This document shows, in pieces, positions 1 through 64,000 of a stretch of 64,000 nucleotides of DNA (the first letter of the stretch is position 1; every line of letters starts with the position of its first letter). This stretch comes from a bacterium (lineage in GTDB: Bacteria > Bacteroidota > Bacteroidia > NS11-12g > UBA955), in assembly GCA_029945665.1 (NCBI GenBank), contig JAQSCZ010000124.1:1-64000 (forward strand), written 5' to 3'. The translations under genes were made by a program, and so were the position numbers. Below the pieces are notes generated by a model. That model did no database searches. It was not told the DNA's origin and worked only from the letters and a program-made list of their open reading frames with translations.

Positions 1-38
1 AATTTACAATATTACGTATACTTGTGCAAGCTTTCTGA

Positions 39-1502
39 CAGTCATATAATATTATATCTGACACCGGTATTAATTTTTCTCATACATTTTCAAATTATGG
101 AAAATTTAAAGTTAATGCCTACTATACCCAAAATTGTATTACTGATACTAGTACAAGAATAATTACAATAGTAAATCAAAATCAACCCTTCACAATTGGC
201 AAGGATACTACCATATGCACAGGAACCTCCATCACCCTTCAACCCAATAATAACAATGGCCAAAGTTATTTATGGTCGAATGGTGCAACCACAAAATCTA
301 TAACTGTAAATACAATAGGTAAATATTGGTTGCAAATCAATTTTCCATGCGGTGCCTCACGAGATACAATTGAAATTTTTAACAAAGTAAAAAAGTCAGA
401 TTTCTCTATCTCTAAAGATACTTTATTATGTCAGAAAATATTGAATTTTCCTCTAATCGTTAGTTCAAAAATTGCACATCAAACCACTTGGAGTACTGGC
501 GAAACAAAAGATACAATACTAGTGTCCTCTGCTGGTAATTATGTGGTTAATTTAAAACACAGTTGCGGAATATATATTGATACAGTGGTGATAAGTCAAT
601 TTTTGTATGGCAAAGCAATTAGAGATACTGCTTATTGTTTTCCTTCTACACAAACCATTACAAATGCTTCTGTAAATAAAATTAAATGGAGCACAGGCGA
701 TACAACCCAATCCATTCAAATTAGTCAACCAGGGCAATTTATCGTTGAGGAAACTAATAAGCATTGCAAACACATAGATACAGTACTTATTACTGCTAAA
801 ACAAAAACTACTAAAATATTTGCTGGTAACGATACTATAATTTGTGATCAGCCGATTAGCCAAAATCTTTCTGTTTTCAGTGCAGATGCACACACTACCT
901 TATGGAGCAATGGTGCAACAACCGATAATACCACTGCTACAGATAGTGGTAGTTATTTTGTTACGGTTACCAATGTCTGCCATACTTTTAAGGATACGGT
1001 TAGAATTGAATTGTTCAATAAATATCTCAATTTAGGAAATGATACCACCTATTGCTTTGCATCAGATTATATAATATTTGCTCCAAATCGTGCGAACTAT
1101 TCCTACAAATGGCAAGATGGCAGCACTGGAAATTCCTTTGCAGCCAAAAGGAAAGGCCAATATTATTTAACAATTGGCTATGGTAAATGTCAATCCACCG
1201 ATACCTTAAATATCACAGGTGACGATGCAACAGACCAATTATATATCCCCAATGCCTTCTCGCCAAATGATGATGAAGTGAATGATTTTTTTCCTTTTAG
1301 TTTCAGCAATAAACCCATAGATATGGAAATCTATAACAGATGGGGAGAAAAGATATTTGATGTCAAAAAAATACAAATTGGATGGAATGGAATTTATAAA
1401 GACCATTTAGTTGAAAGCGGTGTTTATCTTTATAAAATAAAATACAAGGATTGTTCCAATCGGAGTATATTTGTTAATGGCATGTTTACGGTCATCTACT
1501 AA
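39..1502 (+). CDS. Secreted protein with type B T9SS (gliding-motility-associated) C-terminal domain, 5' end missing
   Basis: This is the 3' part of a large secreted or surface protein. The reading frame is open from base 39 to the stop at 1500-1502. No signal peptide is visible, so the true start lies outside the window. The visible part is a series of about five short beta-rich repeats of 80-90 residues. Each has a paired pattern of the type W-S-(N/T)-G-(A/D)-(T/S/E) and a pair of cysteines, as in PKD/Ig-like extracellular modules. The last ~90 residues, from YIPNAFSPNDD through YNRWGEKIFD to the stop, match the CHU_C / TIGR04131 type B sorting domain, which directs export through the type IX secretion system. 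A TGA at 36-38 closes this frame; the preceding bases read as plausible protein in another frame, so a break in the gene there is possible. Ligand or substrate is unknown. Confidence 0.85.
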   Translation, partial: QSYNIISDTGINFSHTFSNYGKFKVNAYYTQNCITDTSTRIITIVNQNQPFTIGKDTTICTGTSITLQPNNNNGQSYLWSNGATTKSITVNTIGKYWLQINFPCGASRDTIEIFNKVKKSDFSISKDTLLCQKILNFPLIVSSKIAHQTTWSTGETKDTILVSSAGNYVVNLKHSCGIYIDTVVISQFLYGKAIRDTAYCFPSTQTITNASVNKIKWSTGDTTQSIQISQPGQFIVEETNKHCKHIDTVLITAKTKTTKIFAGNDTIICDQPISQNLSVFSADAHTTLWSNGATTDNTTATDSGSYFVTVTNVCHTFKDTVRIELFNKYLNLGNDTTYCFASDYIIFAPNRANYSYKWQDGSTGNSFAAKRKGQYYLTIGYGKCQSTDTLNITGDDATDQLYIPNAFSPNDDEVNDFFPFSFSNKPIDMEIYNRWGEKIFDVKKIQIGWNGIYKDHLVESGVYLYKIKYKDCSNRSIFVNGMFTVIY

Positions 1503-1562
1503 TACCAAACAGCTATTTAGTTGCTTAAAACACCCACCCTTTTCCTTCTCTCAAAAAAATAT

Positions 1563-1570
1563 TACCTTCG
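1563..1570 (+). promoter_or_regulatory. -7 promoter element, TAnnTTCG variant
   Basis: TACCTTCG is one base off the Bacteroidota -7 consensus TAnnTTTG. It lies 16 bases before the ATG at 1587 and would drive the polysaccharide operon. A short AAGG follows at 1577-1580. Confidence 0.45.
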
Positions 1571-1586
1571 CCCAATAAGGTAATTC

Positions 1587-2630
1587 ATGTCCGACGTTAA
1601 CGCACATTCCATTCATATCAATAATAGCATTCATCAGGCCATGCAGCAGCTTGAAGTTTTAAGCCCTGTGCTCATTCTGTTCGCTGTAGATGATGACAAT
1701 AGGCTTAAAGGCGTATTAACCGATGGCGATATTAGAAGATTTCTTACCAATGGTGGAAGTATGCAAAACGATATTTCAACGGCCATTAACGACCATTTTC
1801 TGGCTTTGATTGAAGACCAGTATAGCATACAGGATATCCTTTCTATAAAAGAAAAACAAATTGATTTTGTTCCAGTTATCAATTCAAAAAATCAATTAGT
1901 AGATATTCTCAATCTTAAAACACATAAAAGCAGGCTGCCATTACAAGCGGTTATTATGGCAGGTGGCAAAGGTGAGCGCTTATTACCCTTAACAGAGAAT
2001 ACACCTAAACCACTTTTAAAAGTCGGGAATAAAGCAATTATACAATACAATGTCGATTTGCTCAACCAATATGGTATAAAGAAAATCGTCATCACCATAA
2101 ATTATTTAGGTTCATTAATTCGCCAATACTTTGATACTACCCATCAGAACGATCAAGTTTTTATGGTAGAAGAGCCTGCACCATTGGGCACAATTGGTTC
2201 ATTAGCACTTGCAAAAAAACACCTTACAAAGGATGTATTGCTGATGAATAGCGACTTGCTTACCAATATTGATTTAGAAGCTTTTTATTCCCATTTTATT
2301 GACCAAGGAGCTGACATAGCAGTGGCTTGTATTCCCTACAATGTTGAGATTCCTTATGGTGTAATGGAGACCGAAAATCACCAAATAAAAACAGTAAAAG
2401 AAAAACCAACTTATACTTATTATTCAAATGCAGGTATTTATTTAATCAAGCATGATTTATTAAATTCTATTCGTGAAAATGAGCGCTTAGACGCCACAAC
2501 ATTTATAGAAAATAGCATAGCAAATGGTAAAAAAGTAGTGTCCTATCCTTTGCTCTCCTATTGGTTAGACATAGGCAAACACGAAGATTTTCAAAAGGCA
2601 CAAACAGATGTTTTACAACTCCTAAGATGA
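1587..2630 (+). CDS. CBS-domain sugar-1-phosphate nucleotidyltransferase (PtmE-like)
   Basis: This cytoplasmic enzyme activates a sugar-1-phosphate with an NTP. Residues ~1-110 form a pair of CBS motifs, with VDDDNRLKGVLTDGDIRR typical of the first. Residues ~118-347 are a nucleotidyltransferase of the RmlA/ManC fold, with the signature AVIMAGGKGERLLPLT and later KPLLKVGNK. CBS plus NTP-transferase is the layout of PtmE-type enzymes, which make GDP-glucosamine-type precursors in legionaminic acid synthesis. That function is family knowledge; the exact sugar here is inferred from the neighbour, a CMP-nonulosonate synthetase whose ATG overlaps this stop (ATGA). A mannose-1-phosphate or heptose-1-phosphate guanylyltransferase is the main alternative. 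The gene is the first of a tightly packed operon. Confidence 0.85.
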   Translation: MSDVNAHSIHINNSIHQAMQQLEVLSPVLILFAVDDDNRLKGVLTDGDIRRFLTNGGSMQNDISTAINDHFLALIEDQYSIQDILSIKEKQIDFVPVINSKNQLVDILNLKTHKSRLPLQAVIMAGGKGERLLPLTENTPKPLLKVGNKAIIQYNVDLLNQYGIKKIVITINYLGSLIRQYFDTTHQNDQVFMVEEPAPLGTIGSLALAKKHLTKDVLLMNSDLLTNIDLEAFYSHFIDQGADIAVACIPYNVEIPYGVMETENHQIKTVKEKPTYTYYSNAGIYLIKHDLLNSIRENERLDATTFIENSIANGKKVVSYPLLSYWLDIGKHEDFQKAQTDVLQLLR

Positions 2631-3325
2631 ATTTATTCTTAATACCTGCTAGAGGTGGTTCCAAAGGTTTGCCAGGTAAAAATATTAAACCATTCAATGG
2701 AAAACCTCTGATAATATATTCCCTAGAATTTGCCAAACAATGCAAAAATGATGAGGATATTGTTTTATTATCTACTGATGATAACACAATCAAAGCAACT
2801 GCTGAGCAATACGGATATGAAGTGCCCTTTCTCAGACCTACTGAATTAGCAACAGATACCTCTTCAGTTGAAGAAGCTATAAATTATGCCCTCGAAGCCT
2901 ATAAAAAAACAGGCATAGTATTCAATAAAATAATACTACTCCAACCTACTTCTCCATTTAGAAACATTGAGCATTATAAGGAAATGATGCAATTGCATAT
3001 TGGAGATACCGAGATGGTAGTAAGCGTTACATTAAGTAAGCAAAATCCTTATTTTAATCTTTTTGAAGAGCAAAGTAATGGTTACTTAAGCTTGTCTAAA
3101 AAGAGCGATTATGCAAGAAGACAAGATTGTCCTGATGTATACCAATACAATGGCAACATTTATATTATTGATGTAAAAGCATTGGGTGAAAAAAAACGAG
3201 TCGTATTTTTCGATAGAATTAAAAAATATGTGATAGGACCTGAATACTCGATTGATATTGATACAGAATTAGACTTTAAATTTGCTGAAGAAATCGCTAA
3301 ACAAAACAATGGATCAAAAATTTAA
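2627..3325 (+). CDS. neuA: CMP-nonulosonate synthetase (acylneuraminate cytidylyltransferase family)
   Basis: The enzyme joins CTP to a nine-carbon acidic sugar (sialic, legionaminic or pseudaminic acid) to give the CMP-sugar donor. The ATG at 2627 overlaps the previous stop as ATGA and gives a 232-residue protein; a longer frame from 2561 would run deep into the upstream gene and is unlikely. The N-terminal LFLIPARGGSKGLPGKNI is the CTP-binding signature of the family. LLQPTSPFR and the later YQYNGNIYIID segment are also characteristic. The specific acid cannot be told from sequence alone. No nonulosonate synthase (NeuB type) is in the window, so part of the pathway must lie elsewhere. The preceding PtmE-like gene favours the legionaminic route, as an inference. 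Confidence 0.88.
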   Translation: MNLFLIPARGGSKGLPGKNIKPFNGKPLIIYSLEFAKQCKNDEDIVLLSTDDNTIKATAEQYGYEVPFLRPTELATDTSSVEEAINYALEAYKKTGIVFNKIILLQPTSPFRNIEHYKEMMQLHIGDTEMVVSVTLSKQNPYFNLFEEQSNGYLSLSKKSDYARRQDCPDVYQYNGNIYIIDVKALGEKKRVVFFDRIKKYVIGPEYSIDIDTELDFKFAEEIAKQNNGSKI

Positions 3326-4109
3326 TGCTTCTTATACAGATTATTGGGCGGAGAGAGTTAAACAACTTTCTGATGGCACTAAAATAGCCGATGACACAAT
3401 TGTAGAATTATTTTTGCCCTTGCTAAATATAGGTAAGGCTGATAGCTTGTTGGATATGGGTTGCAGTTATGGTCGGTTTTTCCCGCTTCTTTCTAAATAT
3501 TCCAATCATATTTATGGCATAGATATAGAAGCAAGTGCAATATCAAAAGCTAGTGAGAATAACTATCAACAATTGGAAATAGGAGCGCTAGAAAATCTAC
3601 CCTTCTCCGATGAAACATTCGATATCGCTTTTTGTTGGGCAACTTTTGATTGTACCGAACAAGAGCAAGCCTTATTCGAAGCAAACAGAGTATTAAAGAA
3701 GGATGGTCTTATGCTCTTAACAGGTAAAAATATAGCGTATGCAGAAGATGATTCTGTTGCGTTTATTGCTGAAAGAAATGCAAAATTAAAGGCATTCCCT
3801 AACCATTTTACAGACATAAAAAAATTATATAGATTAATCACTCAGTTTGGTTTTTCAATTGAACATGGATTTGCATTTAAATACCGAGGTGATTTTGGAT
3901 TGGCAAATGCGCTTCCAATAGATGAAGAAGTACTTAATACGCCATTTTACGAATATGCACTCATACTTAAAAAAACAGGACCACACAATGCCTTAACAGA
4001 GCTTATTTGTGATACATTTTCCCACACTGCTAAGCAAATGGGTCAAGCAGAAGGTTATACAGATATGATAGAATTCTTTAAAACACATCAAGAAAAGTAC
4101 GGTATTTAA
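3309..4109 (+). CDS. Class I SAM-dependent methyltransferase
   Basis: This is a small-molecule or sugar methyltransferase of the Methyltransf_11 type. Motif I is seen as LLDMGCSYGRFFPLL at about residue 50, followed by the acidic ribose-binding residue in YGIDIE and the post-motif LPFSDETFDIAFCWATFDC. The ATG at 3309 overlaps the end of the cytidylyltransferase by 17 bases; an earlier start at 3282 would overlap more and is less likely. The product has 266 residues and no membrane segment. Its position between sugar-activation and deacetylase-like genes suggests it methylates a glycan building block. The acceptor is not identifiable. Confidence 0.8.
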   Translation: MDQKFNASYTDYWAERVKQLSDGTKIADDTIVELFLPLLNIGKADSLLDMGCSYGRFFPLLSKYSNHIYGIDIEASAISKASENNYQQLEIGALENLPFSDETFDIAFCWATFDCTEQEQALFEANRVLKKDGLMLLTGKNIAYAEDDSVAFIAERNAKLKAFPNHFTDIKKLYRLITQFGFSIEHGFAFKYRGDFGLANALPIDEEVLNTPFYEYALILKKTGPHNALTELICDTFSHTAKQMGQAEGYTDMIEFFKTHQEKYGI

Positions 4110-4113
4110 TTCA

Positions 4114-5457
4114 ATGACTAAACCAACAGTACATATTGTTCACCATGTTGATACGGAAGGTCCTATGCGCGAGCCATTGGACGAACTATTCGAGCGAATT
4201 GAAAATACAATTGGACATCCATTAAATTTATCTCCTACAAAAGAAAATTTACAATTACTTCAGTCTTCTGAATTTGTTTTTATTAATTCTGAAATTGACC
4301 AACTTCTAAAAAAACTGATTGATCCTAAACTGCTAAGTTTTAAGAATACTTGGAATGAAGTAGATGAGATGTTGGATAGAATTTTAACAGCCGAATACAG
4401 AAATAAATTCAAAGACAGTTACGGCAATGGTTGGATTTATAATTGGCATTTATTAGATCATGTTGGTTTTGATACGAATCCTAGATATAGAATACTTGGC
4501 TACAGCGGTATTTTTGATTTGTATAAAACCAAATTAAAAAAACTAAACATAACACAGGATTCGCTGCAATGGCATTTTCACCCAATTCCTTTCAATAAAG
4601 CAGCGCATACAAGTGCTATTTCATATATGAATAGTGCTTATGAATTACAGCAGGTAATGTGCCGAAGATTAATTGATAGCAATTGGTTTCCAGTTGTTAA
4701 TAGAGCAGGATTTCATACAGTAAGACCTGATAGCAACTGGTGGCTAGAGCAGTGGTTGCCTTTTGATGCAAGCAATCAGGCAATGGCAAATGACAATACT
4801 GGTTTCAATGATAATATCAATGGTCGATTTGGCGATTGGCGAGGAGCACCAGATGATTGGAGTTTATACCACCCCGATTTATATGATTGGAGAAAAAGGG
4901 GGAATATGCGCCGTACTATTTCGCGTTGTTTGAATATGAATACCCGTTTTAGAAACATCGATACCGTTGAATTAAGCCGAGCGTTTCAGTTGGCTGAAAA
5001 AACAGGTCGGGATGTTTATGTTGGTATCACCAATCACGACTTTAGAGAAATGTCTGTTGAAATGGAAGCATTTTATGAAATTCTAAAGGACGTAGCAGCT
5101 GAAAACACCAATGTTAATTTCGCATTTTCTAATACCATTCATGCATTCCAAAAATCATCAGGTTTTTCTGAAGTAGAAATTTTAAATAGTAAAATTGATT
5201 TAAAGGTTGAATTAATAAATGACACCTTAAAAGTTGAAGTGATTAATGGTGAAATTTTTGGACCACAACCATTTATAGGCCTATTAACAAAAGATGGCAG
5301 GTATTTAACTGATAATTTTAATTTTGGTGAAACAGGAAGCAAAACTTATTATTATACATTTGATTTTTTAACCCTACCAATTGAAAATTTAAAAACAATT
5401 GCTGTTGCTTCCAATGATAAATATGGCAATACCTGCATTAGAAAAATTGATTTATGA
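4114..5457 (+). CDS. Deacetylase-like protein of a polysaccharide locus (possible NodB/CE4 fold)
   Basis: I do not recognise a named family with certainty. The 447-residue protein has no signal peptide or membrane segment. Three spaced motifs recall the polysaccharide-deacetylase (CE4/NodB) barrel: an N-terminal HHVDTEGP that could supply the first metal-binding Asp, WHFHPIP near residue 155 resembling the H-x-H metal ligands, and NRAGFHTVRPDSNWW near residue 195 resembling the R-x-G-(F/Y) motif. A second His-containing segment, ITNHDFREM, lies near residue 310, and a beta-rich tail of ~100 residues follows. The gene sits 4 bases after the methyltransferase, and the next gene overlaps its stop (ATGA), so it is firmly within the operon. 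A role in trimming or modifying the glycan precursor is inferred only. Confidence 0.55.
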   Translation: MTKPTVHIVHHVDTEGPMREPLDELFERIENTIGHPLNLSPTKENLQLLQSSEFVFINSEIDQLLKKLIDPKLLSFKNTWNEVDEMLDRILTAEYRNKFKDSYGNGWIYNWHLLDHVGFDTNPRYRILGYSGIFDLYKTKLKKLNITQDSLQWHFHPIPFNKAAHTSAISYMNSAYELQQVMCRRLIDSNWFPVVNRAGFHTVRPDSNWWLEQWLPFDASNQAMANDNTGFNDNINGRFGDWRGAPDDWSLYHPDLYDWRKRGNMRRTISRCLNMNTRFRNIDTVELSRAFQLAEKTGRDVYVGITNHDFREMSVEMEAFYEILKDVAAENTNVNFAFSNTIHAFQKSSGFSEVEILNSKIDLKVELINDTLKVEVINGEIFGPQPFIGLLTKDGRYLTDNFNFGETGSKTYYYTFDFLTLPIENLKTIAVASNDKYGNTCIRKIDL

Positions 5458-6839
5458 GTGAAACGGTAGACATATTAAACTTTGAATTTTCAACGAGGGG
5501 CATTCGAGATATTGGTATTGTTGAACCATCGCTTTCTTATCTGGAATTAAAATATAAACTAAAAGTTAAACGTGAATGCATTTCTGATAATTTTTGTCAA
5601 TTAATAAAAAAATATAATCCTCGGTTAATCGTCACCTCAAATGGAATAGGAACTGTTAATCACCACGAAATGGTGAAATATGCCAGCATGAAAGGCATTA
5701 AGGTGATAACCTTTATTTCGGAGGGCGATATGGTGGATATTAAAGAAAATGTAGAAATCCTTTTTTGGGGCAATAATAAAGATCAAATATTTTATGAATA
5801 TGCCAATTTACAATGGTCAGAAAAGAATATTCAATTGATTTTAAAACACATTCCGGAGGCAAAAAACTTCAATCTTTTCTGCGCAGGGGGTACAGGTTTC
5901 GACCGTTATCAATTCTTACCTCTTAAGACAAAAAACGATTTTTATTCCCAATACCCACAATATAAAAAATACAAAAAAATAATCGGTTTAGCAGGCTTCC
6001 CTTTCTACTTTTTTTTGAGTGATTTGTATAAAAAAGATGGGCAATGGAATAACATGCATTTGGATCATGATGCATGCGATACAATGGCCGCCCAAAAGGA
6101 ACCATTGCGGTTAATGTACCATGAACTAGTAAAAAACAATCCTGATACATTGTTTATTTTAAAGTACCACCCTTCGGATATTATGCAAGAGTTGAGTGAA
6201 TTTTATCAACTCAATCAATTTGAAAACACCTTGTCAATTTTTAGAGAGGAGAATATTGATGATGTTATCAATATCTCTGATTTATGGGTGGGTTTTGAAT
6301 CTACTACTTGTTTAGAAGCTTGGTTATTAGGTAAAACTACTTTTATTGCCAATCCAGATAATGTACCTTTTATTCGCTCGATTATCTCCTCTGGAAGCCC
6401 TCATTACGGTAATTTTGAAACTTTAAATTCAGCCATCAGTAACTTCTTTGAAACTAATAATTCAGTAGATTTTGACAATTTAAAGGCTGAAAGAGAAAAT
6501 GCGATTGCCCAAGTCATAGGATTTGGGGATGGCTTGAACCATAAACGTGCAGGTGATTTTATATTCGAATCATTGGATAAAACAGGTAAAAAAATAATTG
6601 TTGATAGTGCTTTTTTAACTGGAATTGAAAAAAAATATGCCAATATAGAATTCAGAAAAAAACTGAGAAGTATTATTTATAAAACACCACTTATATGGCT
6701 GCCTAAAGTACGAAATGAATTTCTGAAAGACCAACAAAAAGCGAATGAATTTATTGCCGAGAAACGCGAATCATTTGCCAATCTATACCAACAATCTTTA
6801 ATTGAATTTTATAAAAAAAATAATATTCTACTCGATTGA
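5454..6839 (+). CDS. Surface carbohydrate biosynthesis protein (GT-B-like)
   Basis: The 461-residue protein resembles the 'surface carbohydrate biosynthesis protein' group related to capsule and CDP-glycerol-type transferases. It has an N-terminal Rossmann-like half, with VTSNGIGTVNHHEMVKYA and then KVITFISEGD. The C-terminal half carries the donor-site-like segment WVGFESTTCLEAWLLGK, which is typical of this group. The ATG overlaps the previous stop by four bases and the next gene starts inside this stop. A function in transferring or assembling an acidic sugar of the locus is likely from family and context; the donor is unknown. Confidence 0.65.
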   Translation: MSETVDILNFEFSTRGIRDIGIVEPSLSYLELKYKLKVKRECISDNFCQLIKKYNPRLIVTSNGIGTVNHHEMVKYASMKGIKVITFISEGDMVDIKENVEILFWGNNKDQIFYEYANLQWSEKNIQLILKHIPEAKNFNLFCAGGTGFDRYQFLPLKTKNDFYSQYPQYKKYKKIIGLAGFPFYFFLSDLYKKDGQWNNMHLDHDACDTMAAQKEPLRLMYHELVKNNPDTLFILKYHPSDIMQELSEFYQLNQFENTLSIFREENIDDVINISDLWVGFESTTCLEAWLLGKTTFIANPDNVPFIRSIISSGSPHYGNFETLNSAISNFFETNNSVDFDNLKAERENAIAQVIGFGDGLNHKRAGDFIFESLDKTGKKIIVDSAFLTGIEKKYANIEFRKKLRSIIYKTPLIWLPKVRNEFLKDQQKANEFIAEKRESFANLYQQSLIEFYKKNNILLD

Positions 6840-8317
6840 CAAATACAGATATTCATAGCGGCAGTTGGGCAAAGTCTATTTTTAAAGTTGGCAAATGGTA
6901 TGTATTGGCTAGCCTACTCGTTAAAGGAATCAATGCACTTACCCTTCCAATTTTTACGCATTACATGTCGCCTTCAGAAATGGGTATTTACAATGGTATC
7001 AATTCACTAAAAGCCTTTATACCTTTGATTATCTCCCTGGGACTCGATGGCGCATTTATTCGCTTTTTTCATGAGTATAAAAAAGACCATCAAAAACTAG
7101 CCGTCATGTTCTCTAGTACATTTTGGTTTGTGCTATTCTTTGGCAGTATTTCATGTATCCTATTGTTTTTTGGATTTACCTATTACCACCAAGAATATAA
7201 TCCTCTATCCATTGCACTTGCTGTATTTCCGCCTATCTTATTTCAGCTGGGAATGCTCGGTATCGCCTTTTTTAACCAAAGTTTAGAATCCTATAAAACA
7301 ACATTATTTCAAATAGTTTCTACATTAATTGGGGTTAGTTTTTCTATCTATTTAGTGGTTAAACTTAACTCTGGTGTTCAAGGAAGACTTATCGGAGATA
7401 GCTTTATTGCCTTAATTTTAATGTTAATGGTCGTATTTTATTTTGTTAGAATGAAGGTTCTTCAATTTAAATTTGATTGGTCCTACATCAAAACCGCCTT
7501 ATTATTTTCATTGCCATTGTTACCTGTAAGTATAGCCGCTTGGGTGAATACCCAAAGTTCACTCTTATTGATTCAAAGATATTTTCCTGGGCAAGCGGTA
7601 GCGGGTTTATTTGGTTTAGCTACCAGTGTTGCGCTGTTAATGTTTTATGCCATAGATGCCATTACGCAAGTACTCAATCCTGTTGTGATGAGTGGACTTA
7701 TTAACGATAGAGTCAGAACCCATCAAAAAATAAGAGAGCTCATGTTGATGTTTACAGTTTTAATTCTTTTCATTCACCTAATGATTGTATATTTTTCAAA
7801 AGAATTATTGATGGTATTCACAGCAAACGCAATCGCTTATAAAACAGCTTACCTATTTATTGCACCACTTTGCATAACTTATATGTTTGGCATCTACCAT
7901 CGACTTTTCACAACCATTATAAGTTATCATAAGAAAAATAGTTATACCACGTATGCTGTTATTGCGGGCGCAATCTGTATGTTTATATGCAATATTCTAT
8001 TAATGCCGCTCTATGGAGCTAAAATTGCAGTTATTTCGCAAATAATGGGTACGCTTATCATGGTGGGTTTAGAGTTTTATTTTGCACGTAAACTTGAAAA
8101 CATAAGACTTGGCTTACACCGTTACATCATTTTTATATTTATCTATGTGATTGGTGTTGTGCTATTTTACGCCTTTCTAAATGTTGAATCTCATTTTATT
8201 CAAGTGCTTGTATTGAAAATTGGAATCGTCGCCTTAATTGGAATTTTATTCGTCTATTTCGGCCATTACATTCAGCCCTTAAGGGCATTAATTAAAAGAA
8301 AATTAAAAATGAACTAG
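6836..8317 (+). CDS. Oligosaccharide flippase (Wzx / polysaccharide biosynthesis membrane protein)
   Basis: This 493-residue protein is almost entirely hydrophobic, with about 12-14 predicted membrane spans. The N-terminal pattern WYVLASLLVKGINALTLPIF, followed by THYMSPSEMGIYN, is typical of Wzx/MATE-like polysaccharide flippases. It would move lipid-linked repeat units across the inner membrane for O-antigen or capsule assembly. The start is a TTG at 6836 overlapping the preceding TGA (TTGA); no ATG occurs before the first membrane span. A glycosyltransferase follows after one base. No Wzy polymerase or ligase is identifiable in the window. Confidence 0.85.
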   Translation: MTNTDIHSGSWAKSIFKVGKWYVLASLLVKGINALTLPIFTHYMSPSEMGIYNGINSLKAFIPLIISLGLDGAFIRFFHEYKKDHQKLAVMFSSTFWFVLFFGSISCILLFFGFTYYHQEYNPLSIALAVFPPILFQLGMLGIAFFNQSLESYKTTLFQIVSTLIGVSFSIYLVVKLNSGVQGRLIGDSFIALILMLMVVFYFVRMKVLQFKFDWSYIKTALLFSLPLLPVSIAAWVNTQSSLLLIQRYFPGQAVAGLFGLATSVALLMFYAIDAITQVLNPVVMSGLINDRVRTHQKIRELMLMFTVLILFIHLMIVYFSKELLMVFTANAIAYKTAYLFIAPLCITYMFGIYHRLFTTIISYHKKNSYTTYAVIAGAICMFICNILLMPLYGAKIAVISQIMGTLIMVGLEFYFARKLENIRLGLHRYIIFIFIYVIGVVLFYAFLNVESHFIQVLVLKIGIVALIGILFVYFGHYIQPLRALIKRKLKMN

Positions 8318-8318
8318 C

Positions 8319-9464
8319 ATGCCTACAATTTATTTTATTACAAGGTCCTTTACCAATGTTGGTACATCAAGTGGTGGTGGCGCTTTAGCAAGACAGGCAC
8401 AAGTAGATGTATTAAAGGCCTGCGGATACAATGTAAAAGTAGTAGTGCCCAATCCAAATGGACCTAGCTACGAAGAAAATGGTATCATTTTTATTGGATT
8501 CAAACGGCATAAAAAATTTTGGAGTGGATTGGAAAAAATTGGAATAATCGGAGATGCTTTTTATCCATGGGTATTAGCAATTCATAACTATTTAAAAACA
8601 AGTGTTACAAAATCAGATTATATCATGTCTGTTACCGGTGGCACCATAGATACCTTTTTAGTTGGCAAAAAATTAAAAGAAACCACTGGGTGTAAACTCA
8701 TATTAAGTTACCACGACCCCATTAATTATACCACTTTTAATGGCCTAGTAGTTAATAAGCAATACATTTTTAGAAAGGATCATATTGAGAAAAAAATAAT
8801 GTTATCAGCCGATTTAATTTTTACTTCTTCCAATACTTTTAAAGATGCATTAACACTTAAATACCCATTCATCAGTAATAGAATTCACAATTTTTATTTT
8901 GGATATAACGACCTGCAAAAAACGGATGCAAAAACCTTTCAATACCCACTCAATATTGCTTATGCAGGCTCTTTTAACGTTCACCAATCGCCAGAAATTT
9001 TGCACAAGGTAGCTTTTGGCATATCCAATTATCATATGCTTTTTCTTGGTTATTATGAGCATTATGAGCCTATTAAACCATTTCTCAATGATAAAGAATT
9101 TCTTGGAGCCCTTGATCACAAAGATTTCTTGAAATTTGCAAAAGAGAAAATCGATATTGGATTTGTAAGTCTTACCAATAATTATTTAGCAGCATGTTTT
9201 CCATCTAAAATTTTTGAATACATCAATCTTGGATTGCCAATTTTAGGAGCATTGCCCAAAAGTGATGCAATGGATTTTATCAATCAAAACAACATAGGTA
9301 AAGCTTTCCATTTTACTGAAGTTGCAGCAATGAGAAAGTACCTAAGTGAGCTAACAATTGAAGAATTGACAGTTCAACGTGAAAATGTATTGCGCCTAAA
9401 GGAACAATTGTACTTTAAAGAAACCTTAGGTGGAATGTGTAAGCAAATTAAAAATTTGAATTAA
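8319..9464 (+). CDS. Glycosyltransferase family 4-like
   Basis: The 381-residue cytoplasmic GT-B glycosyltransferase has an N-terminal acceptor domain opening with FITRSFTNVGTSSGGGALARQ, where the glycine-rich loop recalls GT4 enzymes. The C-terminal donor domain contains FPSKIFEYINLGLPILGALPKSD, the usual E-x7-E-like region of GT4 (F-E-Y...G-x-P). It lies one base after the flippase and two bases before wecB. It probably adds one sugar of the repeat unit; donor and linkage cannot be read from sequence. Confidence 0.75.
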   Translation: MPTIYFITRSFTNVGTSSGGGALARQAQVDVLKACGYNVKVVVPNPNGPSYEENGIIFIGFKRHKKFWSGLEKIGIIGDAFYPWVLAIHNYLKTSVTKSDYIMSVTGGTIDTFLVGKKLKETTGCKLILSYHDPINYTTFNGLVVNKQYIFRKDHIEKKIMLSADLIFTSSNTFKDALTLKYPFISNRIHNFYFGYNDLQKTDAKTFQYPLNIAYAGSFNVHQSPEILHKVAFGISNYHMLFLGYYEHYEPIKPFLNDKEFLGALDHKDFLKFAKEKIDIGFVSLTNNYLAACFPSKIFEYINLGLPILGALPKSDAMDFINQNNIGKAFHFTEVAAMRKYLSELTIEELTVQRENVLRLKEQLYFKETLGGMCKQIKNLN

Positions 9465-9466
9465 TA

Positions 9467-10585
9467 TTGCAGGAATTGAAAACCTTATTCATATTTGGAA
9501 CACGACCTGAGGCTATAAAACTAGCGCCCTTAATTCTTAAATATAAAAAGCATTATCCAAGCTCCACATTTGTTTGTGTTTCGGCACAGCACCGCCAATT
9601 ACTCGATCAAGTTTTAACTTTCTTTTCAATTCAGCCCGACTTCGACCTGAATTTAATGAAACCCAACCAAACCCTGAGTGAATTAACTGCCAATATAATT
9701 TCTGCATTAACACCCGTTATTACAGAGGTAAAACCTGATGTAGTTTTTGTGCAAGGTGATACCACCACTGTATTTGCTGGAGCGCTTTGTGCCTTTTACA
9801 ATCAAACAAAGGTGGTTCATATTGAGGCAGGATTAAGAAGTGGTAATAAATATTCACCATTTCCCGAAGAAATTAACCGTGAACTTACTTCCAAACTTAG
9901 CGATTTTCACTTTACCCCCACTGCTTTGGCATCAGCTAATTTAGAAAAAGAAGGGATAAAAAAGAATATTTTTCAAGTAGGAAATACTGTAATTGATGCA
10001 CTAATAATAGCAAAAGAAAAAGTCTATAATGAAGATAATTTCTACCAAGCATTTTTTTCTAATATAAATTTTAGCAAAAAAATTATTCTTGTTACATGCC
10101 ATAGAAGAGAAAGTTTTGGAGAAGGCATTAACAATATCTTTTCGGCCATTCGCGAAATTGCATTGACCCATCCTGATGTTGAAATAATATATCCTGTTCA
10201 CCCTAATCCAAATGTTAAATTAGAGGCAGAAAAACAACTTTCTGATATTGGAAATGTGAATTTAATTGCCCCTTTAGATTATCCTTATTTGGTATGGCTT
10301 TTAACAAAAGTTAATATTGTGCTTACAGATTCAGGTGGTTTGCAAGAAGAAGCACCAACCTTTGGAAAACCAGTACTTGTTTTAAGAGAAGTGACAGAGC
10401 GGGTTGAAGGTATTGAGGCTGGCACTGCCAAACTGGTTGGCAACAATAAAACAACCATTGTAAATGAAGTAAATTTGCTTCTTACCAATGAAATCAAATA
10501 TAAAGAAATGGCCAATGCCATAAATCCTTATGGCGATGGACTTACCTCACAACGTATATTTGAAATCTTAGAAAAATTAATCTGA
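9467..10585 (+). CDS. wecB: UDP-N-acetylglucosamine 2-epimerase (non-hydrolysing)
   Basis: WecB interconverts UDP-GlcNAc and UDP-ManNAc in the cytoplasm, feeding ManNAc-containing or nonulosonic glycans. The N-terminus reads LFIFGTRPEAIKLAPLI, the family signature. Further diagnostic parts are VFVQGDTTTVFAGALCAFY, HIEAGLRSGN with the catalytic region that follows (FPEEINRELTSKLSDFHF), VTCHRRESFG and LTDSGGLQEEAPTFGKP. The length of 372 residues is normal. The start is uncertain between two TTG codons at 9467 and 9476; no ATG is near. The next gene overlaps the stop by one base. Hydrolysing relatives (NeuC) lack this close a match to WecB. Confidence 0.93.
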   Translation: MQELKTLFIFGTRPEAIKLAPLILKYKKHYPSSTFVCVSAQHRQLLDQVLTFFSIQPDFDLNLMKPNQTLSELTANIISALTPVITEVKPDVVFVQGDTTTVFAGALCAFYNQTKVVHIEAGLRSGNKYSPFPEEINRELTSKLSDFHFTPTALASANLEKEGIKKNIFQVGNTVIDALIIAKEKVYNEDNFYQAFFSNINFSKKIILVTCHRRESFGEGINNIFSAIREIALTHPDVEIIYPVHPNPNVKLEAEKQLSDIGNVNLIAPLDYPYLVWLLTKVNIVLTDSGGLQEEAPTFGKPVLVLREVTERVEGIEAGTAKLVGNNKTTIVNEVNLLLTNEIKYKEMANAINPYGDGLTSQRIFEILEKLI

Positions 10586-11298
10586 TGGAACAAGAAGAAA
10601 TTTGGAAAAAACATACCATGGGTTTAAAACCCGAGGATTTATTTAAACGAATAAACAACCCTGCACAGTTTCAAATTGAATTGAACGCCATGTTAGGTCA
10701 ATTAATTAAAGACAACAATTATAAAACCGCCATCGAAGTAGGTTGCGAGGCTGGCACTTCAAGTGCCATGTTAGATAAAAGTATTGAGGTTACATTACTT
10801 GACTTAAATGATGATATCATTGCACTCGATCGAGAAGCCTATAAAACCGCTTATCCCAATTTCAAATATTGTGTGGCCGATATGTTTGCCATGCCATTTG
10901 AAAATGAAACTTTCGACCTCGTTTTTAATGCAGGTGTAATTGAACATTTCGATTTTGATGACAGAGCAAGAGCAATAAAAGAATATTGGAGAGTACTTAG
11001 AAAAGGTGGTACTATGGTCATTGCATTTCCTAATCACTATTCACTACCTTATCGATTTGCATATCTTTTAAGGACAATGACTAAAAAATGGATTTTCCCT
11101 GCCGAAAATAAAATGTATAACCTAAAAAAAGAATTACAAGTTAATGGTATAGATGGTTTACAGAGAATAGTTTTAAGTAAAGCAAGTATTTTTAATTGGA
11201 ATAACTATTCTCCTGCAATAAATAAGTGTTTTAAATTATTAGATAAGGTATTTAATTTCGAAGGTTACTTAACCGTTATTTGGGTGAAAAAGAATTAA
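10585..11298 (+). CDS. Class I SAM-dependent methyltransferase
   Basis: The 237-residue protein carries motif I as AIEVGCEAGTSSAML at about residue 52, the acidic residue in VTLLDLNDD, and NAGVIEHFDFDDRARAIKEYWRVLRKGG, the usual Methyltransf_11 core. Its ATG overlaps the wecB TGA by one base. It is the last gene of the first polysaccharide block and probably methylates a sugar or a lipid-linked intermediate. It is not closely similar to the methyltransferase at 3309-4109. Confidence 0.78.
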   Translation: MEQEEIWKKHTMGLKPEDLFKRINNPAQFQIELNAMLGQLIKDNNYKTAIEVGCEAGTSSAMLDKSIEVTLLDLNDDIIALDREAYKTAYPNFKYCVADMFAMPFENETFDLVFNAGVIEHFDFDDRARAIKEYWRVLRKGGTMVIAFPNHYSLPYRFAYLLRTMTKKWIFPAENKMYNLKKELQVNGIDGLQRIVLSKASIFNWNNYSPAINKCFKLLDKVFNFEGYLTVIWVKKN

Positions 11299-11402
11299 AT
11301 TCTTTTTTATGCTTTCATTAATATTAATTGTAACTCTATTAACTTTTACAATATCATTTTTAGAAATAATCTAAATGAAATTGTTAGTCCCGAAAAACTA
11401 AT

Positions 11403-12077
11403 TTATCTTAGAAACAACAAATTACATTTTAATCCAATATTTGAAATATTTGTTTTAAATTGTGTAGAATTGGCATTTAAAAACGTGAATTGAAAAGTTG
11501 GCTCGAATCTTACTGCATAGATAATATCTATATCGAACTCAATTCCATAGGCCAAAGAAAATGATGGTGTAAAAGCCTTATAATCGGATGAGACATTGTA
11601 AACATTTTTAACTAATGGGGCGTTATTATATTCAATGGTTTGAAAAAGCGTTTGTTTTGTAGGTAAAGAGAAATTAAGAGCAATTGAAGGTAAGTGCCTT
11701 CCGTATTTACTTCTTATTGGTATTGCCAATTTTAATGGTACCATAATAGCGTAAAATTTATATTCATTGGAAATTTTATTAACAGTGTTTTTATTCTCTA
11801 TGGCGGTAGAATAAGCATAACCTTCGCTTATATAATTTAAACCTGTTTCTAAAAAGTAGGTTTTCATTCTAAAACTTGCTACCCCGCCAATTGAAAATCC
11901 TGCGACTGACTTTTTATCTATTATGCTCACTTGCTTAGGATTGGCAGAACTTGAATAAACACCCGCACTTATTCCATATGCAAAAGGTGTTTGATTTGGA
12001 TCGGCTAATTGTGCGAATGCATTTACATATAATAACGTAAAAAAAAAGAATAAGCAATATCGATTATTGTAGAACAT
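11403..12077 (-). CDS. Outer-membrane beta-barrel protein (PorT-like, PF13568 type)
   Basis: The 224-residue protein has a signal peptide (hydrophobic core CLFFFFTLLYVNAFAQ, cleavage after AFAQ). Alternating hydrophobic strands ending in aromatic residues follow, as in the small barrels of Bacteroidota. Typical phrases are YGISAGVYSS, FRMKTYFLETGLNYISEGY and KFYAIMVPLKLAIP. The function is unknown; related barrels are often annotated PorT or OmpW-like without evidence. It is a single gene interrupting two + strand polysaccharide blocks, with its own -7 promoter at 12095-12102. Confidence 0.8.
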   Translation of the reverse strand: MFYNNRYCLFFFFTLLYVNAFAQLADPNQTPFAYGISAGVYSSSANPKQVSIIDKKSVAGFSIGGVASFRMKTYFLETGLNYISEGYAYSTAIENKNTVNKISNEYKFYAIMVPLKLAIPIRSKYGRHLPSIALNFSLPTKQTLFQTIEYNNAPLVKNVYNVSSDYKAFTPSFSLAYGIEFDIDIIYAVRFEPTFQFTFLNANSTQFKTNISNIGLKCNLLFLR

Positions 12078-12094
12078 AAGGAATTGATTTTAAA

Positions 12095-12102
12095 CAAATA
12101 TA
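12095..12102 (-). promoter_or_regulatory. -7 promoter element TATATTTG
   Basis: A perfect TAnnTTTG on the - strand, 17 bases upstream of the ATG at 12077 of the beta-barrel gene. Confidence 0.6.
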
Positions 12103-12124
12103 AAATTAATTTTAATAAATTCGA

Positions 12125-12132
12125 TAGTTTCG
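12125..12132 (+). promoter_or_regulatory. -7 promoter element, TAnnTTCG variant
   Basis: TAGTTTCG lies 34 bases before the MBOAT ATG at 12167, back to back with the element for the divergent barrel gene. Confidence 0.4.
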
Positions 12133-12166
12133 CGACATTAATACATAAATATTAAAATTAATAAAT

Positions 12167-13579
12167 ATGCTTTTTAACTCCTTGCCATTTTTAGCTTTTA
12201 TTGCCATTTTCTTTGGCATTTGGCCATTGGTAAGGAATAAAAATACTTGGCGGTGGTTATGGATTTGTTGCATGTCAATGGTCTTTTACGGTTGGTGGGA
12301 TTGGCGTTTTCTGTTCTTGCTGTTTTTTACGGGTGCCATCGATTATTTATCAGGTAAATTTATTCTGAAATTTCCCTCCCAAAAGAAATTTTGGTTGTGG
12401 CTATCTCTAGCTACTAATATAGGCTCATTGGTTATTTTTAAATACAGCGGTTGGTTAGCCAGCTTGCTTGATAGTGGTTTCGGATTGCTAAATATGCATA
12501 CTGAACTAAAAAATGCCATCCCAGAATTTACACTTGTATTACCGGTAGGTATTAGCTTCTATACATTCAATTCCATGAGTTATACCATCGATTTATACCG
12601 AGGTAAAACTAAACCGGCAGAAAATATACTTCACTTTTTTGCCTTTATTTCTTTTTTTCCTCACCTGGTTGCAGGACCAATTATTCGAGCGAAAGACATA
12701 CTTACTCAATTAACCAAACCCATACATACCAATACCGTTCAAATTTTTAATGGCATCAGAATTTGTGTTTGGGGTTTATTTCAAAAAATGGTATTAGCCG
12801 ATAATATTGCGGTACTAGTCAATGATCAATTCAACCAAGTTGGTGAACATTCTGACACCGCTCAATGGTGGTTATGCATGCTTGCATTTGCCTTTCAAAT
12901 TTACTTCGATTTTAATGGTTATAGCACCATAGCAAGAGGTATTGCCAAACTATGTGGCATCCATTTCAGGTTAAATTTTAGCCATCCCTATTTCGCAAAT
13001 TCTTTTCAAAATTTTTGGCAACGTTGGCATATCTCACTTTCAAGTTTTTTCAGGGATTATGTCTATATTTCTTTAGGTGGAAATAGAAAAGGAAAATTAA
13101 GAACGAATATTAACTTATGGATCACAATGTTACTCTCAGGTATTTGGCATGGGGCCAATTTTACATTCGTTATTTGGGGCGCTTTACATGCGTTATATTT
13201 GTCTATCGAAAGAGTTATAGTCAAACAAAATATTATCATTCACAATAAGCAATTCAAGGCCATTATAAACAGCTTAATGGTGTTTATTCCTGTGCTTGTT
13301 GCCTGGACATTTTTTAGAGCTAAGGATATGCATGAGGCCTTATATATTGTTAAGTGCTTATTCAGTTTCCATTTCGAATTAGGGATTAAAGAACTATTAA
13401 TAAGTAATGCGGTATTTTGGCTTTTTATTGGTATCATTAATGATTTTATTCTATTCAAAAGAATCAAACTCATTCGAACAAATGCACCTGTTTTTCAAGC
13501 CATATTAATAAGCTTTATAATTGCAATAATTATATTTTTTAGGGGTCCAGAACAACAATTTATTTACTTCCAATTCTAA
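12167..13579 (+). CDS. MBOAT-family O-acyltransferase (AlgI-like)
   Basis: The 470-residue polytopic inner-membrane protein belongs to the AlgI/DltB branch of membrane-bound O-acyltransferases. It is expected to move acyl groups (usually acetyl) across the membrane onto an extracytoplasmic glycan. Diagnostic segments are VLPVGISFYTFNSMSYTIDLYRG, FFPHLVAGPI, FWQRWHISLSSFFRDYVYISLGG (His 288) and LSGIWHGANFTFVIWGALH (His 328, the conserved catalytic-site His). The next gene, 7 bases downstream, encodes an SGNH-like membrane-anchored protein, the usual partner that completes transfer. The pair most likely O-acylates the polysaccharide made by the upstream block. Confidence 0.92.
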   Translation: MLFNSLPFLAFIAIFFGIWPLVRNKNTWRWLWICCMSMVFYGWWDWRFLFLLFFTGAIDYLSGKFILKFPSQKKFWLWLSLATNIGSLVIFKYSGWLASLLDSGFGLLNMHTELKNAIPEFTLVLPVGISFYTFNSMSYTIDLYRGKTKPAENILHFFAFISFFPHLVAGPIIRAKDILTQLTKPIHTNTVQIFNGIRICVWGLFQKMVLADNIAVLVNDQFNQVGEHSDTAQWWLCMLAFAFQIYFDFNGYSTIARGIAKLCGIHFRLNFSHPYFANSFQNFWQRWHISLSSFFRDYVYISLGGNRKGKLRTNINLWITMLLSGIWHGANFTFVIWGALHALYLSIERVIVKQNIIIHNKQFKAIINSLMVFIPVLVAWTFFRAKDMHEALYIVKCLFSFHFELGIKELLISNAVFWLFIGIINDFILFKRIKLIRTNAPVFQAILISFIIAIIIFFRGPEQQFIYFQF

Positions 13580-13586
13580 TATTATT

Positions 13587-14492
13587 ATGCCTAAAAATAA
13601 CAAAATAGAAGCGAGTAGATTAGGAATTATTATCAGTGTTATACTAACACCTATTGTTATTTATCTAGTTGGTATTTGTTTACCAAAATTGCCATCCTCT
13701 AAAATGTTACAGGATGCCTTTTGGGCCAATAAAATTTCTAGTTCAAAAAAATATGATATAGTCTTTGTTGGCGATTCAAGAATATATAGAGGTATTAATC
13801 CTTTAATCGTATCGAAAATTACATTCTCAAATACAGTTAATTTTGGTTTCAGCGCAGCAGGATTAGATTCTACCTTAATTTATTCCGCATCACAATTACT
13901 TAGTGTCGATGGGAAAAAGACCATGATTTTTGGTATTACACCAAGTGCATTTACACTTGAGGCAAGTAAAAATGAGCACTTTAAATCGCTCAAAAAAATA
14001 AGTAAAAAGGACCTTTGGATACGTAAACACCTATATCCTGAATTGGGTTTTTTTAATTCCTATAGCTTGTCAGAAATAAAAAAAGCAATGAACCATGAGG
14101 CATATTTTCAAGATTGTCAATCGGATGGCTTCATATATAGCAATAAGATTCCCTTCGACAGCACATCTGCTTTAGATGCGTATACTAGTTATTTTAAACA
14201 CACATCTATCAGTCAATTACAAATATCTAAATTCCTAAATATTATCAAGCAACTCCAATTAAATGGTATAAAATGTTTTGCATTTAGAGTGCCCGTTTCC
14301 TTACCAATGAATACACTCGAAAGCCAAATATTCGATTTCGAAACATTTAAAATTCAATTAGAGTTGGCTGGTGCACATTGGATGGATATTCCTCAAAAGG
14401 GTTTTAATAGTTACGATGGCAGTCACCTTACTGGACCATCAGCCAATAAACTTTCAAGGATATTAGGAGATTCAATTCTAAATTATCATTAA
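13587..14492 (+). CDS. Membrane-anchored SGNH/AlgX-like protein, MBOAT partner
   Basis: The 301-residue protein has one N-terminal membrane segment (about residues 12-32) and a periplasmic domain. It shows the two catalytic signatures of SGNH-type hydrolases and acetyltransferases: FVGDSRIYRG with Ser 64 and SYDGSHLTG with Asp 277 and His 280. The block I and block V spacing fits the fold. Directly downstream of the AlgI-like gene, it probably takes the acyl group delivered by the MBOAT and places it on the glycan. The assignment is from motifs plus context; overall similarity to AlgX or AlgJ is low. Confidence 0.72.
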   Translation: MPKNNKIEASRLGIIISVILTPIVIYLVGICLPKLPSSKMLQDAFWANKISSSKKYDIVFVGDSRIYRGINPLIVSKITFSNTVNFGFSAAGLDSTLIYSASQLLSVDGKKTMIFGITPSAFTLEASKNEHFKSLKKISKKDLWIRKHLYPELGFFNSYSLSEIKKAMNHEAYFQDCQSDGFIYSNKIPFDSTSALDAYTSYFKHTSISQLQISKFLNIIKQLQLNGIKCFAFRVPVSLPMNTLESQIFDFETFKIQLELAGAHWMDIPQKGFNSYDGSHLTGPSANKLSRILGDSILNYH

Positions 14493-14497
14493 TTTCG
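14490..14497 (+). promoter_or_regulatory. -7 promoter-like element TAATTTCG overlapping a stop codon
   Basis: The element begins on the TAA stop of the SGNH-like gene (14490-14492) and ends 6 bases before the TTG start at 14504. If used, it would give an almost leaderless mRNA for the glycosyltransferase. Confidence 0.3.
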
Positions 14498-14503
14498 CAA
14501 ACA

Positions 14504-15688
14504 TTGAAAGTCTTATTTCTTTTTGGTGGTCTTCCTCATTATTTAAATAAAGTATTAAATAAAATTAATGCTGAGCCAGCTATTGAGGTCGCAGTTATTG
14601 TCCCTTCTGGTAACAGTTTAACCTTTGGCAGTGGTGTTCACCAGAGCGATGAGGGTATTGACTTTAAAGTAATTCGATTAGTAGAATCAAAAGCCTGGTA
14701 CGGTAAACCATTTTTTAAGGCATTTTATAAAACTATCCAGTCCGAAAAACCTGATATCATTGTTACAGGTTGGCCTTATTTTTTGGCATACATTCTCAAT
14801 CCAATTCTTCTTTTTAAATTAAAAATAAAAGGGATAAAACTTTATGCAAGAGAAATTCCTTTCACAGTGCCCGGTTATCGTGAATCTTTTGCAGATTTTG
14901 AAAAACGATGTGTTGATAGTCAAAAAGATGAATTGATTTTTAAAAATAGAGCAGCCTTCTTTCTTTTAAAATTGATGAGAAGATATCTCTACACTACTGT
15001 TTTCAAAAAAGCATTGCTTTACACCGAACAAGGTGTAGAAATTATTAATTCCTATGGTATAAAAAAGGAAAATATTATTGTAACCTACAATTCACCAGAT
15101 ACTGATCAAATATTTGCTACTATAAAAGAAATAAAAGCTCAATATCCAAATATTGTAGCGAGCAGACATAGGTTGTTGCACATTGGAAGATTAGTAAAAT
15201 GGAAACATGTCGATCTTCTCATTAATGCAGTAAATGCACTTAAATCTAAATATCCAGATATAGAACTTGCCATTATTGGAAAAGGTGAAGAAGAAATAAA
15301 CTTAAAGAACCAAGTAAAAGCATTGCAAATTGAAGACCATGTTACTTTTTTAGGTGCTATTTATGAAGGCGAAGGACAAACCATTGAGTTTTTGAAATCA
15401 GAAGTTTATGTTTTGGCAGGCATGGGTGGTTTATCTATCAATGAAGCTATGGCACATGGACTTCCTGTCGTATGCTCGGTAGCAGATGGTACGGAAAAGG
15501 GCCTTGTATTCGAAGGTCAGAATGGCTTCTATTTTAAGGATAACAATTTAGAAAGTTTAGTATTTACAATCGAAAAAGTATTTGAATCTGATTTAAAATC
15601 AATGGGTGAAAAATCAAGAAAAGTTATTCAAGAAAAAATCAATTTACCATTTGTAGCTAGTCAGTTTATTAATGCACTTAAGCAATAA
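14504..15688 (+). CDS. Glycosyltransferase family 4
   Basis: The 394-residue GT-B enzyme starts with a TTG at 14504, immediately before KVLFLFGGLPHYLNKVL. The donor domain is clear: HRLLHIGRLVKWKHVDLLINAVNAL, IELAIIGKGEEE, VTFLGAI and the EAMAHGLPVVCS nucleotide-sugar binding region. It is the last gene of the polysaccharide locus and is closed by a strong hairpin at 15691-15729. The donor sugar is unknown. Confidence 0.85.
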   Translation: MKVLFLFGGLPHYLNKVLNKINAEPAIEVAVIVPSGNSLTFGSGVHQSDEGIDFKVIRLVESKAWYGKPFFKAFYKTIQSEKPDIIVTGWPYFLAYILNPILLFKLKIKGIKLYAREIPFTVPGYRESFADFEKRCVDSQKDELIFKNRAAFFLLKLMRRYLYTTVFKKALLYTEQGVEIINSYGIKKENIIVTYNSPDTDQIFATIKEIKAQYPNIVASRHRLLHIGRLVKWKHVDLLINAVNALKSKYPDIELAIIGKGEEEINLKNQVKALQIEDHVTFLGAIYEGEGQTIEFLKSEVYVLAGMGGLSINEAMAHGLPVVCSVADGTEKGLVFEGQNGFYFKDNNLESLVFTIEKVFESDLKSMGEKSRKVIQEKINLPFVASQFINALKQ

Positions 15689-15690
15689 AC

Positions 15691-15729
15691 AAAAAAAGCC
15701 ACCTAGTATTTCTACTGGTGACTTTTTTT
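15691..15729. terminator. Bidirectional intrinsic terminator
   Basis: A run of seven A and a stem of CACC/AGTA paired with TACT/GGTG (tttc loop) is followed by CTTTTTTT. It sits between convergent genes ending at 15688 (+) and 15747 (-) and can work in both directions. Confidence 0.85.
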
Positions 15730-15746
15730 AACACTACACTATAAAA

Positions 15747-16823
15747 CTATCTTTTGATAAACTTGGTAGCAGTTACACTACCATCGTTGTTTAATAAATT
15801 TAAGAAATAAACACCATTCTCCAATTGTTGAATATTGAATTGTATGCTTGTTCCGTTATTTGAAGTAGAATTCAATTCAACATTCTTGCCATTGATATCT
15901 GAAATACTTACTGCCGCATCTGTATCAATTGCTTCAGATAAATTGACATTTAAATAATCTGAACTTGGATTAGGGTAAACACTTACTGTTGCTATTGTTG
16001 ACATTCTCAATTGAACCATATTGCTTAATTTGTAGTCGCCATTCTCATCTATCATTCTCAATTGGTAAAATATTTTAGACTGGTTAAAAGCTGCGGCGTT
16101 AATATCTGAAAATTGGTATTCGTTAAGCTCGTTGCTGTTGCCTCTTGCAGTAGCAGTTCCTACAGATTGGAAGTTAATACCGTCGAATGAACGCATTACT
16201 TCAAATTTGCTCAAGTTTTCTTCCGATGTGGTAGACCAATTTAACTTTATATTATCGTTTTCAGAAAAAACATTAAACTGGTTTAGAGTTACTGGCAAGG
16301 CTACAAGCACAACAGGAGCTAAAGGTCTGTTTGTTAGAATCATATCTAAACCAGCAGTAGACCCACTGCTTGTCTTGGCGCCTGACCAAGCAAAATTAAG
16401 TTTAAAACGTCCATTTTTAGTAAATGAAATACTTGAAGTAACAGCACTTGCACTGTTATAAGTATATGTAAAAGTTGATATCAAATTGTTAGCCGAATCT
16501 GTAGCTTCTACAACTAAATCTATACTTTTACCAGAGGCATTATTAATAACGTGCTGAAATTGAACGGTGTTAATTGATTTGCCACTAAAGTATGAAGTGG
16601 TAATATATGTGCTGGTAGATGTTGAAGCATTTAGTAATTGAGTGATTAACTCTTTACTTCCTGATAATTTATTGCTGTTACCAATAGTTACACCAGAAAC
16701 TAACCAACCGCTGTCAATAAGAATTGGCATTGTGGTATTTTCAAAAGTTTGAGAGTAAGTTTGCGATTTTGCTTGGTTGCAAACAAAAAGCAATACAATG
16801 ATAATTGTAAGTGTGTTTTTCAT
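15747..16823 (-). CDS. Secreted protein with type A T9SS sorting domain
   Basis: The 358-residue protein has a signal peptide (LTIIIVLLFVCNQAKSQ). Residues ~25-170 form a beta-sandwich of unknown ligand, with serine- and threonine-rich strands. Residues ~180-270 look like a fibronectin-III-like module, seen in LNWSTTSEENLSKFEVMRSFDG and FYQLRMIDENGDYKLSN, a pair often found just before sorting domains. The last ~75 residues, from VSVYPNPSSDYLNV to GVYFLNLLNNDGSVTATKFIKR, are the type A (TIGR04183) signal for T9SS export and surface attachment. It is monocistronic, with a -7 element at 16874-16881. Confidence 0.88.
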   Translation of the reverse strand: MKNTLTIIIVLLFVCNQAKSQTYSQTFENTTMPILIDSGWLVSGVTIGNSNKLSGSKELITQLLNASTSTSTYITTSYFSGKSINTVQFQHVINNASGKSIDLVVEATDSANNLISTFTYTYNSASAVTSSISFTKNGRFKLNFAWSGAKTSSGSTAGLDMILTNRPLAPVVLVALPVTLNQFNVFSENDNIKLNWSTTSEENLSKFEVMRSFDGINFQSVGTATARGNSNELNEYQFSDINAAAFNQSKIFYQLRMIDENGDYKLSNMVQLRMSTIATVSVYPNPSSDYLNVNLSEAIDTDAAVSISDINGKNVELNSTSNNGTSIQFNIQQLENGVYFLNLLNNDGSVTATKFIKR

Positions 16824-16873
16824 AATTAGTTTAAGTTTTAATCTTAAAGGCGTTTTAATTCTTTAAGACGGCA

Positions 16874-16881
16874 CAAATATA
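16874..16881 (-). promoter_or_regulatory. -7 promoter element TATATTTG
   Basis: A perfect TAnnTTTG on the - strand, 50 bases upstream of the ATG at 16823. Confidence 0.55.
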
Positions 16882-17140
16882 AACTAGTACTTTTATACTA
16901 TGTTAATAAACTAGGTATATAATTGGTCAAAAATACACAATATATTGATTTTCAGATATATAATTTTTTTTTAACAATGGGTACTTTTACACAGAACTAC
17001 AGAATAAACACAAAATTGGTATTAAAACTTAGGCACAAATCAGCTAGAAAAATAAATCAACTGATGAGCCTAAAGGTAACATTTGGCTAATTATGAAATT
17101 ATTTTAGACACTATTCTGAATTTTAAAAATATCAAACAAT

Positions 17141-17171
17141 AAAAAACCCTATCTGAATAATCAGATAGGGT
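17141..17171 (-). terminator. Intrinsic terminator
   Basis: An 11-bp perfect stem (ACCCTATCTGA / TCAGATAGGGT) with loop ATAA is followed on the - strand by a run of T from the six A at 17141-17146. It ends the transcript of the genes at 17199-20003. Confidence 0.88.
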
Positions 17172-17198
17172 ATAATAAATTTAAAAGGATTAATTCGT

Positions 17199-17462
17199 CT
17201 AAGAATTCGTTGTAATTTCTTTGTTTAAATCAAAATTTCTACAATAAAAATTAGCGACATAACTTAGTGTTAAAGGCTTAACATCCAAAGTATTGCCCAT
17301 TTTATCTACAAGTACTTCAACGAAGTAATTGTAAATTGAATAGAGTTGTAATTTGAATCCTTTGGTTAAGTTAACCTCGCATACAAATAGCGATTTGTCA
17401 CTCAAGATTTGCAACCTCGAGTTGTTGTTAAAAGTGTTTAATTCAAGTTGTGTAATCAGCAT
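17199..17462 (-). CDS. Small unknown protein, 87 residues
   Basis: I do not recognise this protein. The ATG at 17462 is preferred over an upstream start at 17525 because a perfect -7 element (17496-17503) lies between them. The product is soluble and beta-rich, with a central YSIYNYFVEVLVDKMGN segment that looks like paired strands. It has two cysteines and no signal peptide. It follows the 818-residue fusion gene on the same strand and is closed by a strong terminator, so it is a real transcription unit. A nine-codon frame (17467-17493) sits just upstream in the leader. It may be co-transcribed with the fusion enzyme; function unknown. Confidence 0.6.
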   Translation of the reverse strand: MLITQLELNTFNNNSRLQILSDKSLFVCEVNLTKGFKLQLYSIYNYFVEVLVDKMGNTLDVKPLTLSYVANFYCRNFDLNKEITTNS

Positions 17463-17495
17463 TAGTTTAGTTTTGGATAGTTTTAAATTCCATAA

Positions 17496-17503
17496 CAAAA
17501 GTA
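17496..17503 (-). promoter_or_regulatory. -7 promoter element TACTTTTG
   Basis: A perfect TAnnTTTG on the - strand, 33 bases upstream of the ATG at 17462. It supports the shorter start of the small gene. Confidence 0.5.
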
Positions 17504-17546
17504 AATTAATAATTACTCTAAACAAAAATATTTTAAAATTTTACAA

Positions 17547-20003
17547 CTAATTGACAGAGTTTTCACTCTCGAAAACATTAATAATTTGATTATTAGATAT
17601 TTGCATTGACTCTATAACAGCGGCATTGAAATGGTCGTTGGATTGCATGTAAGCTACAGTCTTGAAAGATTGGGCACCCATTCTTCTTTTTTCCAAAGAT
17701 GCAGTAAATCCTAGATTAATGGATTCACAATTAAGGGAATTGGCTCTAACTAAAATTTGATAAAGTGCCTGTCTGTATACGCTAAATTCAAATTTACTTG
17801 TTTTATCAATTCCAATAAACATAGAATTATACACATCGCCTGATTTATAATTAAAGATAACTGCTACTTCTTTTAATTCTTGCTCTTCCTTCAAACAAAT
17901 AGACAATACTTCCCAATTCTGGGATTTTGCAATGTTGTAGAATAACTTTTTAGGCAAATCAAAAGTATTAAGTTTAAAACTGTTGTTTTTGACTTCATTA
18001 TACAGTTTGAACCAATGATCTGCTTGCTCAGTGGTAGGTTTCGAAATCAAATGACATTCAAAGACTGGATTAAACTTTAAAATCTGACTTCTTAAGTGGT
18101 ATCTTGATTTATAGGAAAGAGTGCTAACAAACTCCTCTTCTGTTTTCCAACCTAAATTACTGTGAGTATTACGTTCAGGCATTTGAGTTTTAAAATAACC
18201 ATTGCCGAGCATCATTTTATCCAATTCTGCATTACCATCGTCAAAGTCTCTTAACATTATAGAACTGGCATTGTACTTTTTCATGAGAGAAGAGGCCATC
18301 CAATACATCTCATTAAATGCTTGCTTTTTATGGCTACTTTTTTCATTTACGAAAACATGATTACCCTCCGTCAAAAGAGAACCTGTCATCACCATTTTTG
18401 ATGTTAAGTAATAAGGGTCGCTTGTTTTTCTGATCATTTCTATTTTATGTGATATGGTTTCATGCGAAAGCATATCATCTTTACAGAGTGCGGTGGTGAA
18501 AAAAGTGGCTAAAACAACATTCTTATTTTTATCTCTAATTATCAAATAATCAAATTCCCAATTGTCTTGAGCCAATTTATTGTTTCTAAAAGTGTCTTCT
18601 AAAAATAATAAACCAATGTAGTCAAAGCTACCTTTGCCTTCGAATATTCTATTCCATTCAGTTTTGTCAATTTCAGTAATTGTTTGATATTTCTCTAGAA
18701 TCAAATTAGAAGGCTTAAGAATAGGTTGGAATGTATCCTCATTATTCGTTTCACCTGGAATATCAATTTTAAATGCTTTATAAATTTGATCTCTAGAAAT
18801 ATTTTGTTCTAACAAAACTTCATCAAAATGACGTGCCATTGAAGTTATCATTCCTTCAATTTGTTTGAAAGTATGCAACCGAGTGATCGTAAATCTTACA
18901 CCAGTATTTTTCATCGGAACTGCGGGAAAAGCACCAAGATTTGTGTAATATCCATCATCAAGCATTTTCTTTATCAATTGGTAACCTACCTTAGGCAAAC
19001 AAACCCCTATAAAGAAAACCGGAGAATTTAATTCCTTAATAAGCGGTAAACCCACTTTCTTAATCATTAAATTAGCATATTTGATATTTTCTTGAAGGTC
19101 CTCTTGCATTTTAATGATATCTTTTGATAAGTGAATATCTGCCGCAGCTAATGCAGCACCCAAAGCCGCTGGCTGCATAGGTCCGGAGGTAATCATGGGT
19201 CCACCACACGTTCTAACCAAACTCGCCATCTTTTCATTTGGAAAAATCATAGCACCACCCCCACTAGCAAAAGCTTTATTTAGACTGGTTGTTAAAACCA
19301 TTCTTTCATGCAAATCGTGATTTTGAAGTACAAATCCTCTACCATTTTTTCCAAAACAACTCATTCCATGCGCATCATCAACATAAAAATGAAACTTTGG
19401 AAACTTATCTAACAATTCATAAATAGCATCTATAGGACTACCATCGCCATACATCGAATAAATACCATCAGCCATATACCACACCTTTTCGTATTTTTTG
19501 CTGAGTTGAATAATTCTTTCTTCTAACAAATCCATTCTATTATGTCTTAATAATTCAATATGAATTCCTTTAGGTTTTAATAAAGTGGTTGCGGTTTGAA
19601 TAGAGCTATGCACTTGGTGATCTAAAATAACAGCATCTTTTTCACCTATAATTACTGGTATTGTTGAAATGTGACCCAAAGTTGTTGTAGGAGTTACTAC
19701 ACAATAACCACCAAACAAAGCATTCAATTTTTTTTCCAGTTGCTCATAGTGAATGGATGAAAGATAGGCTCTTGAAGCGGAAAATTGGGTACCATAACCT
19801 TCTAGGGCTTTGATTGCACCCGCTTTTAAACGGGGATCAAATTCTAAGCCTAAATAACTACAAGAACTAAAATTAACAAGTTCCTTATCATTAATTTTCA
19901 GCATGTTGCCTTCTAAGATTTCGTTCGAAACATTTAGATGAAGAATACCGCTGTTCTTACCATCAGTAATCACATCATTGATGGTAGTAATAAAATTGTT
20001 CAT
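17547..20003 (-). CDS. Fusion of PLP-dependent alpha-oxoamine-synthase-like enzyme with GNAT/BioF2-like acyltransferase
   Basis: The protein has 818 residues and two enzymes in one chain. Residues ~1-400 are a fold-type I PLP enzyme of the alpha-oxoamine synthase group (8-amino-7-oxononanoate synthase, 2-amino-3-ketobutyrate CoA ligase, serine palmitoyltransferase). The cofactor residues are visible: ADGIYSMYGDGSP (Asp 179), VDDAHG (Asp 210, His 212) and TTSLNKAFASGGG (Lys 243, the Schiff-base lysine). Such enzymes condense an amino acid with an acyl thioester. Residues ~430-800 form two GNAT-like lobes of the BioF2/FemX type, with YLTSKMVMTG and the later FNYKSGDVYNSMFIGID. The architecture suggests formation of a sphingoid- or capnine-like amino product followed by acylation, but substrate is inference. 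It stands alone upstream of a small gene. Confidence 0.8.
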   Translation of the reverse strand: MNNFITTINDVITDGKNSGILHLNVSNEILEGNMLKINDKELVNFSSCSYLGLEFDPRLKAGAIKALEGYGTQFSASRAYLSSIHYEQLEKKLNALFGGYCVVTPTTTLGHISTIPVIIGEKDAVILDHQVHSSIQTATTLLKPKGIHIELLRHNRMDLLEERIIQLSKKYEKVWYMADGIYSMYGDGSPIDAIYELLDKFPKFHFYVDDAHGMSCFGKNGRGFVLQNHDLHERMVLTTSLNKAFASGGGAMIFPNEKMASLVRTCGGPMITSGPMQPAALGAALAAADIHLSKDIIKMQEDLQENIKYANLMIKKVGLPLIKELNSPVFFIGVCLPKVGYQLIKKMLDDGYYTNLGAFPAVPMKNTGVRFTITRLHTFKQIEGMITSMARHFDEVLLEQNISRDQIYKAFKIDIPGETNNEDTFQPILKPSNLILEKYQTITEIDKTEWNRIFEGKGSFDYIGLLFLEDTFRNNKLAQDNWEFDYLIIRDKNKNVVLATFFTTALCKDDMLSHETISHKIEMIRKTSDPYYLTSKMVMTGSLLTEGNHVFVNEKSSHKKQAFNEMYWMASSLMKKYNASSIMLRDFDDGNAELDKMMLGNGYFKTQMPERNTHSNLGWKTEEEFVSTLSYKSRYHLRSQILKFNPVFECHLISKPTTEQADHWFKLYNEVKNNSFKLNTFDLPKKLFYNIAKSQNWEVLSICLKEEQELKEVAVIFNYKSGDVYNSMFIGIDKTSKFEFSVYRQALYQILVRANSLNCESINLGFTASLEKRRMGAQSFKTVAYMQSNDHFNAAVIESMQISNNQIINVFESENSVN

Positions 20004-20263
20004 AACTTATGGATAATTAATAATTAGTACAAAGATGGGGGTTTATAACCAATAAACAAATAGTTTTCAACATTTTTTAGTACTTTTTTACCAATCATTT
20101 ATGTTTTTTTAACGTAAGAATATGAAAATAAACAAATTAAAGGTCAAAAAAATTTTATGAATTGTAATTGACTGTTTTATATGGCTTTAATTAATTTTTT
20201 ACGTCACTTTTGAAATGTTATTATCTACAAAATATACAAATAGGCAAAAAGCATAATAGCCGC

Positions 20264-20291
20264 AAAAACTAGTATTAAAATACTAGTTTTT
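20264..20291. repeat. 13-bp perfect inverted repeat, terminator-like
   Basis: AAAAACTAGTATT and its complement are separated by two bases and flanked by A and T runs. No recognised gene ends next to it on either strand. On the - strand it lies inside a 24-codon frame (20225-20296) encoding a hydrophobic 23-residue peptide. Confidence 0.6.
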
Positions 20292-20482
20292 AACATACTT
20301 TTTTTGCTAAATAGCTCATTTAATTGTTTTTACAAATTAATATATTAATTGTTTTCATTATTAATACTACCAACAAACCTGTCAAATTCCAAATTGTTAA
20401 TAAAATGTTACTGCATTACAAGCCACATAAAAAGAAATATTTACCCTTATCTGAAAAAAGGCAATAAAAGTCATTTTATTCC

Positions 20483-20490
20483 TACATTTG
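20483..20490 (+). promoter_or_regulatory. -7 promoter element TACATTTG
   Basis: A perfect TAnnTTTG, 23 bases before the ATG at 20514. It supports that start for the STAS-like gene and heads the three-gene signalling operon. Confidence 0.65.
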
Positions 20491-20513
20491 CAATCAATAC
20501 AGCAAATAGTAAA

Positions 20514-20900
20514 ATGACCAAAGCTATGGAAATTTATGAAAATCAACAGATTAAGATGGAAATTATAGATGGCATCTTATTTGCCAACTACAAGGCAGGG
20601 CTGAAAATTACCTTAAGCGATGCCAAAAATATCGTTAGTGAGAGGTTAAATCTTTTAAATGGAAAAGTTTTACCTACACTTGTTATAGATGGAGGTGTTG
20701 TTAGTATGGACAAGGCCGCTCGGGACTATTTTTCCTCTATAGAAGGGACAAGTGGTCTTAAATCTGTTGCAATTGTAGAAAATTCATTTTTTAGCAAAAT
20801 GCTAATTAATTTTTTTATGAGAATTACAAACACCTCGATAAAAGTCAAGGCCTTCAGTAACGCCAATGAAGCATTAGATTGGCTTAAGAAGGATATTTAA
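20514..20900 (+). CDS. STAS/SpoIIAA-like domain protein
   Basis: The ATG at 20514 (or 20526) follows the -7 element, giving about 128 residues. The predicted pattern is alternating strands and helices: MEIIDGILFANYKAG, a helix with LSDAKNIVSERL, the strand PTLVIDGGVV, and a C-terminal AFSNANEALDWLKKD that matches the last helix of SpoIIAA-like/STAS proteins. It has no membrane segment. STAS proteins act as phosphorylation-sensitive protein-binding switches or lipid binders. The gene lies 24 bases before a histidine kinase and a response regulator, so it probably modulates that pathway. The usual phospho-serine motif is not evident. Confidence 0.6.
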   Translation: MTKAMEIYENQQIKMEIIDGILFANYKAGLKITLSDAKNIVSERLNLLNGKVLPTLVIDGGVVSMDKAARDYFSSIEGTSGLKSVAIVENSFFSKMLINFFMRITNTSIKVKAFSNANEALDWLKKDI

Positions 20901-20924
20901 AAACTATCTAAGTTTTAAACTGTA

Positions 20925-22082
20925 TTGAAAGACCTAAATAATTATGAATTCGATGAGCGCTTCATGCAGCTCGAAGATGTATTGCTGGCGTATTCCCATG
21001 GCGATTTTTCCAAAAAACTTCCGATCTCCGATAAATTAGACCCGATTGATACGGTGATGTCAGGAATTAATATGTTAGGTGAGGAGCTTGAAGAAACAAC
21101 GATTAAAAGAGATTTCTTTAACTCAGCGTTTCATTCAATTACCGATAGTCTAGTTGTAATTAATAATTCAGGTATTATTATCGATCTTAATGAAAGTTTT
21201 ATTTGTTTACTTGAATTGCAAAAGGAAGATATAATTGGTAAAAACTTAACGACTTTCTTGAAGTTTAAAAGTTTTGAAAAGACCATTCAATCACTTTACA
21301 AAAATCAAAAAACGATTGACTTTGAATCAGAAATTCAAACGTCATTAGACAAGAAAATCATGGTTGAGTGCCATGTTTCAGTTATTGATAATAACAAATG
21401 CCATTCATTGGTTAAAATCCATGATTTAACATATAAAATCCAACAAGAAGCGTCCCGTATTGCAACAATTATTAAAACACAGGAGGAAGAAAGAAATAGA
21501 GTAGCATCAGACTTACATGATAGTATAGGTCAGCAAATATCAGCTCTTAAATTTTATTTCGACTCTATACAAAAGCAAAAAGATGATAAGCTGAGAACCG
21601 TGTTGTTAAAAAAGACAGAATCATTAATTGACAATGTTGCAGATGAGATTAGGAACATTTGTTTTCAATTAATGCCGAGATCTGTTGAAAAATTTGGGTT
21701 GTCAGATTCAATCAAACAATTGGCTGATATTATTCAGTTTAGCACTGGTATTCATTTTGATTTAAAATTGGTGGAATCGAAAATTAAAATCGATTCAAAT
21801 ATTTCAATGTCTGTATATCGAATTATTCAAGAGTTTGTGAATAATTCAATAAAACATGCAAAATGTAAAAATATTAAGATCAATTTCGAAGTTAAACCTA
21901 AAATTTTAACCTTAACGATGATTGACGACGGGGTAGGATTTGGAGAATCTTCTAGTAAACGAAAAGGGAATGGCCTGGATAACATAAATTTAAGAGTAAA
22001 ATACTTGAACGGAGAAGTCGAATTTATTTCAGAAAAAGATAAGGGTGTTATATTGAATATTAGCATACCTTTGAACAGTTAA
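20925..22082 (+). CDS. Cytoplasmic NarL-type sensor histidine kinase with PAS domain
   Basis: The 385-residue protein has no membrane span, so it senses an internal signal. Residues ~1-60 (with LAYSHGDFSKKLPISDKLDPIDTVM, HAMP-like) precede a PAS domain at ~65-170 (SITDSLVVINNSGIIIDLNESF). The dimerisation/phosphoacceptor domain is HisKA_3, EEERNRVASDLHDSIGQQISAL, with His 198 as phosphosite. The ATPase domain shows IIQEFVNNSIKHAK (N box) and MIDDGVGFG (G1 box). The TTG at 20925 is the only start that fits. It is followed after four bases by its response regulator. The ligand bound by the PAS domain is unknown. Confidence 0.9.
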   Translation: MKDLNNYEFDERFMQLEDVLLAYSHGDFSKKLPISDKLDPIDTVMSGINMLGEELEETTIKRDFFNSAFHSITDSLVVINNSGIIIDLNESFICLLELQKEDIIGKNLTTFLKFKSFEKTIQSLYKNQKTIDFESEIQTSLDKKIMVECHVSVIDNNKCHSLVKIHDLTYKIQQEASRIATIIKTQEEERNRVASDLHDSIGQQISALKFYFDSIQKQKDDKLRTVLLKKTESLIDNVADEIRNICFQLMPRSVEKFGLSDSIKQLADIIQFSTGIHFDLKLVESKIKIDSNISMSVYRIIQEFVNNSIKHAKCKNIKINFEVKPKILTLTMIDDGVGFGESSSKRKGNGLDNINLRVKYLNGEVEFISEKDKGVILNISIPLNS

Positions 22083-22086
22083 CATT

Positions 22087-22803
22087 ATGCAAAAACTAGT
22101 TAAAATATTAATCGTAGATGACCATCCCATGATTAGAGATGGTTTAAAAACCATGCTTGAAATTGGATGTGATGACATGGTTTTCAAGGTATTTGATTGC
22201 GACAATACAGAAGAAGCAGTTGAATTTCTTAAAAATGAAAAAATGAAAGTGGCCTTGGTTGACTATCAATTAATTGATTTAGATGGTGCTTTAGTAACCG
22301 CTGCTCTGATGGAAGTGAATCCTAAAATTAATATTTTAGGTATTTCAAACTACAATGAAATCAACCACATTCATGATATGCTTAAAGCAGGTGCCAGAGG
22401 CTATACCTTAAAAAATATTTCATCAGAAAATTTATTTAATGGTATCAAAATATTATTGAATGGTGGTACCTTCTTTTCTCCCGAAGTTGCGCATCTTCTA
22501 GCTAATCAATACTACAAAAAGCTAACGGAAAAATCAGGTAAAAAGAAAGGTCCTAATTTTATTAGTAATTCAGATCAATTAGATGGTAATGAGCTTTTAG
22601 ATAGATTATCCAAAAGAGAAATTGAAATTCTAACTTGTATTGCCAATGAAATGACCAATGAAGAAATCGCTGTTAAACTAGAATTGAGTAAAAGAACTGT
22701 CGATAACCACCGTCAAAATATGCTTAATAAATTAAAAGTTAAAAATTCTATGGGATTATTGCTCATAGCAATGAAGGCTGGTTTATTAGAGTATAAAAAA
22801 TAG
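22087..22803 (+). CDS. NarL/FixJ-family response regulator
   Basis: The 238-residue regulator has a receiver domain at ~5-120 with Asp 11/Asp 12, phosphoacceptor Asp 59 (VALVDYQ), Ser 87 and Lys 109 (YTLKNIS). A LuxR-type helix-turn-helix at ~175-235 reads LSKREIEILTCIANEMTNEEIA and then LSKRTVDNHRQNMLNKL. The linker between is longer than average and lysine-rich. It is the partner of the kinase four bases upstream and should bind DNA as a phosphorylated dimer. Targets are unknown. A palindrome follows the gene at 22834-22870. Confidence 0.93.
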   Translation: MQKLVKILIVDDHPMIRDGLKTMLEIGCDDMVFKVFDCDNTEEAVEFLKNEKMKVALVDYQLIDLDGALVTAALMEVNPKINILGISNYNEINHIHDMLKAGARGYTLKNISSENLFNGIKILLNGGTFFSPEVAHLLANQYYKKLTEKSGKKKGPNFISNSDQLDGNELLDRLSKREIEILTCIANEMTNEEIAVKLELSKRTVDNHRQNMLNKLKVKNSMGLLLIAMKAGLLEYKK

Positions 22804-22833
22804 ATCTTATACCTTAATATCTGTAATTATTTT

Positions 22834-22870
22834 AAAATAGTTTTATGCCTATTTGTCATAAAACTATTTT
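22834..22870. terminator. 14-bp perfect inverted repeat, likely terminator overlapping the clpP promoter
   Basis: AAAATAGTTTTATG (22834-22847) and its complement (22857-22870) flank a 9-base loop. It ends in T's on the + strand, so it can terminate the response-regulator transcript. The right arm overlaps the -7 element for clpP (22865-22872). Confidence 0.65.
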
Positions 22871-22872
22871 TG
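22865..22872 (+). promoter_or_regulatory. -7 promoter element TATTTTTG
   Basis: A perfect TAnnTTTG followed by C, 28 bases before the clpP ATG at 22901. Confidence 0.6.
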
Positions 22873-22900
22873 CATCAATATTGTTATTAAATTAAATGTC

Positions 22901-23599
22901 ATGAATAAATCAAATGAATTTCAAAAATATGCCACAGGGCATTTAGGCATTAATAGCCTTACTCTCGATCGTTATATTCAAAATGCAACACCACAAGTCA
23001 TAACGAATCTAACCCCAAATATTATAGAAGAAAGACCTCTTAACATAGCCGCTATGGACATTTTTTCAAGATTAATGATGGATAGAATTATTTTTCTTGG
23101 TGTTCCTATTAACGACGAAGTTGCTAACATTGTGATGGGTCAACTGTTATTTTTAGAAAGCACTAACCCAAATAGAGATATCCAAATTTATATCAATAGT
23201 CCTGGAGGTAGTGTATACGCTGGTTTAGGTATCTATGATACAATGCAGTTTATTACTAGTAATGTAGCCACTATTTGCACCGGTATTGCTGCAAGTATGG
23301 CCGCTGTTTTGATGTGTGCTGGTGAAAAAGGAAAAAGAACAGCCCTTAAACACAGCCGTGTAATGATTCACCAACCATTGGGAGGTGTTCAAGGCCAGGC
23401 TACTGAAATTGAAATAACTTACAGAGAAATTTCAAAGTTAAAAACTGAGTTATATGATATCATTGCCCACCACAGCGGACAGCCATTTGAAAAAGTTGAA
23501 AAAGACAGTGATAGAGATTACTGGATGACTTCTGAGGAGGCAAAAGCATACGGAATGGTTGATGAAATCCTTTTGCGTAGCAAAGACAAAGTAAAATAA
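22901..23599 (+). CDS. clpP: ATP-dependent Clp protease proteolytic subunit
   Basis: ClpP forms the barrel-shaped serine protease that degrades proteins fed by ClpX. The catalytic triad is visible: Ser 132 (GIAASMAAVLM), His 157 (RVMIHQPLGG) and Asp 206 (SDRDYWMTSEEA). The oxyanion-loop segment YINSPGGSVYAG and EERPLNIAAMDIFSRLMMDRI are typical. The 232 residues include an N-terminal extension of ~25 residues over E. coli, which may be a propeptide. The stop shares one base with the ATG of clpX, so the two are made together. Confidence 0.97.
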   Translation: MNKSNEFQKYATGHLGINSLTLDRYIQNATPQVITNLTPNIIEERPLNIAAMDIFSRLMMDRIIFLGVPINDEVANIVMGQLLFLESTNPNRDIQIYINSPGGSVYAGLGIYDTMQFITSNVATICTGIAASMAAVLMCAGEKGKRTALKHSRVMIHQPLGGVQGQATEIEITYREISKLKTELYDIIAHHSGQPFEKVEKDSDRDYWMTSEEAKAYGMVDEILLRSKDKVK

Positions 23600-24837
23600 T
23601 GGCAAGTAAAAAATCAGGTTCTTTTTGTTCTTTTTGTGGTAAACCTAAAGAAGAAGCCACCATGCTAATTTCTGGCATTGAGGCTAATATATGTGACGCG
23701 TGCGTTGAGCAGGCTTCCAAGATTGTAGATGTTGAATTAGGTGGAGTGGCCAAAAAAAGAAATTCAAAAGAAAGTGATTTTAAAATTAGCTTACCTAAAC
23801 CACATGAGATAAAAAAGCATTTGGATGAATATGTAATCGGTCAAGATGAAGCCAAAAAAGTATTGGCTGTAGCTGTTTACAATCACTACAAAAGGGTGAT
23901 GCACAATCCCAAAAACGAAGGCATTGAGATTGAAAAATCAAATGTTTTAATGGTTGGAGAAACTGGTACTGGTAAAACACTACTTGTTAGAACCTTAGCC
24001 AAAGCTTTGAAAGTTCCTTTTTGTATTGCAGATGCTACTGTTCTTACTGAAGCAGGCTATGTTGGAGAAGATGTTGAAAGCGTAATTTCAAGGTTGTACC
24101 AAGCCTCAGATTACGATTTAGAAGCAACTCAACGCGGTATTGTTTATATTGATGAGATTGATAAAATTGCCCGTAAAGGCGATAATCCCTCAATTAGTCG
24201 CGATGTAAGTGGCGAAGGTGTTCAACAAGGTCTTCTTAAACTATTGGAAGGTACTGTGGCCAATATTGCGCCTGAAGGTGGAAGAAAGCACCCGGATCAG
24301 AAATTTGTTAAAATTGATACCCGAAATATTCTCTTTATTTGTGGTGGCGCTTTTAATGGTATTGAAAAATTAATTGCTCGCAGACTCAATAATTCATCTG
24401 TTGGCTTCTTAACACAAGGAAAAGAAAGAATTAACGATATTAATTTAATCGAACAAATCGCACCTACTGATTTAAAAAGCTTTGGATTAATTCCGGAAAT
24501 TATAGGAAGAATGCCAATGATTACTTTTTTACAACCTTTAGATAGAGATGCTTTAAAGAATATTCTAATTAAACCTAAAAATGCTTTGTTAAAGCAATAT
24601 ATCAAGTTAATGGAACTTGAAGGCATTGTGCTTGACTTTGATAAAAAGGCCATAGAGCTAATCGTAAGCAAAGCTGTCGAATTTAAATTAGGAGCCCGTG
24701 GTCTTCGAACCATTTGCGAAAAGCTAATGCTAGATGTTATGTTTGATGCACCATCAAAGAATGAGAAAGCAATTACTATAACCGCTGATATGGTAGTCGA
24801 AAAATTAGCCGATTTAGATGCTTCAAAGGCCGCATAA
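23599..24837 (+). CDS. clpX: ATP-dependent Clp protease ATP-binding subunit ClpX
   Basis: ClpX unfolds substrates and passes them to ClpP. The N-terminal zinc-binding domain shows FCSFCGKPKEEA and NICDACVEQA (four Cys). The AAA+ core has a Walker A (GETGTGKTLLVRTLAK; Glu and Thr replace the usual Pro and Ser), Walker B IVYIDEIDKIAR, the pore-loop region AGYVGEDVESV and sensor 2 GARGLRTICEKL. Length 412 residues is normal. It overlaps clpP by one base and is followed by a strong terminator at 24846-24871. Confidence 0.98.
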   Translation: MASKKSGSFCSFCGKPKEEATMLISGIEANICDACVEQASKIVDVELGGVAKKRNSKESDFKISLPKPHEIKKHLDEYVIGQDEAKKVLAVAVYNHYKRVMHNPKNEGIEIEKSNVLMVGETGTGKTLLVRTLAKALKVPFCIADATVLTEAGYVGEDVESVISRLYQASDYDLEATQRGIVYIDEIDKIARKGDNPSISRDVSGEGVQQGLLKLLEGTVANIAPEGGRKHPDQKFVKIDTRNILFICGGAFNGIEKLIARRLNNSSVGFLTQGKERINDINLIEQIAPTDLKSFGLIPEIIGRMPMITFLQPLDRDALKNILIKPKNALLKQYIKLMELEGIVLDFDKKAIELIVSKAVEFKLGARGLRTICEKLMLDVMFDAPSKNEKAITITADMVVEKLADLDASKAA

Positions 24838-24845
24838 ATCTAACT

Positions 24846-24871
24846 TAAGGGCCTGAAAATTCAGGCCCTTA
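24846..24871 (+). terminator. Intrinsic terminator after clpX
   Basis: A 12-bp perfect palindrome, TAAGGGCCTGAA / TTCAGGCCCTTA, with only two bases between arms. It is GC-rich against the background and followed by ATTTATT. It lies 8 bases after the clpX stop. Confidence 0.85.
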
Positions 24872-24897
24872 TTTATTACATTACCCTTCTTTTATCT

Positions 24898-24905
24898 TAC
24901 CTTTG
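24898..24905 (+). promoter_or_regulatory. -7 promoter element TACCTTTG
   Basis: A perfect TAnnTTTG followed by C, 17 bases before the GTG start of the helicase at 24923. Confidence 0.65.
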
Positions 24906-24922
24906 CAGGATAATAATTTCCT

Positions 24923-26248
24923 GTGACTTTCGACCAACTCAATATAAGTAAACCGCTTCTTAATGCCTTAAATGACCTTGGATTTGACCATCCAACACCT
25001 ATTCAAGCGCAAATTTTTCCAGTTATTATGTCTGGAAAAGATGTGGTAGGTATTGCACAAACAGGCACAGGTAAAACATTTGCCTACTTGTTACCATTGC
25101 TTAGACAATTAAAATATTCCGAGCAACAACATCCTCGAATTTTAATTTTAGTGCCTACCAGGGAGCTTGTTTTGCAAGTTGCAGATGAAATTGGTAAACT
25201 TACGGCTTATATGTCAATTAGGGTAACAGGAATATATGGTGGCGTTAATATAAATACCCAAAAAACAGCCGTATTTAAAGGATTAGATATCTTAGTTGCT
25301 ACGCCAGGCAGACTGCTAGATTTAGCGCTGAACGGGGTATTAAGATTTAAAACAATTCAAACCCTTGTTATCGATGAAATGGATGAAATGCTGACACTTG
25401 GATTCCGATCGCAACTTACCCGAATTATGGATTTATTGCCACCAAAAAGGCAAAATCTATTGTTCTCAGCAACGAATTCTCCAGATATAGAAACACTCAT
25501 TGCTACTTTCTTCAACCACCCAGTTAAAATTGAAATAGCTGCTTCAGGAACCCCCCTTTTACAGATTATTCAAAAAGGGTATAAAGTTCCAAATTTTCAT
25601 ACAAAAATCAATTTCCTTACTTACCTTTTAAAGGATAAGACCGCATTTAATAAGGTTTTAGTATTTGTTAGTACTAAGAAAATTGCGGACATGGTATATG
25701 AATTACTTAAACCTAAATTTATTGGTGAAATCGATGTTATGCATGCCAATAAATCACAAAATTACAGATTAAATGCGATTAAGTTTTTTGATGAAGGAGA
25801 ATTTAGAATATTAATTGCAACGGATATTATAGCAAGAGGTTTGGATATTAAAGATATCAGCCATGTCATTAATTTTGACATACCCCAAGAGCCCGAAGAT
25901 TATATGCACCGCATTGGTAGAACAGGGAGAGCTCAAAAAGCTGGGGATTCAATTACTTTTATTATGGATTCTGATCAAGGCTATCAAAAGGCAATTGAAA
26001 AACTGATGGCTACCAATATTCCCATGGAAGTGATGCCAGAAGAAGTTGTTATTTCAAAACTATTATTGGAAGAAGAACTACCACAAAAACCTGAGAAAGA
26101 TTATTTGAAAGATGTCAGAAAAAAAGTGGTAAAAAGTACTGCATTTCAGCAGAAAAGTGCAAAAAATAGTAAGGTTAATCTCGGAGGTTCATATAAGCGT
26201 ACTATCAAGGCAAAATACAAAAAACCTAAGAGTAAAGGGAATAACTAA
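24923..26248 (+). CDS. DEAD-box RNA helicase
   Basis: The 441-residue ATP-dependent RNA helicase has the Q-motif (FDHPTPIQAQIFPVIMSGKD), motif I AQTGTGKT, Ia PTRELVLQV, motif II written DEMD instead of DEAD (VIDEMDEMLTLGF), motif III FSATNS, motif V ATDIIARGLDI and motif VI HRIGRTGRA. The lysine-rich C-terminal tail (~400-441) probably binds RNA. The start is a GTG at 24923 with the -7 element close upstream. It probably acts in ribosome assembly or mRNA turnover; which RhlE/CsdA-like homologue it is cannot be decided here. Met in place of Ala in motif II should not affect catalysis because the Asp-Glu and last Asp are kept. Confidence 0.95.
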   Translation: MTFDQLNISKPLLNALNDLGFDHPTPIQAQIFPVIMSGKDVVGIAQTGTGKTFAYLLPLLRQLKYSEQQHPRILILVPTRELVLQVADEIGKLTAYMSIRVTGIYGGVNINTQKTAVFKGLDILVATPGRLLDLALNGVLRFKTIQTLVIDEMDEMLTLGFRSQLTRIMDLLPPKRQNLLFSATNSPDIETLIATFFNHPVKIEIAASGTPLLQIIQKGYKVPNFHTKINFLTYLLKDKTAFNKVLVFVSTKKIADMVYELLKPKFIGEIDVMHANKSQNYRLNAIKFFDEGEFRILIATDIIARGLDIKDISHVINFDIPQEPEDYMHRIGRTGRAQKAGDSITFIMDSDQGYQKAIEKLMATNIPMEVMPEEVVISKLLLEEELPQKPEKDYLKDVRKKVVKSTAFQQKSAKNSKVNLGGSYKRTIKAKYKKPKSKGNN

Positions 26249-26250
26249 AA

Positions 26251-27051
26251 TTATAAATATTTAGCCATTTCCTTTTGCAAAAACCTTGCTTCTTCGGCTG
26301 CCTTATCTGCATAATCAATCCCATTTGACGCATACAAGATACTGCGACTGGCATTAATTAACAATCCACCATCAGCATTGGCTGCATTGGTGCAAACATC
26401 GGCCACACTTCCTCCTTGTGCGCCAACACCCGGCACCAATAAAAAATGATTAGGCACTATGGTTCTGATATGCTTCAGATCACTAGCCTTGGTGGCACCT
26501 GTTACAAACATCAAATTATCTGTTGTTCCCCATTCACTTACTGTTTCAATTACCTGTTCATAAAGGTATTTACCATTAACCTTAAGACTTTGAAAATCTT
26601 TACTGCCAACATTGCTTGTTAAACCTAAACAAATGACCCATTTACCTTTAAATTCAAAAAATGGTTTTAATGAGTCTTCACCCATATATGGCGCAACCGT
26701 AATGGCGTCAAAATCCATATTTTCGAAAAAAGCGCGGGCATACATGCTGCTAGTGTTGCCAATATCTCCGCGTTTAGCATCGGCAATGGTTAAACATTCT
26801 GATGGAATACTATTTAGAGTAGCCTCCATACATTCCCAACCTTTTGCACCATATTGCTCATAAAAGGCTGTATTAATTTTGTAACAAACGGCATAACGCT
26901 TTGTGGAATCAATAATAGCCCTATTAAACTTCAACATTCCATCCATGCTTCGTTCAATATCAACAGGTAACTTGTTCATATCTGTATCTAATCCAACACA
27001 AAGCATGCTTTTTTTAATTTGTATTTGCTCAATTAATTCTAACCTATTCAT
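26251..27051 (-). CDS. pyrF: Orotidine 5'-phosphate decarboxylase
   Basis: PyrF converts OMP to UMP, the last step of de novo pyrimidine synthesis. The ATG at 27051 gives a 266-residue protein of the longer (type 2) subfamily; an earlier in-frame ATG at 27087 adds 12 unlikely residues. The active-site signature is TIADAKRGDIGNTSSMY. CVGLDTDMNKLP near the N-terminus and LVPGVGAQGGSV near the C-terminus also fit. It converges with the helicase gene, with two bases between stops, and is divergent from the barrel gene at 27119. Confidence 0.95.
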   Translation of the reverse strand: MNRLELIEQIQIKKSMLCVGLDTDMNKLPVDIERSMDGMLKFNRAIIDSTKRYAVCYKINTAFYEQYGAKGWECMEATLNSIPSECLTIADAKRGDIGNTSSMYARAFFENMDFDAITVAPYMGEDSLKPFFEFKGKWVICLGLTSNVGSKDFQSLKVNGKYLYEQVIETVSEWGTTDNLMFVTGATKASDLKHIRTIVPNHFLLVPGVGAQGGSVADVCTNAANADGGLLINASRSILYASNGIDYADKAAEEARFLQKEMAKYL

Positions 27052-27102
27052 AAAAATATTTGCAAAAATGCAATAAAAATTAATCATACTTAAAAAAATG
27101 AT

Positions 27103-27110
27103 TAATTTCG
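27103..27110 (+). promoter_or_regulatory. -7 promoter element, TAnnTTCG variant
   Basis: TAATTTCG lies 8 bases before the ATG at 27119. An alternative ATG at 27098 would lie upstream of this element, so the later start is favoured. Confidence 0.45.
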
Positions 27111-27118
27111 AAACCTTT

Positions 27119-28795
27119 ATGAAGCAAGTATTTTTAGTAATTTGTTTTTTGGCCCTCGCCCTGACATTAAAATCTCAAGGCAACAGTTCGGATAAAGGGA
27201 ATTTTTCTGGTAATTTTCAAAGCAACACGCAACTTTATGATAGAGACAATAAGATAGGAGCCAATACAGAAGTCTATAATAAATATAAAAGCAGCGTAGA
27301 TGCTTGGTTAATGCTCAACTACGGCATTAAGGGTTATAATTTTTCGCTGCGTTATGACATGTATAATAACTCACCATTGCTCAATCCCCAAGGTGTATAC
27401 AATAAACAAGGTGTTGGTTTTTGGCAAGCCTCAAAAGATATTGGTGGACTAAATATTACGGCAGGTTATTTTTATGATCAATTTGCTAGTGGCATAATTT
27501 TTCGAGCATTTGAAGACCGTTTAATAGGTATCGACTTTGCAATACAAGGATTAAGAATCAAATACAATTACAAAAATTTAGCAATTAAAGCATTTGCTGG
27601 TCAACAAAAAGGTAATATTTTTAGTGGCGATAGATTTTCTGTTTCCCCAGAAGCCATTAAAGGAGCAAATGCCCAATATAATTTCAGAATAAATGAGAAA
27701 GTAGCAATTGAAATTGGATCATCTGTTGTAAATCGAGCACTGGATCAAACTACAATGAATGCTGTTGTGGCAGCAATTAATTCTCAGCCATTGGCAACAC
27801 GTTTTATTCCCAAATATAACACCTATTCTGCCAATGGTTATGGCAGTATTGGCTATAAGGATTTAAGATTGTCAAGTGAATATGTGTATAAAACACGCGA
27901 AGCAATTAAGAATCAAAACGGCGATTTATTAATTAATAAATCTGGCACTGTTTTATTTACATCATTGGGCTATTCAAAAGCTAATTTAGGCAGGAAAAAA
28001 CAATTCTCGTTTGGAGCCAATTTTCAATATAAGCGAATTGAAAACTATAGTTTTCGAACCTCCCCATTTGAAATTCTTAACAATGGAAGCATTTCTTATT
28101 TGCCTTCAATTACCAAACAAAACACCTACCGTTTGTTAGCGCGATATAATGCCGTAACACAAGTATTAGGCGAAGAGGCCTATCAAGCTGATTGGTTGAT
28201 TACACCTAGAAGAGGGACTACTTTTGCTTTCAATATTTCGCAAGTAAAAAGCTTAGCAGCAAATGGTGATGGCAAAGGGAATGCTAAGAAATTATTTCAT
28301 GAATTATATGGCGAAGTTCAGCATAAATTTTCTAAAAAATTCAAAGCTAAAATAGGATTGCAATCAATTTTCTATGATCAGCAGCGTTATGAACAAAAGG
28401 ATAGTACTTATCCGACTGTTAAAACATTAACACCTTTTATGGAACTAACTTATAAATTCACAAAGAAAACTTCTTTGAGAGTGGAGAGTCAGTATCTTGA
28501 GACAGGGCAAGATTTAGGCAGTTTTATCAACGGCATAATAGAATTAAATCATGCGCCACATTGGAGCGTAAGTGTTGGAGATATGGTAAATGTTAAGCCA
28601 CATCGTTCTTCATCTAGCACTATTCCCTCAGAAATCATACATTACTACAGTGGTTTTCTTGGCTACACGGATGGGCCAACTGTCTTAACAATTGCCTATA
28701 TTAAACAAGTACAAGGTGTTAATTGTACGGGCGGTATTTGTAGAGTTGAGCCTGCATTTAGTGGCGTTCGCTTAACATTAAGCAGTAGTTTCTAA
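27119..28795 (+). CDS. Outer-membrane beta-barrel protein (DUF6029-like)
   Basis: The 558-residue protein has a signal peptide (QVFLVICFLALALTLKSQG). After it come regular amphipathic strands ending in aromatic residues, up to a terminal strand GVRLTLSSSF, as expected of a large outer-membrane barrel. The N-terminal FQSNTQLYDRDNKIGANTE and FSLRYDMYNNSPLLNPQG are phrases I associate with the DUF6029 family of Bacteroidota. No plug or TonB box is visible. The function is unknown. It is transcribed alone, divergent from pyrF. Confidence 0.72.
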   Translation: MKQVFLVICFLALALTLKSQGNSSDKGNFSGNFQSNTQLYDRDNKIGANTEVYNKYKSSVDAWLMLNYGIKGYNFSLRYDMYNNSPLLNPQGVYNKQGVGFWQASKDIGGLNITAGYFYDQFASGIIFRAFEDRLIGIDFAIQGLRIKYNYKNLAIKAFAGQQKGNIFSGDRFSVSPEAIKGANAQYNFRINEKVAIEIGSSVVNRALDQTTMNAVVAAINSQPLATRFIPKYNTYSANGYGSIGYKDLRLSSEYVYKTREAIKNQNGDLLINKSGTVLFTSLGYSKANLGRKKQFSFGANFQYKRIENYSFRTSPFEILNNGSISYLPSITKQNTYRLLARYNAVTQVLGEEAYQADWLITPRRGTTFAFNISQVKSLAANGDGKGNAKKLFHELYGEVQHKFSKKFKAKIGLQSIFYDQQRYEQKDSTYPTVKTLTPFMELTYKFTKKTSLRVESQYLETGQDLGSFINGIIELNHAPHWSVSVGDMVNVKPHRSSSSTIPSEIIHYYSGFLGYTDGPTVLTIAYIKQVQGVNCTGGICRVEPAFSGVRLTLSSSF

Positions 28796-28868
28796 AACCA
28801 TTGTAATGAAATCGTTAAATTTATACTATTCTTCTGTTTTCGAAGTTGTAAGTATAAAATTTCACTAA

Positions 28869-29639
28869 ATGAAAATACATTCAAGTTATGCCTTAATGCT
28901 TATTTTTTTGTTTGCTTTTGTTACTTGTAAAAAAGATAAAAAGACAATCAAGGAGGCCCATTTCTCTTATTTGATAACCCTTTCCAAAGATTTAACATTA
29001 AAACGAGTTGAGAACCTTATTTCCAATGAATTGAATTATGTGAAAGTATTTGATTATTTCAAAGATTCTATAGTTGTTACCCAAAATTTTATTCAAAATA
29101 ATTTTCTTATAAAAAGTACATATTTTCTTAATAACAAAGGATTAGCAGCAACTTGCGTAGACAGTATTTTTTCTTTTTCTCAATTAACTCAAGTATCAAC
29201 TTATGAGTTTAAATACGACAATGATGATTACAAAACAAGTTCTGTTAAAGCTTGGAAAATATATAAAAACGGCAATTTTGATTATTCAGGAATTGACTCT
29301 GTTAATTTTAATATTGAAAGTGGAAATACTATATCAGACTATGGATCTTCATTAGATTGTTCCTTTTTTTACGATTTCAACTCCCTTGAAAACAAAATAG
29401 ATATTAATACATTTTTGGGCACTTTTAATGGAAGAATGAATAAAAATCTAATAATTGCCTACCATTCAAACTGCCACTCATCTTCAGGAACAACGCCTGC
29501 TTCTAGTAATTATGAATATATTTTAAACGATTCTAATATGGTAGTTCAAAAAATTGATAATTACATATCTTCTCAGCACAAAGGAGATCAAATAAATAAT
29601 GAAAAAAGAATATCAGATTTTCACTATTTTTTTAAATAA
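28869..29639 (+). CDS. Predicted lipoprotein of unknown function
   Basis: The 256-residue protein starts with a lipoprotein signal (ALMLIFLFAFVTC, then KKDKK), which is the usual pattern for Bacteroidota lipoproteins. The mature part is beta-rich, with repeating phrases of the type YEFKYDNDDYKTS and FYDFNSLENKID. These resemble the YD-like or DUF4595-type strand repeats of secreted proteins. I cannot assign a family firmly. It has own spacing on both sides (73 and 197 bases), so it is likely monocistronic. Confidence 0.65.
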   Translation: MKIHSSYALMLIFLFAFVTCKKDKKTIKEAHFSYLITLSKDLTLKRVENLISNELNYVKVFDYFKDSIVVTQNFIQNNFLIKSTYFLNNKGLAATCVDSIFSFSQLTQVSTYEFKYDNDDYKTSSVKAWKIYKNGNFDYSGIDSVNFNIESGNTISDYGSSLDCSFFYDFNSLENKIDINTFLGTFNGRMNKNLIIAYHSNCHSSSGTTPASSNYEYILNDSNMVVQKIDNYISSQHKGDQINNEKRISDFHYFFK

Positions 29640-29817
29640 CAAGTTTGCTATTTAAGGTTTGAAAACTAAAAATCAATAGAATTATTCAATTGACAGCTTT
29701 AGACAAAAAAAAATTAAAACATAAAGTTTAATTCAATGTTAATCAAATATTCAATTTACAATTTATGGTCCTCCATATTCGGAGGCTTTGTTTAGTTAGC
29801 AATTTCGTTTAAAATTG

Positions 29818-29825
29818 TATCTTTG
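29818..29825 (+). promoter_or_regulatory. -7 promoter element TATCTTTG
   Basis: A perfect TAnnTTTG, 11 bases before the ATG at 29837. A 5-bp hairpin (29770-29785, CCTCC/GGAGG) upstream could end the previous lipoprotein gene but has a poor T tract. Confidence 0.6.
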
Positions 29826-29836
29826 AACTACCTATC

Positions 29837-30619
29837 ATGAACTACAATTGTATACTTTACCAAAAAGAAGGAACTACCCTGACTATTACCTTAAATCGAC
29901 CGGATGTTTTTAATGCGTTTAACGACGAGCAAAGTTATGAATTACAGGATGCCCTTAAAGCTGCAAAAAGAGATGATGAGGTTAGAGTTGTTATTTTAAC
30001 AGGGGCAGGCAAAGCATTTTGCAGTGGGCAAGATTTAAAGGCCATTGCTGGTGCTGAAAAGCGCTCATTTATTGAGTCTCTACATAAACGCTATAATCCA
30101 ATTATTAGAGAGATGCGCAATATGCCGAAACCCATTATTTGTAAACTAAATGGAGTTGCTGCAGGTGCTGGTTGCAGTTTGGCTTTGGCATCAGACTTTA
30201 TCATAGCTTCTGAAAATGCTAGTCTCATTGAAGTTTTTATCAATGTTGGATTAGTTTTGGACAGTGGTTCCTCATTCTTCTTGCCGCGATTAGTAGGCAG
30301 TGCACGCGCATTTGAATTAAGCACTATGGGAAGCAAGGTTACAGCTTCTCAAGCCTATGAATGGGGCATGATTAACCGCTGTGTTGCTGTTGATAAATTA
30401 GATGAAGAAACAAAACTCATAAGTGATTACTATGCCAATGCGCCGACAAAAGCAATTGGATTAATGAAAAAAATGCTCAATAAGTCCTTTAACAGTGATT
30501 TAGAAACGATGTTAGAATATGAGGCATATTGTCAGGAAACAGCTGGCAGTAGTGCTGATAATAAAGAAGGAGTAGCAGCTTTTAACGAAAAAAGAAAACC
30601 TCAATTTAAAGGACAATAA
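29837..30619 (+). CDS. Enoyl-CoA hydratase/isomerase family protein (PaaG-like)
   Basis: This 260-residue crotonase-fold enzyme acts on acyl-CoA thioesters. Oxyanion-hole parts are GKAFCSGQDLKAI and KLNGVAAGAGCSLALASDF. The segment VFINVGLVLDSGSSFFLPRLVG is close to that of PaaG-type isomerases, which rearrange an epoxide or double bond in phenylacetate and fatty-acid breakdown. The crotonase Glu of hydratases is replaced here (LVLDSGSS), which favours isomerase-like chemistry; this is an inference. No other paa genes are nearby. The next gene starts 11 bases downstream but is a secreted protease. Confidence 0.82.
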   Translation: MNYNCILYQKEGTTLTITLNRPDVFNAFNDEQSYELQDALKAAKRDDEVRVVILTGAGKAFCSGQDLKAIAGAEKRSFIESLHKRYNPIIREMRNMPKPIICKLNGVAAGAGCSLALASDFIIASENASLIEVFINVGLVLDSGSSFFLPRLVGSARAFELSTMGSKVTASQAYEWGMINRCVAVDKLDEETKLISDYYANAPTKAIGLMKKMLNKSFNSDLETMLEYEAYCQETAGSSADNKEGVAAFNEKRKPQFKGQ

Positions 30620-30630
30620 AATCTGCAAAA

Positions 30631-32010
30631 ATGCAAACAAACCATTTCAAATATATACTCTTGAGTTTCTTGCTTTCAATTATTAATTTAATTGACTTAA
30701 AAGCTCAAAATACACCAGTTGAAATATGTGGCTATCAAGCTGAAATTGATAAAATTATTCAAAGACAACCCAATTTTATAGCCATACAGAATGATTGGTA
30801 TAGAAAGGCTTATGAAGCTTATTTAGAATCTCAAAGCACAAAAAGAAATATTGTTGCAGACACTATATTGTATGAAATTCCAGTTGTTTTTCATGTTATT
30901 TATAACACCGTGAGCCAAAATGTATCTAATGCATTAATATTAAGCCAATTAAATGAATTAAATCTCGACTTTAGAAAATTGAATGCTGATACTTCAAGAA
31001 TCCGCTCAATATTTAAACCGCTTGCTGCAGATATAAGAATTAGATTTAAACTGGCCGATATTGATCCAAATGGCAATGCTACTTCGGGTATTAATAGAAT
31101 TAATTCAAGTGTAAGCACATTTGCAACCAATATTTATGGTAATTACAACGAGGATATGAAAATTTCAAGCAATGGCGGGCAAACAGCATGGAACCCTTCG
31201 AAATATTTAAACATTTGGATTTGTAATATGGAATATCCAAATTATATTGGTATCACTTATGGTTTTGCTACACCGCCAACAGGTTCGCCAAACTGGGCAC
31301 AATTCCAAAATGCCACTAAGGACAGCAGTGATCCAAAAAGCGGTGTTGTTCTGCATTATAAACTAATAGGGAAGAACAATTCCCTTGCACCAGCTAACTA
31401 CAAGGAAGGCAACACTGCAACTCACGAGGTAGGACATTACCTTGGCTTAAGACATATTTGGGGCGATGCCAATAATCCAAACTCACAAGGTTGTAATGTT
31501 GATGATGGAATTTTTGACACTCCAAATGCAAGAGATAAAAATTATTCATGTAATCCAAATACGAATACTTGTATTGATGCTGTAGATGACAAACCAGATA
31601 TGACTGAAAATTACATGGATTATGCCTTAGATGGCTGCGCTGCGATGTTTACAAGAGAGCAAGGGTTTATGATGCGTTATGTGCTTAATAATTTCAGAAC
31701 AGGTTTACCAATTCGCACCATAAAATTTGACACTTTAGTGGAGTTTCCTCAAAAATTGGTGAGTATTTATCCAATTCCTACAAAAGCAAATGGTATCTTA
31801 AACATTCTTGTGAATTCTAATGATAACAATGAAAAATTTATGGCGACTTTGTTTGACAACAATGGTAAGGAAATTTTCAAAAAAGAATTACAAGCCAATC
31901 AAAAAACTGAGCTTAATACGGCCAACTATGCTGTGGGAGTATATTTTATTATCGTTAAGGATGAACAAGGAAGTATTTTTAAAAAAGAAAAAGTAATCCT
32001 TAATCTCTAA
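30631..32010 (+). CDS. Secreted M43-family zinc metalloprotease with T9SS sorting domain
   Basis: The 459-residue pappalysin/cytophagalysin-like protease has a signal peptide (YILLSFLLSIINLIDLKAQ). The zinc-binding motif is HEVGHYLGLRH, with His 265, Glu 266 (catalytic), His 269 and His 275. A downstream Met-turn (ENYMDYALDGCAAMF) completes the metzincin core. Paired cysteines occur in QGCNVDD and YSCNPNTNTC. The C-terminal ~75 residues, from VSIYPIPTKANGI to FKKEKVILNL, are a type A T9SS signal, so the enzyme should reach the surface or medium. It probably digests extracellular protein for nutrition. Confidence 0.93.
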   Translation: MQTNHFKYILLSFLLSIINLIDLKAQNTPVEICGYQAEIDKIIQRQPNFIAIQNDWYRKAYEAYLESQSTKRNIVADTILYEIPVVFHVIYNTVSQNVSNALILSQLNELNLDFRKLNADTSRIRSIFKPLAADIRIRFKLADIDPNGNATSGINRINSSVSTFATNIYGNYNEDMKISSNGGQTAWNPSKYLNIWICNMEYPNYIGITYGFATPPTGSPNWAQFQNATKDSSDPKSGVVLHYKLIGKNNSLAPANYKEGNTATHEVGHYLGLRHIWGDANNPNSQGCNVDDGIFDTPNARDKNYSCNPNTNTCIDAVDDKPDMTENYMDYALDGCAAMFTREQGFMMRYVLNNFRTGLPIRTIKFDTLVEFPQKLVSIYPIPTKANGILNILVNSNDNNEKFMATLFDNNGKEIFKKELQANQKTELNTANYAVGVYFIIVKDEQGSIFKKEKVILNL

Positions 32011-32014
32011 GCGG

Positions 32015-32452
32015 TTAAGATGCCATTCTATTCCAAGGGATGCCAGCTAAAATCAAAACCAAGGCTATTCCAAAATAAATTAAACTAGTACGCATTAATT
32101 TATCTGCTTCCAAAGTTTTCTTAATCTTGGAATATCCGATGTGAACAAGCACCAAAGCAATTAACATTAATACAAGATGTTCAACTGCAATTTTTCTCAA
32201 TTCAGCATTTTTCATAACAGCGCCAACCCCATTATTAAATGCAGAAATACCATAGCCACTGTATTTAAAATATAGCAAAAGTCCAATTAATAGTTGAATA
32301 TCACAGCTAATCATTAAAAATATTGCTGGTAGTTTGTCCTTTTTAGTAAGCGTTACTTTTTGGTTTATTATTGGCAATACCATGGCGAAAATTCCCGCTA
32401 ATAATACCACCCATCTGATATAAGAATGTGTACTTTGTAAAAACTGTTGCAT
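32015..32452 (-). CDS. Four-span membrane protein (cytochrome-b-like small family)
   Basis: The 145-residue protein has four hydrophobic segments at about residues 12-32, 45-63, 88-107 and 122-140. The N-terminal QSTHSYIRWVVLLAG, with a His before the first span, recalls a small Bacteroidota family often called 'cytochrome B'. His 9 in this segment, the His in VEHLVLML and the His in VHIGYSK could bind haem but this is not shown. The gene converges with the M43 protease, four bases apart, and has its own -7 element at 32470-32477. Confidence 0.65.
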   Translation of the reverse strand: MQQFLQSTHSYIRWVVLLAGIFAMVLPIINQKVTLTKKDKLPAIFLMISCDIQLLIGLLLYFKYSGYGISAFNNGVGAVMKNAELRKIAVEHLVLMLIALVLVHIGYSKIKKTLEADKLMRTSLIYFGIALVLILAGIPWNRMAS

Positions 32453-32469
32453 ATCTAATTTATTTGAAG

Positions 32470-32477
32470 CAAAATTA
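32470..32477 (-). promoter_or_regulatory. -7 promoter element TAATTTTG
   Basis: A perfect TAnnTTTG followed by C on the - strand, 17 bases before the ATG at 32452. Confidence 0.55.
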
Positions 32478-32520
32478 GCAAATAAGTTTAATAACCTTGT
32501 ATAAAATGAATTATTTTAAG

Positions 32521-34275
32521 CTATTTTGAATGCATTACTTTGATAGTATTCACAATAGAATCTATGGATATATCCTCTAATTCAAATAATTTCCGCATAC
32601 TGCCATGCGTTACAAAATGATCTTGAATTGCCATAATTTTTAACTGACCTTTATAATTATTTTCTGTAGCGCTTAGTGCGATAGTACTACCAAAACCGCC
32701 TAGTTTTTGCCCTTCTTCCACCACTATAATTTTCGAAAAACTTATAAATATTTTCTCAAGGGTTAGTTTATCTAAAGGTTTTATAAATTTAAAATCATAA
32801 TGAGCAACACTTATCTCTGAATCAATGTGTAAGATGGCATTGGTGCATTCTTTGGCTATGGTGCCATGGCTGATAATACAAATCTCATGGCCTTCTTTAA
32901 GGCATTCTGCTAAGCCAATAGGTAGGGGATTAAAACTTATTGGAAGCACATTTAAATCGGCATGACCTCTTGGATATCTTATCACTGTTGGGGACTTAAC
33001 ATTCTCTATAGCCATCTCCATAGCCCGCACTAAATCATTTTCATTTCTCGGAGATACAATCACTAAATTAGGTACTGTTTGTAAAAAAGAAATATCAAAA
33101 ACTCCATGGTGGGTGGGACCATCTTCACCGACGAGACCGGCTCTATCGACTGCAAAAATAACTGGCAAGTTTTGTAAGGCTACATCGTGTATTAATTGGT
33201 CATAGCCACGCTGTAAAAACGTAGAATAAATACAACAAAAAGGTCGCATTCCAGAAGCCGCTAAACCAGCGGAAAAGGTAACTGCATGTTGTTCTGCAAT
33301 TCCAACATCGAATACCCTATCCGGAAATTTTTGCTGCATGAAATGCAAAGAACTACCTGAAATCATGGCAGGCGTTATTGCCACGATCTTATCATTTCTC
33401 TCAGCCAATGATAATAAGTGTTTCCCAAAAATATCCTGATATTTTGAAAGGCCAGAGTTAACAACTAAACTTTTTCCAGATAATTTGTCAAATTGCGAAG
33501 TACTGTGCCACTTTGTTTGTTCTTCCTCCGCTGGCTTATAACCTTTACCCTTAGTCGTTTTTACATGAATTATTTTAGGCGAATTAATTGTTTTTACTTG
33601 CTTAAAAACTGATATCAGTTCCTCTAAATTATGACCATCAATTGGTCCAAAATATTGAAATCCAAAATCAGTAAAAAGATTGTCTTTCTTAAAATCCAAT
33701 AGCTCCAAGTACTCACCCAATGCGCCTTGACTTGGATCAATTCCAATATGATTATCATTAAGGACAATGGTAATATTTGTATTAGATATAGCCGCATTAT
33801 TAAGTCCCTCAAATGCTTGCCCAGCGCTAAGAGCACCGTCTCCAATAATGGCGATATTTTGTCTTTCTATGTCTTGAATTTTTGCTGCCACTGCATAGCC
33901 AAGCGCTGCCGAAATAGCTGTTGAGGAGTGTCCAGTTCCAAAGGCGTCATGCACACTTTCGGTCATTTTTGGAAACCCACTGATTCCATTTAATTGTCGG
34001 ATATGGTTGAAAGCTTCTTTTCTACCTGTTAAAATTTTATGAGCGTAAGCCTGATGGCCAACGTCCCATATCATTTTATCATTAGGAGAATTAAAAATAT
34101 AGTGCAATGCTATAGTTAGCTCAATTACGCCGAGGTTTGCTGCAAAATGACCTCCTTGTTCGGCAATTTTTTCAATCAGAAAATGTCTTAAATAGGAGGC
34201 ATAGTCTACTAGTTCGTTTTGTGGTAGCTGTTTAAGTAATCCTGGAGAATCAATGCCTTCAAAAGTGTTATTCAC
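32521..34275 (-). CDS. dxs: 1-deoxy-D-xylulose-5-phosphate synthase
   Basis: Dxs condenses pyruvate and glyceraldehyde 3-phosphate, the first step of the MEP isoprenoid pathway, using thiamine diphosphate. The TPP motif spans IIGDGALSAGQAF (145-147) to LNDN (173-175). GGHFAANLGVIELTIALHY, WDVGHQAYAHK and DVGIAEQHAVTFSAGLA (catalytic Glu) are conserved. The protein has 584 residues, about 35-40 fewer than the E. coli enzyme. The gap falls between NDN and FGPIDGH, a stretch that is disordered in known structures; similar short forms occur in some Bacteroidota. The start is GTG at 34275, with a -7 element only four bases upstream. Confidence 0.95.
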   Translation of the reverse strand: MNNTFEGIDSPGLLKQLPQNELVDYASYLRHFLIEKIAEQGGHFAANLGVIELTIALHYIFNSPNDKMIWDVGHQAYAHKILTGRKEAFNHIRQLNGISGFPKMTESVHDAFGTGHSSTAISAALGYAVAAKIQDIERQNIAIIGDGALSAGQAFEGLNNAAISNTNITIVLNDNHIGIDPSQGALGEYLELLDFKKDNLFTDFGFQYFGPIDGHNLEELISVFKQVKTINSPKIIHVKTTKGKGYKPAEEEQTKWHSTSQFDKLSGKSLVVNSGLSKYQDIFGKHLLSLAERNDKIVAITPAMISGSSLHFMQQKFPDRVFDVGIAEQHAVTFSAGLAASGMRPFCCIYSTFLQRGYDQLIHDVALQNLPVIFAVDRAGLVGEDGPTHHGVFDISFLQTVPNLVIVSPRNENDLVRAMEMAIENVKSPTVIRYPRGHADLNVLPISFNPLPIGLAECLKEGHEICIISHGTIAKECTNAILHIDSEISVAHYDFKFIKPLDKLTLEKIFISFSKIIVVEEGQKLGGFGSTIALSATENNYKGQLKIMAIQDHFVTHGSMRKLFELEDISIDSIVNTIKVMHSK

Positions 34276-34279
34276 TCTG

Positions 34280-34287
34280 CAAAGTTA
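34280..34287 (-). promoter_or_regulatory. -7 promoter element TAACTTTG
   Basis: A perfect TAnnTTTG followed by C on the - strand. It ends 4 bases from the dxs GTG (34275), so transcription should start at or very near the start codon. Confidence 0.6.
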
Positions 34288-34348
34288 AAAGATTTTTAGT
34301 CAACGCTATTTTTAATTTTAAAACTAACTTAAGGCTAACATTTGGCGT

Positions 34349-36799
34349 TTAAAATAAAGTAAAACCAATGCGAAAGCCCATTCTTACTGCAAAATAATAA
34401 CCCTTCCAATTTGCTTGGACAAATCGCTTATCCTCAAATTTTGATTTTGAATCATCTGCTAAATCTACTTGTGTAAAAGCAGTGTTCTGAGAATTATATA
34501 AAATTGACCTAGTACCTACGCCAACGCCCCAAAAACCTGTTACAAACAAGTGAGATTTCCAATTGTAAATATTACCCTTCATATTCAACAATATCTCCAT
34601 TCTTGTAATCTCAGGTTTGACTAAAACTTGAGTTTTAAGGTTGTTAATGGTTACATTAATCTGTTCAATATTGGTCGTAAAGTTGCCATATAAAAATTGA
34701 AAGCCAAAACCCTGACTTTCGCATTTTTTATCATAGCTACTAATTTTATTTTCCATGAAATATATGCCATAGCTATAATCTGTTCCCGTTAAATTTTTCC
34801 ATCCCGTATTGATAGAAGGTAAATTTTCTATTACTTTTCCTCCAATAAATCTGTTTTTTGGGTCAAATCCAAAGAAAGTGTTCATTCTAAATTCATGAAT
34901 TACCTTTCCCGTTCTTAACTCAACAGACACAGGTAAGAACTTAAAGAAATTGCCTTGTCCTTTGGTATTCATACCTGCTAATGGATTAAAAGCTAGGGCT
35001 AAATTTACACCTCTTTTACCCCCAGCATAACTAGTTTTTCTCGCCTTTTTCTTATCTTCCTTTAATTTCTTTTCTTGCTCTTCTTGCTCACGTTTTTGAA
35101 TTTTTTTAACTTCTCCTTCAGCTTTTGAACAATCAAATTCTGGAGCCATTGCTTTACAATAAATTAAATAGTTTTTAATTTGTTCAGAACTCATTATCGA
35201 TAATTTATCCTGCATTAATTGCATCGCTTTTCTTAAATATGGTTTATCTATATCATTGTTGAAGGCAATTTTTGCAAAAAGCATAGAAAAATCGAGCGAT
35301 ACCCCGATTCCGTTGCTATAACCATTATCGGCAATTTTTAAGGCATTTAAGTTATCGTTCAAACCTAGAGCGGCATTTACACCCCTTATCAAATCCGTTT
35401 CATTTGAAGGCTTTTTTTCAATTAAATCCTTCATCAGTTTTTTCATATATTCTATATTCAAATCCTTATCGGCACTTGTAATTGATTTATAATTTTCGAG
35501 CGTAAGGACATAGTTATAATAGGCTTTGCGATTGTCTTTAGCGCAAGCGTAATAAATAGCCAAATATGAATGTAGAAAGAACAAATTTTTACTGCTAATA
35601 TTAGATTCATCTTTTTCAATAGAAGCCACTTCATTAGAAGTAAGATAGTCAAAATAGTTACAGCTATAACCAAAATTATAGAGCGCAGAAAACTTAATAA
35701 AAAGATTGTAATAATACATTTCATAAAAACTTTCATCAATATTTGTAACAAACCCTTTCAAATCAGATTTAGAAATATAATCTGGCGTTAATCTCATAAA
35801 AAAGTAATTATCTATATTTTCCATAATATTTTTATGAGTTGTTATATTCTTTAATTCTGCAGAATTTAAACCATCATAATGATAATCTACCCAATTACTA
35901 TAAATCAAACTTAGAATGTAACGGTAGACATTTTCTTTAGCTGGATATTTGATCATTAAATGCTCATATAAACCAACCAGAGAATCCATGGTATTGATTT
36001 TTGTATCTTCACTCGACTCCTCAAACAAATCATCCAAATCGATTTCATTTCTGATACTTTTAATCATATTCCAACCTAATATTCTTGAATTTTCCTCGCT
36101 TAATGATTCTAAGAAGGTATTTGAATAAAGTTTAAAAGGAGCCAAATTGGTTAGATAAATCATTTCATTTTGATTAGACTGCATCGCAATTAGACCGAAA
36201 TTTTTAAGAAAATATTCTTTTTTTACTTTACTTGTATATGCGCCGTTTTCAGTATGTTCTATTATTAATATTCTCTCATCTTTACCATTAAAAACCATGG
36301 TCTTATAATATCCCGAGGCTTTTATAGATTTGCCTGAAATTGGATCATTGTAGGTCCACTCGGTCGTCTGATAACTTTCACTTGGCACTTGATAATAAGT
36401 TTGAGACGCCGACAATGCTGTGTATTCTTCGTTGATTACCTTTTCCAAGAATACGCCTTTCTCAATGGTATACTTACTATAACCTTTTAATATCGCCTTA
36501 TTCCCACTAAAATTAATAAAATAAGCGTAATCTTCAATGATTCCTTGTCCTCCGCTTTTATAATAAATAACCTTATAAGTGATAGTTCCATCGGTTTCAA
36601 TTCTTGGCTGATATTTTACTTCCTTATTTTTAAAATTATTAACCGCAATACTTACAATATCATCCGTCATTGCTTTTACCTCAGAGGCATACAACTTTTT
36701 AGTATGATTTACCTTGGGGATAATAAAATTAACAGCGCTCTCCTGCGCAAAAAGAGAAACAAAACTACTTATATAAATAAGGATGATAAGTCTTTTCAT
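34349..36799 (-). CDS. Large secreted or outer-membrane protein of unknown function, 816 residues
   Basis: I do not recognise this protein. It has a signal peptide (LIILIYISSFVSLFAQ). Residues ~25-270 are beta-rich. Residues ~280-560 are mostly helical with many Tyr, Asn and Lys, and resemble TPR-like helical pairs. A strongly charged, Lys/Glu-rich coil follows at ~563-595 (KREQEEQEKKLKED). The last ~220 residues look like a beta-barrel (GVNLALAFNPLAG, YGIYFMENKISSYD, GYYFAVRMGFRIGFTLF), ending in Phe as barrels do. A periplasmic sensor or assembly module joined to an outer-membrane barrel is one reading. It lies 73 bases from dxs and 48 from a GNAT gene. Confidence 0.6.
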   Translation of the reverse strand: MKRLIILIYISSFVSLFAQESAVNFIIPKVNHTKKLYASEVKAMTDDIVSIAVNNFKNKEVKYQPRIETDGTITYKVIYYKSGGQGIIEDYAYFINFSGNKAILKGYSKYTIEKGVFLEKVINEEYTALSASQTYYQVPSESYQTTEWTYNDPISGKSIKASGYYKTMVFNGKDERILIIEHTENGAYTSKVKKEYFLKNFGLIAMQSNQNEMIYLTNLAPFKLYSNTFLESLSEENSRILGWNMIKSIRNEIDLDDLFEESSEDTKINTMDSLVGLYEHLMIKYPAKENVYRYILSLIYSNWVDYHYDGLNSAELKNITTHKNIMENIDNYFFMRLTPDYISKSDLKGFVTNIDESFYEMYYYNLFIKFSALYNFGYSCNYFDYLTSNEVASIEKDESNISSKNLFFLHSYLAIYYACAKDNRKAYYNYVLTLENYKSITSADKDLNIEYMKKLMKDLIEKKPSNETDLIRGVNAALGLNDNLNALKIADNGYSNGIGVSLDFSMLFAKIAFNNDIDKPYLRKAMQLMQDKLSIMSSEQIKNYLIYCKAMAPEFDCSKAEGEVKKIQKREQEEQEKKLKEDKKKARKTSYAGGKRGVNLALAFNPLAGMNTKGQGNFFKFLPVSVELRTGKVIHEFRMNTFFGFDPKNRFIGGKVIENLPSINTGWKNLTGTDYSYGIYFMENKISSYDKKCESQGFGFQFLYGNFTTNIEQINVTINNLKTQVLVKPEITRMEILLNMKGNIYNWKSHLFVTGFWGVGVGTRSILYNSQNTAFTQVDLADDSKSKFEDKRFVQANWKGYYFAVRMGFRIGFTLF

Positions 36800-36847
36800 T
36801 TTTCAAAAATGAACTATTTCCATCTACTGCACAATAGTACAGATGGG

Positions 36848-37285
36848 TTAAAATAAGTTTTTTTGCATTGTTACATGTGCGATGCCAACTTCCATAAATT
36901 CTGTGCTAGTAACTTGATAATTTAATTTCAAATAAAAAGGTACCGCAGCTTTTCTTGCGTTCAAAACCATCAAATTGTAAGTATTATTTATGGCCCATTT
37001 TTCTGAAAATTCAACCAATTGTTGGCCGATTCCTTGGTTCTGAATTTCAGAATCTACCGCGACTTGTCTCATTTTTAAAATTCCATTTGGATGTGCAACA
37101 AGAATTAGAACGCCCACAATTTTACCAAACCCGGCTGCAACAAAATGAAATTGATGGCCTTCTAATGCAAGTTCCTCCTTACTAAAATCGAGGCCTAGTG
37201 GCACTCTTAACACTTTTCGACGCAGTTCAATACTTTCGACTTGCTCCTTTGAACCAAATTTTACCAATTGACAAACAATATTCAT
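36848..37285 (-). CDS. GNAT-family N-acetyltransferase
   Basis: The 145-residue protein is a single GNAT domain. Motif A, which binds the acetyl-CoA pyrophosphate, reads MRQVAVDSEIQNQGIGQQLVE. Strands before it (FHFVAAGFGKIVGVLILV) and the C-terminal FYLKLNYQV also fit. The substrate is unknown. It is divergent from the C1-type peptidase at 37357; the short intergenic region has a 7-bp inverted repeat (37324-37343) of unclear meaning. Confidence 0.85.
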   Translation of the reverse strand: MNIVCQLVKFGSKEQVESIELRRKVLRVPLGLDFSKEELALEGHQFHFVAAGFGKIVGVLILVAHPNGILKMRQVAVDSEIQNQGIGQQLVEFSEKWAINNTYNLMVLNARKAAVPFYLKLNYQVTSTEFMEVGIAHVTMQKNLF

Positions 37286-37356
37286 TTCTATAAAAAGGTT
37301 TTGATTATCTCAATTTTTTAGGGACTTTTGAAGACCCAAAAGTAGGTTTAAATTAA

Positions 37357-38556
37357 ATGAAAAAAATAATAGTTTTAGTATGGTTGTCAATTATAGCGTC
37401 GAATATTGAAGCACAAGATACCATTAGGAATAAGAAAAACGGCGGATATTTATTCAAAACCATTGCCAGTTGTGAATCTACTGAGGTTCAAAATCAGAAT
37501 AGAACTAGCACATGTTGGAGTTTTTCAAGTTTATCATTTTTCGAAAGTGAATTGATTCGGATGAAAAAAGGCAGACACAATTTAAGTGAAATGTTTGTTG
37601 TGCGAAACGCATATTTAGGCAAAGCAGAAACGTATGTTCGTATGAATGGGTTTCACAACTTTGGACCAGGCGGAGCATTTCATGATTTGCCTTGGGTTAT
37701 CAAAAGATATGGAATTGTTCCGGAGGAAGTTTACAAAGGATTAAATTATGGCTATGGTAAACACAACCATGCAGAAATGGATGCTGTTTTAAAAGGCATT
37801 GTAGACGCTGTTAAAGGCAATCCACAAGGAAAGCTTACGACCTTATGGAAGAATGCGTTTGCAGGCGCCATCGACGCTTATTTGGGGCCTATTCCGAGTA
37901 CCTTTACATACCAGGGTAAAAACTATACACCAATGAGCTTTTCTAATTCTTTGGGATTGAATATGGATGACTATGTTTCGCTTACTTCATTTACCCACCA
38001 TCCATATTATTCGCAATTTGCCATAGAAGTGCCGGATAACTGGGCGATGATGCAAAGTTATAATGTCACCCTAGATGAGCTTCAGAATGCAGCTGAAAAG
38101 GCATTGATTAGCGGTTATACTTGGGCATGGGGTGCTGATGTGAGTGAAAAAGGATTTTCTTTTACAAATGGAGTTGCAATTGTCCCTATCCACGATTCAC
38201 TCATTACCCAAACAGGAAAGGATAATAAGGCATTCAATGATGCTGGTGCTAAAAGAACAAGCACGGCTTTTGATTCGCCGATGACCGAAAAAAATATTAC
38301 AGACACACTGCGTCAAATGGCTTTTGACAATTATGAAACCACAGATGATCATGGAATGCATGCAACCGCTTTGATGGTGGATCAAATTGGAAACAAATAT
38401 TTCAAAATTAAAAACAGTTGGGGCACAGGGAACGATTGTGCGGGATATTTATATTGTTCGATGAACTATTTCAGATATAAAACTTTGAATATATATGTAC
38501 ATAAAAATGCACTGCCAAAAGAATTGGCAAAAAAACTTGGAATTAGTCAGAATTAA
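37357..38556 (+). CDS. Secreted C1-family cysteine peptidase (bleomycin-hydrolase-like)
   Basis: The 399-residue protein has a signal peptide (IIVLVWLSIIASNIEAQ). It carries the papain-fold triad in the order expected: Cys 53 (TSTCWSFSS), His 335 (DHGMHATAL) and Asn 353 (KIKNSWGTG). The insertion pattern and NLSEMFVVRNAYLGKAE match the C1B/bleomycin-hydrolase group of aminopeptidases, common in Bacteroidota as secreted enzymes. No T9SS signal is present, so it probably stays in the periplasm. It likely trims peptides. Confidence 0.9.
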   Translation: MKKIIVLVWLSIIASNIEAQDTIRNKKNGGYLFKTIASCESTEVQNQNRTSTCWSFSSLSFFESELIRMKKGRHNLSEMFVVRNAYLGKAETYVRMNGFHNFGPGGAFHDLPWVIKRYGIVPEEVYKGLNYGYGKHNHAEMDAVLKGIVDAVKGNPQGKLTTLWKNAFAGAIDAYLGPIPSTFTYQGKNYTPMSFSNSLGLNMDDYVSLTSFTHHPYYSQFAIEVPDNWAMMQSYNVTLDELQNAAEKALISGYTWAWGADVSEKGFSFTNGVAIVPIHDSLITQTGKDNKAFNDAGAKRTSTAFDSPMTEKNITDTLRQMAFDNYETTDDHGMHATALMVDQIGNKYFKIKNSWGTGNDCAGYLYCSMNYFRYKTLNIYVHKNALPKELAKKLGISQN

Positions 38557-38568
38557 TAAGAATAGCCT

Positions 38569-39069
38569 GTGATAGAGCTGATCAAATCAGATGCAAAGGA
38601 TTTAAATAAAATCGCTGTACTAGCGGAGCAAATTTGGAATATCCATTATCCACCAATTATTGGTCGGGCTCAAGTAGATTATATGTTAATGCGATTTTAC
38701 AACCTAGATTCTCTCATAGAACAGCAACAAGAGGGTCAAGACTTTTATATTATTAGAGAAAATGCAATTAATTTAGGATTTATTTCCATAAGCAAAAAAA
38801 CTGACGGGTTTTATTTCATTCACAAATTTTATATAAATACCAGTCAACAAGGGCGTGGAATTGGTGAAAAAACTTTTGAAAAAATCCAAACATTATTTGA
38901 AAAAATCCAAACATTAACAACCATTCATTTGACCGTTAATAGACTGAATTACAAAGCTATTAATTTTTATTTTAAAATTGGATTTAAGATCAAAGAAACT
39001 GCCGATTTTGATATCGGTAGCGGTTATCAAATGAATGACTTCATTATGGAATGGCAGGGCAATATTTAA
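38569..39069 (+). CDS. GNAT-family N-acetyltransferase with a duplicated heptad
   Basis: This 166-residue GNAT protein has a GTG start at 38569, 12 bases after the peptidase. It shows a typical N-terminus (IAVLAEQIWNIHYPPIIG), the strand FYFIHKFYINTS and the acetyl-CoA loop QQGRGIGEK. Directly after that loop the helix contains FEKIQTL twice, from an exact 21-base tandem repeat at 38875-38916. The later VNRLNYKAINFYFKIGFK is motif B. The duplication adds two helical turns, so activity may or may not be kept. Its substrate is unknown. Confidence 0.85.
   Translation: MIELIKSDAKDLNKIAVLAEQIWNIHYPPIIGRAQVDYMLMRFYNLDSLIEQQQEGQDFYIIRENAINLGFISISKKTDGFYFIHKFYINTSQQGRGIGEKTFEKIQTLFEKIQTLTTIHLTVNRLNYKAINFYFKIGFKIKETADFDIGSGYQMNDFIMEWQGNI
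38875..38916 (+). repeat. Exact 21-bp tandem duplication inside a GNAT gene
   Basis: The unit from TTTGAAAAAATCC to CATTA is present twice without any mismatch and keeps the reading frame, adding seven residues. Confidence 0.95.
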
Positions 39070-39080
39070 ATTTCATAAAA

Positions 39081-39107
39081 AAAGCACCTGTTAAAAACAG
39101 GTGCTTT
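39081..39107. terminator. Bidirectional intrinsic terminator
   Basis: A 12-bp perfect stem AAAGCACCTGTT / AACAGGTGCTTT with loop AAA, A's on the left and TTT on the right, between convergent genes ending at 39069 (+) and 39128 (-). Confidence 0.88.
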
Positions 39108-39127
39108 ATATTTATAAAGAAGCTTTG

Positions 39128-42100
39128 TTATTCTACCTTACTGAAAGATTTTGTTATAATTCCACGATCAGTTACAATAGAAATATTATAAATGCCCTTG
39201 GCAAAATTTTCGGTATTTAATTTGGTTTCAAATGCATTGATATCTGTTGCTTCATAAACAATTCTTCCAGATATATCGTAAACAGTTATGTTTTGTATAA
39301 GTGCGGTTGTAGTGATATTTAGATTGTTTTTAGTAGGGTTCGGGAACAAAATCGTTTCAGTAGCTAACCTAGAAATTGCAATTCCTACTGACTCATCATC
39401 AATAAGTGTATCTCTATGAAGACTATCTGCGCCAATTAATGTACCATATTGATTTCCTCTTATCACCCATTCAATGGTTTCTGGTTGCTCTGTAATTGCA
39501 TCGTCTATTAATTTAACTTTAATAATTACACTTGGTTGAGATGGGGTTAAATTGAAAGTACGGGTAGTAGAAGCTGATTGATAATCAACATTTCTAGTCG
39601 CTGATCCACCTTTAATTACTGCAGAAATTTGTTCTGGACCAGTTAAATTAGTTCCAATCAATACAAAACCATTTGTACTATCTCTATTCTCGGGTGTATT
39701 GGTAGTTAAAGTGGTAAAGCTAAATGTTGGAGAGGTAATAATAAGTATATCTGATAATCTCCTTGGTGCAATATGATAATTACTAGTGAAAGGAGAAGTA
39801 GCATCTGATTGTCCACCCAAACCAATAACATTGATAAAGCCAATAGGTGCAGGTGTGCCATCAATATCTGTTTCACTATCAATATATAATGTGAAAGAGT
39901 CTGTCTGATTTACAAGTTTAACCTTAGCAACAGTATTTGCTGCCATGGAATTACTAGGCCATTGAGAAGGATTAGCAAGTTTTACTACATTCAATCTAAT
40001 AAGTTTAGATTCAGTAGATTCGTCAAATGTATTAACTACAGTTGTTTTCTTAAGTGTTCTTCCACTTGCTAATTTAATTAATGAATCAATACTTTGAAGT
40101 TGAACCATCCCACCAGCTTGACCAATGGTTCCTATTACATAAATACTATCCCCTTCTGCAACTGTATAACCTTTATTACCAGTTGAATTTATTACTTGAA
40201 TTCCTCCAGTACCATCAATGAGGGTAAACAAGAAACCGTTAGGAGTTCCAGTTGGTTGTAAATTAACACCATAAACCAAACCTCTTAATTTACATTTTGT
40301 ATTTATGCTATCGGCAATACCTGTAGCAACCTTATAAGTAGTTACTTTATTGATAGGATATTCTACAATATCATCATCAAGAATAAATAAACGCAAGGTA
40401 TCAGGTTTACCTGCTTTTGCATTTAAAAATGGGGTTAAAATAAATAAGCCGGTTTCTGTTGATTCATGCAAGTTATCATTTAGAATTGGTACTGTCAAAA
40501 CAATACTATCCGGATCTGTAGTAAGTACAGAATAAATTTTGGTGGTTGGATTAAAAGTTAAATCCTTGCTCTCTGTTGCCGAAGAAGCTCCTGCAATAAA
40601 TTTAACTGCAATATCACTTTGATTGTAATTTCTACCAGTTAGATTAACTCTTACCTTTACACTTCCAACATTTTCTTTTACTGAAATTGTTTTACGTGAG
40701 AATGAAAAGACTGGTGGCGCATCATCATCAGTAATTACCAAAGTAAATAAAGAGTCCTTGCTAAACACTGCAGGAAATGTTGCACTTCTTAATACAAAGA
40801 TGATTGTGTCATTTCTGTCTTCAGCTAAATTATCATTAATAATATTTAATTTTAGATCAATACTGTCACTCGGTCTAATTCCGCCAGCAAATGTGAAAGT
40901 AGTATCTTTATTATTGCTACCTAATTTAAATTCTGTTGGAACTAACGTACTATCACTTTTATATTTAACGTAAAGTTTAACATCAGTAGCATTTGGTGGG
41001 CAAGTTTTCATCTTCACTTTTAACTTAACAAATCCAGCTGTCTCACTAACAGTAATGGTACTCTTGTCAAAAGAAATTGTAGGAATGTCATTGTCTATAA
41101 TATTCACAGTATTGGTTGATTGAATACCAATAACACTGTTGTATGGATTTGTTAGTCTAACTGCCACATTCTCATTCGGATCGCTAAAAGCATCATCTAA
41201 GATATTAACCGTAATGGTTGTTGAATCAATCTGATCACCATAAGGTTTGAATCTGAGAATTTTTGAGGTATTAATGGTATAATCTGCTCCAGCTGTTGCA
41301 TTTCCAGAAACAACAAAGAATTCAGCACGAGAGGAATCATTATTTCCATACCTTCTTCTAACAGATAATTTAACTGTCACATTGGATTCAGTGACATTGG
41401 TTACGTTTGTTAAAAACTGTATTTCTGGAGCAACTAAAGGGGCATAATCCGATTTTAAATAAATTGGTTTGGACCCACCACGCGTATTTACTGTGCTATC
41501 TGTTCCCCAAGTAGCATCGAACTCAGTATTGGCATATTCAATTGCAAAAGTAGATTTGGGATCTTTTACTTCAACTCTTTTTATTCCATTAGAAAGCGTA
41601 TTAGGAATAATGGTACCCCATGCACTTGCTACAGCATTAACCTTAGTTGAATAAAAACTCGGCATTTTTGCTATAGTATTTCCATCGCTTTCTAAATAAG
41701 TTATTGATACTGGACGTCTAGTACTGCCAATTACATCGTCATATAACAAAACCACATTTTTACTCTTAGCAAATGAATTGCCATATATAGCAGTTCCATT
41801 ATTGCTTCCTGCTGCCTTGTTATATGTTAGTACTTGTATGGAATCTGTCAAATAAAATTTTTGAGTAGGCTGAACTAAGGAATCAACTGCCTGTAAAACA
41901 ACCATGGGATAAATATATTTACCTGGTGTAAATCTGGTGTCATTATTTGTCATTGCACCAAACCAACCAATATACTCACCACCAATATCAATAGTTAAGG
42001 TATCGTGGTTACCAGGGATAAAAGAAGGTGTAGCTGAATATCCAATATTTCCATTCGATTTAAAAAATAAATCGCTGCTACCTGTGCCAACTACTGAGGT

Positions 42101-43504
42101 ACTGCTTGTGTCTGATATTGAAATGTAAGTTACATAATATTTATATTTACTATTTGGACTAAATCCAGAAATTCTTGCCTGAAACATTAATGGCGTTCTT
42201 GTTGTGTCACCAGAAGCACAAAAGTTTGGAATTTTTAAGCCATTAAAAAATATACTTGAAATTGGTTTTTTAGGATCCAAAATATTGGTAGTATGTGTGT
42301 TATTGGCGCCCAAAACTGCATTTACTAACTTTGTTAATTTGATATTAACAGTCTCAGTCTGTTCACCTAAGTTATCATTTAATATCGTTACAAAAACTGT
42401 ATCAGTTGCAAAACCATATGGTTTAAAAACAAATCTTTTAGTGGTATCTATTTTAAAATCTGATCCTTGTGTTGCGGTAGATGTTAAAAGAGAAATTGAT
42501 GCTTTTGAAGAATCTGCATTGCCATATTTTCTTGAAACTACTACTTTAACAATAGTGGCAGCCTCGTTAACATTTATTTGTGTTCTTGAAAATTCTATTT
42601 CAGGAGCAACCAAAGGTGCTATATCAGAACGAATAAAAATGGGTTTGAAACCACCTCTTTGATTTTTAGTACTGTCATTTCCCCAAGTTGCATCAAATTC
42701 TTTGTTGGCATATGAAACAGCATTTCCAGCAAATGGCGTTCTTGCTTCGATTCTTTTTATTCCATTAGGAAGTGTATTTGGAATAATGGTGCCCCAAGCA
42801 CCTAATTTTGAATCTACTTTATTTCTATAGAAAAATGGATTGTCATTGATAGAATTAGCATCGCTTTCAGCAAATGTGATATTAATAGGGCGCTTACTTG
42901 TTCCTGAAGTGTCATCATACAATAACACAATATTCTTACTTTTTGTGTATGAATTACCATAAATAGCGGAACCATTATTACCTGAAGGATTTGCCGCAAA
43001 CAACAACACTTTAATAGAATCTTTTAAATAAAATTTCTGAGTTGGTGGAGAGCCACTTTTAACCTCTTGAATAACCACCATTGGGTAAACATATTTACCA
43101 GCTGTGAATCTTGTATCGTTGGTATTTAATCCACCGAACCAACCTGTATATGCACCACTGCCATCCACAGTTAAGGTATCATGATTACCAGCCGAAAAAC
43201 CAGGTGTCTTACTATAAACTACATTGCCATTTGGTCGGAATAATAAATCATTTCCAACACCAGTGGCGGCTGAATTACTTGTATCCGATATTGCAATAAA
43301 CATCACATAATATTTATATTTTGCGCTTGCTGTTAAGCCAGATAGCTGAGCTTGAAATAAAATTGGAATTCTTGTGGTATCGCCTGAAGCGCAGTAACCA
43401 GGTATTTTTAATCCCGTAAAGTTAGACGAACTGACTGGTTTTTGTGCTTGTAAGACGACCACAAAAGAAACCAAGTAAATAAACAGTAAGATTGATTTTT
43501 TCAT
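39128..43504 (-). CDS. Large Calx-beta-repeat surface protein with T9SS type A sorting domain
   Basis: The 1458-residue protein has a signal peptide (ILLFIYLVSFVVVLQAQ). Residues ~22-410 and ~411-805 are two homologous modules, each beginning LKIP(G/N)(Y/F)CASGDTTR, with AWGTIIPNTL in the middle, and ending in a Calx-beta domain (e.g. IEFSRTQINVNEAATIVKVV). Two more Calx-beta domains lie at ~810-1040. An OB-fold-like region with CKLRGLVYGVNLQPTG and SIYVIGTIGQAGGMVQLQ, at ~1055-1260, resembles nuclease-associated OB modules. A last Calx-beta (~1265-1380) and a type A sorting domain (ILFPNPTKNNLNI to IITKSFSKVE) follow. Calx-beta domains bind calcium, so a calcium-dependent adhesin or matrix protein is likely. 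A -7 element lies at 43533-43540. Confidence 0.9.
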   Translation of the reverse strand: MKKSILLFIYLVSFVVVLQAQKPVSSSNFTGLKIPGYCASGDTTRIPILFQAQLSGLTASAKYKYYVMFIAISDTSNSAATGVGNDLLFRPNGNVVYSKTPGFSAGNHDTLTVDGSGAYTGWFGGLNTNDTRFTAGKYVYPMVVIQEVKSGSPPTQKFYLKDSIKVLLFAANPSGNNGSAIYGNSYTKSKNIVLLYDDTSGTSKRPINITFAESDANSINDNPFFYRNKVDSKLGAWGTIIPNTLPNGIKRIEARTPFAGNAVSYANKEFDATWGNDSTKNQRGGFKPIFIRSDIAPLVAPEIEFSRTQINVNEAATIVKVVVSRKYGNADSSKASISLLTSTATQGSDFKIDTTKRFVFKPYGFATDTVFVTILNDNLGEQTETVNIKLTKLVNAVLGANNTHTTNILDPKKPISSIFFNGLKIPNFCASGDTTRTPLMFQARISGFSPNSKYKYYVTYISISDTSSTSVVGTGSSDLFFKSNGNIGYSATPSFIPGNHDTLTIDIGGEYIGWFGAMTNNDTRFTPGKYIYPMVVLQAVDSLVQPTQKFYLTDSIQVLTYNKAAGSNNGTAIYGNSFAKSKNVVLLYDDVIGSTRRPVSITYLESDGNTIAKMPSFYSTKVNAVASAWGTIIPNTLSNGIKRVEVKDPKSTFAIEYANTEFDATWGTDSTVNTRGGSKPIYLKSDYAPLVAPEIQFLTNVTNVTESNVTVKLSVRRRYGNNDSSRAEFFVVSGNATAGADYTINTSKILRFKPYGDQIDSTTITVNILDDAFSDPNENVAVRLTNPYNSVIGIQSTNTVNIIDNDIPTISFDKSTITVSETAGFVKLKVKMKTCPPNATDVKLYVKYKSDSTLVPTEFKLGSNNKDTTFTFAGGIRPSDSIDLKLNIINDNLAEDRNDTIIFVLRSATFPAVFSKDSLFTLVITDDDAPPVFSFSRKTISVKENVGSVKVRVNLTGRNYNQSDIAVKFIAGASSATESKDLTFNPTTKIYSVLTTDPDSIVLTVPILNDNLHESTETGLFILTPFLNAKAGKPDTLRLFILDDDIVEYPINKVTTYKVATGIADSINTKCKLRGLVYGVNLQPTGTPNGFLFTLIDGTGGIQVINSTGNKGYTVAEGDSIYVIGTIGQAGGMVQLQSIDSLIKLASGRTLKKTTVVNTFDESTESKLIRLNVVKLANPSQWPSNSMAANTVAKVKLVNQTDSFTLYIDSETDIDGTPAPIGFINVIGLGGQSDATSPFTSNYHIAPRRLSDILIITSPTFSFTTLTTNTPENRDSTNGFVLIGTNLTGPEQISAVIKGGSATRNVDYQSASTTRTFNLTPSQPSVIIKVKLIDDAITEQPETIEWVIRGNQYGTLIGADSLHRDTLIDDESVGIAISRLATETILFPNPTKNNLNITTTALIQNITVYDISGRIVYEATDINAFETKLNTENFAKGIYNISIVTDRGIITKSFSKVE
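41090..43438 (-). repeat. Internal duplication of a ~390-residue module
   Basis: Two copies, about 42271-43438 and 41090-42270, encode the two N-terminal modules of the Calx-beta protein. They agree closely in protein (for example AWGTIIPNTL and RSD/KSDxAPLVAPEI in both) and visibly in DNA around the shared phrases. Boundaries are approximate. Confidence 0.8.
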
Positions 43505-43532
43505 TTTGTATTGAGATAAATATTCTAAAATA

Positions 43533-43540
43533 CAAATTTA
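43533..43540 (-). promoter_or_regulatory. -7 promoter element TAAATTTG
   Basis: A perfect TAnnTTTG on the - strand, 28 bases before the ATG at 43504. Confidence 0.55.
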
Positions 43541-43580
43541 AACTTTTTTTTGCATTAAATTTAAACTTTATTTTTGGAAA

Positions 43581-44273
43581 TCAATTTATTGCAAAACAAA
43601 GACTTGCTATACTTAATTGGGCCTTTTTTATTTCTAATATTGATTTTCCACAAGCTTCTAAAGTTGCGCCGGTGGTTATAACATCGTCAATCAGTAAAAT
43701 ATGTTTGTTTTGAATATCAATGCCAGGATTGAGCTCAAATTTATTCTCGATATTTTCCCATCTGTGATATCTTTTTTTCTTTGTTTGTGTCTCGGTTGAC
43801 TCAGTTCTCCTGATTAAGTTAGGGAAAAAAGGAATTTCAGTTGCACTTGAAAATCCTTTTGCTATCTCGTCGCTTTGATTGTATCCTCTTTGTTTAATTT
43901 TGGAAGGATGTAATGGCACTGCTGCAATAAAATCTATATTTAATTTTAAAAAAGAGGATTTAATTTCTTGTCCAAAAAGATAGCCTAAATGGTAACCAAT
44001 TTCAAAATGGCCTTTATATTTCAATTGATGAATTAAGCGCTGAGATAATCCATTTTTACGAAAGTACAAAAATGAAGAAGCATGTTGAATAGGCAATCTT
44101 CCCCAAAATAATTTTTCAACGGGATTTTCAGGTTGAAATTCAAATTCTGTCCTTGGAAGTTTGATATGGCAATTTAAACATATAATATCTTCGCCATTTA
44201 AAAGAGGTGTTCCACATCCACAACAGATACGCGGGTAAAATAATTCAATGATATCCCTCAGATATTCCCTCAT
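43581..44273 (-). CDS. ComF-family phosphoribosyltransferase-like protein
   Basis: The 230-residue protein belongs to the ComF family, linked to DNA uptake and transformation in several bacteria. An N-terminal zinc-finger-like cysteine cluster (ICCGCGTPLL, IICLNCHIKL) precedes a type I phosphoribosyltransferase domain with the PRPP loop LLIDDVITTGATLEACG. Basic residues around RRTESTETQTKKKRYHR are typical. Its start directly follows the prmA stop with no gap. It is the last gene of the - strand operon. A role in DNA uptake is family knowledge, not shown here. Confidence 0.9.
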   Translation of the reverse strand: MREYLRDIIELFYPRICCGCGTPLLNGEDIICLNCHIKLPRTEFEFQPENPVEKLFWGRLPIQHASSFLYFRKNGLSQRLIHQLKYKGHFEIGYHLGYLFGQEIKSSFLKLNIDFIAAVPLHPSKIKQRGYNQSDEIAKGFSSATEIPFFPNLIRRTESTETQTKKKRYHRWENIENKFELNPGIDIQNKHILLIDDVITTGATLEACGKSILEIKKAQLSIASLCFAIN

Positions 44274-45134
44274 CTATGTTGTTAGACGGAACTTTGCTCC
44301 AATCCAGTTCTTTTTTAACTTCTTTGATTCAAATACCAAGTTGTATTTTTCACATTCCGTTTTAATTGAATCAAAATCTTCAAGGTAAAAACCACTCAAC
44401 AGGAGGATGCCATTGGATTTCATTGTTTTTACATAATATTTTATATCTGCTAATAAAATATGTCTATTTATATTGGCAATAAAAATGTCAAATTGCATTG
44501 GATAGGTTTTTAATAGTCCTGCATCGCCGAGTCTCATTTCAAAATTTTGAACTTTATTTAAAACTAAATTTTCTTGTGCATTTTCATAACACCAACTATC
44601 GTTATCAATACCAATAATAGACTCAGCGCCAAGCATCGAAGCGAGGATGCCCAAAATGCCAGTGCCAGTACCCATATCAATAACCTTTTTAGCAACCACA
44701 TCCAACTCTAAAAGATACTCAACCATCATACTCGTAGTTTCATGATGTCCTGTTCCAAAGCTCATTTTTGGATCAATAATAATCTCGTATTTAGCTTTTA
44801 AATTGGTTGTATGAAAACTACTTTTTATAAGGCATTGGTCTCCAATTAAAATTGGTTGAAAGTAGTTTTTTTCCCATTCTTCATTCCAATTCTTTGGTTT
44901 TATTATTTCAATTTTAAAATCATCAAAACATAAATTTTTCTCTATTAATTCGGCGACTAGTACATTAATTTCCTCAATTGTAATTTCATTCTCGGCCCGA
45001 TAGGCCTTAATTGCCTCATCTTCAGCGGATCCCTCAAAACCAAATTCACCAAGATAAGCTGAAATTATCTCAACATTTTCATCAATAGGTTCACAAGCTG
45101 TTAAGCTAATTTCGTAATAATTTAATAATTGCAT
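44274..45134 (-). CDS. prmA: Ribosomal protein L11 methyltransferase
   Basis: PrmA methylates lysines of ribosomal protein L11. The SAM-binding motif I is VIDMGTGTGILGILAS, preceded by IDPKMSFGTGHHETTSMMVEYL, a signature of PrmA, and followed by IIGIDNDSWCYENA and IFIANINRHILLADI. Length 286 is normal. It lies 9 bases downstream of kynU and immediately before comF. Confidence 0.95.
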   Translation of the reverse strand: MQLLNYYEISLTACEPIDENVEIISAYLGEFGFEGSAEDEAIKAYRAENEITIEEINVLVAELIEKNLCFDDFKIEIIKPKNWNEEWEKNYFQPILIGDQCLIKSSFHTTNLKAKYEIIIDPKMSFGTGHHETTSMMVEYLLELDVVAKKVIDMGTGTGILGILASMLGAESIIGIDNDSWCYENAQENLVLNKVQNFEMRLGDAGLLKTYPMQFDIFIANINRHILLADIKYYVKTMKSNGILLLSGFYLEDFDSIKTECEKYNLVFESKKLKKNWIGAKFRLTT

Positions 45135-45143
45135 TAATTGATT

Positions 45144-46409
45144 TTAAAAAGATTGTAATATAGTACCAAATTGGAAAATATCCTCGAAAGAATTATAAAG
45201 TGGCACTGGAGCCATCCTGATTACATTGGGATTACGCCAATCTGCAATCACACCATTTTTTGTTAAATGTTCGAAAAGGGACTTTCCGTTGTCATCCGTT
45301 AATAAACTTAGTTGGCAACTTCTTTCGGGGGCAGGAGGTGTAATTATTTGAAGGACGAGTTTAGAATTTAATTTCATAGCTTCTTTTATAACAAACACTA
45401 AATAGGCGTTTAGTTGTGTCCCTTTTTGAATGATATTAGTCATTCCTGCTGCTGCAAATATTTCTAAGGAAGCTTTGTGAACTGCCATGCTAAATATTGG
45501 TGCATTACTTAATTGCCAACCAGCAGCACCATATTCAGGAATGAAGCCCTTTAACATTTTGAACCGATCCTTTTCATTATGTCCCCACCAACCGGCTAAT
45601 CGCGGCAAGGAATTATCATCGGCATATTTTTCATTAATAAATACGCCACCAACACTTCCCGGACCTGAGTTTAAATATTTGTAACTACACCAAGCGGCAA
45701 AATCTACGCCCCAATCATTTAACTTTAATTCTATATTTCCGGCAGCATGTGCTAAATCAAAGCCTGCCAAAGCCCCGCATTGGTGAGCTTTTTCTGTAAT
45801 AGCCTTTATATTAAATACTTGTCCTGTATAATACTGTACGCCACTAAAAAACACCAATGCCAATTCTTCCTTATGCAATTCTATGGTTGCATCGATATCT
45901 TCTTGTCTTAAGTGGAATTCATTTTCGCGTGGTTTAATCTCAACAATCGCATCTTCAGGATTTAAACCATGAAGCTTAATTTGCGATTCAACCATATACA
46001 TATCACTGGGAAAAGCAGCAGATTCCATGATAATTTTATAACGTTTTTGGGTTGGTCTATAAAAGCTAATAAATAATAAATGCAAATTAGTGGTAAGTTG
46101 ATTCATAACAACTACCTCATGTGGCTTTGCACCAACAATTAATGCTGAATTTTCTGTCAAAAAATGGTGGTAACTGAACCATGGATTCTTGCCATGAAAA
46201 TGTCCCTCAACACCTAAATTCTTCCAATCTTCTAATTCCTGGTTTAACGCTTGAGGAATTGTTTTTGGCTGTAAACCCAAAGAATTTCCAGTGAAATAGA
46301 TAGTAGGCTTACCATTTAATTCAGGTATAAAGAACTGATCTCTAAAATTATTTAAAGGATCATTTAAATCATATTGTTGCGCAAAGGTTAAACTATTTTC
46401 AAATTGCAT
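45144..46409 (-). CDS. kynU: Kynureninase
   Basis: This PLP enzyme cleaves kynurenine or 3-hydroxykynurenine to anthranilate or 3-hydroxyanthranilate plus alanine. Diagnostic parts are IYFTGNSLGLQPKTIP, NQLTTNLHLLFISFYRPT, FSGVQYYTGQVFNI, GFDLAHAAGNIELKL and FAAWCSYKYLNSGPGSVGG, where the Lys forms the Schiff base. Length 421 is normal. The gene lies 13 bases after the GT-C gene but also has a perfect -7 element at 46414-46421. An ACMSD-like gene of the same catabolic route is at 55438-56436. Confidence 0.96.
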   Translation of the reverse strand: MQFENSLTFAQQYDLNDPLNNFRDQFFIPELNGKPTIYFTGNSLGLQPKTIPQALNQELEDWKNLGVEGHFHGKNPWFSYHHFLTENSALIVGAKPHEVVVMNQLTTNLHLLFISFYRPTQKRYKIIMESAAFPSDMYMVESQIKLHGLNPEDAIVEIKPRENEFHLRQEDIDATIELHKEELALVFFSGVQYYTGQVFNIKAITEKAHQCGALAGFDLAHAAGNIELKLNDWGVDFAAWCSYKYLNSGPGSVGGVFINEKYADDNSLPRLAGWWGHNEKDRFKMLKGFIPEYGAAGWQLSNAPIFSMAVHKASLEIFAAAGMTNIIQKGTQLNAYLVFVIKEAMKLNSKLVLQIITPPAPERSCQLSLLTDDNGKSLFEHLTKNGVIADWRNPNVIRMAPVPLYNSFEDIFQFGTILQSF

Positions 46410-46413
46410 TTGG

Positions 46414-46421
46414 CAAAGGTA
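46414..46421 (-). promoter_or_regulatory. -7 promoter element TACCTTTG
   Basis: A perfect TAnnTTTG followed by C on the - strand. It ends 4 bases from the kynU ATG at 46409, so the mRNA would be leaderless. Confidence 0.6.
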
Positions 46422-46422
46422 A

Positions 46423-47898
46423 CTAGTGTTGCTTAAGCTTCCAAAGAATTACATTTTTTCCATAATTAGCCTTAAGACTATCTATTTTCTCGTAATTTCC
46501 ATAATATAGGTTCTTGTCTGGAATATGCCAATACATGAATGAAGAACTCTCCTCCGTTATTAGAAAATCCGGTTTATTTTCGCTCAATTCTTTGTAAATT
46601 CTTTGCAAATTTTTTAACCCGTTTGTATTGTCGCCAAAATGAGCTGCAACTGGCACAGGCATAAATGTAGGGTATAAAATATTGCCTTTTACATAATATC
46701 CGCTTGCATCAACCAAATCTACAAATAATGTTGCCCCTTTTTGAGACATTAATTTTTCTGAAATTCTATCAGGTACATATTGATCTACCTTCCATTTTAG
46801 CTTTAAACTACTTGTTGAATCAAGACTATAAATAGTTATTAGCAATACAATATTTATCCAAATATTTGTGTGTGCATATTCAGATTTACTGGGTTTAAAT
46901 AGCAGTATAAAGCAGACAAAAAACAAAATAATAAATGGAATATAATAGTGATTGAAAGTATAGGGTGCAATCAAAATAAAGGCGAGCGAGCTAAGCAATA
47001 AAAAGACACATAAAGTAATTATCCATTTATTTCCTTTAATTCTAAATCCTCTTATAATATTCAAAATTATGGCTAGAAATAGAAACTTAAGGGGTTCAAT
47101 GATATGATATAGGATGTGATTAAGTTGTTCTATTTTTACATTTGACCCTTCAAAAGATTCGGTAAAAGAAAAATTATATTTTACCATCTCGAAAAAACCT
47201 ATTAAAGAGCCGTTCAATTGAAGTAATAAAATGAAAAAAATCGAGGGAATTAAAGCATAAAAAAACAAAATCAATTTACTTTTTAACGGTCGAACTATTA
47301 TAAAAAAATAGATAAAAATTGGCACAAAAATTAAGACAAAAGGTTCTTTAAACCAGAAGGTGAAACCTAATAAAAGGGCTGCAATATTTAAATCTTTCGG
47401 ATTAATACTCTCTGAATTCTTAATCATAAAATACAAACCCCAAACTAAAAAAACAGAGCCAAAAATCTCAGTATACATTGCATCTCCAATGGTACTATTA
47501 TTTATTGCAAACAGAAGAAAAAGAGCGATGAACAAGATACTAGTAAGCAATGATTTACTAACCTTATAACCCAAGTTAAACAACCCACTTACTAAAAAAA
47601 CGATACCTAAAATAGGCAAAGCAAATAATGCATTAATTTTATTTGGAATTAAAAAGAAAAGACCTTCGATAAAATAAATGATGCCTGGTGGTTTATTTTC
47701 CCAAGCTGTTTGGTAAAGTATACCACCATTCAAATCTTTCATAGCAACAGCAGCAAAAATTCCGCCATCAGTATCAATATCGCCAATATTTAGATAGCCA
47801 AATAGACACCCTAAGCCAAGGATATTGACAGCTAATAAGCCAAAATAATAATCAGCTTTGTAGTTTTTTGGAATGTTTATAAAGGATTGTATTTGCAA
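46423..47898 (-). CDS. GT-C family membrane glycosyltransferase (PMT/ArnT-like)
   Basis: The protein has about ten membrane spans and a soluble C-terminal part, as in lipid-phosphosugar-dependent GT-C transferases. The first loop carries the acidic motif GDIDTDGGIFAAVA, followed by YQTAWENKPPGIIYFIEGL, the family's catalytic loop. It would use a polyprenyl-phosphate sugar on the periplasmic side. The start is uncertain: an ATG at 47934 overlaps the phosphatase by 83 bases, while a TTG at 47898 reduces this to 47; I use the latter (491 residues). The acceptor is unknown. Confidence 0.75.
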   Translation of the reverse strand: MQIQSFINIPKNYKADYYFGLLAVNILGLGCLFGYLNIGDIDTDGGIFAAVAMKDLNGGILYQTAWENKPPGIIYFIEGLFFLIPNKINALFALPILGIVFLVSGLFNLGYKVSKSLLTSILFIALFLLFAINNSTIGDAMYTEIFGSVFLVWGLYFMIKNSESINPKDLNIAALLLGFTFWFKEPFVLIFVPIFIYFFIIVRPLKSKLILFFYALIPSIFFILLLQLNGSLIGFFEMVKYNFSFTESFEGSNVKIEQLNHILYHIIEPLKFLFLAIILNIIRGFRIKGNKWIITLCVFLLLSSLAFILIAPYTFNHYYIPFIILFFVCFILLFKPSKSEYAHTNIWINIVLLITIYSLDSTSSLKLKWKVDQYVPDRISEKLMSQKGATLFVDLVDASGYYVKGNILYPTFMPVPVAAHFGDNTNGLKNLQRIYKELSENKPDFLITEESSSFMYWHIPDKNLYYGNYEKIDSLKANYGKNVILWKLKQH

Positions 47899-48343
47899 CT
47901 TGTTTGGTAACTTTATCCAGCAAATTAAATACATTTTCGAAACCTTTCATATCACCAAAGTAAGGATCGGGTATGTTTTGTGATAAATAATCCGTTGATA
48001 AATCAGATAAAAGGAAAATTTTTTCAGCATTTTTTTCAGACATTACTTTTAAGTCTAATATATTCTTATCGTCCATTGCCAATATGTAATCGAACTGATC
48101 AAAATCTAAAGATTTGATTTGTCGCGCTCTGTGTAATATTTCTAATCCGCTTGCTTCGGCAGTTTGTCGCATTCTTTTATCTGCTTTTTCTCCTTCATGC
48201 CAGCCTCCTGTACCACATGAATCGACATAAAACATGGATTCTTTACCTAAACCTTTGATATGATTATTGAATAAAATCTCGGCTGCAGGGCTTCTACATA
48301 TATTTCCTAGGCAAACAAATAAAACATTTATTTTTTTATTCAT
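47852..48343 (-). CDS. Low-molecular-weight protein-tyrosine phosphatase
   Basis: The 163-residue enzyme has the P-loop C-x5-R: VLFVCLGNICRSPAAEILF, with Cys 11 and Arg 17. The general-acid Asp lies in NIPDPYFGD near the C-terminus. Such phosphatases often regulate polysaccharide export kinases or act on small phosphoesters. It starts two bases after a 40-residue lipoprotein gene and overlaps the following GT-C gene, so the three are one operon. Confidence 0.94.
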   Translation of the reverse strand: MNKKINVLFVCLGNICRSPAAEILFNNHIKGLGKESMFYVDSCGTGGWHEGEKADKRMRQTAEASGLEILHRARQIKSLDFDQFDYILAMDDKNILDLKVMSEKNAEKIFLLSDLSTDYLSQNIPDPYFGDMKGFENVFNLLDKVTKQVANTILYKHSKKLQS

Positions 48344-48345
48344 TA

Positions 48346-48468
48346 TTACATGGTTCCCATTTCAACTCGGGTACCTCTTCCACCGCCGCATTTTTTTGGT
48401 CCACCACAAGCTGATAATGATAAAGCGATGAAGATTAGTGTCAAGGCAAATATTTTCAAGTTTTTCAT
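48346..48468 (-). CDS. Small lipoprotein, 40 residues
   Basis: This short gene starts with ATG at 48468 and stops at 48346-48348, two bases before the phosphatase ATG (TAA-TA-ATG). The product has a Lys-rich start (MKNLKIF), a hydrophobic stretch ALTLIFIALSLSAC with a good lipobox (Cys 21), then a Gly-rich tail GGPKKCGGGRGTRVEMGTM containing one more Cys (27). The mature peptide would be only 20 residues on a lipid anchor. The tight coupling and clean signal argue for a real gene. Short lipoproteins of this type are common in Bacteroidota but rarely studied; no function is known to me. Confidence 0.72.
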   Translation of the reverse strand: MKNLKIFALTLIFIALSLSACGGPKKCGGGRGTRVEMGTM

Positions 48469-48541
48469 ATTATAATTCTAACGCAAATAGTGTGCTAAAA
48501 ATTGCATTACACCAAACTTATTATTTTTTTTAGGCAAAATC

Positions 48542-48549
48542 TACATTTG
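48542..48549 (+). promoter_or_regulatory. -7 promoter element TACATTTG (first of two before thyA)
   Basis: A perfect TAnnTTTG 51 bases upstream of the thyA ATG at 48601. It competes with the nearer element at 48588-48595. Confidence 0.45.
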
Positions 48550-48587
48550 AAGGCAAAAAATGTGCATTTCTATCCCTATATTTTATT

Positions 48588-48595
48588 TAAATTTG
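48588..48595 (+). promoter_or_regulatory. -7 promoter element TAAATTTG (second of two before thyA)
   Basis: A perfect TAnnTTTG ending 5 bases before the thyA ATG at 48601; its use would give a leaderless mRNA. Confidence 0.45.
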
Positions 48596-48600
48596 GAACC

Positions 48601-49425
48601 ATGTATAATCAATATGAAACTTTTCTCAAACATGTTGTAGATCAAGGTGTATACAAGAGCGATAGGACGGGCACCGGCACAAAAAGTGTATTTGGTTATC
48701 AAATGCGTTTTAATTTAGACGAAGGGTTTCCATTAATTTCAACGAAAAAAGTTCATTTAAAATCAATTATTCATGAATTACTTTGGTTTTTACAAGGTGA
48801 TACAAATATAAAATATTTAAAAGATAACAAAGTTAGCATTTGGGATGAATGGGCTGATGAAAATGGTAATTTAGGGCCTGTTTATGGCAAACAATGGAGA
48901 AGTTGGGAAGGCCGTGATGGTAAAATTATTGACCAAATTTCAGAAGTTGTAAATACTATAAAAACGAATCCTGATAGCAGGAGAATAATAGTTTCTGCAT
49001 GGAACCCTTCTGATATCCCAAGTATGGCCTTGGCGCCCTGTCACTGTTTGTTTCAATTTTATGTAGCACCTCCAGATTCAAGTAAAGGCGAAACAAAAGG
49101 AAAATTAAGTTGTCAATTGTACCAAAGGAGTGCCGATATTTTCCTTGGAGTGCCTTTTAACATTGCATCTTATGCTTTACTTACAATGATGCTTGCCAAA
49201 GTTTGTGATCTTGCGTATGGCGATTTTATTCATACTTTTGGTGATGCGCATATTTATTCAAATCATTTTGAACAGGTAGAGCTGTTGCTTTCGCGATCGC
49301 CAAAACCTTTTCCTGTGATGAAAATAAACAGCAATTCAACTAACATTTTTGATTTTAAATTCGAAGACTTCGAATTAGTAAATTACGATCCATGGCCTGC
49401 CATCAAAGCACCCGTGGCTGTTTAG
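48601..49425 (+). CDS. thyA: Thymidylate synthase
   Basis: ThyA methylates dUMP to dTMP with methylene-tetrahydrofolate. The ATG at 48601 starts [16 protein letters not shown]; a longer frame from 48502 is unlikely because a promoter element lies inside it. Conserved parts are [12 protein letters not shown], the active-site Cys in [34 protein letters not shown] and the C-terminal IKAPVAV. The product has 274 residues. Its end overlaps the end of the convergent TetR gene by four bases. Folate reductase is not next to it. Confidence 0.97.
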
Positions 49426-50030
49426 ATATATTTACTTTCAAAATATCTAATTCCCTTAGGCGTTAAATAAGGGTATATCAATCCATTCACATAATTGATG
49501 TATTCCTTTTTAAATGAATGTGCATTTTCCTTCTCCACTAGATTCATAAAAAACATATTTTTTAAATCAGCTTGGATATCAATTAAATAATTTACTTCTC
49601 TCTCGCCTATTTCAAGTCTCATGATGCCTTGTTCTTTTAATTCATTAAACAAATTAAAGTGATCGGCCTTGCCTGAATTTATTATCTGTTTTAGCAATAA
49701 AGCAATTCCTGGATATTTTCGGATTATCTCCACGTTATCTTGAAAAAGAAATCGGTATTTATAAAGAATTTCGAAGCTTAGTTCTGGTGCTTTTAATACA
49801 GTTTCAAATGTTGAATTAACATTTCTGATAATTTTAGCAGCCTCGTCTAATTCTTCCATCATTTGAACGCACAGCCATGTTATAATATTCTCTTTATTGG
49901 GATAATGATAGGTGAGATTACCATAACTTATTACCAATTCCTTGGCAATATCTCTTAATGAAATTGATAAAAGTCCTTTGCTATTAAACATTTCAAGACT
50001 TTTAATAAGTATTATCTCTCTTGTTTTCAC
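49422..50030 (-). CDS. TetR-family transcriptional regulator
   Basis: The 202-residue regulator starts with GTG at 50030. The N-terminal helix-turn-helix reads [39 protein letters not shown], a textbook TetR DNA-binding domain. The C-terminal ligand domain (~60-200) is helical and unclassified. An 18-bp perfect palindrome lies 8 bases upstream of the start (50039-50078), a good candidate for its own operator. The ligand and targets are unknown. Confidence 0.9.
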
Positions 50031-50038
50031 AATAGCAA

Positions 50039-50078
50039 AAATAATAGAATTAGTCCTATCGGACTAATTCTATTATTT
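50039..50078. repeat. 18-bp perfect inverted repeat: terminator and/or TetR operator
   Basis: AAATAATAGAATTAGTCC (50039-50056) and its complement (50061-50078) flank the loop TATC. On the - strand it is followed by TTTTT, so it can end the GT2/YfhO transcript, whose stop codon it overlaps. It lies just before the TetR start and its core TTAGTCC-n4-GGACTAA has operator-like symmetry. Confidence 0.85.
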
Positions 50079-50811
50079 AGTTTAAAAAATGTCTGAGGCC
50101 AATTAAAAAGTGATTCCAAATATTTGAAACAATGCCATAATGGCTTTTCAATACGCGGTATCGTTCTATATTACTCTCTTTTCTATGAATTGTTGAGTGG
50201 CCATCGAGGGTAAAATTTACAATAATACTGTTCAAATTAATTACTTTTTTGCAATTCTTCAAACATCTAATCATCCAATCAATATCAGCCACATGCTTCC
50301 ATTGTGTATCATACGGAAGTGCTAGAGATTTTTTGATAATAAAAGCTTGGTGTCCAACATTCATACCTTGTTTAAATGATGTCCAAGTTAATATTTCAGG
50401 TAGTTTTCTTGTAGTTTGTTCAGAACGAGTTCCGATTTCGATTCCCAGTGAATCAACTAACATGGTTTCCCCATAGATAGCATCGGGAGCCATTGCTAAG
50501 CTATCTAAAACAAGTTTTATGCTCTCTATACCAAAAGCATAATCACCTGCATTTAAAAACCACACATACGCTCCATTGGCCATTTTAAGTCCTTTATTCA
50601 TGGCATCATATATCCCCTTATCAGGTTCGGACACCCAGTTATCTGTGAGATCCTGGTTTTTTAAAAAATCGCGCGTTTCGTCCTTAGAGCCGCCATCAAC
50701 AATCACTAATTCAATCTCAGATTGAAAATTATGTGATTGAAAAAGTGCTATGGTCTTTGATAGACCCTCGAAGTTATTATAGGTTATACTTATTATGGAG
50801 AGCCTTTTCAT
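50077..50811 (-). CDS. Glycosyltransferase family 2
   Basis: The 244-residue GT-A enzyme starts with ATG at 50811, sharing a base with the YfhO-like stop (TAATG); a longer frame to 50841 would intrude into that gene. It shows LSIISITYNNFEGLSKTIALF, the nucleotide-binding ELVIVDGGSKDETRDFL, and the metal-binding region YDAMNKGLKMANGAYVWFLNAGD. KHVADIDWMIRCLK includes the probable catalytic Asp. This subgroup is close to WcaA/WcaE-like enzymes of exopolysaccharide loci. Donor and acceptor are unknown. It is probably co-expressed with the YfhO-like protein. Confidence 0.88.
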   Translation of the reverse strand: MKRLSIISITYNNFEGLSKTIALFQSHNFQSEIELVIVDGGSKDETRDFLKNQDLTDNWVSEPDKGIYDAMNKGLKMANGAYVWFLNAGDYAFGIESIKLVLDSLAMAPDAIYGETMLVDSLGIEIGTRSEQTTRKLPEILTWTSFKQGMNVGHQAFIIKKSLALPYDTQWKHVADIDWMIRCLKNCKKVINLNSIIVNFTLDGHSTIHRKESNIERYRVLKSHYGIVSNIWNHFLIGLRHFLN

Positions 50812-53318
50812 TAAGCTTTCACAAAATAGGATTTGAGCCAAAGAATGATGCTAAGACCTAAAACAACTAATATTAATAATGAGGCGATAAAATCAATTTG
50901 ATCAGAATTTGTATTCCCTTTATTGAAATAACAAACAATATTGTGCTTTCCAGCAGGTAGCGAAAGTCCTCTCAAGGTATAGTTTACTTTATTTAACTTT
51001 GATTCAGTACCATCTACCGTAACTTTCCAATTATCGTAATAAATTTCTGAAAACACCAAATAACCAGCATTTAAATTATTAACCTCATACCTCATGGTAT
51101 CTGGGTGATAGCTGGTCAACTTTGCATAAGCAAGGGAATCTACAACATAATTACTTGCTTTAAGTGATTTATTAAGTTCAAAATCAGCATTGAAAGTAGC
51201 TTCGGTTTTTACATTAATCGTCTTCAACTTATCCATTTCCAATTTAGCATTGGCAGCTCCAACCAATTGATTAATAAACCAAGCATTGCCATTGGCAGAC
51301 GGCCGCGGAATTAAACCTTTTCTGTTCATTGAATCAGCACCAATTATATACTTACAATTCAACATGTCTAAACCAATATTTTGGTATTCATTCACTGCTA
51401 AAATCTCTGAAATAATATCTTGATAACGGCTTAATTTGGCTGGATCATAACCACCAATTAATTTGTGGAAAGCTGCACCTTCATTGCTATTAAATGGATT
51501 GTTGCTTAAATCAAATACTCTGTAGTGTATATCCTTATCTTGCAAAATTTGTTTGTCAACTGCATCTTCTGTGCGCATTGTAACTTCGCCCTTTTCGTAT
51601 TGAAAATCAGACCAATTTAAGTATCTCCAATCAACACCTATTAAATCAATAGCAGCAAATGCCCCAATAATAACAATCGCTAGTTTCTTTTGGATTTTAT
51701 TGGTGTACCAAGCCCAAAGCAACCCAAAAGATAAAGCAATGAAGAAAAAAGAACGGAATGAATCGGCTCTAAACAAACTAGCTCTGTCTTCTTTTAGAAT
51801 GGAAATAATTTCATTGTTTCCCGACTTTTTTAATTCTTCATCAACAGCACCACCCATATCTACAATATTTGGCCCTATCAGAGCCATTAATAAACAAAAG
51901 CCACCTACAATGTAAAATGTTAATTGTATACTTTTCCAAAGCTTAACATTATTTGCACTTGAACTCGAAATTTGAATGTTATCAGTTGATTTAATATTAC
52001 TTTTCTTTACAGGGTTATTATTCCAATTATCATATAATTCTTTTAGGGCTAGAAATCCCATTAATGGCATTGTAACCTGTGCAATACAAAAGGCCATCAT
52101 TGGGGTTCTGAATTTATTAAAATATGGCAAATGATCGAACAAGAAATCGTTAACTAATCCGAAATATTTACCCCAGCCAAGTATAAATGAAATAAGTGTT
52201 AAAGCAAGAATGGCCCATTTAATAGGGCTTTTTATTACCACCAATCCAAGAACAAATAGAAATATGATAATAGAACCAATGTAAATTGGGCCTGAAATAA
52301 TATCTAGATTTCCGTGGTACAACGGCAAGCCTTGTTTAATTGCATCATCATTTTGGGTTCGTTTATAAAACGCAGAATTGGTAGATAATTTTTCGGCTTG
52401 ACTACCTCCATAAAAACCTGGAATTAGTAAGGTAAATGTCTCACCTATACCATAACTATAAGAAAATGCGTAATCCCTTTTAAGACCTGTTTTTCCGGTT
52501 TCTTTTTGTTGAGCCGTATTATCTACTTTAGCAATATCATTACCGCCGCGCATGGTATTATCAGCAAATTTAGAGGTTGATATAATTTTATTAGAATTAC
52601 TCAAAACGCCAGCTCCAACAGCAAGAATTGAAATTATAGCAGCTATTAATACGGGTTTTAAATTTTGGGATTTTACACCAATTATGATATAATAAATTCC
52701 AAATACCAATAAACAAATTATTGAATAAAATGTAATTTGATAGTGGAAATAATAAATCTGCAAAGCAAAATTAAAAGCTAACAAAACTCCGCCAAACAAG
52801 TACCGCCCGTTAAAAAGCCATTGAACTGAGGCAATTAAAGCCGGCATAAGTGCCATGGCCATTACTTTGGTGTAATGCCCAGCTTCGACACTGCTTATGC
52901 TATACGTTGCGAAGCCATAGGCAATGGCTGCGAGCGCACCAAAGAGTGGTTTGACCTTAAATGAACACATAAGCAGATAAAACCCTAGAAAAGATAAAAA
53001 AAGTATTTTAAATGGGTAGCTTGTAGAACCAAATAAAGTTAGATAATTGTATTTGGAAACCTCATTTGCACTTGGTTTACCGTAAATTAAAGTGGAAGGC
53101 ATTCCTGAAAATATACTATTAGTCCAACCAGGAACTTGTCCTTCTTTTTCTTTATATTTTACTATTTCGGTCGATTTAATAATCCCTTGGGTAATATCCT
53201 CTTCTCGATTTGTATAACCATTAAATGTTTTTATATAGTAAACATAGCCTACTAAAAAGAAGCTAATGAGCACAAAAAGATGGGGTTTAATGTCTTGAAG
53301 AAATTTATTGAAGTTCAT
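50811..53318 (-). CDS. YfhO-family multi-span membrane protein
   Basis: The 835-residue protein has around a dozen membrane spans in its first 560 residues, a large extracytoplasmic beta-rich domain (~590-800) and a final span (ILVVLGLSIILWL). The N-terminal WTNSIFSGMPSTLIYG and the later FAFSYSYGIGETFTLLIPGFYGGSQ are typical of Bacteroidota YfhO-like proteins (PF09586), related to GT-C enzymes that glycosylate cell-envelope polymers. The C-terminal YLVFSEIYYDNWKVTVDG and GLSLPAGKHNIVCYF are also characteristic. It is coupled to a GT2 gene, which could make the lipid-linked sugar it uses; that is inference. Confidence 0.85.
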   Translation of the reverse strand: MNFNKFLQDIKPHLFVLISFFLVGYVYYIKTFNGYTNREEDITQGIIKSTEIVKYKEKEGQVPGWTNSIFSGMPSTLIYGKPSANEVSKYNYLTLFGSTSYPFKILFLSFLGFYLLMCSFKVKPLFGALAAIAYGFATYSISSVEAGHYTKVMAMALMPALIASVQWLFNGRYLFGGVLLAFNFALQIYYFHYQITFYSIICLLVFGIYYIIIGVKSQNLKPVLIAAIISILAVGAGVLSNSNKIISTSKFADNTMRGGNDIAKVDNTAQQKETGKTGLKRDYAFSYSYGIGETFTLLIPGFYGGSQAEKLSTNSAFYKRTQNDDAIKQGLPLYHGNLDIISGPIYIGSIIIFLFVLGLVVIKSPIKWAILALTLISFILGWGKYFGLVNDFLFDHLPYFNKFRTPMMAFCIAQVTMPLMGFLALKELYDNWNNNPVKKSNIKSTDNIQISSSSANNVKLWKSIQLTFYIVGGFCLLMALIGPNIVDMGGAVDEELKKSGNNEIISILKEDRASLFRADSFRSFFFIALSFGLLWAWYTNKIQKKLAIVIIGAFAAIDLIGVDWRYLNWSDFQYEKGEVTMRTEDAVDKQILQDKDIHYRVFDLSNNPFNSNEGAAFHKLIGGYDPAKLSRYQDIISEILAVNEYQNIGLDMLNCKYIIGADSMNRKGLIPRPSANGNAWFINQLVGAANAKLEMDKLKTINVKTEATFNADFELNKSLKASNYVVDSLAYAKLTSYHPDTMRYEVNNLNAGYLVFSEIYYDNWKVTVDGTESKLNKVNYTLRGLSLPAGKHNIVCYFNKGNTNSDQIDFIASLLILVVLGLSIILWLKSYFVKA

Positions 53319-53403
53319 TTTAAAGGATATATTAGCACAAACATAAATTAAAAAGATATTTTTTACTAAAGCATTTGATTAAAATTTAATTTAATTTGCA
53401 AAT

Positions 53404-54615
53404 ATGCTAAAACCCATTAAAGTAGTACATTTAAGTGCAAGTGATAAAGGTGGGGCCTTTGTGGTAGCTCAGAATCTGGTAAATCAAATGCAGAGTGTTG
53501 ATGTCATTGCGGAACACCTGATTTTTAGCGGCAAAAAATCTTCAGTAAAAATAACATCCATTGCATTATTTGATACTTTTTTAAAAGGAGGTTTGCATGC
53601 TTTTGAAAAATTTATTCAATTATTTTACGAAAAAAATAAAAGTTTTCGGTTTAAATTTTCTCTTGGTAAACCGGGTATTTCTTATTTTTTAATTAAAAGA
53701 AAAATTAAATCTGCTGATATCATCCATATTCACTGGATAAACAAAGGCTTTATAAGCCTTGGCGACTTAACGAAATTTAAAAAACCAATTGTTTGGACTT
53801 GTCATGATATTTGGGCGGTAACAGGGGGTTGTCATATAACCAACGAATGCCAGCAATTTATTACAGGCTGTGGCAATTGCCCGATGCTTTCGATGCCATA
53901 TCCGGAGGATATTTCAAGACAATTGATACAAAAAAAAGAAGCTATTTATAAAAACATCAATTTAACATTCGTTAGTCCTAGTAAATGGATGGATAAAAAC
54001 ATTTCAAATAGTTACCTCGGAAAAGACCAACCACATCTAGTTATTACTAATGGTGTCAACACTTCAATATTCAATTATAATGGTAAAGAAGCGGATGAGG
54101 AAATTTTTGTAATTGGATTTGTAGCTGCTAATTTAAATGATGAAAACAAGGCATTATTTCGCTTGATTGAGGCAATTCGATTGCTTCCAGATGTTCAAAG
54201 TTTTAAATTATTATTAGTAGGTAAAAAGAAAAGTGAATTTACATTTGAAATACCCTGCCCATACGAGATTGTTTCGGACGCTGACAATGCTGAAAAAATG
54301 GCTGTTTTGTATAACAAAATGAATGCAATGGCAGTTACCTCAACACTTGAAACATTTCCAACAACCCTGATGGAAGCCACTTGTTGTGGAATTTCAGTCA
54401 TTGGATTTAATGTGGGTGGAATTCGGGAACTTATTATACCATTTAATGGTCAACTAATTGCACCTTTTGATATTGAAGCCTTTGCTCGGGGAATTCAACA
54501 TTTTAAGGAAAACAGAATGGATAAGTCTATATTATCTAAACATTCTAGGGAAAGGTATGGCATTGAGAGCATGGCCAATACTTATCTAAAGCTCTATTCA
54601 GAAAAAATTAAGTAA
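53404..54615 (+). CDS. Glycosyltransferase family 4 (colanic-acid WcaC-like)
   Basis: The 403-residue GT-B enzyme has an acceptor domain with VVHLSASDKGGAFVVAQNLV and HIHWINKGFISLGDL, then VWTCHDIWAVTGGCHIT with a cluster of cysteines (CHIT, NECQQF, GCGNCPML). That phrase is typical of the WcaC-like branch that acts in exopolysaccharide synthesis. The donor domain has FVAANLNDENKALFRLIEAI and STLETFPTTLMEATCCGISVIGF. It stands alone and divergent from the YfhO-like operon, 85 bases apart. Donor unknown. Confidence 0.86.
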   Translation: MLKPIKVVHLSASDKGGAFVVAQNLVNQMQSVDVIAEHLIFSGKKSSVKITSIALFDTFLKGGLHAFEKFIQLFYEKNKSFRFKFSLGKPGISYFLIKRKIKSADIIHIHWINKGFISLGDLTKFKKPIVWTCHDIWAVTGGCHITNECQQFITGCGNCPMLSMPYPEDISRQLIQKKEAIYKNINLTFVSPSKWMDKNISNSYLGKDQPHLVITNGVNTSIFNYNGKEADEEIFVIGFVAANLNDENKALFRLIEAIRLLPDVQSFKLLLVGKKKSEFTFEIPCPYEIVSDADNAEKMAVLYNKMNAMAVTSTLETFPTTLMEATCCGISVIGFNVGGIRELIIPFNGQLIAPFDIEAFARGIQHFKENRMDKSILSKHSRERYGIESMANTYLKLYSEKIK

Positions 54616-54638
54616 TAATTTTACTTGTTTATGATTTT

Positions 54639-55394
54639 TTAAAGAAATGAACGTTGTCTTTTTGCTTCGAAAATTATAATTGCTGCTGCTACAGAAACAT
54701 TCATACTATCAATTTTACCTAGCATTGGTATCTTGATATTGGTGTCAGAAAAATTAATCCAATCATCGGAAACACCGGTCGCTTCAGTACCTAAGACAAA
54801 TGCGCAAGCCCTTTTATAGTCTTGCAAATGGTAAGATTTTGCATGATGTAAATTGGTGCAAAAAGTTTGAATTTTGTTAGTCTTAAGCCATTCCATGGTT
54901 GAGTGATTATTAGAAATAACAATTGGCACAGTAAAAACTGTGCCTAGGCTTGCTCTTATTGTATTTGGATTATACAAATCAGTAGGCATTTCACAACAAA
55001 TTACGGCGTCAATTTTAGCAGCATCTGCGGTTCGCAAAATGGCACCTAAATTACCTGGTTTTTCAACCCCTTCAACTACTAATATCAAAGGATTTTCAGG
55101 TAAAACCAAATTTTCTAGTTGTATGTGTTTTGTCTTAGCAATAGCGATTAAACCGCCAGTAGTTTCACGGTATGAAATTTTTGCAAATAAATCTTTCGAC
55201 AAGGATAAGAATTCAATATTTGGATATTGTACTTCAATTTTCTTTAAAAAAACACTGTTAACTATCTCATTTAAAAAAAACACTGTTTGTAGATCTAAAT
55301 GTGCTGACATTGCCATTTCAATCTCCTTTTCGCCTTCAATTGCAGTAATACCAAGATTTTTCCTTGTTTTTGATTTTTCTAAACTTTGTAACAA
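54639..55394 (-). CDS. TrmH/SpoU-family RNA 2'-O-methyltransferase
   Basis: The protein methylates a ribose in tRNA or rRNA using SAM. The three SpoU motifs are clear: VVEGVEKPGNLGAILRTADA, then FVLGTEATGVSDDWI, and IKIPMLGKIDSMNVSVAAAI. The start is uncertain. A TTG at 55394 gives 251 residues, but the frame is open and protein-like back to 55442 (ISSSSNSRFKLLQS aligns with the usual family N-terminus), where only ATT could serve as a start, next to the stop of the ACMSD-like gene. It is co-directional with that gene. Which RNA position is modified is unknown. Confidence 0.9.
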   Translation of the reverse strand: MLQSLEKSKTRKNLGITAIEGEKEIEMAMSAHLDLQTVFFLNEIVNSVFLKKIEVQYPNIEFLSLSKDLFAKISYRETTGGLIAIAKTKHIQLENLVLPENPLILVVEGVEKPGNLGAILRTADAAKIDAVICCEMPTDLYNPNTIRASLGTVFTVPIVISNNHSTMEWLKTNKIQTFCTNLHHAKSYHLQDYKRACAFVLGTEATGVSDDWINFSDTNIKIPMLGKIDSMNVSVAAAIIIFEAKRQRSFL

Positions 55395-55437
55395 TTTGAA
55401 TCTAGAATTTGAACTGCTCGATATATCTAATACTGTT

Positions 55438-56436
55438 TTAATTTATTTTTAAAAATGTTTTTAATGATTCACCGAAAATTTTTGCTTTATCTGAAGGTGA
55501 AATATTCATATTTTCTTCTATAAATTTACCATGCTCGAGGTCGCCAAGTGGAAAGGGATAGTCAGTACCATAGCATATTTTATCGGCACCAAAAAGATCT
55601 AATAAGTAATCAAACGATTTCGTATCATGCGTAATACCATCAACCCAAAATTTACCAATATAATCTTTGGGGTTTCTTACATCATTAAGATTTACCAAGT
55701 CAGGACGAACGGCCCACCCGTGAGCAATTCTACCCAAAGTAAAAGGGAATGAGCCGCCAGCGTGTGCAAACATTACACGCAAATTTGGGTATTTATCAAA
55801 AACACCACCAAATATCATACTACAAATTGCTCTGCTTGTTTCGGCAGGCATACCCACTAGCCATGGTAGCCAAAATTTTTGAGTATACTCCTCCCCCATC
55901 ATTTCCCATGGATGAACAAATATAGCCATGTCTAGACTTTCAGCTGCTTCATAAAATGGCATTAATGAATTGTCATCAAGATTCATTTTGTTAATGTTTG
56001 AACCTATTTGAACCCCAGGTACGCCCATTGCCTTTAATCTTTCCAATTCTTTAATTGAAAGCGCAACATCTTGCATTGGCAAGGTTCCTAAGGCTATAAA
56101 TTTATCAGGGTAATCGCTTTGAACTTTGGCTATATGTTCATTTAAAAAAGTAGCCCACCAAGCAGTATCCTTCGGCTTTGCCCAATAATTAAACAAAACG
56201 GGAACAGTACAAAGCACCATTTTATCAACGTTATGAGCAGTCATATCCCATAAAATTGCCTCTGGGTTGAAGCAATTTTGCTCAACGGTTCTAAAAAATT
56301 TACCGTCGTCTCTCATCATGTTTGCCGTATTTGTTTTAGGATCTTGGTCGAGATAAATAAATCCACCGTATCCAAATTTATATTTAAGATCAGGCCAAGT
56401 AGCTGGCATTATATGGGCATGGCAATCGATCTTCAT
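55438..56436 (-). CDS. Amidohydrolase, 2-amino-3-carboxymuconate-6-semialdehyde decarboxylase-like (ACMSD)
   Basis: The 332-residue TIM-barrel metalloenzyme matches ACMSD, which removes CO2 from the product of 3-hydroxyanthranilate ring opening. Metal ligands are seen in MKIDCHAHI (start), IFVHPWEM, MFAHAGGSFPF and CYGTDYPFPLGD. The phrases WDMTAHNVDKMVLCTVPV and PGVQIGSNINKMNLDD fit well. The ATG at 56436 is preferred to TTG 56445, which lies inside a -7 element (56443-56450). With kynU in the same window, it suggests tryptophan breakdown through the 2-aminomuconate route; the dioxygenase and kynurenine 3-monooxygenase are not here. Confidence 0.92.
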   Translation of the reverse strand: MKIDCHAHIMPATWPDLKYKFGYGGFIYLDQDPKTNTANMMRDDGKFFRTVEQNCFNPEAILWDMTAHNVDKMVLCTVPVLFNYWAKPKDTAWWATFLNEHIAKVQSDYPDKFIALGTLPMQDVALSIKELERLKAMGVPGVQIGSNINKMNLDDNSLMPFYEAAESLDMAIFVHPWEMMGEEYTQKFWLPWLVGMPAETSRAICSMIFGGVFDKYPNLRVMFAHAGGSFPFTLGRIAHGWAVRPDLVNLNDVRNPKDYIGKFWVDGITHDTKSFDYLLDLFGADKICYGTDYPFPLGDLEHGKFIEENMNISPSDKAKIFGESLKTFLKIN

Positions 56437-56442
56437 GTTTTG

Positions 56443-56450
56443 CAAAAGTA
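56443..56450 (-). promoter_or_regulatory. -7 promoter element TACTTTTG
   Basis: A perfect TAnnTTTG followed by C on the - strand, ending 6 bases before the ATG at 56436. It decides the start of the ACMSD-like gene. Confidence 0.6.
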
Positions 56451-56531
56451 ATGAAATTTCTGAGTTTGAGATGGCTTTATAGTTTTAAACTATTGGTGAT
56501 ACTGGATTTATAGCGTCCTAAATAAAATCGT

Positions 56532-56539
56532 TATCTTTG
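56532..56539 (+). promoter_or_regulatory. -7 promoter element TATCTTTG
   Basis: A perfect TAnnTTTG followed by C, ending 5 bases before the GTG at 56545. It heads the operon that runs to the end of the window. Confidence 0.62.
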
Positions 56540-56544
56540 CAGTT

Positions 56545-57783
56545 GTGATTAACTATAATATCCACAGCCTTTCTAACGGATTGACACTTATTCATCATTT
56601 GGATTCAAGTACTAATTTATGTGTAACAAATTTACTATATAATGTTGGTGCTAGAGATGAGAGCGAACATAAAACTGGATTTGCCCATTTATTTGAACAC
56701 TTAATGTTTGGGGGTTCAATTAATATTCCATCTTTTGACACACCCCTGCAGAAAGCAAGTGGCGAGAACAATGCCTTTACCAATAATGATATTACAAATT
56801 ACTATATAACTTTACCTGCAGAAAATATTGAAACAGCGCTTTGGTTAGAGAGTGATAGAATGTTAAGACTTGATTTTTCCGAAAAATCATTAAGTACTCA
56901 AAAAGGTGTGGTAATTGAAGAGTTCAAGCAAAGGTATTTGAACCAACCTTATGGCGATGCTTGGCTGCATTTAAGGCCTTTGGCATATACCACTCACCCA
57001 TACAAATGGGCAACGATTGGAAAAGAGATTAGTCATGTAGAAAATGCTGAATTATCTGATGTTATTAGTTTTTTTGAAACCTATTATAATCCTTCTAATG
57101 CGATTTTATGTATTGCAGGCAATATTGAGTTTAAGAAAGCAATTGAGTTAACTGAAAAGTGGTTTGGAGATATTCCTTCTGGTAAGAAAAATCCGAACAC
57201 CTATCTGCAAGAACCTATAAATAGTAATAGGAAGGAAAAGACAATTGAAGCAGATGTTCCACAAAAATCTATTTATATGGCATTCCATATGGTTGAAAGA
57301 ACGCATCCTTTATACTATGCTTTTGATTTATTAACTGATATGCTTTCGCGTTCAGAGTCTTCACGATTCACGAAGATACTAATTAAAGACAAAGCTTATT
57401 TCAATCAACTTGAAGCCTATGTAACGGGTGATATTGATGCCGGACTTTTTGTAATTGAAGGAACGCTTACAGAAAACACAAGTTTTGAAATGGCAGAAAA
57501 TGGCATTTTAGAAATCATTAGAGATTTAAGTGAAAATGGGTTTAATAATGCTGAACTTGAGAAGGTAAAAAATAAAGCCTTAACAAGCAACTTATTTGGG
57601 AAAACATCTGTCTTAAATAAAGCAATGTCATTGTGTTATGGATATAATATCGGCCATGTAAATTTAATTAATGACGAGACTCAAATTATCAAATCTATTA
57701 CAATGAATGACATTAAAACTATATGTGAAACGTATTTGTTAAAAATGAATCACATTGTCCTAAAATACCAACCAAAACAATGA
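56545..57783 (+). CDS. M16-family zinc peptidase, catalytic subunit
   Basis: The 412-residue protein has the inverted zinc motif HLFEH (His 48, Glu 51 as base, His 52) in KTGFAHLFEHLMFGG. The third ligand Glu probably lies in GVVIEEFKQRY about 75 residues later. It starts with GTG at 56545. No signal peptide is present, so it works in the cytoplasm or has non-classical location. The next gene, overlapping by four bases (ATGA), encodes the matching non-catalytic half; together they form a heterodimer like mitochondrial processing peptidase or the PqqF/YmxG group. It probably degrades short peptides. Confidence 0.92.
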   Translation: MINYNIHSLSNGLTLIHHLDSSTNLCVTNLLYNVGARDESEHKTGFAHLFEHLMFGGSINIPSFDTPLQKASGENNAFTNNDITNYYITLPAENIETALWLESDRMLRLDFSEKSLSTQKGVVIEEFKQRYLNQPYGDAWLHLRPLAYTTHPYKWATIGKEISHVENAELSDVISFFETYYNPSNAILCIAGNIEFKKAIELTEKWFGDIPSGKKNPNTYLQEPINSNRKEKTIEADVPQKSIYMAFHMVERTHPLYYAFDLLTDMLSRSESSRFTKILIKDKAYFNQLEAYVTGDIDAGLFVIEGTLTENTSFEMAENGILEIIRDLSENGFNNAELEKVKNKALTSNLFGKTSVLNKAMSLCYGYNIGHVNLINDETQIIKSITMNDIKTICETYLLKMNHIVLKYQPKQ

Positions 57784-59027
57784 TAAACAGAGCACTTGCC
57801 CCTGAAATTAAAACCATCTCTGAAATCATTACAAACTTTCCGGAGAGTAACAATAATTTATTCAAAATTAATAGTGAAGAAGGTGTATTTAAACTTGATA
57901 TTATTTTCCCAGAAGCTGGACAAATAAAGGAAAAAAATAAATTTGCAATTGCTATGGCAATTAATTTATTGTTGAGTGGTAATGACAAGGAAACATCAGC
58001 AGAAATAGCAGAAAAAATAGATGCTCTTGGTGCGTTTGTATTTAAATCTTCAGATTATTATAATGCAAGCATAACCGTTTATGGATTAAATGAATACATA
58101 AACGAAACCATTGAAATTGTAAAAAATGCAATTGACTCAGTAAATTATCCTATAGAGGAAGTGAACATTTACAAGAGAAATAGATTAAGTGAACTAAACA
58201 TTAATTTACAAAAAACCTCATATTTGGCGGGGAAAGGTATTAATAAATTATTATTAGGCAACGCACATGATATAAGTTTTGAAACTACGGAAGAAATAAT
58301 AAATAATACGGATAGAACAGAGCTTATTACATTTAAAATTAAACACTTAAATCAGCCATATTTCATATTTACAGGATCAGAACAGACCCCAGTCGAATCA
58401 ATACTAATTAAAAATGGTTTTAAAATTGGTGATTACAGTTACCGCTCTTCAATTGATATGTCACCTAAAACATCCTTTGAAAAAGAAATTTTTATTAAAA
58501 AAAGTTCCACGCAGAACTCCATTAGATATGGTACAATTTGGCCAAAAAGAGGGCATGAAGATTACTTTAAACTATCGCTTTTAAATTTAATTTTAGGAGG
58601 CTATTTTGGGTCACGGTTAATGAAAAACATTAGGGAGGACAAAGGGTTAACATACGGAATTCACAGTTCACTAAACCCTTACAATGATTTCAGTTTGTTT
58701 AAAATATCATGCGAGTATAATGCCAACTTTACAGAGCAACTAAAATCAGAAATCAACTTAGAAATCAACAGATTAAAAAACGAATTAGTAGGAATTGAGG
58801 AATTAATTACGGCAAAAAATTATTTACTTGGGGCCATGTTGCGTAGCTTTGATGGTGCGTTTCCAATCTCAGAAAAGTTCAAACAATTTCAAGATTCAAA
58901 TTTAGAGAAAGACTATTATCAGAAGTATTTTAAAGCTATTAATGAGATTACGAATAATGATTTAATACAGGTTGCTAACAATTATTTAAATGAAAATACG
59001 TTAACGTATTGCATAGCGGGTGTTTAA
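57780..59027 (+). CDS. M16-family peptidase, non-catalytic partner
   Basis: The 415-residue protein has the M16 fold but lacks HxxEH at the expected place (IAMAINLLLSGNDKETSAE). The C-terminal half keeps the substrate-binding Arg/Tyr pair in GSRLMKNIREDKGLTYGIHSSL. Such inactive halves complete the closed peptidase chamber. The gene overlaps the catalytic subunit by four bases, so the two are made in equal amounts. It contains no signal peptide. Confidence 0.9.
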   Translation: MINRALAPEIKTISEIITNFPESNNNLFKINSEEGVFKLDIIFPEAGQIKEKNKFAIAMAINLLLSGNDKETSAEIAEKIDALGAFVFKSSDYYNASITVYGLNEYINETIEIVKNAIDSVNYPIEEVNIYKRNRLSELNINLQKTSYLAGKGINKLLLGNAHDISFETTEEIINNTDRTELITFKIKHLNQPYFIFTGSEQTPVESILIKNGFKIGDYSYRSSIDMSPKTSFEKEIFIKKSSTQNSIRYGTIWPKRGHEDYFKLSLLNLILGGYFGSRLMKNIREDKGLTYGIHSSLNPYNDFSLFKISCEYNANFTEQLKSEINLEINRLKNELVGIEELITAKNYLLGAMLRSFDGAFPISEKFKQFQDSNLEKDYYQKYFKAINEITNNDLIQVANNYLNENTLTYCIAGV

Positions 59028-59880
59028 CAAAATAAAATATATAGCCCTTTTAATTTTCTTACTCATTCTACATGAAACATTATTCGCAGTAGAAGGGACA
59101 CCAAAAATGCGGAGAGCCTGTATTAGCAGAAAGGATTCTACGGTGACCTTATTATGGTTTCCTCCAACAGACAACTGCAACACTTTTACATCTTTTAGTG
59201 TATATGGCAGAGAAGATATAAGCAGCATCTTTAAATATTTAGGAAGCTATAACAATTTTAGTTTAAACACTGCCCAAACAAAAATATCAAACCTTAAAAA
59301 TTGGGAGTTCTATCTTGTATACTCAAAAGCATGCAATGGAATTGATAGTATTAATAGTGATACTATAATTATTGATACCTCCGAACCTGCAAATAGCCTG
59401 CTTGATTCAGTTAGTGTCGATCTTGTTTCACAAAAAACAATAATTGGTTGGTCAAAAAATTCAAGTAATGATGTAGCTGGTTATGTCATATACAACTATA
59501 CTGGTACCACATTTATTAGCATTGACAACACAAAGGGTACCCAATCAAAAGATCTTGACCCAAGCAGAAACCCAAGTATTAAACATTATGATTATAGTAT
59601 TGCAGCATATGATAGTTGTGGAAATATATCTTTAATTAGTCCAACCCATTCAACCATGTTACTTACAAGTAAGTATGATGAATGTGCCAGATCCATCGAT
59701 TTAAGTTGGGAAGCGTATTTAGGCTGGGGCGCAAACAATATCGAAAGCTATACTGTTTATATGAATTTTAACAATACAGGATATGTTCCAATTGTAACAA
59801 TTAACGAAAACGCTAGCGGAAATGTTAGCCGGAAATTCACTTATAAGAGCAAAAAGAGTTGGCCAAAACATCACTTCTAG
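59020..59880 (+). CDS. Type B T9SS surface protein, 5' part of a frameshifted gene
   Basis: This frame starts with GTG at 59020, overlapping the M16 stop by eight bases. It has a signal peptide (IALLIFLLILHETLFAVEG) and FN3-like modules (VTLLWFPPTDNCNTFTSFSVYGR, KTIIGWSKNSSNDVAGYVIYN, SIDLSWEAYLGWGANNIESYTVY). It ends early at 59880 after a run of unlikely residues (SKKSWPKHHF). The natural continuation is in the next frame from about 59843. Omitting one T of the pair 59841-59842 restores one 586-residue protein. Confidence 0.8.
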   Translation: MFNKIKYIALLIFLLILHETLFAVEGTPKMRRACISRKDSTVTLLWFPPTDNCNTFTSFSVYGREDISSIFKYLGSYNNFSLNTAQTKISNLKNWEFYLVYSKACNGIDSINSDTIIIDTSEPANSLLDSVSVDLVSQKTIIGWSKNSSNDVAGYVIYNYTGTTFISIDNTKGTQSKDLDPSRNPSIKHYDYSIAAYDSCGNISLISPTHSTMLLTSKYDECARSIDLSWEAYLGWGANNIESYTVYMNFNNTGYVPIVTINENASGNVSRKFTYKSKKSWPKHHF

Positions 59881-60781
59881 TTCAAACATTAGTTGTCTAG
59901 GCACATTTTCCATTATTGAACCAAGTAACTCGTACATTGGGAAAATATCAGTAGAAAAAGAAAATGTAGAAATGGCGCTTGTCACTCAAATTGGCACCTC
60001 GCTTACAAAATTAAATATATATAAATCAGAAGACAACAACCCATTTTCTTTATGGCAAACTATTAATTTCACAGGAGGTACATTAAATCTAGTTGACAAC
60101 CAAGTTAAAGTTCATAGTAAAAACTATTCTTACTACTTTACAACAGAAGGTAATTGTACTGGCTTAATATTCGACAGTTCACAAATTTGCAAAACGATAT
60201 TATTAAAAGTGAACATGCAATCCCTAGGAAATCAAGATTTAGCTTGGAATAATTATAGTTTATTTAAGAAAAATACAGAAAAACAAGAAATATTGCTCAT
60301 AAACACGCCAAATGCAAATAAAAGTTCCCCGTGGAACATTGTCAATTCATTGACACCTTCAATTGTGGTTGTAGAAGATAAAAACGTATTCAGCACAAGT
60401 ATGCAACAACTTTGTTATTGCGTAAGAGCCGTTGAAAATCCAATTAATCAATTCTATAGAAGACAGGATACTAGCTACAGCAATATAGAATGTGTTACCG
60501 CTGATCCTATTGTTTTTTTTCCAAATGCCATCCAGATTAATGGCTTCAATACTGTATTCTTTCCTGAAGGGATATTTCTTGATTATGAAAAAAGCTCATT
60601 CCAAATATTTAATAGATGGGGTCAGCTATTGTATGAAACTAACGATATTAAAAAAGGATGGGATGGAAAGCTAGAAAATGGCGAATATGTCGAAGAGGAT
60701 ATATATGCCTATCGCGCTAGTATAATTGGAATTAATGGCAAGCAATTAACATTTGATGGAACAATCACAGTACTTAAATAA
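59843..60781 (+). CDS. Type B T9SS surface protein, 3' part of a frameshifted gene
   Basis: This frame continues the previous one, with IRAKRVGQNITSSSN following ...RKFT. It has further FN3-like beta modules and ends in the CHU_C/TIGR04131 sorting domain: VFFPNAIQINGFNTVFF, FQIFNRWGQLLYETND, KKGWDGKLENGEYVEEDIYAYRAS. It has no signal peptide or convincing start of its own (an ATG at 59822 exists but adds residues out of register). A real mutation, programmed slippage or a sequencing error would explain the break. The ybeY start overlaps its end. Confidence 0.8.
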   Translation: MRAKRVGQNITSSSNISCLGTFSIIEPSNSYIGKISVEKENVEMALVTQIGTSLTKLNIYKSEDNNPFSLWQTINFTGGTLNLVDNQVKVHSKNYSYYFTTEGNCTGLIFDSSQICKTILLKVNMQSLGNQDLAWNNYSLFKKNTEKQEILLINTPNANKSSPWNIVNSLTPSIVVVEDKNVFSTSMQQLCYCVRAVENPINQFYRRQDTSYSNIECVTADPIVFFPNAIQINGFNTVFFPEGIFLDYEKSSFQIFNRWGQLLYETNDIKKGWDGKLENGEYVEEDIYAYRASIIGINGKQLTFDGTITVLK

Positions 60782-61196
60782 AATAAGTATATATGGCAAC
60801 AAAGAACTTCTTAAAAACAGTATTCGCAAATCACAGGCAATATTAAGAAAGATACTTTATGACCATGCATTAACATTAGACACTTTGGAAATTAATTTGG
60901 TATCAGATGAAGAATTAATAAACATTAATAGAACAGCCTTGAACCATGATTATTTTACAGACATTATCACTTTTGACTACAGTGAGCAGAGTATTACAAC
61001 TGGAGATATCTATATAAGCATCGACAGAATAATAGAGAACGCAATGACATATAAAGTTGCCCCCCATGACGAACTAATACGTGTTATGTGCCATGGTGTA
61101 TTGCATTTAAGTGGCTATAAGGACAAAACAAAAGTCGACAAAGAGTTAATGACAAAAATGGAAAACAAATACCTCCAAATTTATAAAAACAAATAG
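60756..61196 (+). CDS. ybeY: Endoribonuclease YbeY
   Basis: YbeY is a zinc endoribonuclease in 16S rRNA 3' end maturation and ribosome quality control. The core reads DYFTDIITFDYSE (the family's D-x-L-(S/T)-F region), GDIYISIDRI and VMCHGVLHLSGYKDKTKVD. Two of the three zinc-binding His are present; the third of H-x3-H-x5-H is replaced by Asp (GYKDK), a variant I associate with Bacteroidota. The ATG at 60756 gives 146 residues. It overlaps the preceding gene by 26 bases. Its TAG overlaps the parS-like site by one base. Confidence 0.92.
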   Translation: MEQSQYLNKISIYGNKELLKNSIRKSQAILRKILYDHALTLDTLEINLVSDEELININRTALNHDYFTDIITFDYSEQSITTGDIYISIDRIIENAMTYKVAPHDELIRVMCHGVLHLSGYKDKTKVDKELMTKMENKYLQIYKNK

Positions 61197-61209
61197 TTCC
61201 ACGGGGAAC
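61196..61209. other. parS-like palindrome upstream of mnmG
   Basis: GTTCCACGGGGAAC matches the ParB-binding core GTTCCACGTGGAAC at 13 of 14 positions and is flanked on the right by A. It lies in the short gap between ybeY and mnmG. mnmG (gidA) sits beside the origin and parAB in many bacteria. Confidence 0.5.
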
Positions 61210-61219
61210 ACAATATAAA

Positions 61220-63076
61220 ATGTATTTAGACAAGTATGATATAATAGTTGTTGGCGCTGGTCATGCAGGTTGCGAGGCCGCCCATGCCGCTGCCAAAATG
61301 GGATCACATGTATTAGTAGTAACAATGAACATGGAAACAATTGCTAAAATGAGTTGTAATCCAGCCATGGGTGGTGTTGCAAAGGGGCAGATAATTAGAG
61401 AGATTGATGCTCTAGGAGGAATGTCTGGAATAATAACAGATCTAACGATGCTACAATTTAGAATGTTAAACAGATCGAAAGGAGCGGCAATGTGGAGCCC
61501 AAGGGCACAATCAGACAGAATGAGATTTTCAGAAGAATGGAGATTAAAATTAGAGGCAAATCCAAATATAGATTTTTTACAAGATAATGTGGTAGAAGTA
61601 TTATTTAATGAAAACAGGGCCATCGGTGTATTAACTGGGTTAGGATATAGCATAAAAAGCAAAAGCGTAATCTTGACTAGTGGGACTTTCCTTAACGGCC
61701 TAATACACATTGGTGAGAAAAATTTTGGCGGAGGGAGAATGGCCGAGAAAAACAGCAAGGGCATCACAGAGTGTTTAGAGAAAGTCGGTTTTGAATCAGG
61801 CAGAATGAAAACAGGCACACCGCCAAGAGTAGATGGAAGAAGTTTGGATTATTCTAAAATGGAAAGGCAAGATGGCGATACAGATGGCAATAAATTTTCG
61901 TTCTCAAGTGAAACACAGCCTTTGCATAAGCAGCTACCATGCTACATAACTTACACAAATGATACTGTGCATGAAATACTAAGGGAAGGTTTTGATAGGT
62001 CACCCATGTTTAATGGAAGCATTAAAGGATTAGGTCCACGGTATTGTCCATCAATTGAAGATAAAATAAATAGATTTGCAGAAAGAGATAGGCATCAAAT
62101 TTTCGTTGAACCAGAAGGATGGAAAACCGTAGAAATGTACATTAATGGATTTTCAACATCTTTACCGGAAGATATTCAGTTTAAGGCAATTAGGAAAATT
62201 TCTGGATTTGAAAATGCAAAGATATTTCGTCCTGGTTACGCTATAGAGTATGATTACTTTCCGCCTACCCAGCTTAAGCAGACGCTAGAAACGAAGCTCG
62301 TAGATGACCTATATTTTGCTGGTCAGATTAATGGGACAACAGGTTATGAGGAGGCAGCTTGCCAAGGCTTAATGGCTGGAATTAACGCGCATTTAAAAAA
62401 CAATCAGAAAGAAGCTCTCATATTATCTAGATCAGAAGCTTATATAGGTGTCCTAATAGACGATTTAATAAACAAAGGAACGGATGAGCCATACCGAATG
62501 TTCACATCGAGAGCAGAGTTTAGAATATTACTTAGACAAGATAATGCCGACTCTAGATTAACGAGAATTGGACATAAAATCGGATTGGCCACAGACAGAA
62601 GACTTCAGGAATTAGTGAATAAAGAAAATAAAATAGACTCCCTTAAAAAATACATCGAAACGCAATCTATTGAACCAGAATTAATAAACGGTATACTTAC
62701 AAAATACGATTCAGCTAATATACCACAGAAGATAAAATTTGATAAAATTATCATAAGACCACAAATAACTATTAATGCTTTTTTAGAGGTATTGCCAGAA
62801 CTCAAAAATTACGAGAAAGAGATAATTGAAGAAGTAGAAATATTAATTAAATACCAAGGATATATTGATAAGGAAAAACTATTGGCAGAGAAATTGATAA
62901 GATTAGATAAAATGAAAATTCAATCCAACTTTGATTACCAATCCATAAGTTCACTTTCAAAAGAAAGTCGAGAAAAGTTAAGCAAACAAAAACCAGAAAG
63001 CATTGGACAAGCTTCTAGAATAAGTGGTGTTTCCCCAGCAGATGTTTCAATTTTATTAGTTCACTTGGGAAGATGA
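61220..63076 (+). CDS. mnmG: tRNA uridine-5-carboxymethylaminomethyl modification enzyme MnmG (GidA)
   Basis: With MnmE, this FAD enzyme builds the cmnm5 group on U34 of several tRNAs. The FAD motif is DIIVVGAGHAGCEAAHAAA. Also diagnostic are SCNPAMGGVAKGQIIREIDALGG, QFRMLNRSKGAAMWSPRAQSD, GGGRMAEKNSKGITE, KTGTPPRVDGRSLDY and the C-terminal SLSKESREKLSKQKPESIGQASRISGVSPADVS. Length 618 is normal. It is followed with a four-base overlap by a lipoprotein gene. Confidence 0.98.
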   Translation: MYLDKYDIIVVGAGHAGCEAAHAAAKMGSHVLVVTMNMETIAKMSCNPAMGGVAKGQIIREIDALGGMSGIITDLTMLQFRMLNRSKGAAMWSPRAQSDRMRFSEEWRLKLEANPNIDFLQDNVVEVLFNENRAIGVLTGLGYSIKSKSVILTSGTFLNGLIHIGEKNFGGGRMAEKNSKGITECLEKVGFESGRMKTGTPPRVDGRSLDYSKMERQDGDTDGNKFSFSSETQPLHKQLPCYITYTNDTVHEILREGFDRSPMFNGSIKGLGPRYCPSIEDKINRFAERDRHQIFVEPEGWKTVEMYINGFSTSLPEDIQFKAIRKISGFENAKIFRPGYAIEYDYFPPTQLKQTLETKLVDDLYFAGQINGTTGYEEAACQGLMAGINAHLKNNQKEALILSRSEAYIGVLIDDLINKGTDEPYRMFTSRAEFRILLRQDNADSRLTRIGHKIGLATDRRLQELVNKENKIDSLKKYIETQSIEPELINGILTKYDSANIPQKIKFDKIIIRPQITINAFLEVLPELKNYEKEIIEEVEILIKYQGYIDKEKLLAEKLIRLDKMKIQSNFDYQSISSLSKESREKLSKQKPESIGQASRISGVSPADVSILLVHLGR

Positions 63077-64000
63077 AATATTTCATAGTTGCTATTAGTG
63101 CATTTTTATTTTCATCATGCGCAAATATGGTTGTGCCAAATGGTGGTAAAAAAGATGAAAAAACACCTATCTTGTTAAAGACCAACCTAAGGCCACTTAA
63201 TTTTAATGAGCGTGTAATTAAACTTCAATTTGATGAATATATTGTATTAAACGAACCAATAAATAATATTACTATCCAACCAAAGCATTCTACTTACAAA
63301 ATTGATATGCTAGCGAAGACAATTAGCATAAAACTAGATAGTGCATTAAAAGAGAATACAACTTACACCTTAAGTATTGACAAAGGTATAAAAGATGTTC
63401 ATGAGGATAACACCTATAGTTTTAACTATTCATTTTCTACAGGCAATCAATTAGATACAAATTTTACAGAATATAATATTATCGATTTTAAAAAATATTC
63501 AAATCTTAAAATAGGCTTAACTAACCATAAGTTTGACTCATTGACTAAGTTAAAGTTTGATTATTTATACAATATAAAAACAAGTTTAATAAGGGTCAAT
63601 GGACTTAATAGTACTCCATACAAAGTATGGATATTTACAGACAATAATGCAGATAATATACCAGATGAATTTAAACCAATATATTACGATACATTTCTAA
63701 TAAATTCTTCAAAAACAATAGTATTAGACAATTGGATAAATTCTTCATTAACAAAAGAAATAAAGTATAATTTATATACAAAAGTATTTAAGCAATTAAA
63801 TAATGTAGATGCCTATCCATTGGATCAAATTATATATATAGATATAGATTCTTCGTTGTTTTATAATAAACAAAGTGATTCTCTCCCATCGCTAGATATT
63901 AAGAAGGAAATAAGTGCTAAAATAAGCCAAAACATTAAAGGGGTTAAAACCAATAAAGAGTACTTAATAACGGTTGAAAAATATGGAATCAGAAATATAA
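63073..64000 (+). CDS. Lipoprotein with Ig-like (Big_5/SbsA) domain, 3' end outside the window
   Basis: The frame opens with an ATG overlapping the mnmG TGA (ATGA) and stays open for 309 codons to the window's edge. The start is a lipoprotein signal (FIVAISAFLFSSC), and the mature N-terminus ANMVVPNGGKKDEKTP recalls the 'GGPKDxxPP' phrase of Bacteroidota Ig-like lipoproteins. A Big_5 domain follows (RPLNFNERVIKLQFDEYIVL, TYTLSIDKGIKDVHEDN). It is probably outer-membrane anchored; function unknown. The sequence is incomplete. Confidence 0.82.
   Translation, partial: MKYFIVAISAFLFSSCANMVVPNGGKKDEKTPILLKTNLRPLNFNERVIKLQFDEYIVLNEPINNITIQPKHSTYKIDMLAKTISIKLDSALKENTTYTLSIDKGIKDVHEDNTYSFNYSFSTGNQLDTNFTEYNIIDFKKYSNLKIGLTNHKFDSLTKLKFDYLYNIKTSLIRVNGLNSTPYKVWIFTDNNADNIPDEFKPIYYDTFLINSSKTIVLDNWINSSLTKEIKYNLYTKVFKQLNNVDAYPLDQIIYIDIDSSLFYNKQSDSLPSLDIKKEISAKISQNIKGVKTNKEYLITVEKYGIRNI

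Follow-up and report, generated by a model that had tools for sequence, protein, structure and literature searches.

The window, a stretch of 64,000 nucleotides of contig JAQSCZ010000124.1 from a freshwater Bacteroidota bacterium (GenBank assembly GCA_029945665.1), carries on its reverse strand a single open frame (17547-20003) for a protein of 818 aa, in which an alpha-oxoamine synthase (AONS) domain (residues ~1-400) is joined through a linker (~400-432) to a tandem GNAT domain (~433-805). Its probable promoter, TTTG-N19-CATCTTTG, lies on the same strand at 20030-20060 and has one mismatch. Downstream of the fusion gene, and separated from it by 84 bp, the same strand carries a gene for an 87-aa protein with an alpha/beta fold (17199-17462). 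This small gene is preceded by an exact Bacteroidota consensus promoter, TTTG-N19-TACTTTTG (17496-17526, reverse strand), which ends 33 bp upstream of the ATG at 17462. Since the promoter falls inside the longer frame that opens at an upstream TTG, we place the start of the small gene at this ATG. Motifs of this type are expected by chance ~5.6 times per window (both strands) and ~0.004 times in the spacer between the two genes. Furthermore, the small-gene promoter is kept, with a spacing of 19-20 bp, in all eight relatives whose spacer is long enough, and also in the fusion-less sister genome G007 described below. No terminator was predicted between the fusion and the small gene, and an intrinsic terminator with an 11-bp stem and a T tract (17171-17146, reverse strand), located downstream of the small gene, is common to both in the window. 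A small gene with a promoter of its own and a terminator in common with the fusion is what the preliminary description had proposed, and the sequence features agree with it. The spacer measures 20 bp in two congeners and the genes overlap at loci L023 and L071, so that the two genes probably form one operon there.

Divergent from the fusion, the forward strand encodes a DUF7793 (SpoIIAA/STAS-like) protein (20514-20900), a PAS-HisKA_3-HATPase histidine kinase (20964-22082; the frame is open from the TTG at 20925) and, beside the kinase, a NarL/LuxR-type response regulator (22087-22803). The kinase is cytoplasmic, with no transmembrane segment detected. Elsewhere in the window (12167-15688), a gene for an MBOAT acyltransferase is followed by genes for a 301-aa protein without a family match and a glycosyltransferase, which looks like a set for polysaccharide O-acylation.

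The two halves of the fusion protein

An intact alpha-oxoamine synthase and a double GNAT-like acyltransferase had been described on one chain, and both parts of this description hold. The AONS half matches Pfam Aminotran_1_2 (E=1.3e-19), and the solved structures nearest to it are Alb29, SPT and KBL. Across 46 full-length homologues, residues H132, D179, D210, H212, K243 and R370 are invariant, including the four that had been named at the outset (Asp 179, Asp 210, His 212 and Lys 243); the fusion hence has the PLP lysine together with both aspartates and the conserved histidines of the AONS superfamily. The GNAT half likewise has invariant residues in these homologues (R585, E771 and K772), which indicates that selection acts on both halves, and the conservation of both at 33-50% identity argues for activity of each. 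The fusion protein has no predicted transmembrane segment.

The sequence of the GNAT half is very divergent. Pfam Acetyltransf_6 (PF13480) scores 11.7 bits in the window protein, below the threshold of 22, and barely exceeds the threshold in two homologues, while a sequence comparison of this half with the PDB gave zero matches. In the AlphaFold model (mean pLDDT 86, pTM 0.82), this half adopts a tandem GNAT fold, and the top Foldseek matches, with E values from 5e-11 to 1e-8, are FemX (the best, E=5e-11), FemA, the aminoacyl-tRNA-dependent Sba18/Sbb17 (TM up to 0.68 by target length) and MprF-type domains. The acetyl-CoA loop motif is missing from 46 of the 48 GNAT halves, and the combination of a tandem GNAT fold with the lack of this loop is that of the FemABX proteins. 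The model thus suggests a FemX-like domain closest to the aminoacyl-tRNA-dependent transferases. Other acyl donors may also fit, since the acetyl-CoA-dependent tandem GNAT from the clavulanic acid cluster matches the model as well, as do N-myristoyltransferases. With FemX/FemA and Sba18/Sbb17 the GNAT half also appears to have in common a conserved lysine by a C-terminal motif, for which equivalence to K772 is suggested. It differs from them in being only ~10-12% identical, in being joined to a PLP enzyme and in the absence of a match of the window protein to the FemAB families (PF02388/PF04339); in the homologue at L178, PF04339 reaches 19.5 bits against a cut-off of 27. Separately, a stand-alone family of ~380-aa tandem-GNAT-like proteins, distant kin of the GNAT half, occurs in Bacteroidota (L063-L070), and its genes often adjoin a gene for a ~160-aa membrane protein.

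Membrane lipids and the ancestry of the fusion

The preliminary description had assigned to the fusion a ceramide- or sulfonolipid-like membrane lipid made by one protein. In favor of this idea, an AONS with an N-acyltransferase gives the right order of reactions, one of the nearer solved relatives is SPT, and the alanine or glycine that the fusions mostly carry at the position of SulA Lys281 resembles SPT, which has alanine there. The genome of the window, however, has genes for two other oxoamine synthases. One is a glycine C-acetyltransferase (TIGR01822, above cut-off) and the other, encoded by a separate gene, an orthologue of SulA/CfAT (PDB 7u7h, E=2e-181; 28eh, E=2e-175). SulA has been shown to catalyse the first step of sulfonolipid synthesis in Alistipes, and its Lys281 closes the active site (PMC9304779). 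This diagnostic lysine is retained by the SulA orthologue of the genome, whereas the fusion in the window has Gly274 at this position and the 46 homologues have Ala (35), Gly (9), Ile (1) or Val (1). In addition, the fusion stays below all family cut-offs tested and far below those of SPT, KBL and BioF. It scores 164 bits against the cut-off of 640 for the Bacteroidota SPT family (NF047600) and 79 against 428 for the CqsA/LqsA type (NF005526), its best result being 252 against 342 bits for PRK07505.

In the phylogenetic tree, the fused sequences fall into one clade (33 rows, support 100/99) with few unfused rows nested inside, for which one fusion event followed by later losses is the simplest history. 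The SulA, SPT and KBL rows lie outside the clade that contains all fused and unfused relatives (support 100/100); because of long branches, it is uncertain where precisely SulA belongs. The sister clade holds Alb29 of Streptomyces and plasmid-borne PRK07505-type enzymes. Our search of plasmids returned single-domain AONS proteins only, at ~30% identity; on a colicin-carrying E. coli plasmid (NZ_CP075653.1, L108), a PRK07505-type single-domain synthase gene lies beside a gene for an MFS transporter. An apparent split AONS and GNAT operon in genome G018 was discarded, as its break adjoins runs of N.

The fusion is sporadic. It was found in 11 of the 17 genomes of its own genus and in other members of the family, and not in six of these 17 congeners, one of which is 98% complete. 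Outside its own family, the 396 sampled genomes of the phylum yielded relatives only from family f6, which we infer from gene content to be Flavobacteriaceae-type, and, in unfused form, from family f7. In f6 the fusion is present in 34 of 301 genomes and 30 genera; in f7 it occurs together with unfused forms.

On the basis of the separate SulA, the scores against family cut-offs, the residue at the Lys281 position and the tree, we rejected an assignment as a sulfonolipid enzyme or SPT. A lipid product of the ceramide or sulfonolipid kind is further disfavored by the sporadic occurrence of the fusion, its frequent carriage on mobile, often conjugative, elements, its lack of a transmembrane segment, the resemblance of its GNAT half to FemX-type enzymes and its pairing with sensor and regulator genes, and we regard it as unlikely. 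The fusion is like SulA in PLP fold and reaction class, and differs in the Gly/Ala in place of Lys281, the distant clade, the fused GNAT domain and the sporadic occurrence. With the SPT of Sphingobacterium (NF047600, 3a2b), it has the catalytic residues and a similarity of ~115 bits in common, but it is far under the family cut-off and outside the SPT clade. The closest AONS subfamily is that of the PRK07505-type enzymes and Alb29 (PDB 8xha), which differ from the fusion in being single-domain products of natural-product or plasmid genes that lack the DUF7793 pairing.

Linkage to regulator genes and mobile elements

In the own family of the fusion, all seven loci have DUF7793 in divergent orientation, followed by the PAS histidine kinase and the NarL-type response regulator, with the small gene downstream of the fusion. 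The same divergent DUF7793 is found in 39 of 41 loci of f6, where a PAS-AraC regulator lies no more than three genes from the fusion in 39 of 41 loci. Eight of the f6 loci had been used to build the search profiles, and among the 33 independent loci DUF7793 is present in 31. In two families, DUF7793 is therefore the constant partner that diverges from the fusion, while the type of the partner regulator varies (histidine kinase with response regulator, or AraC) and its N-terminal PAS part stays related. The small gene, by comparison, was found in the own genus and in two related genomes and is absent from the other families examined, f6 and f7; its structural model gave no match with an E value below 0.1 against the PDB and hence no confident structural match. 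In G007, which is 98% complete, the response regulator, the kinase, DUF7793, the small-gene promoter and the small gene follow one another in order with the fusion gone from between DUF7793 and the small gene (L094, G007:C35, 6454-9450), the promoter being intact, and no copy of the fusion was found elsewhere in this genome. The fusion is thus not always accompanied by the small gene downstream, and we rejected the latter as an obligate partner: the real partner of the fusion is DUF7793 with the PAS regulator. G007 also demonstrates that the regulator does not need the fusion; either the regulator and the small gene are useful without the enzyme, or G007 is only a listener. DUF7793 itself is multi-copy in the genus, with six copies in G000 (C8, C12, C17 and C65; L100-L103), one of which (L101) lies immediately before the genes for a 7TM/PAS kinase of 978 aa and a CheY-like protein.

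The linkage takes another form in f7. Neither DUF7793 nor the PAS regulator adjoins any of the 11 fused loci of this family, and synthases of the clade are flanked in 9 of 36 loci by a histidine kinase whose N-terminal region has five or six hydrophobic segments; for other genes the count is 3 of 310 (Fisher p=1.9e-5). Eight of the nine kinase-flanked synthases are unfused and one is a 612-aa form; in six of the nine loci the kinase gene is directly downstream on the same strand. A synthase with a six-TM kinase of this kind is the layout of CqsA/CqsS. A gene for a ~830-aa histidine kinase on one side and apparent menaquinone (men) genes on the other flank the secondarily unfused synthases of L196 and L199.

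Two further explanations bear on these loci. The first is that the fusion makes a specialised metabolite, such as an antimicrobial, a metal ligand or a similar N-acyl aminoketone with a role outside the cell, and that DUF7793 and the PAS regulator only switch production on. The patchy occurrence in f6, a location on conjugative elements with a regulator of its own, and the sister clade, in which one plasmid-borne enzyme lies beside an MFS transporter, are consistent with this. On the other hand, the only genes conserved next to the fusion encode regulators, with none for a transporter, a carrier protein or tailoring among them, and six-TM kinases pair with the unfused relatives. We therefore hold this explanation to be possible but rather doubtful. 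The second is that DUF7793 and the PAS regulator control the enzyme but have no functional tie to it, the whole f6 set being a control module of conjugative elements that acts via RteC, with a product that serves the element otherwise. Indeed, RteC is directly downstream of the fusion in 30 of 41 f6 loci, TraG (TIGR03783, above the curated cut-off) is 5.7 kb away from the fusion in L162 and ~17-25 kb away in G355, G059 and G141, which places the f6 locus on conjugative elements at least there, and regulators persist in G007 in the absence of the enzyme. Yet the locus of the own genus is chromosomal, beside the clpP/clpX genes, and the window genome has no RteC, although DUF7793 and the PAS regulator are present. 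For the own genus we therefore rejected a general rule that the locus is cargo of conjugative elements, and we consider the second explanation very improbable.

Two further observations stand apart. At L062 (G095:C1, 8933-11360), the fusion is split into 637 and 187 aa, the sole clear pseudogene-like copy seen, and the DUF7793, PAS-AraC and RteC neighbors are intact. In the f6 loci L055-L060, L104 and L149-L177, the DUF7793 and PAS-AraC genes continue into MauE-like and DUF6520 small-peptide genes, adjoined by genes for an S9 or other peptidase and SusC/SusD-like proteins; this stretch looks like a separate recurring cassette.

A candidate signal synthase and its known counterparts

The relatives of the fusion, spread over many genera, adjoin sensor or regulator genes and often lie on mobile elements, so that its product is probably a small signalling or specialised compound and not a membrane lipid of the ordinary kind. 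That it is a regulator-paired synthase is well supported. Going further, we tentatively propose a bifunctional enzyme for an N-acylated, perhaps aminoacylated, aminoketone that signals to the paired regulator. As judged from the invariant catalytic set, the PLP domain would join an amino acid to an acyl thioester in a condensation that releases CO2, giving an alpha-aminoketone. The FemX-type tandem GNAT domain would then acylate the free amine before it escapes or condenses with itself, and its fold makes an aminoacyl group the likelier one. This order of aminoketone formation and N-acylation had been put forward in the preliminary description, and it remains plausible chemistry for a protein of this sequence. 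If the donor were an aminoacyl-tRNA, the product would be an N-aminoacyl aminoketone, which might, as a matter of speculation, cyclise to a pyrazinone, and the gene context suggests that the product or such a cyclised form could be the signal for the paired regulator. The reader would here be the divergent DUF7793 with the PAS kinase and the NarL-type regulator, and elsewhere the PAS-AraC protein or, for the unfused relatives, a six-TM kinase.

A signal role draws on the DUF7793 and PAS regulator linkage in the own family and in f6, and on the six-TM kinases of f7. Against it count G007, in which the regulators and the small gene persist in the absence of the fusion, the cytoplasmic window kinase, which in this is unlike CqsS, the 11 fused f7 loci that lack DUF7793 and the PAS regulator, and L178 and L179, in which the fusion stands alone; moreover, a regulator near an enzyme gene also fits a simple biosynthetic locus. 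A signal role is nevertheless the best single explanation, at somewhat less than an even chance. The most specific version, a one-protein autoinducer synthase of Bacteroidota that combines an AONS-made aminoketone with an aminoacyl-tRNA-dependent FemX-like step, sensing by DUF7793 and the PAS regulator, and RteC-mediated control of transfer in Flavobacteriaceae-type hosts, is in its entirety improbable.

The locus is present in about one in nine of the sampled genomes of f6, a large family, repeatedly beside the RteC switch of conjugative elements. If the signal role is true, it would be a concrete candidate, open to testing, for communication between cells and for control of gene transfer by a signal in Bacteroidota. 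The protein would also be a rare natural case of a C-C bond-forming PLP enzyme fused to a FemX-like enzyme that forms amides, which could be useful in biocatalysis. The literature searched contained nothing on point for the AONS/GNAT fusion, the RteC linkage or the function of PRK07505, and no autoinducer-synthase/sensor pair of this kind from Bacteroidota.

Among known systems, the proposed scheme can be likened to the synthase-sensor pairs of alpha-hydroxyketone signalling, CqsA/CqsS and LqsA/LqsS, without membership of the fusion in the CqsA/LqsA family. CqsS is a 6TM receptor, and the cluster of CqsS-like 6TM kinases includes Bacteroidota (PMC4821796); the Lqs system follows the CqsA/CqsS logic (PMC5289986). 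As in these systems, a PLP enzyme of the oxoamine-synthase fold is encoded beside genes for a sensor kinase and response regulator, both in the window (20964-22803) and, with the six-TM kinase directly downstream of unfused relatives, in f7. The fusion differs from CqsA and LqsA in its low NF005526 score and its extra tandem-GNAT domain, and the fused lineages differ with respect to CqsS in having a cytoplasmic PAS kinase, as in the window, or PAS-AraC. Lastly, N-aminoacyl aminoketones are known to cyclise to pyrazinone autoinducers (PMC12930378), and pyrazinones of the DPO/AI-3 type would resemble the product hypothesised here in having such a precursor that cyclises. They are made by Tdh and promiscuous adenylating enzymes, whereas for the present locus we hypothesise a dedicated fusion.
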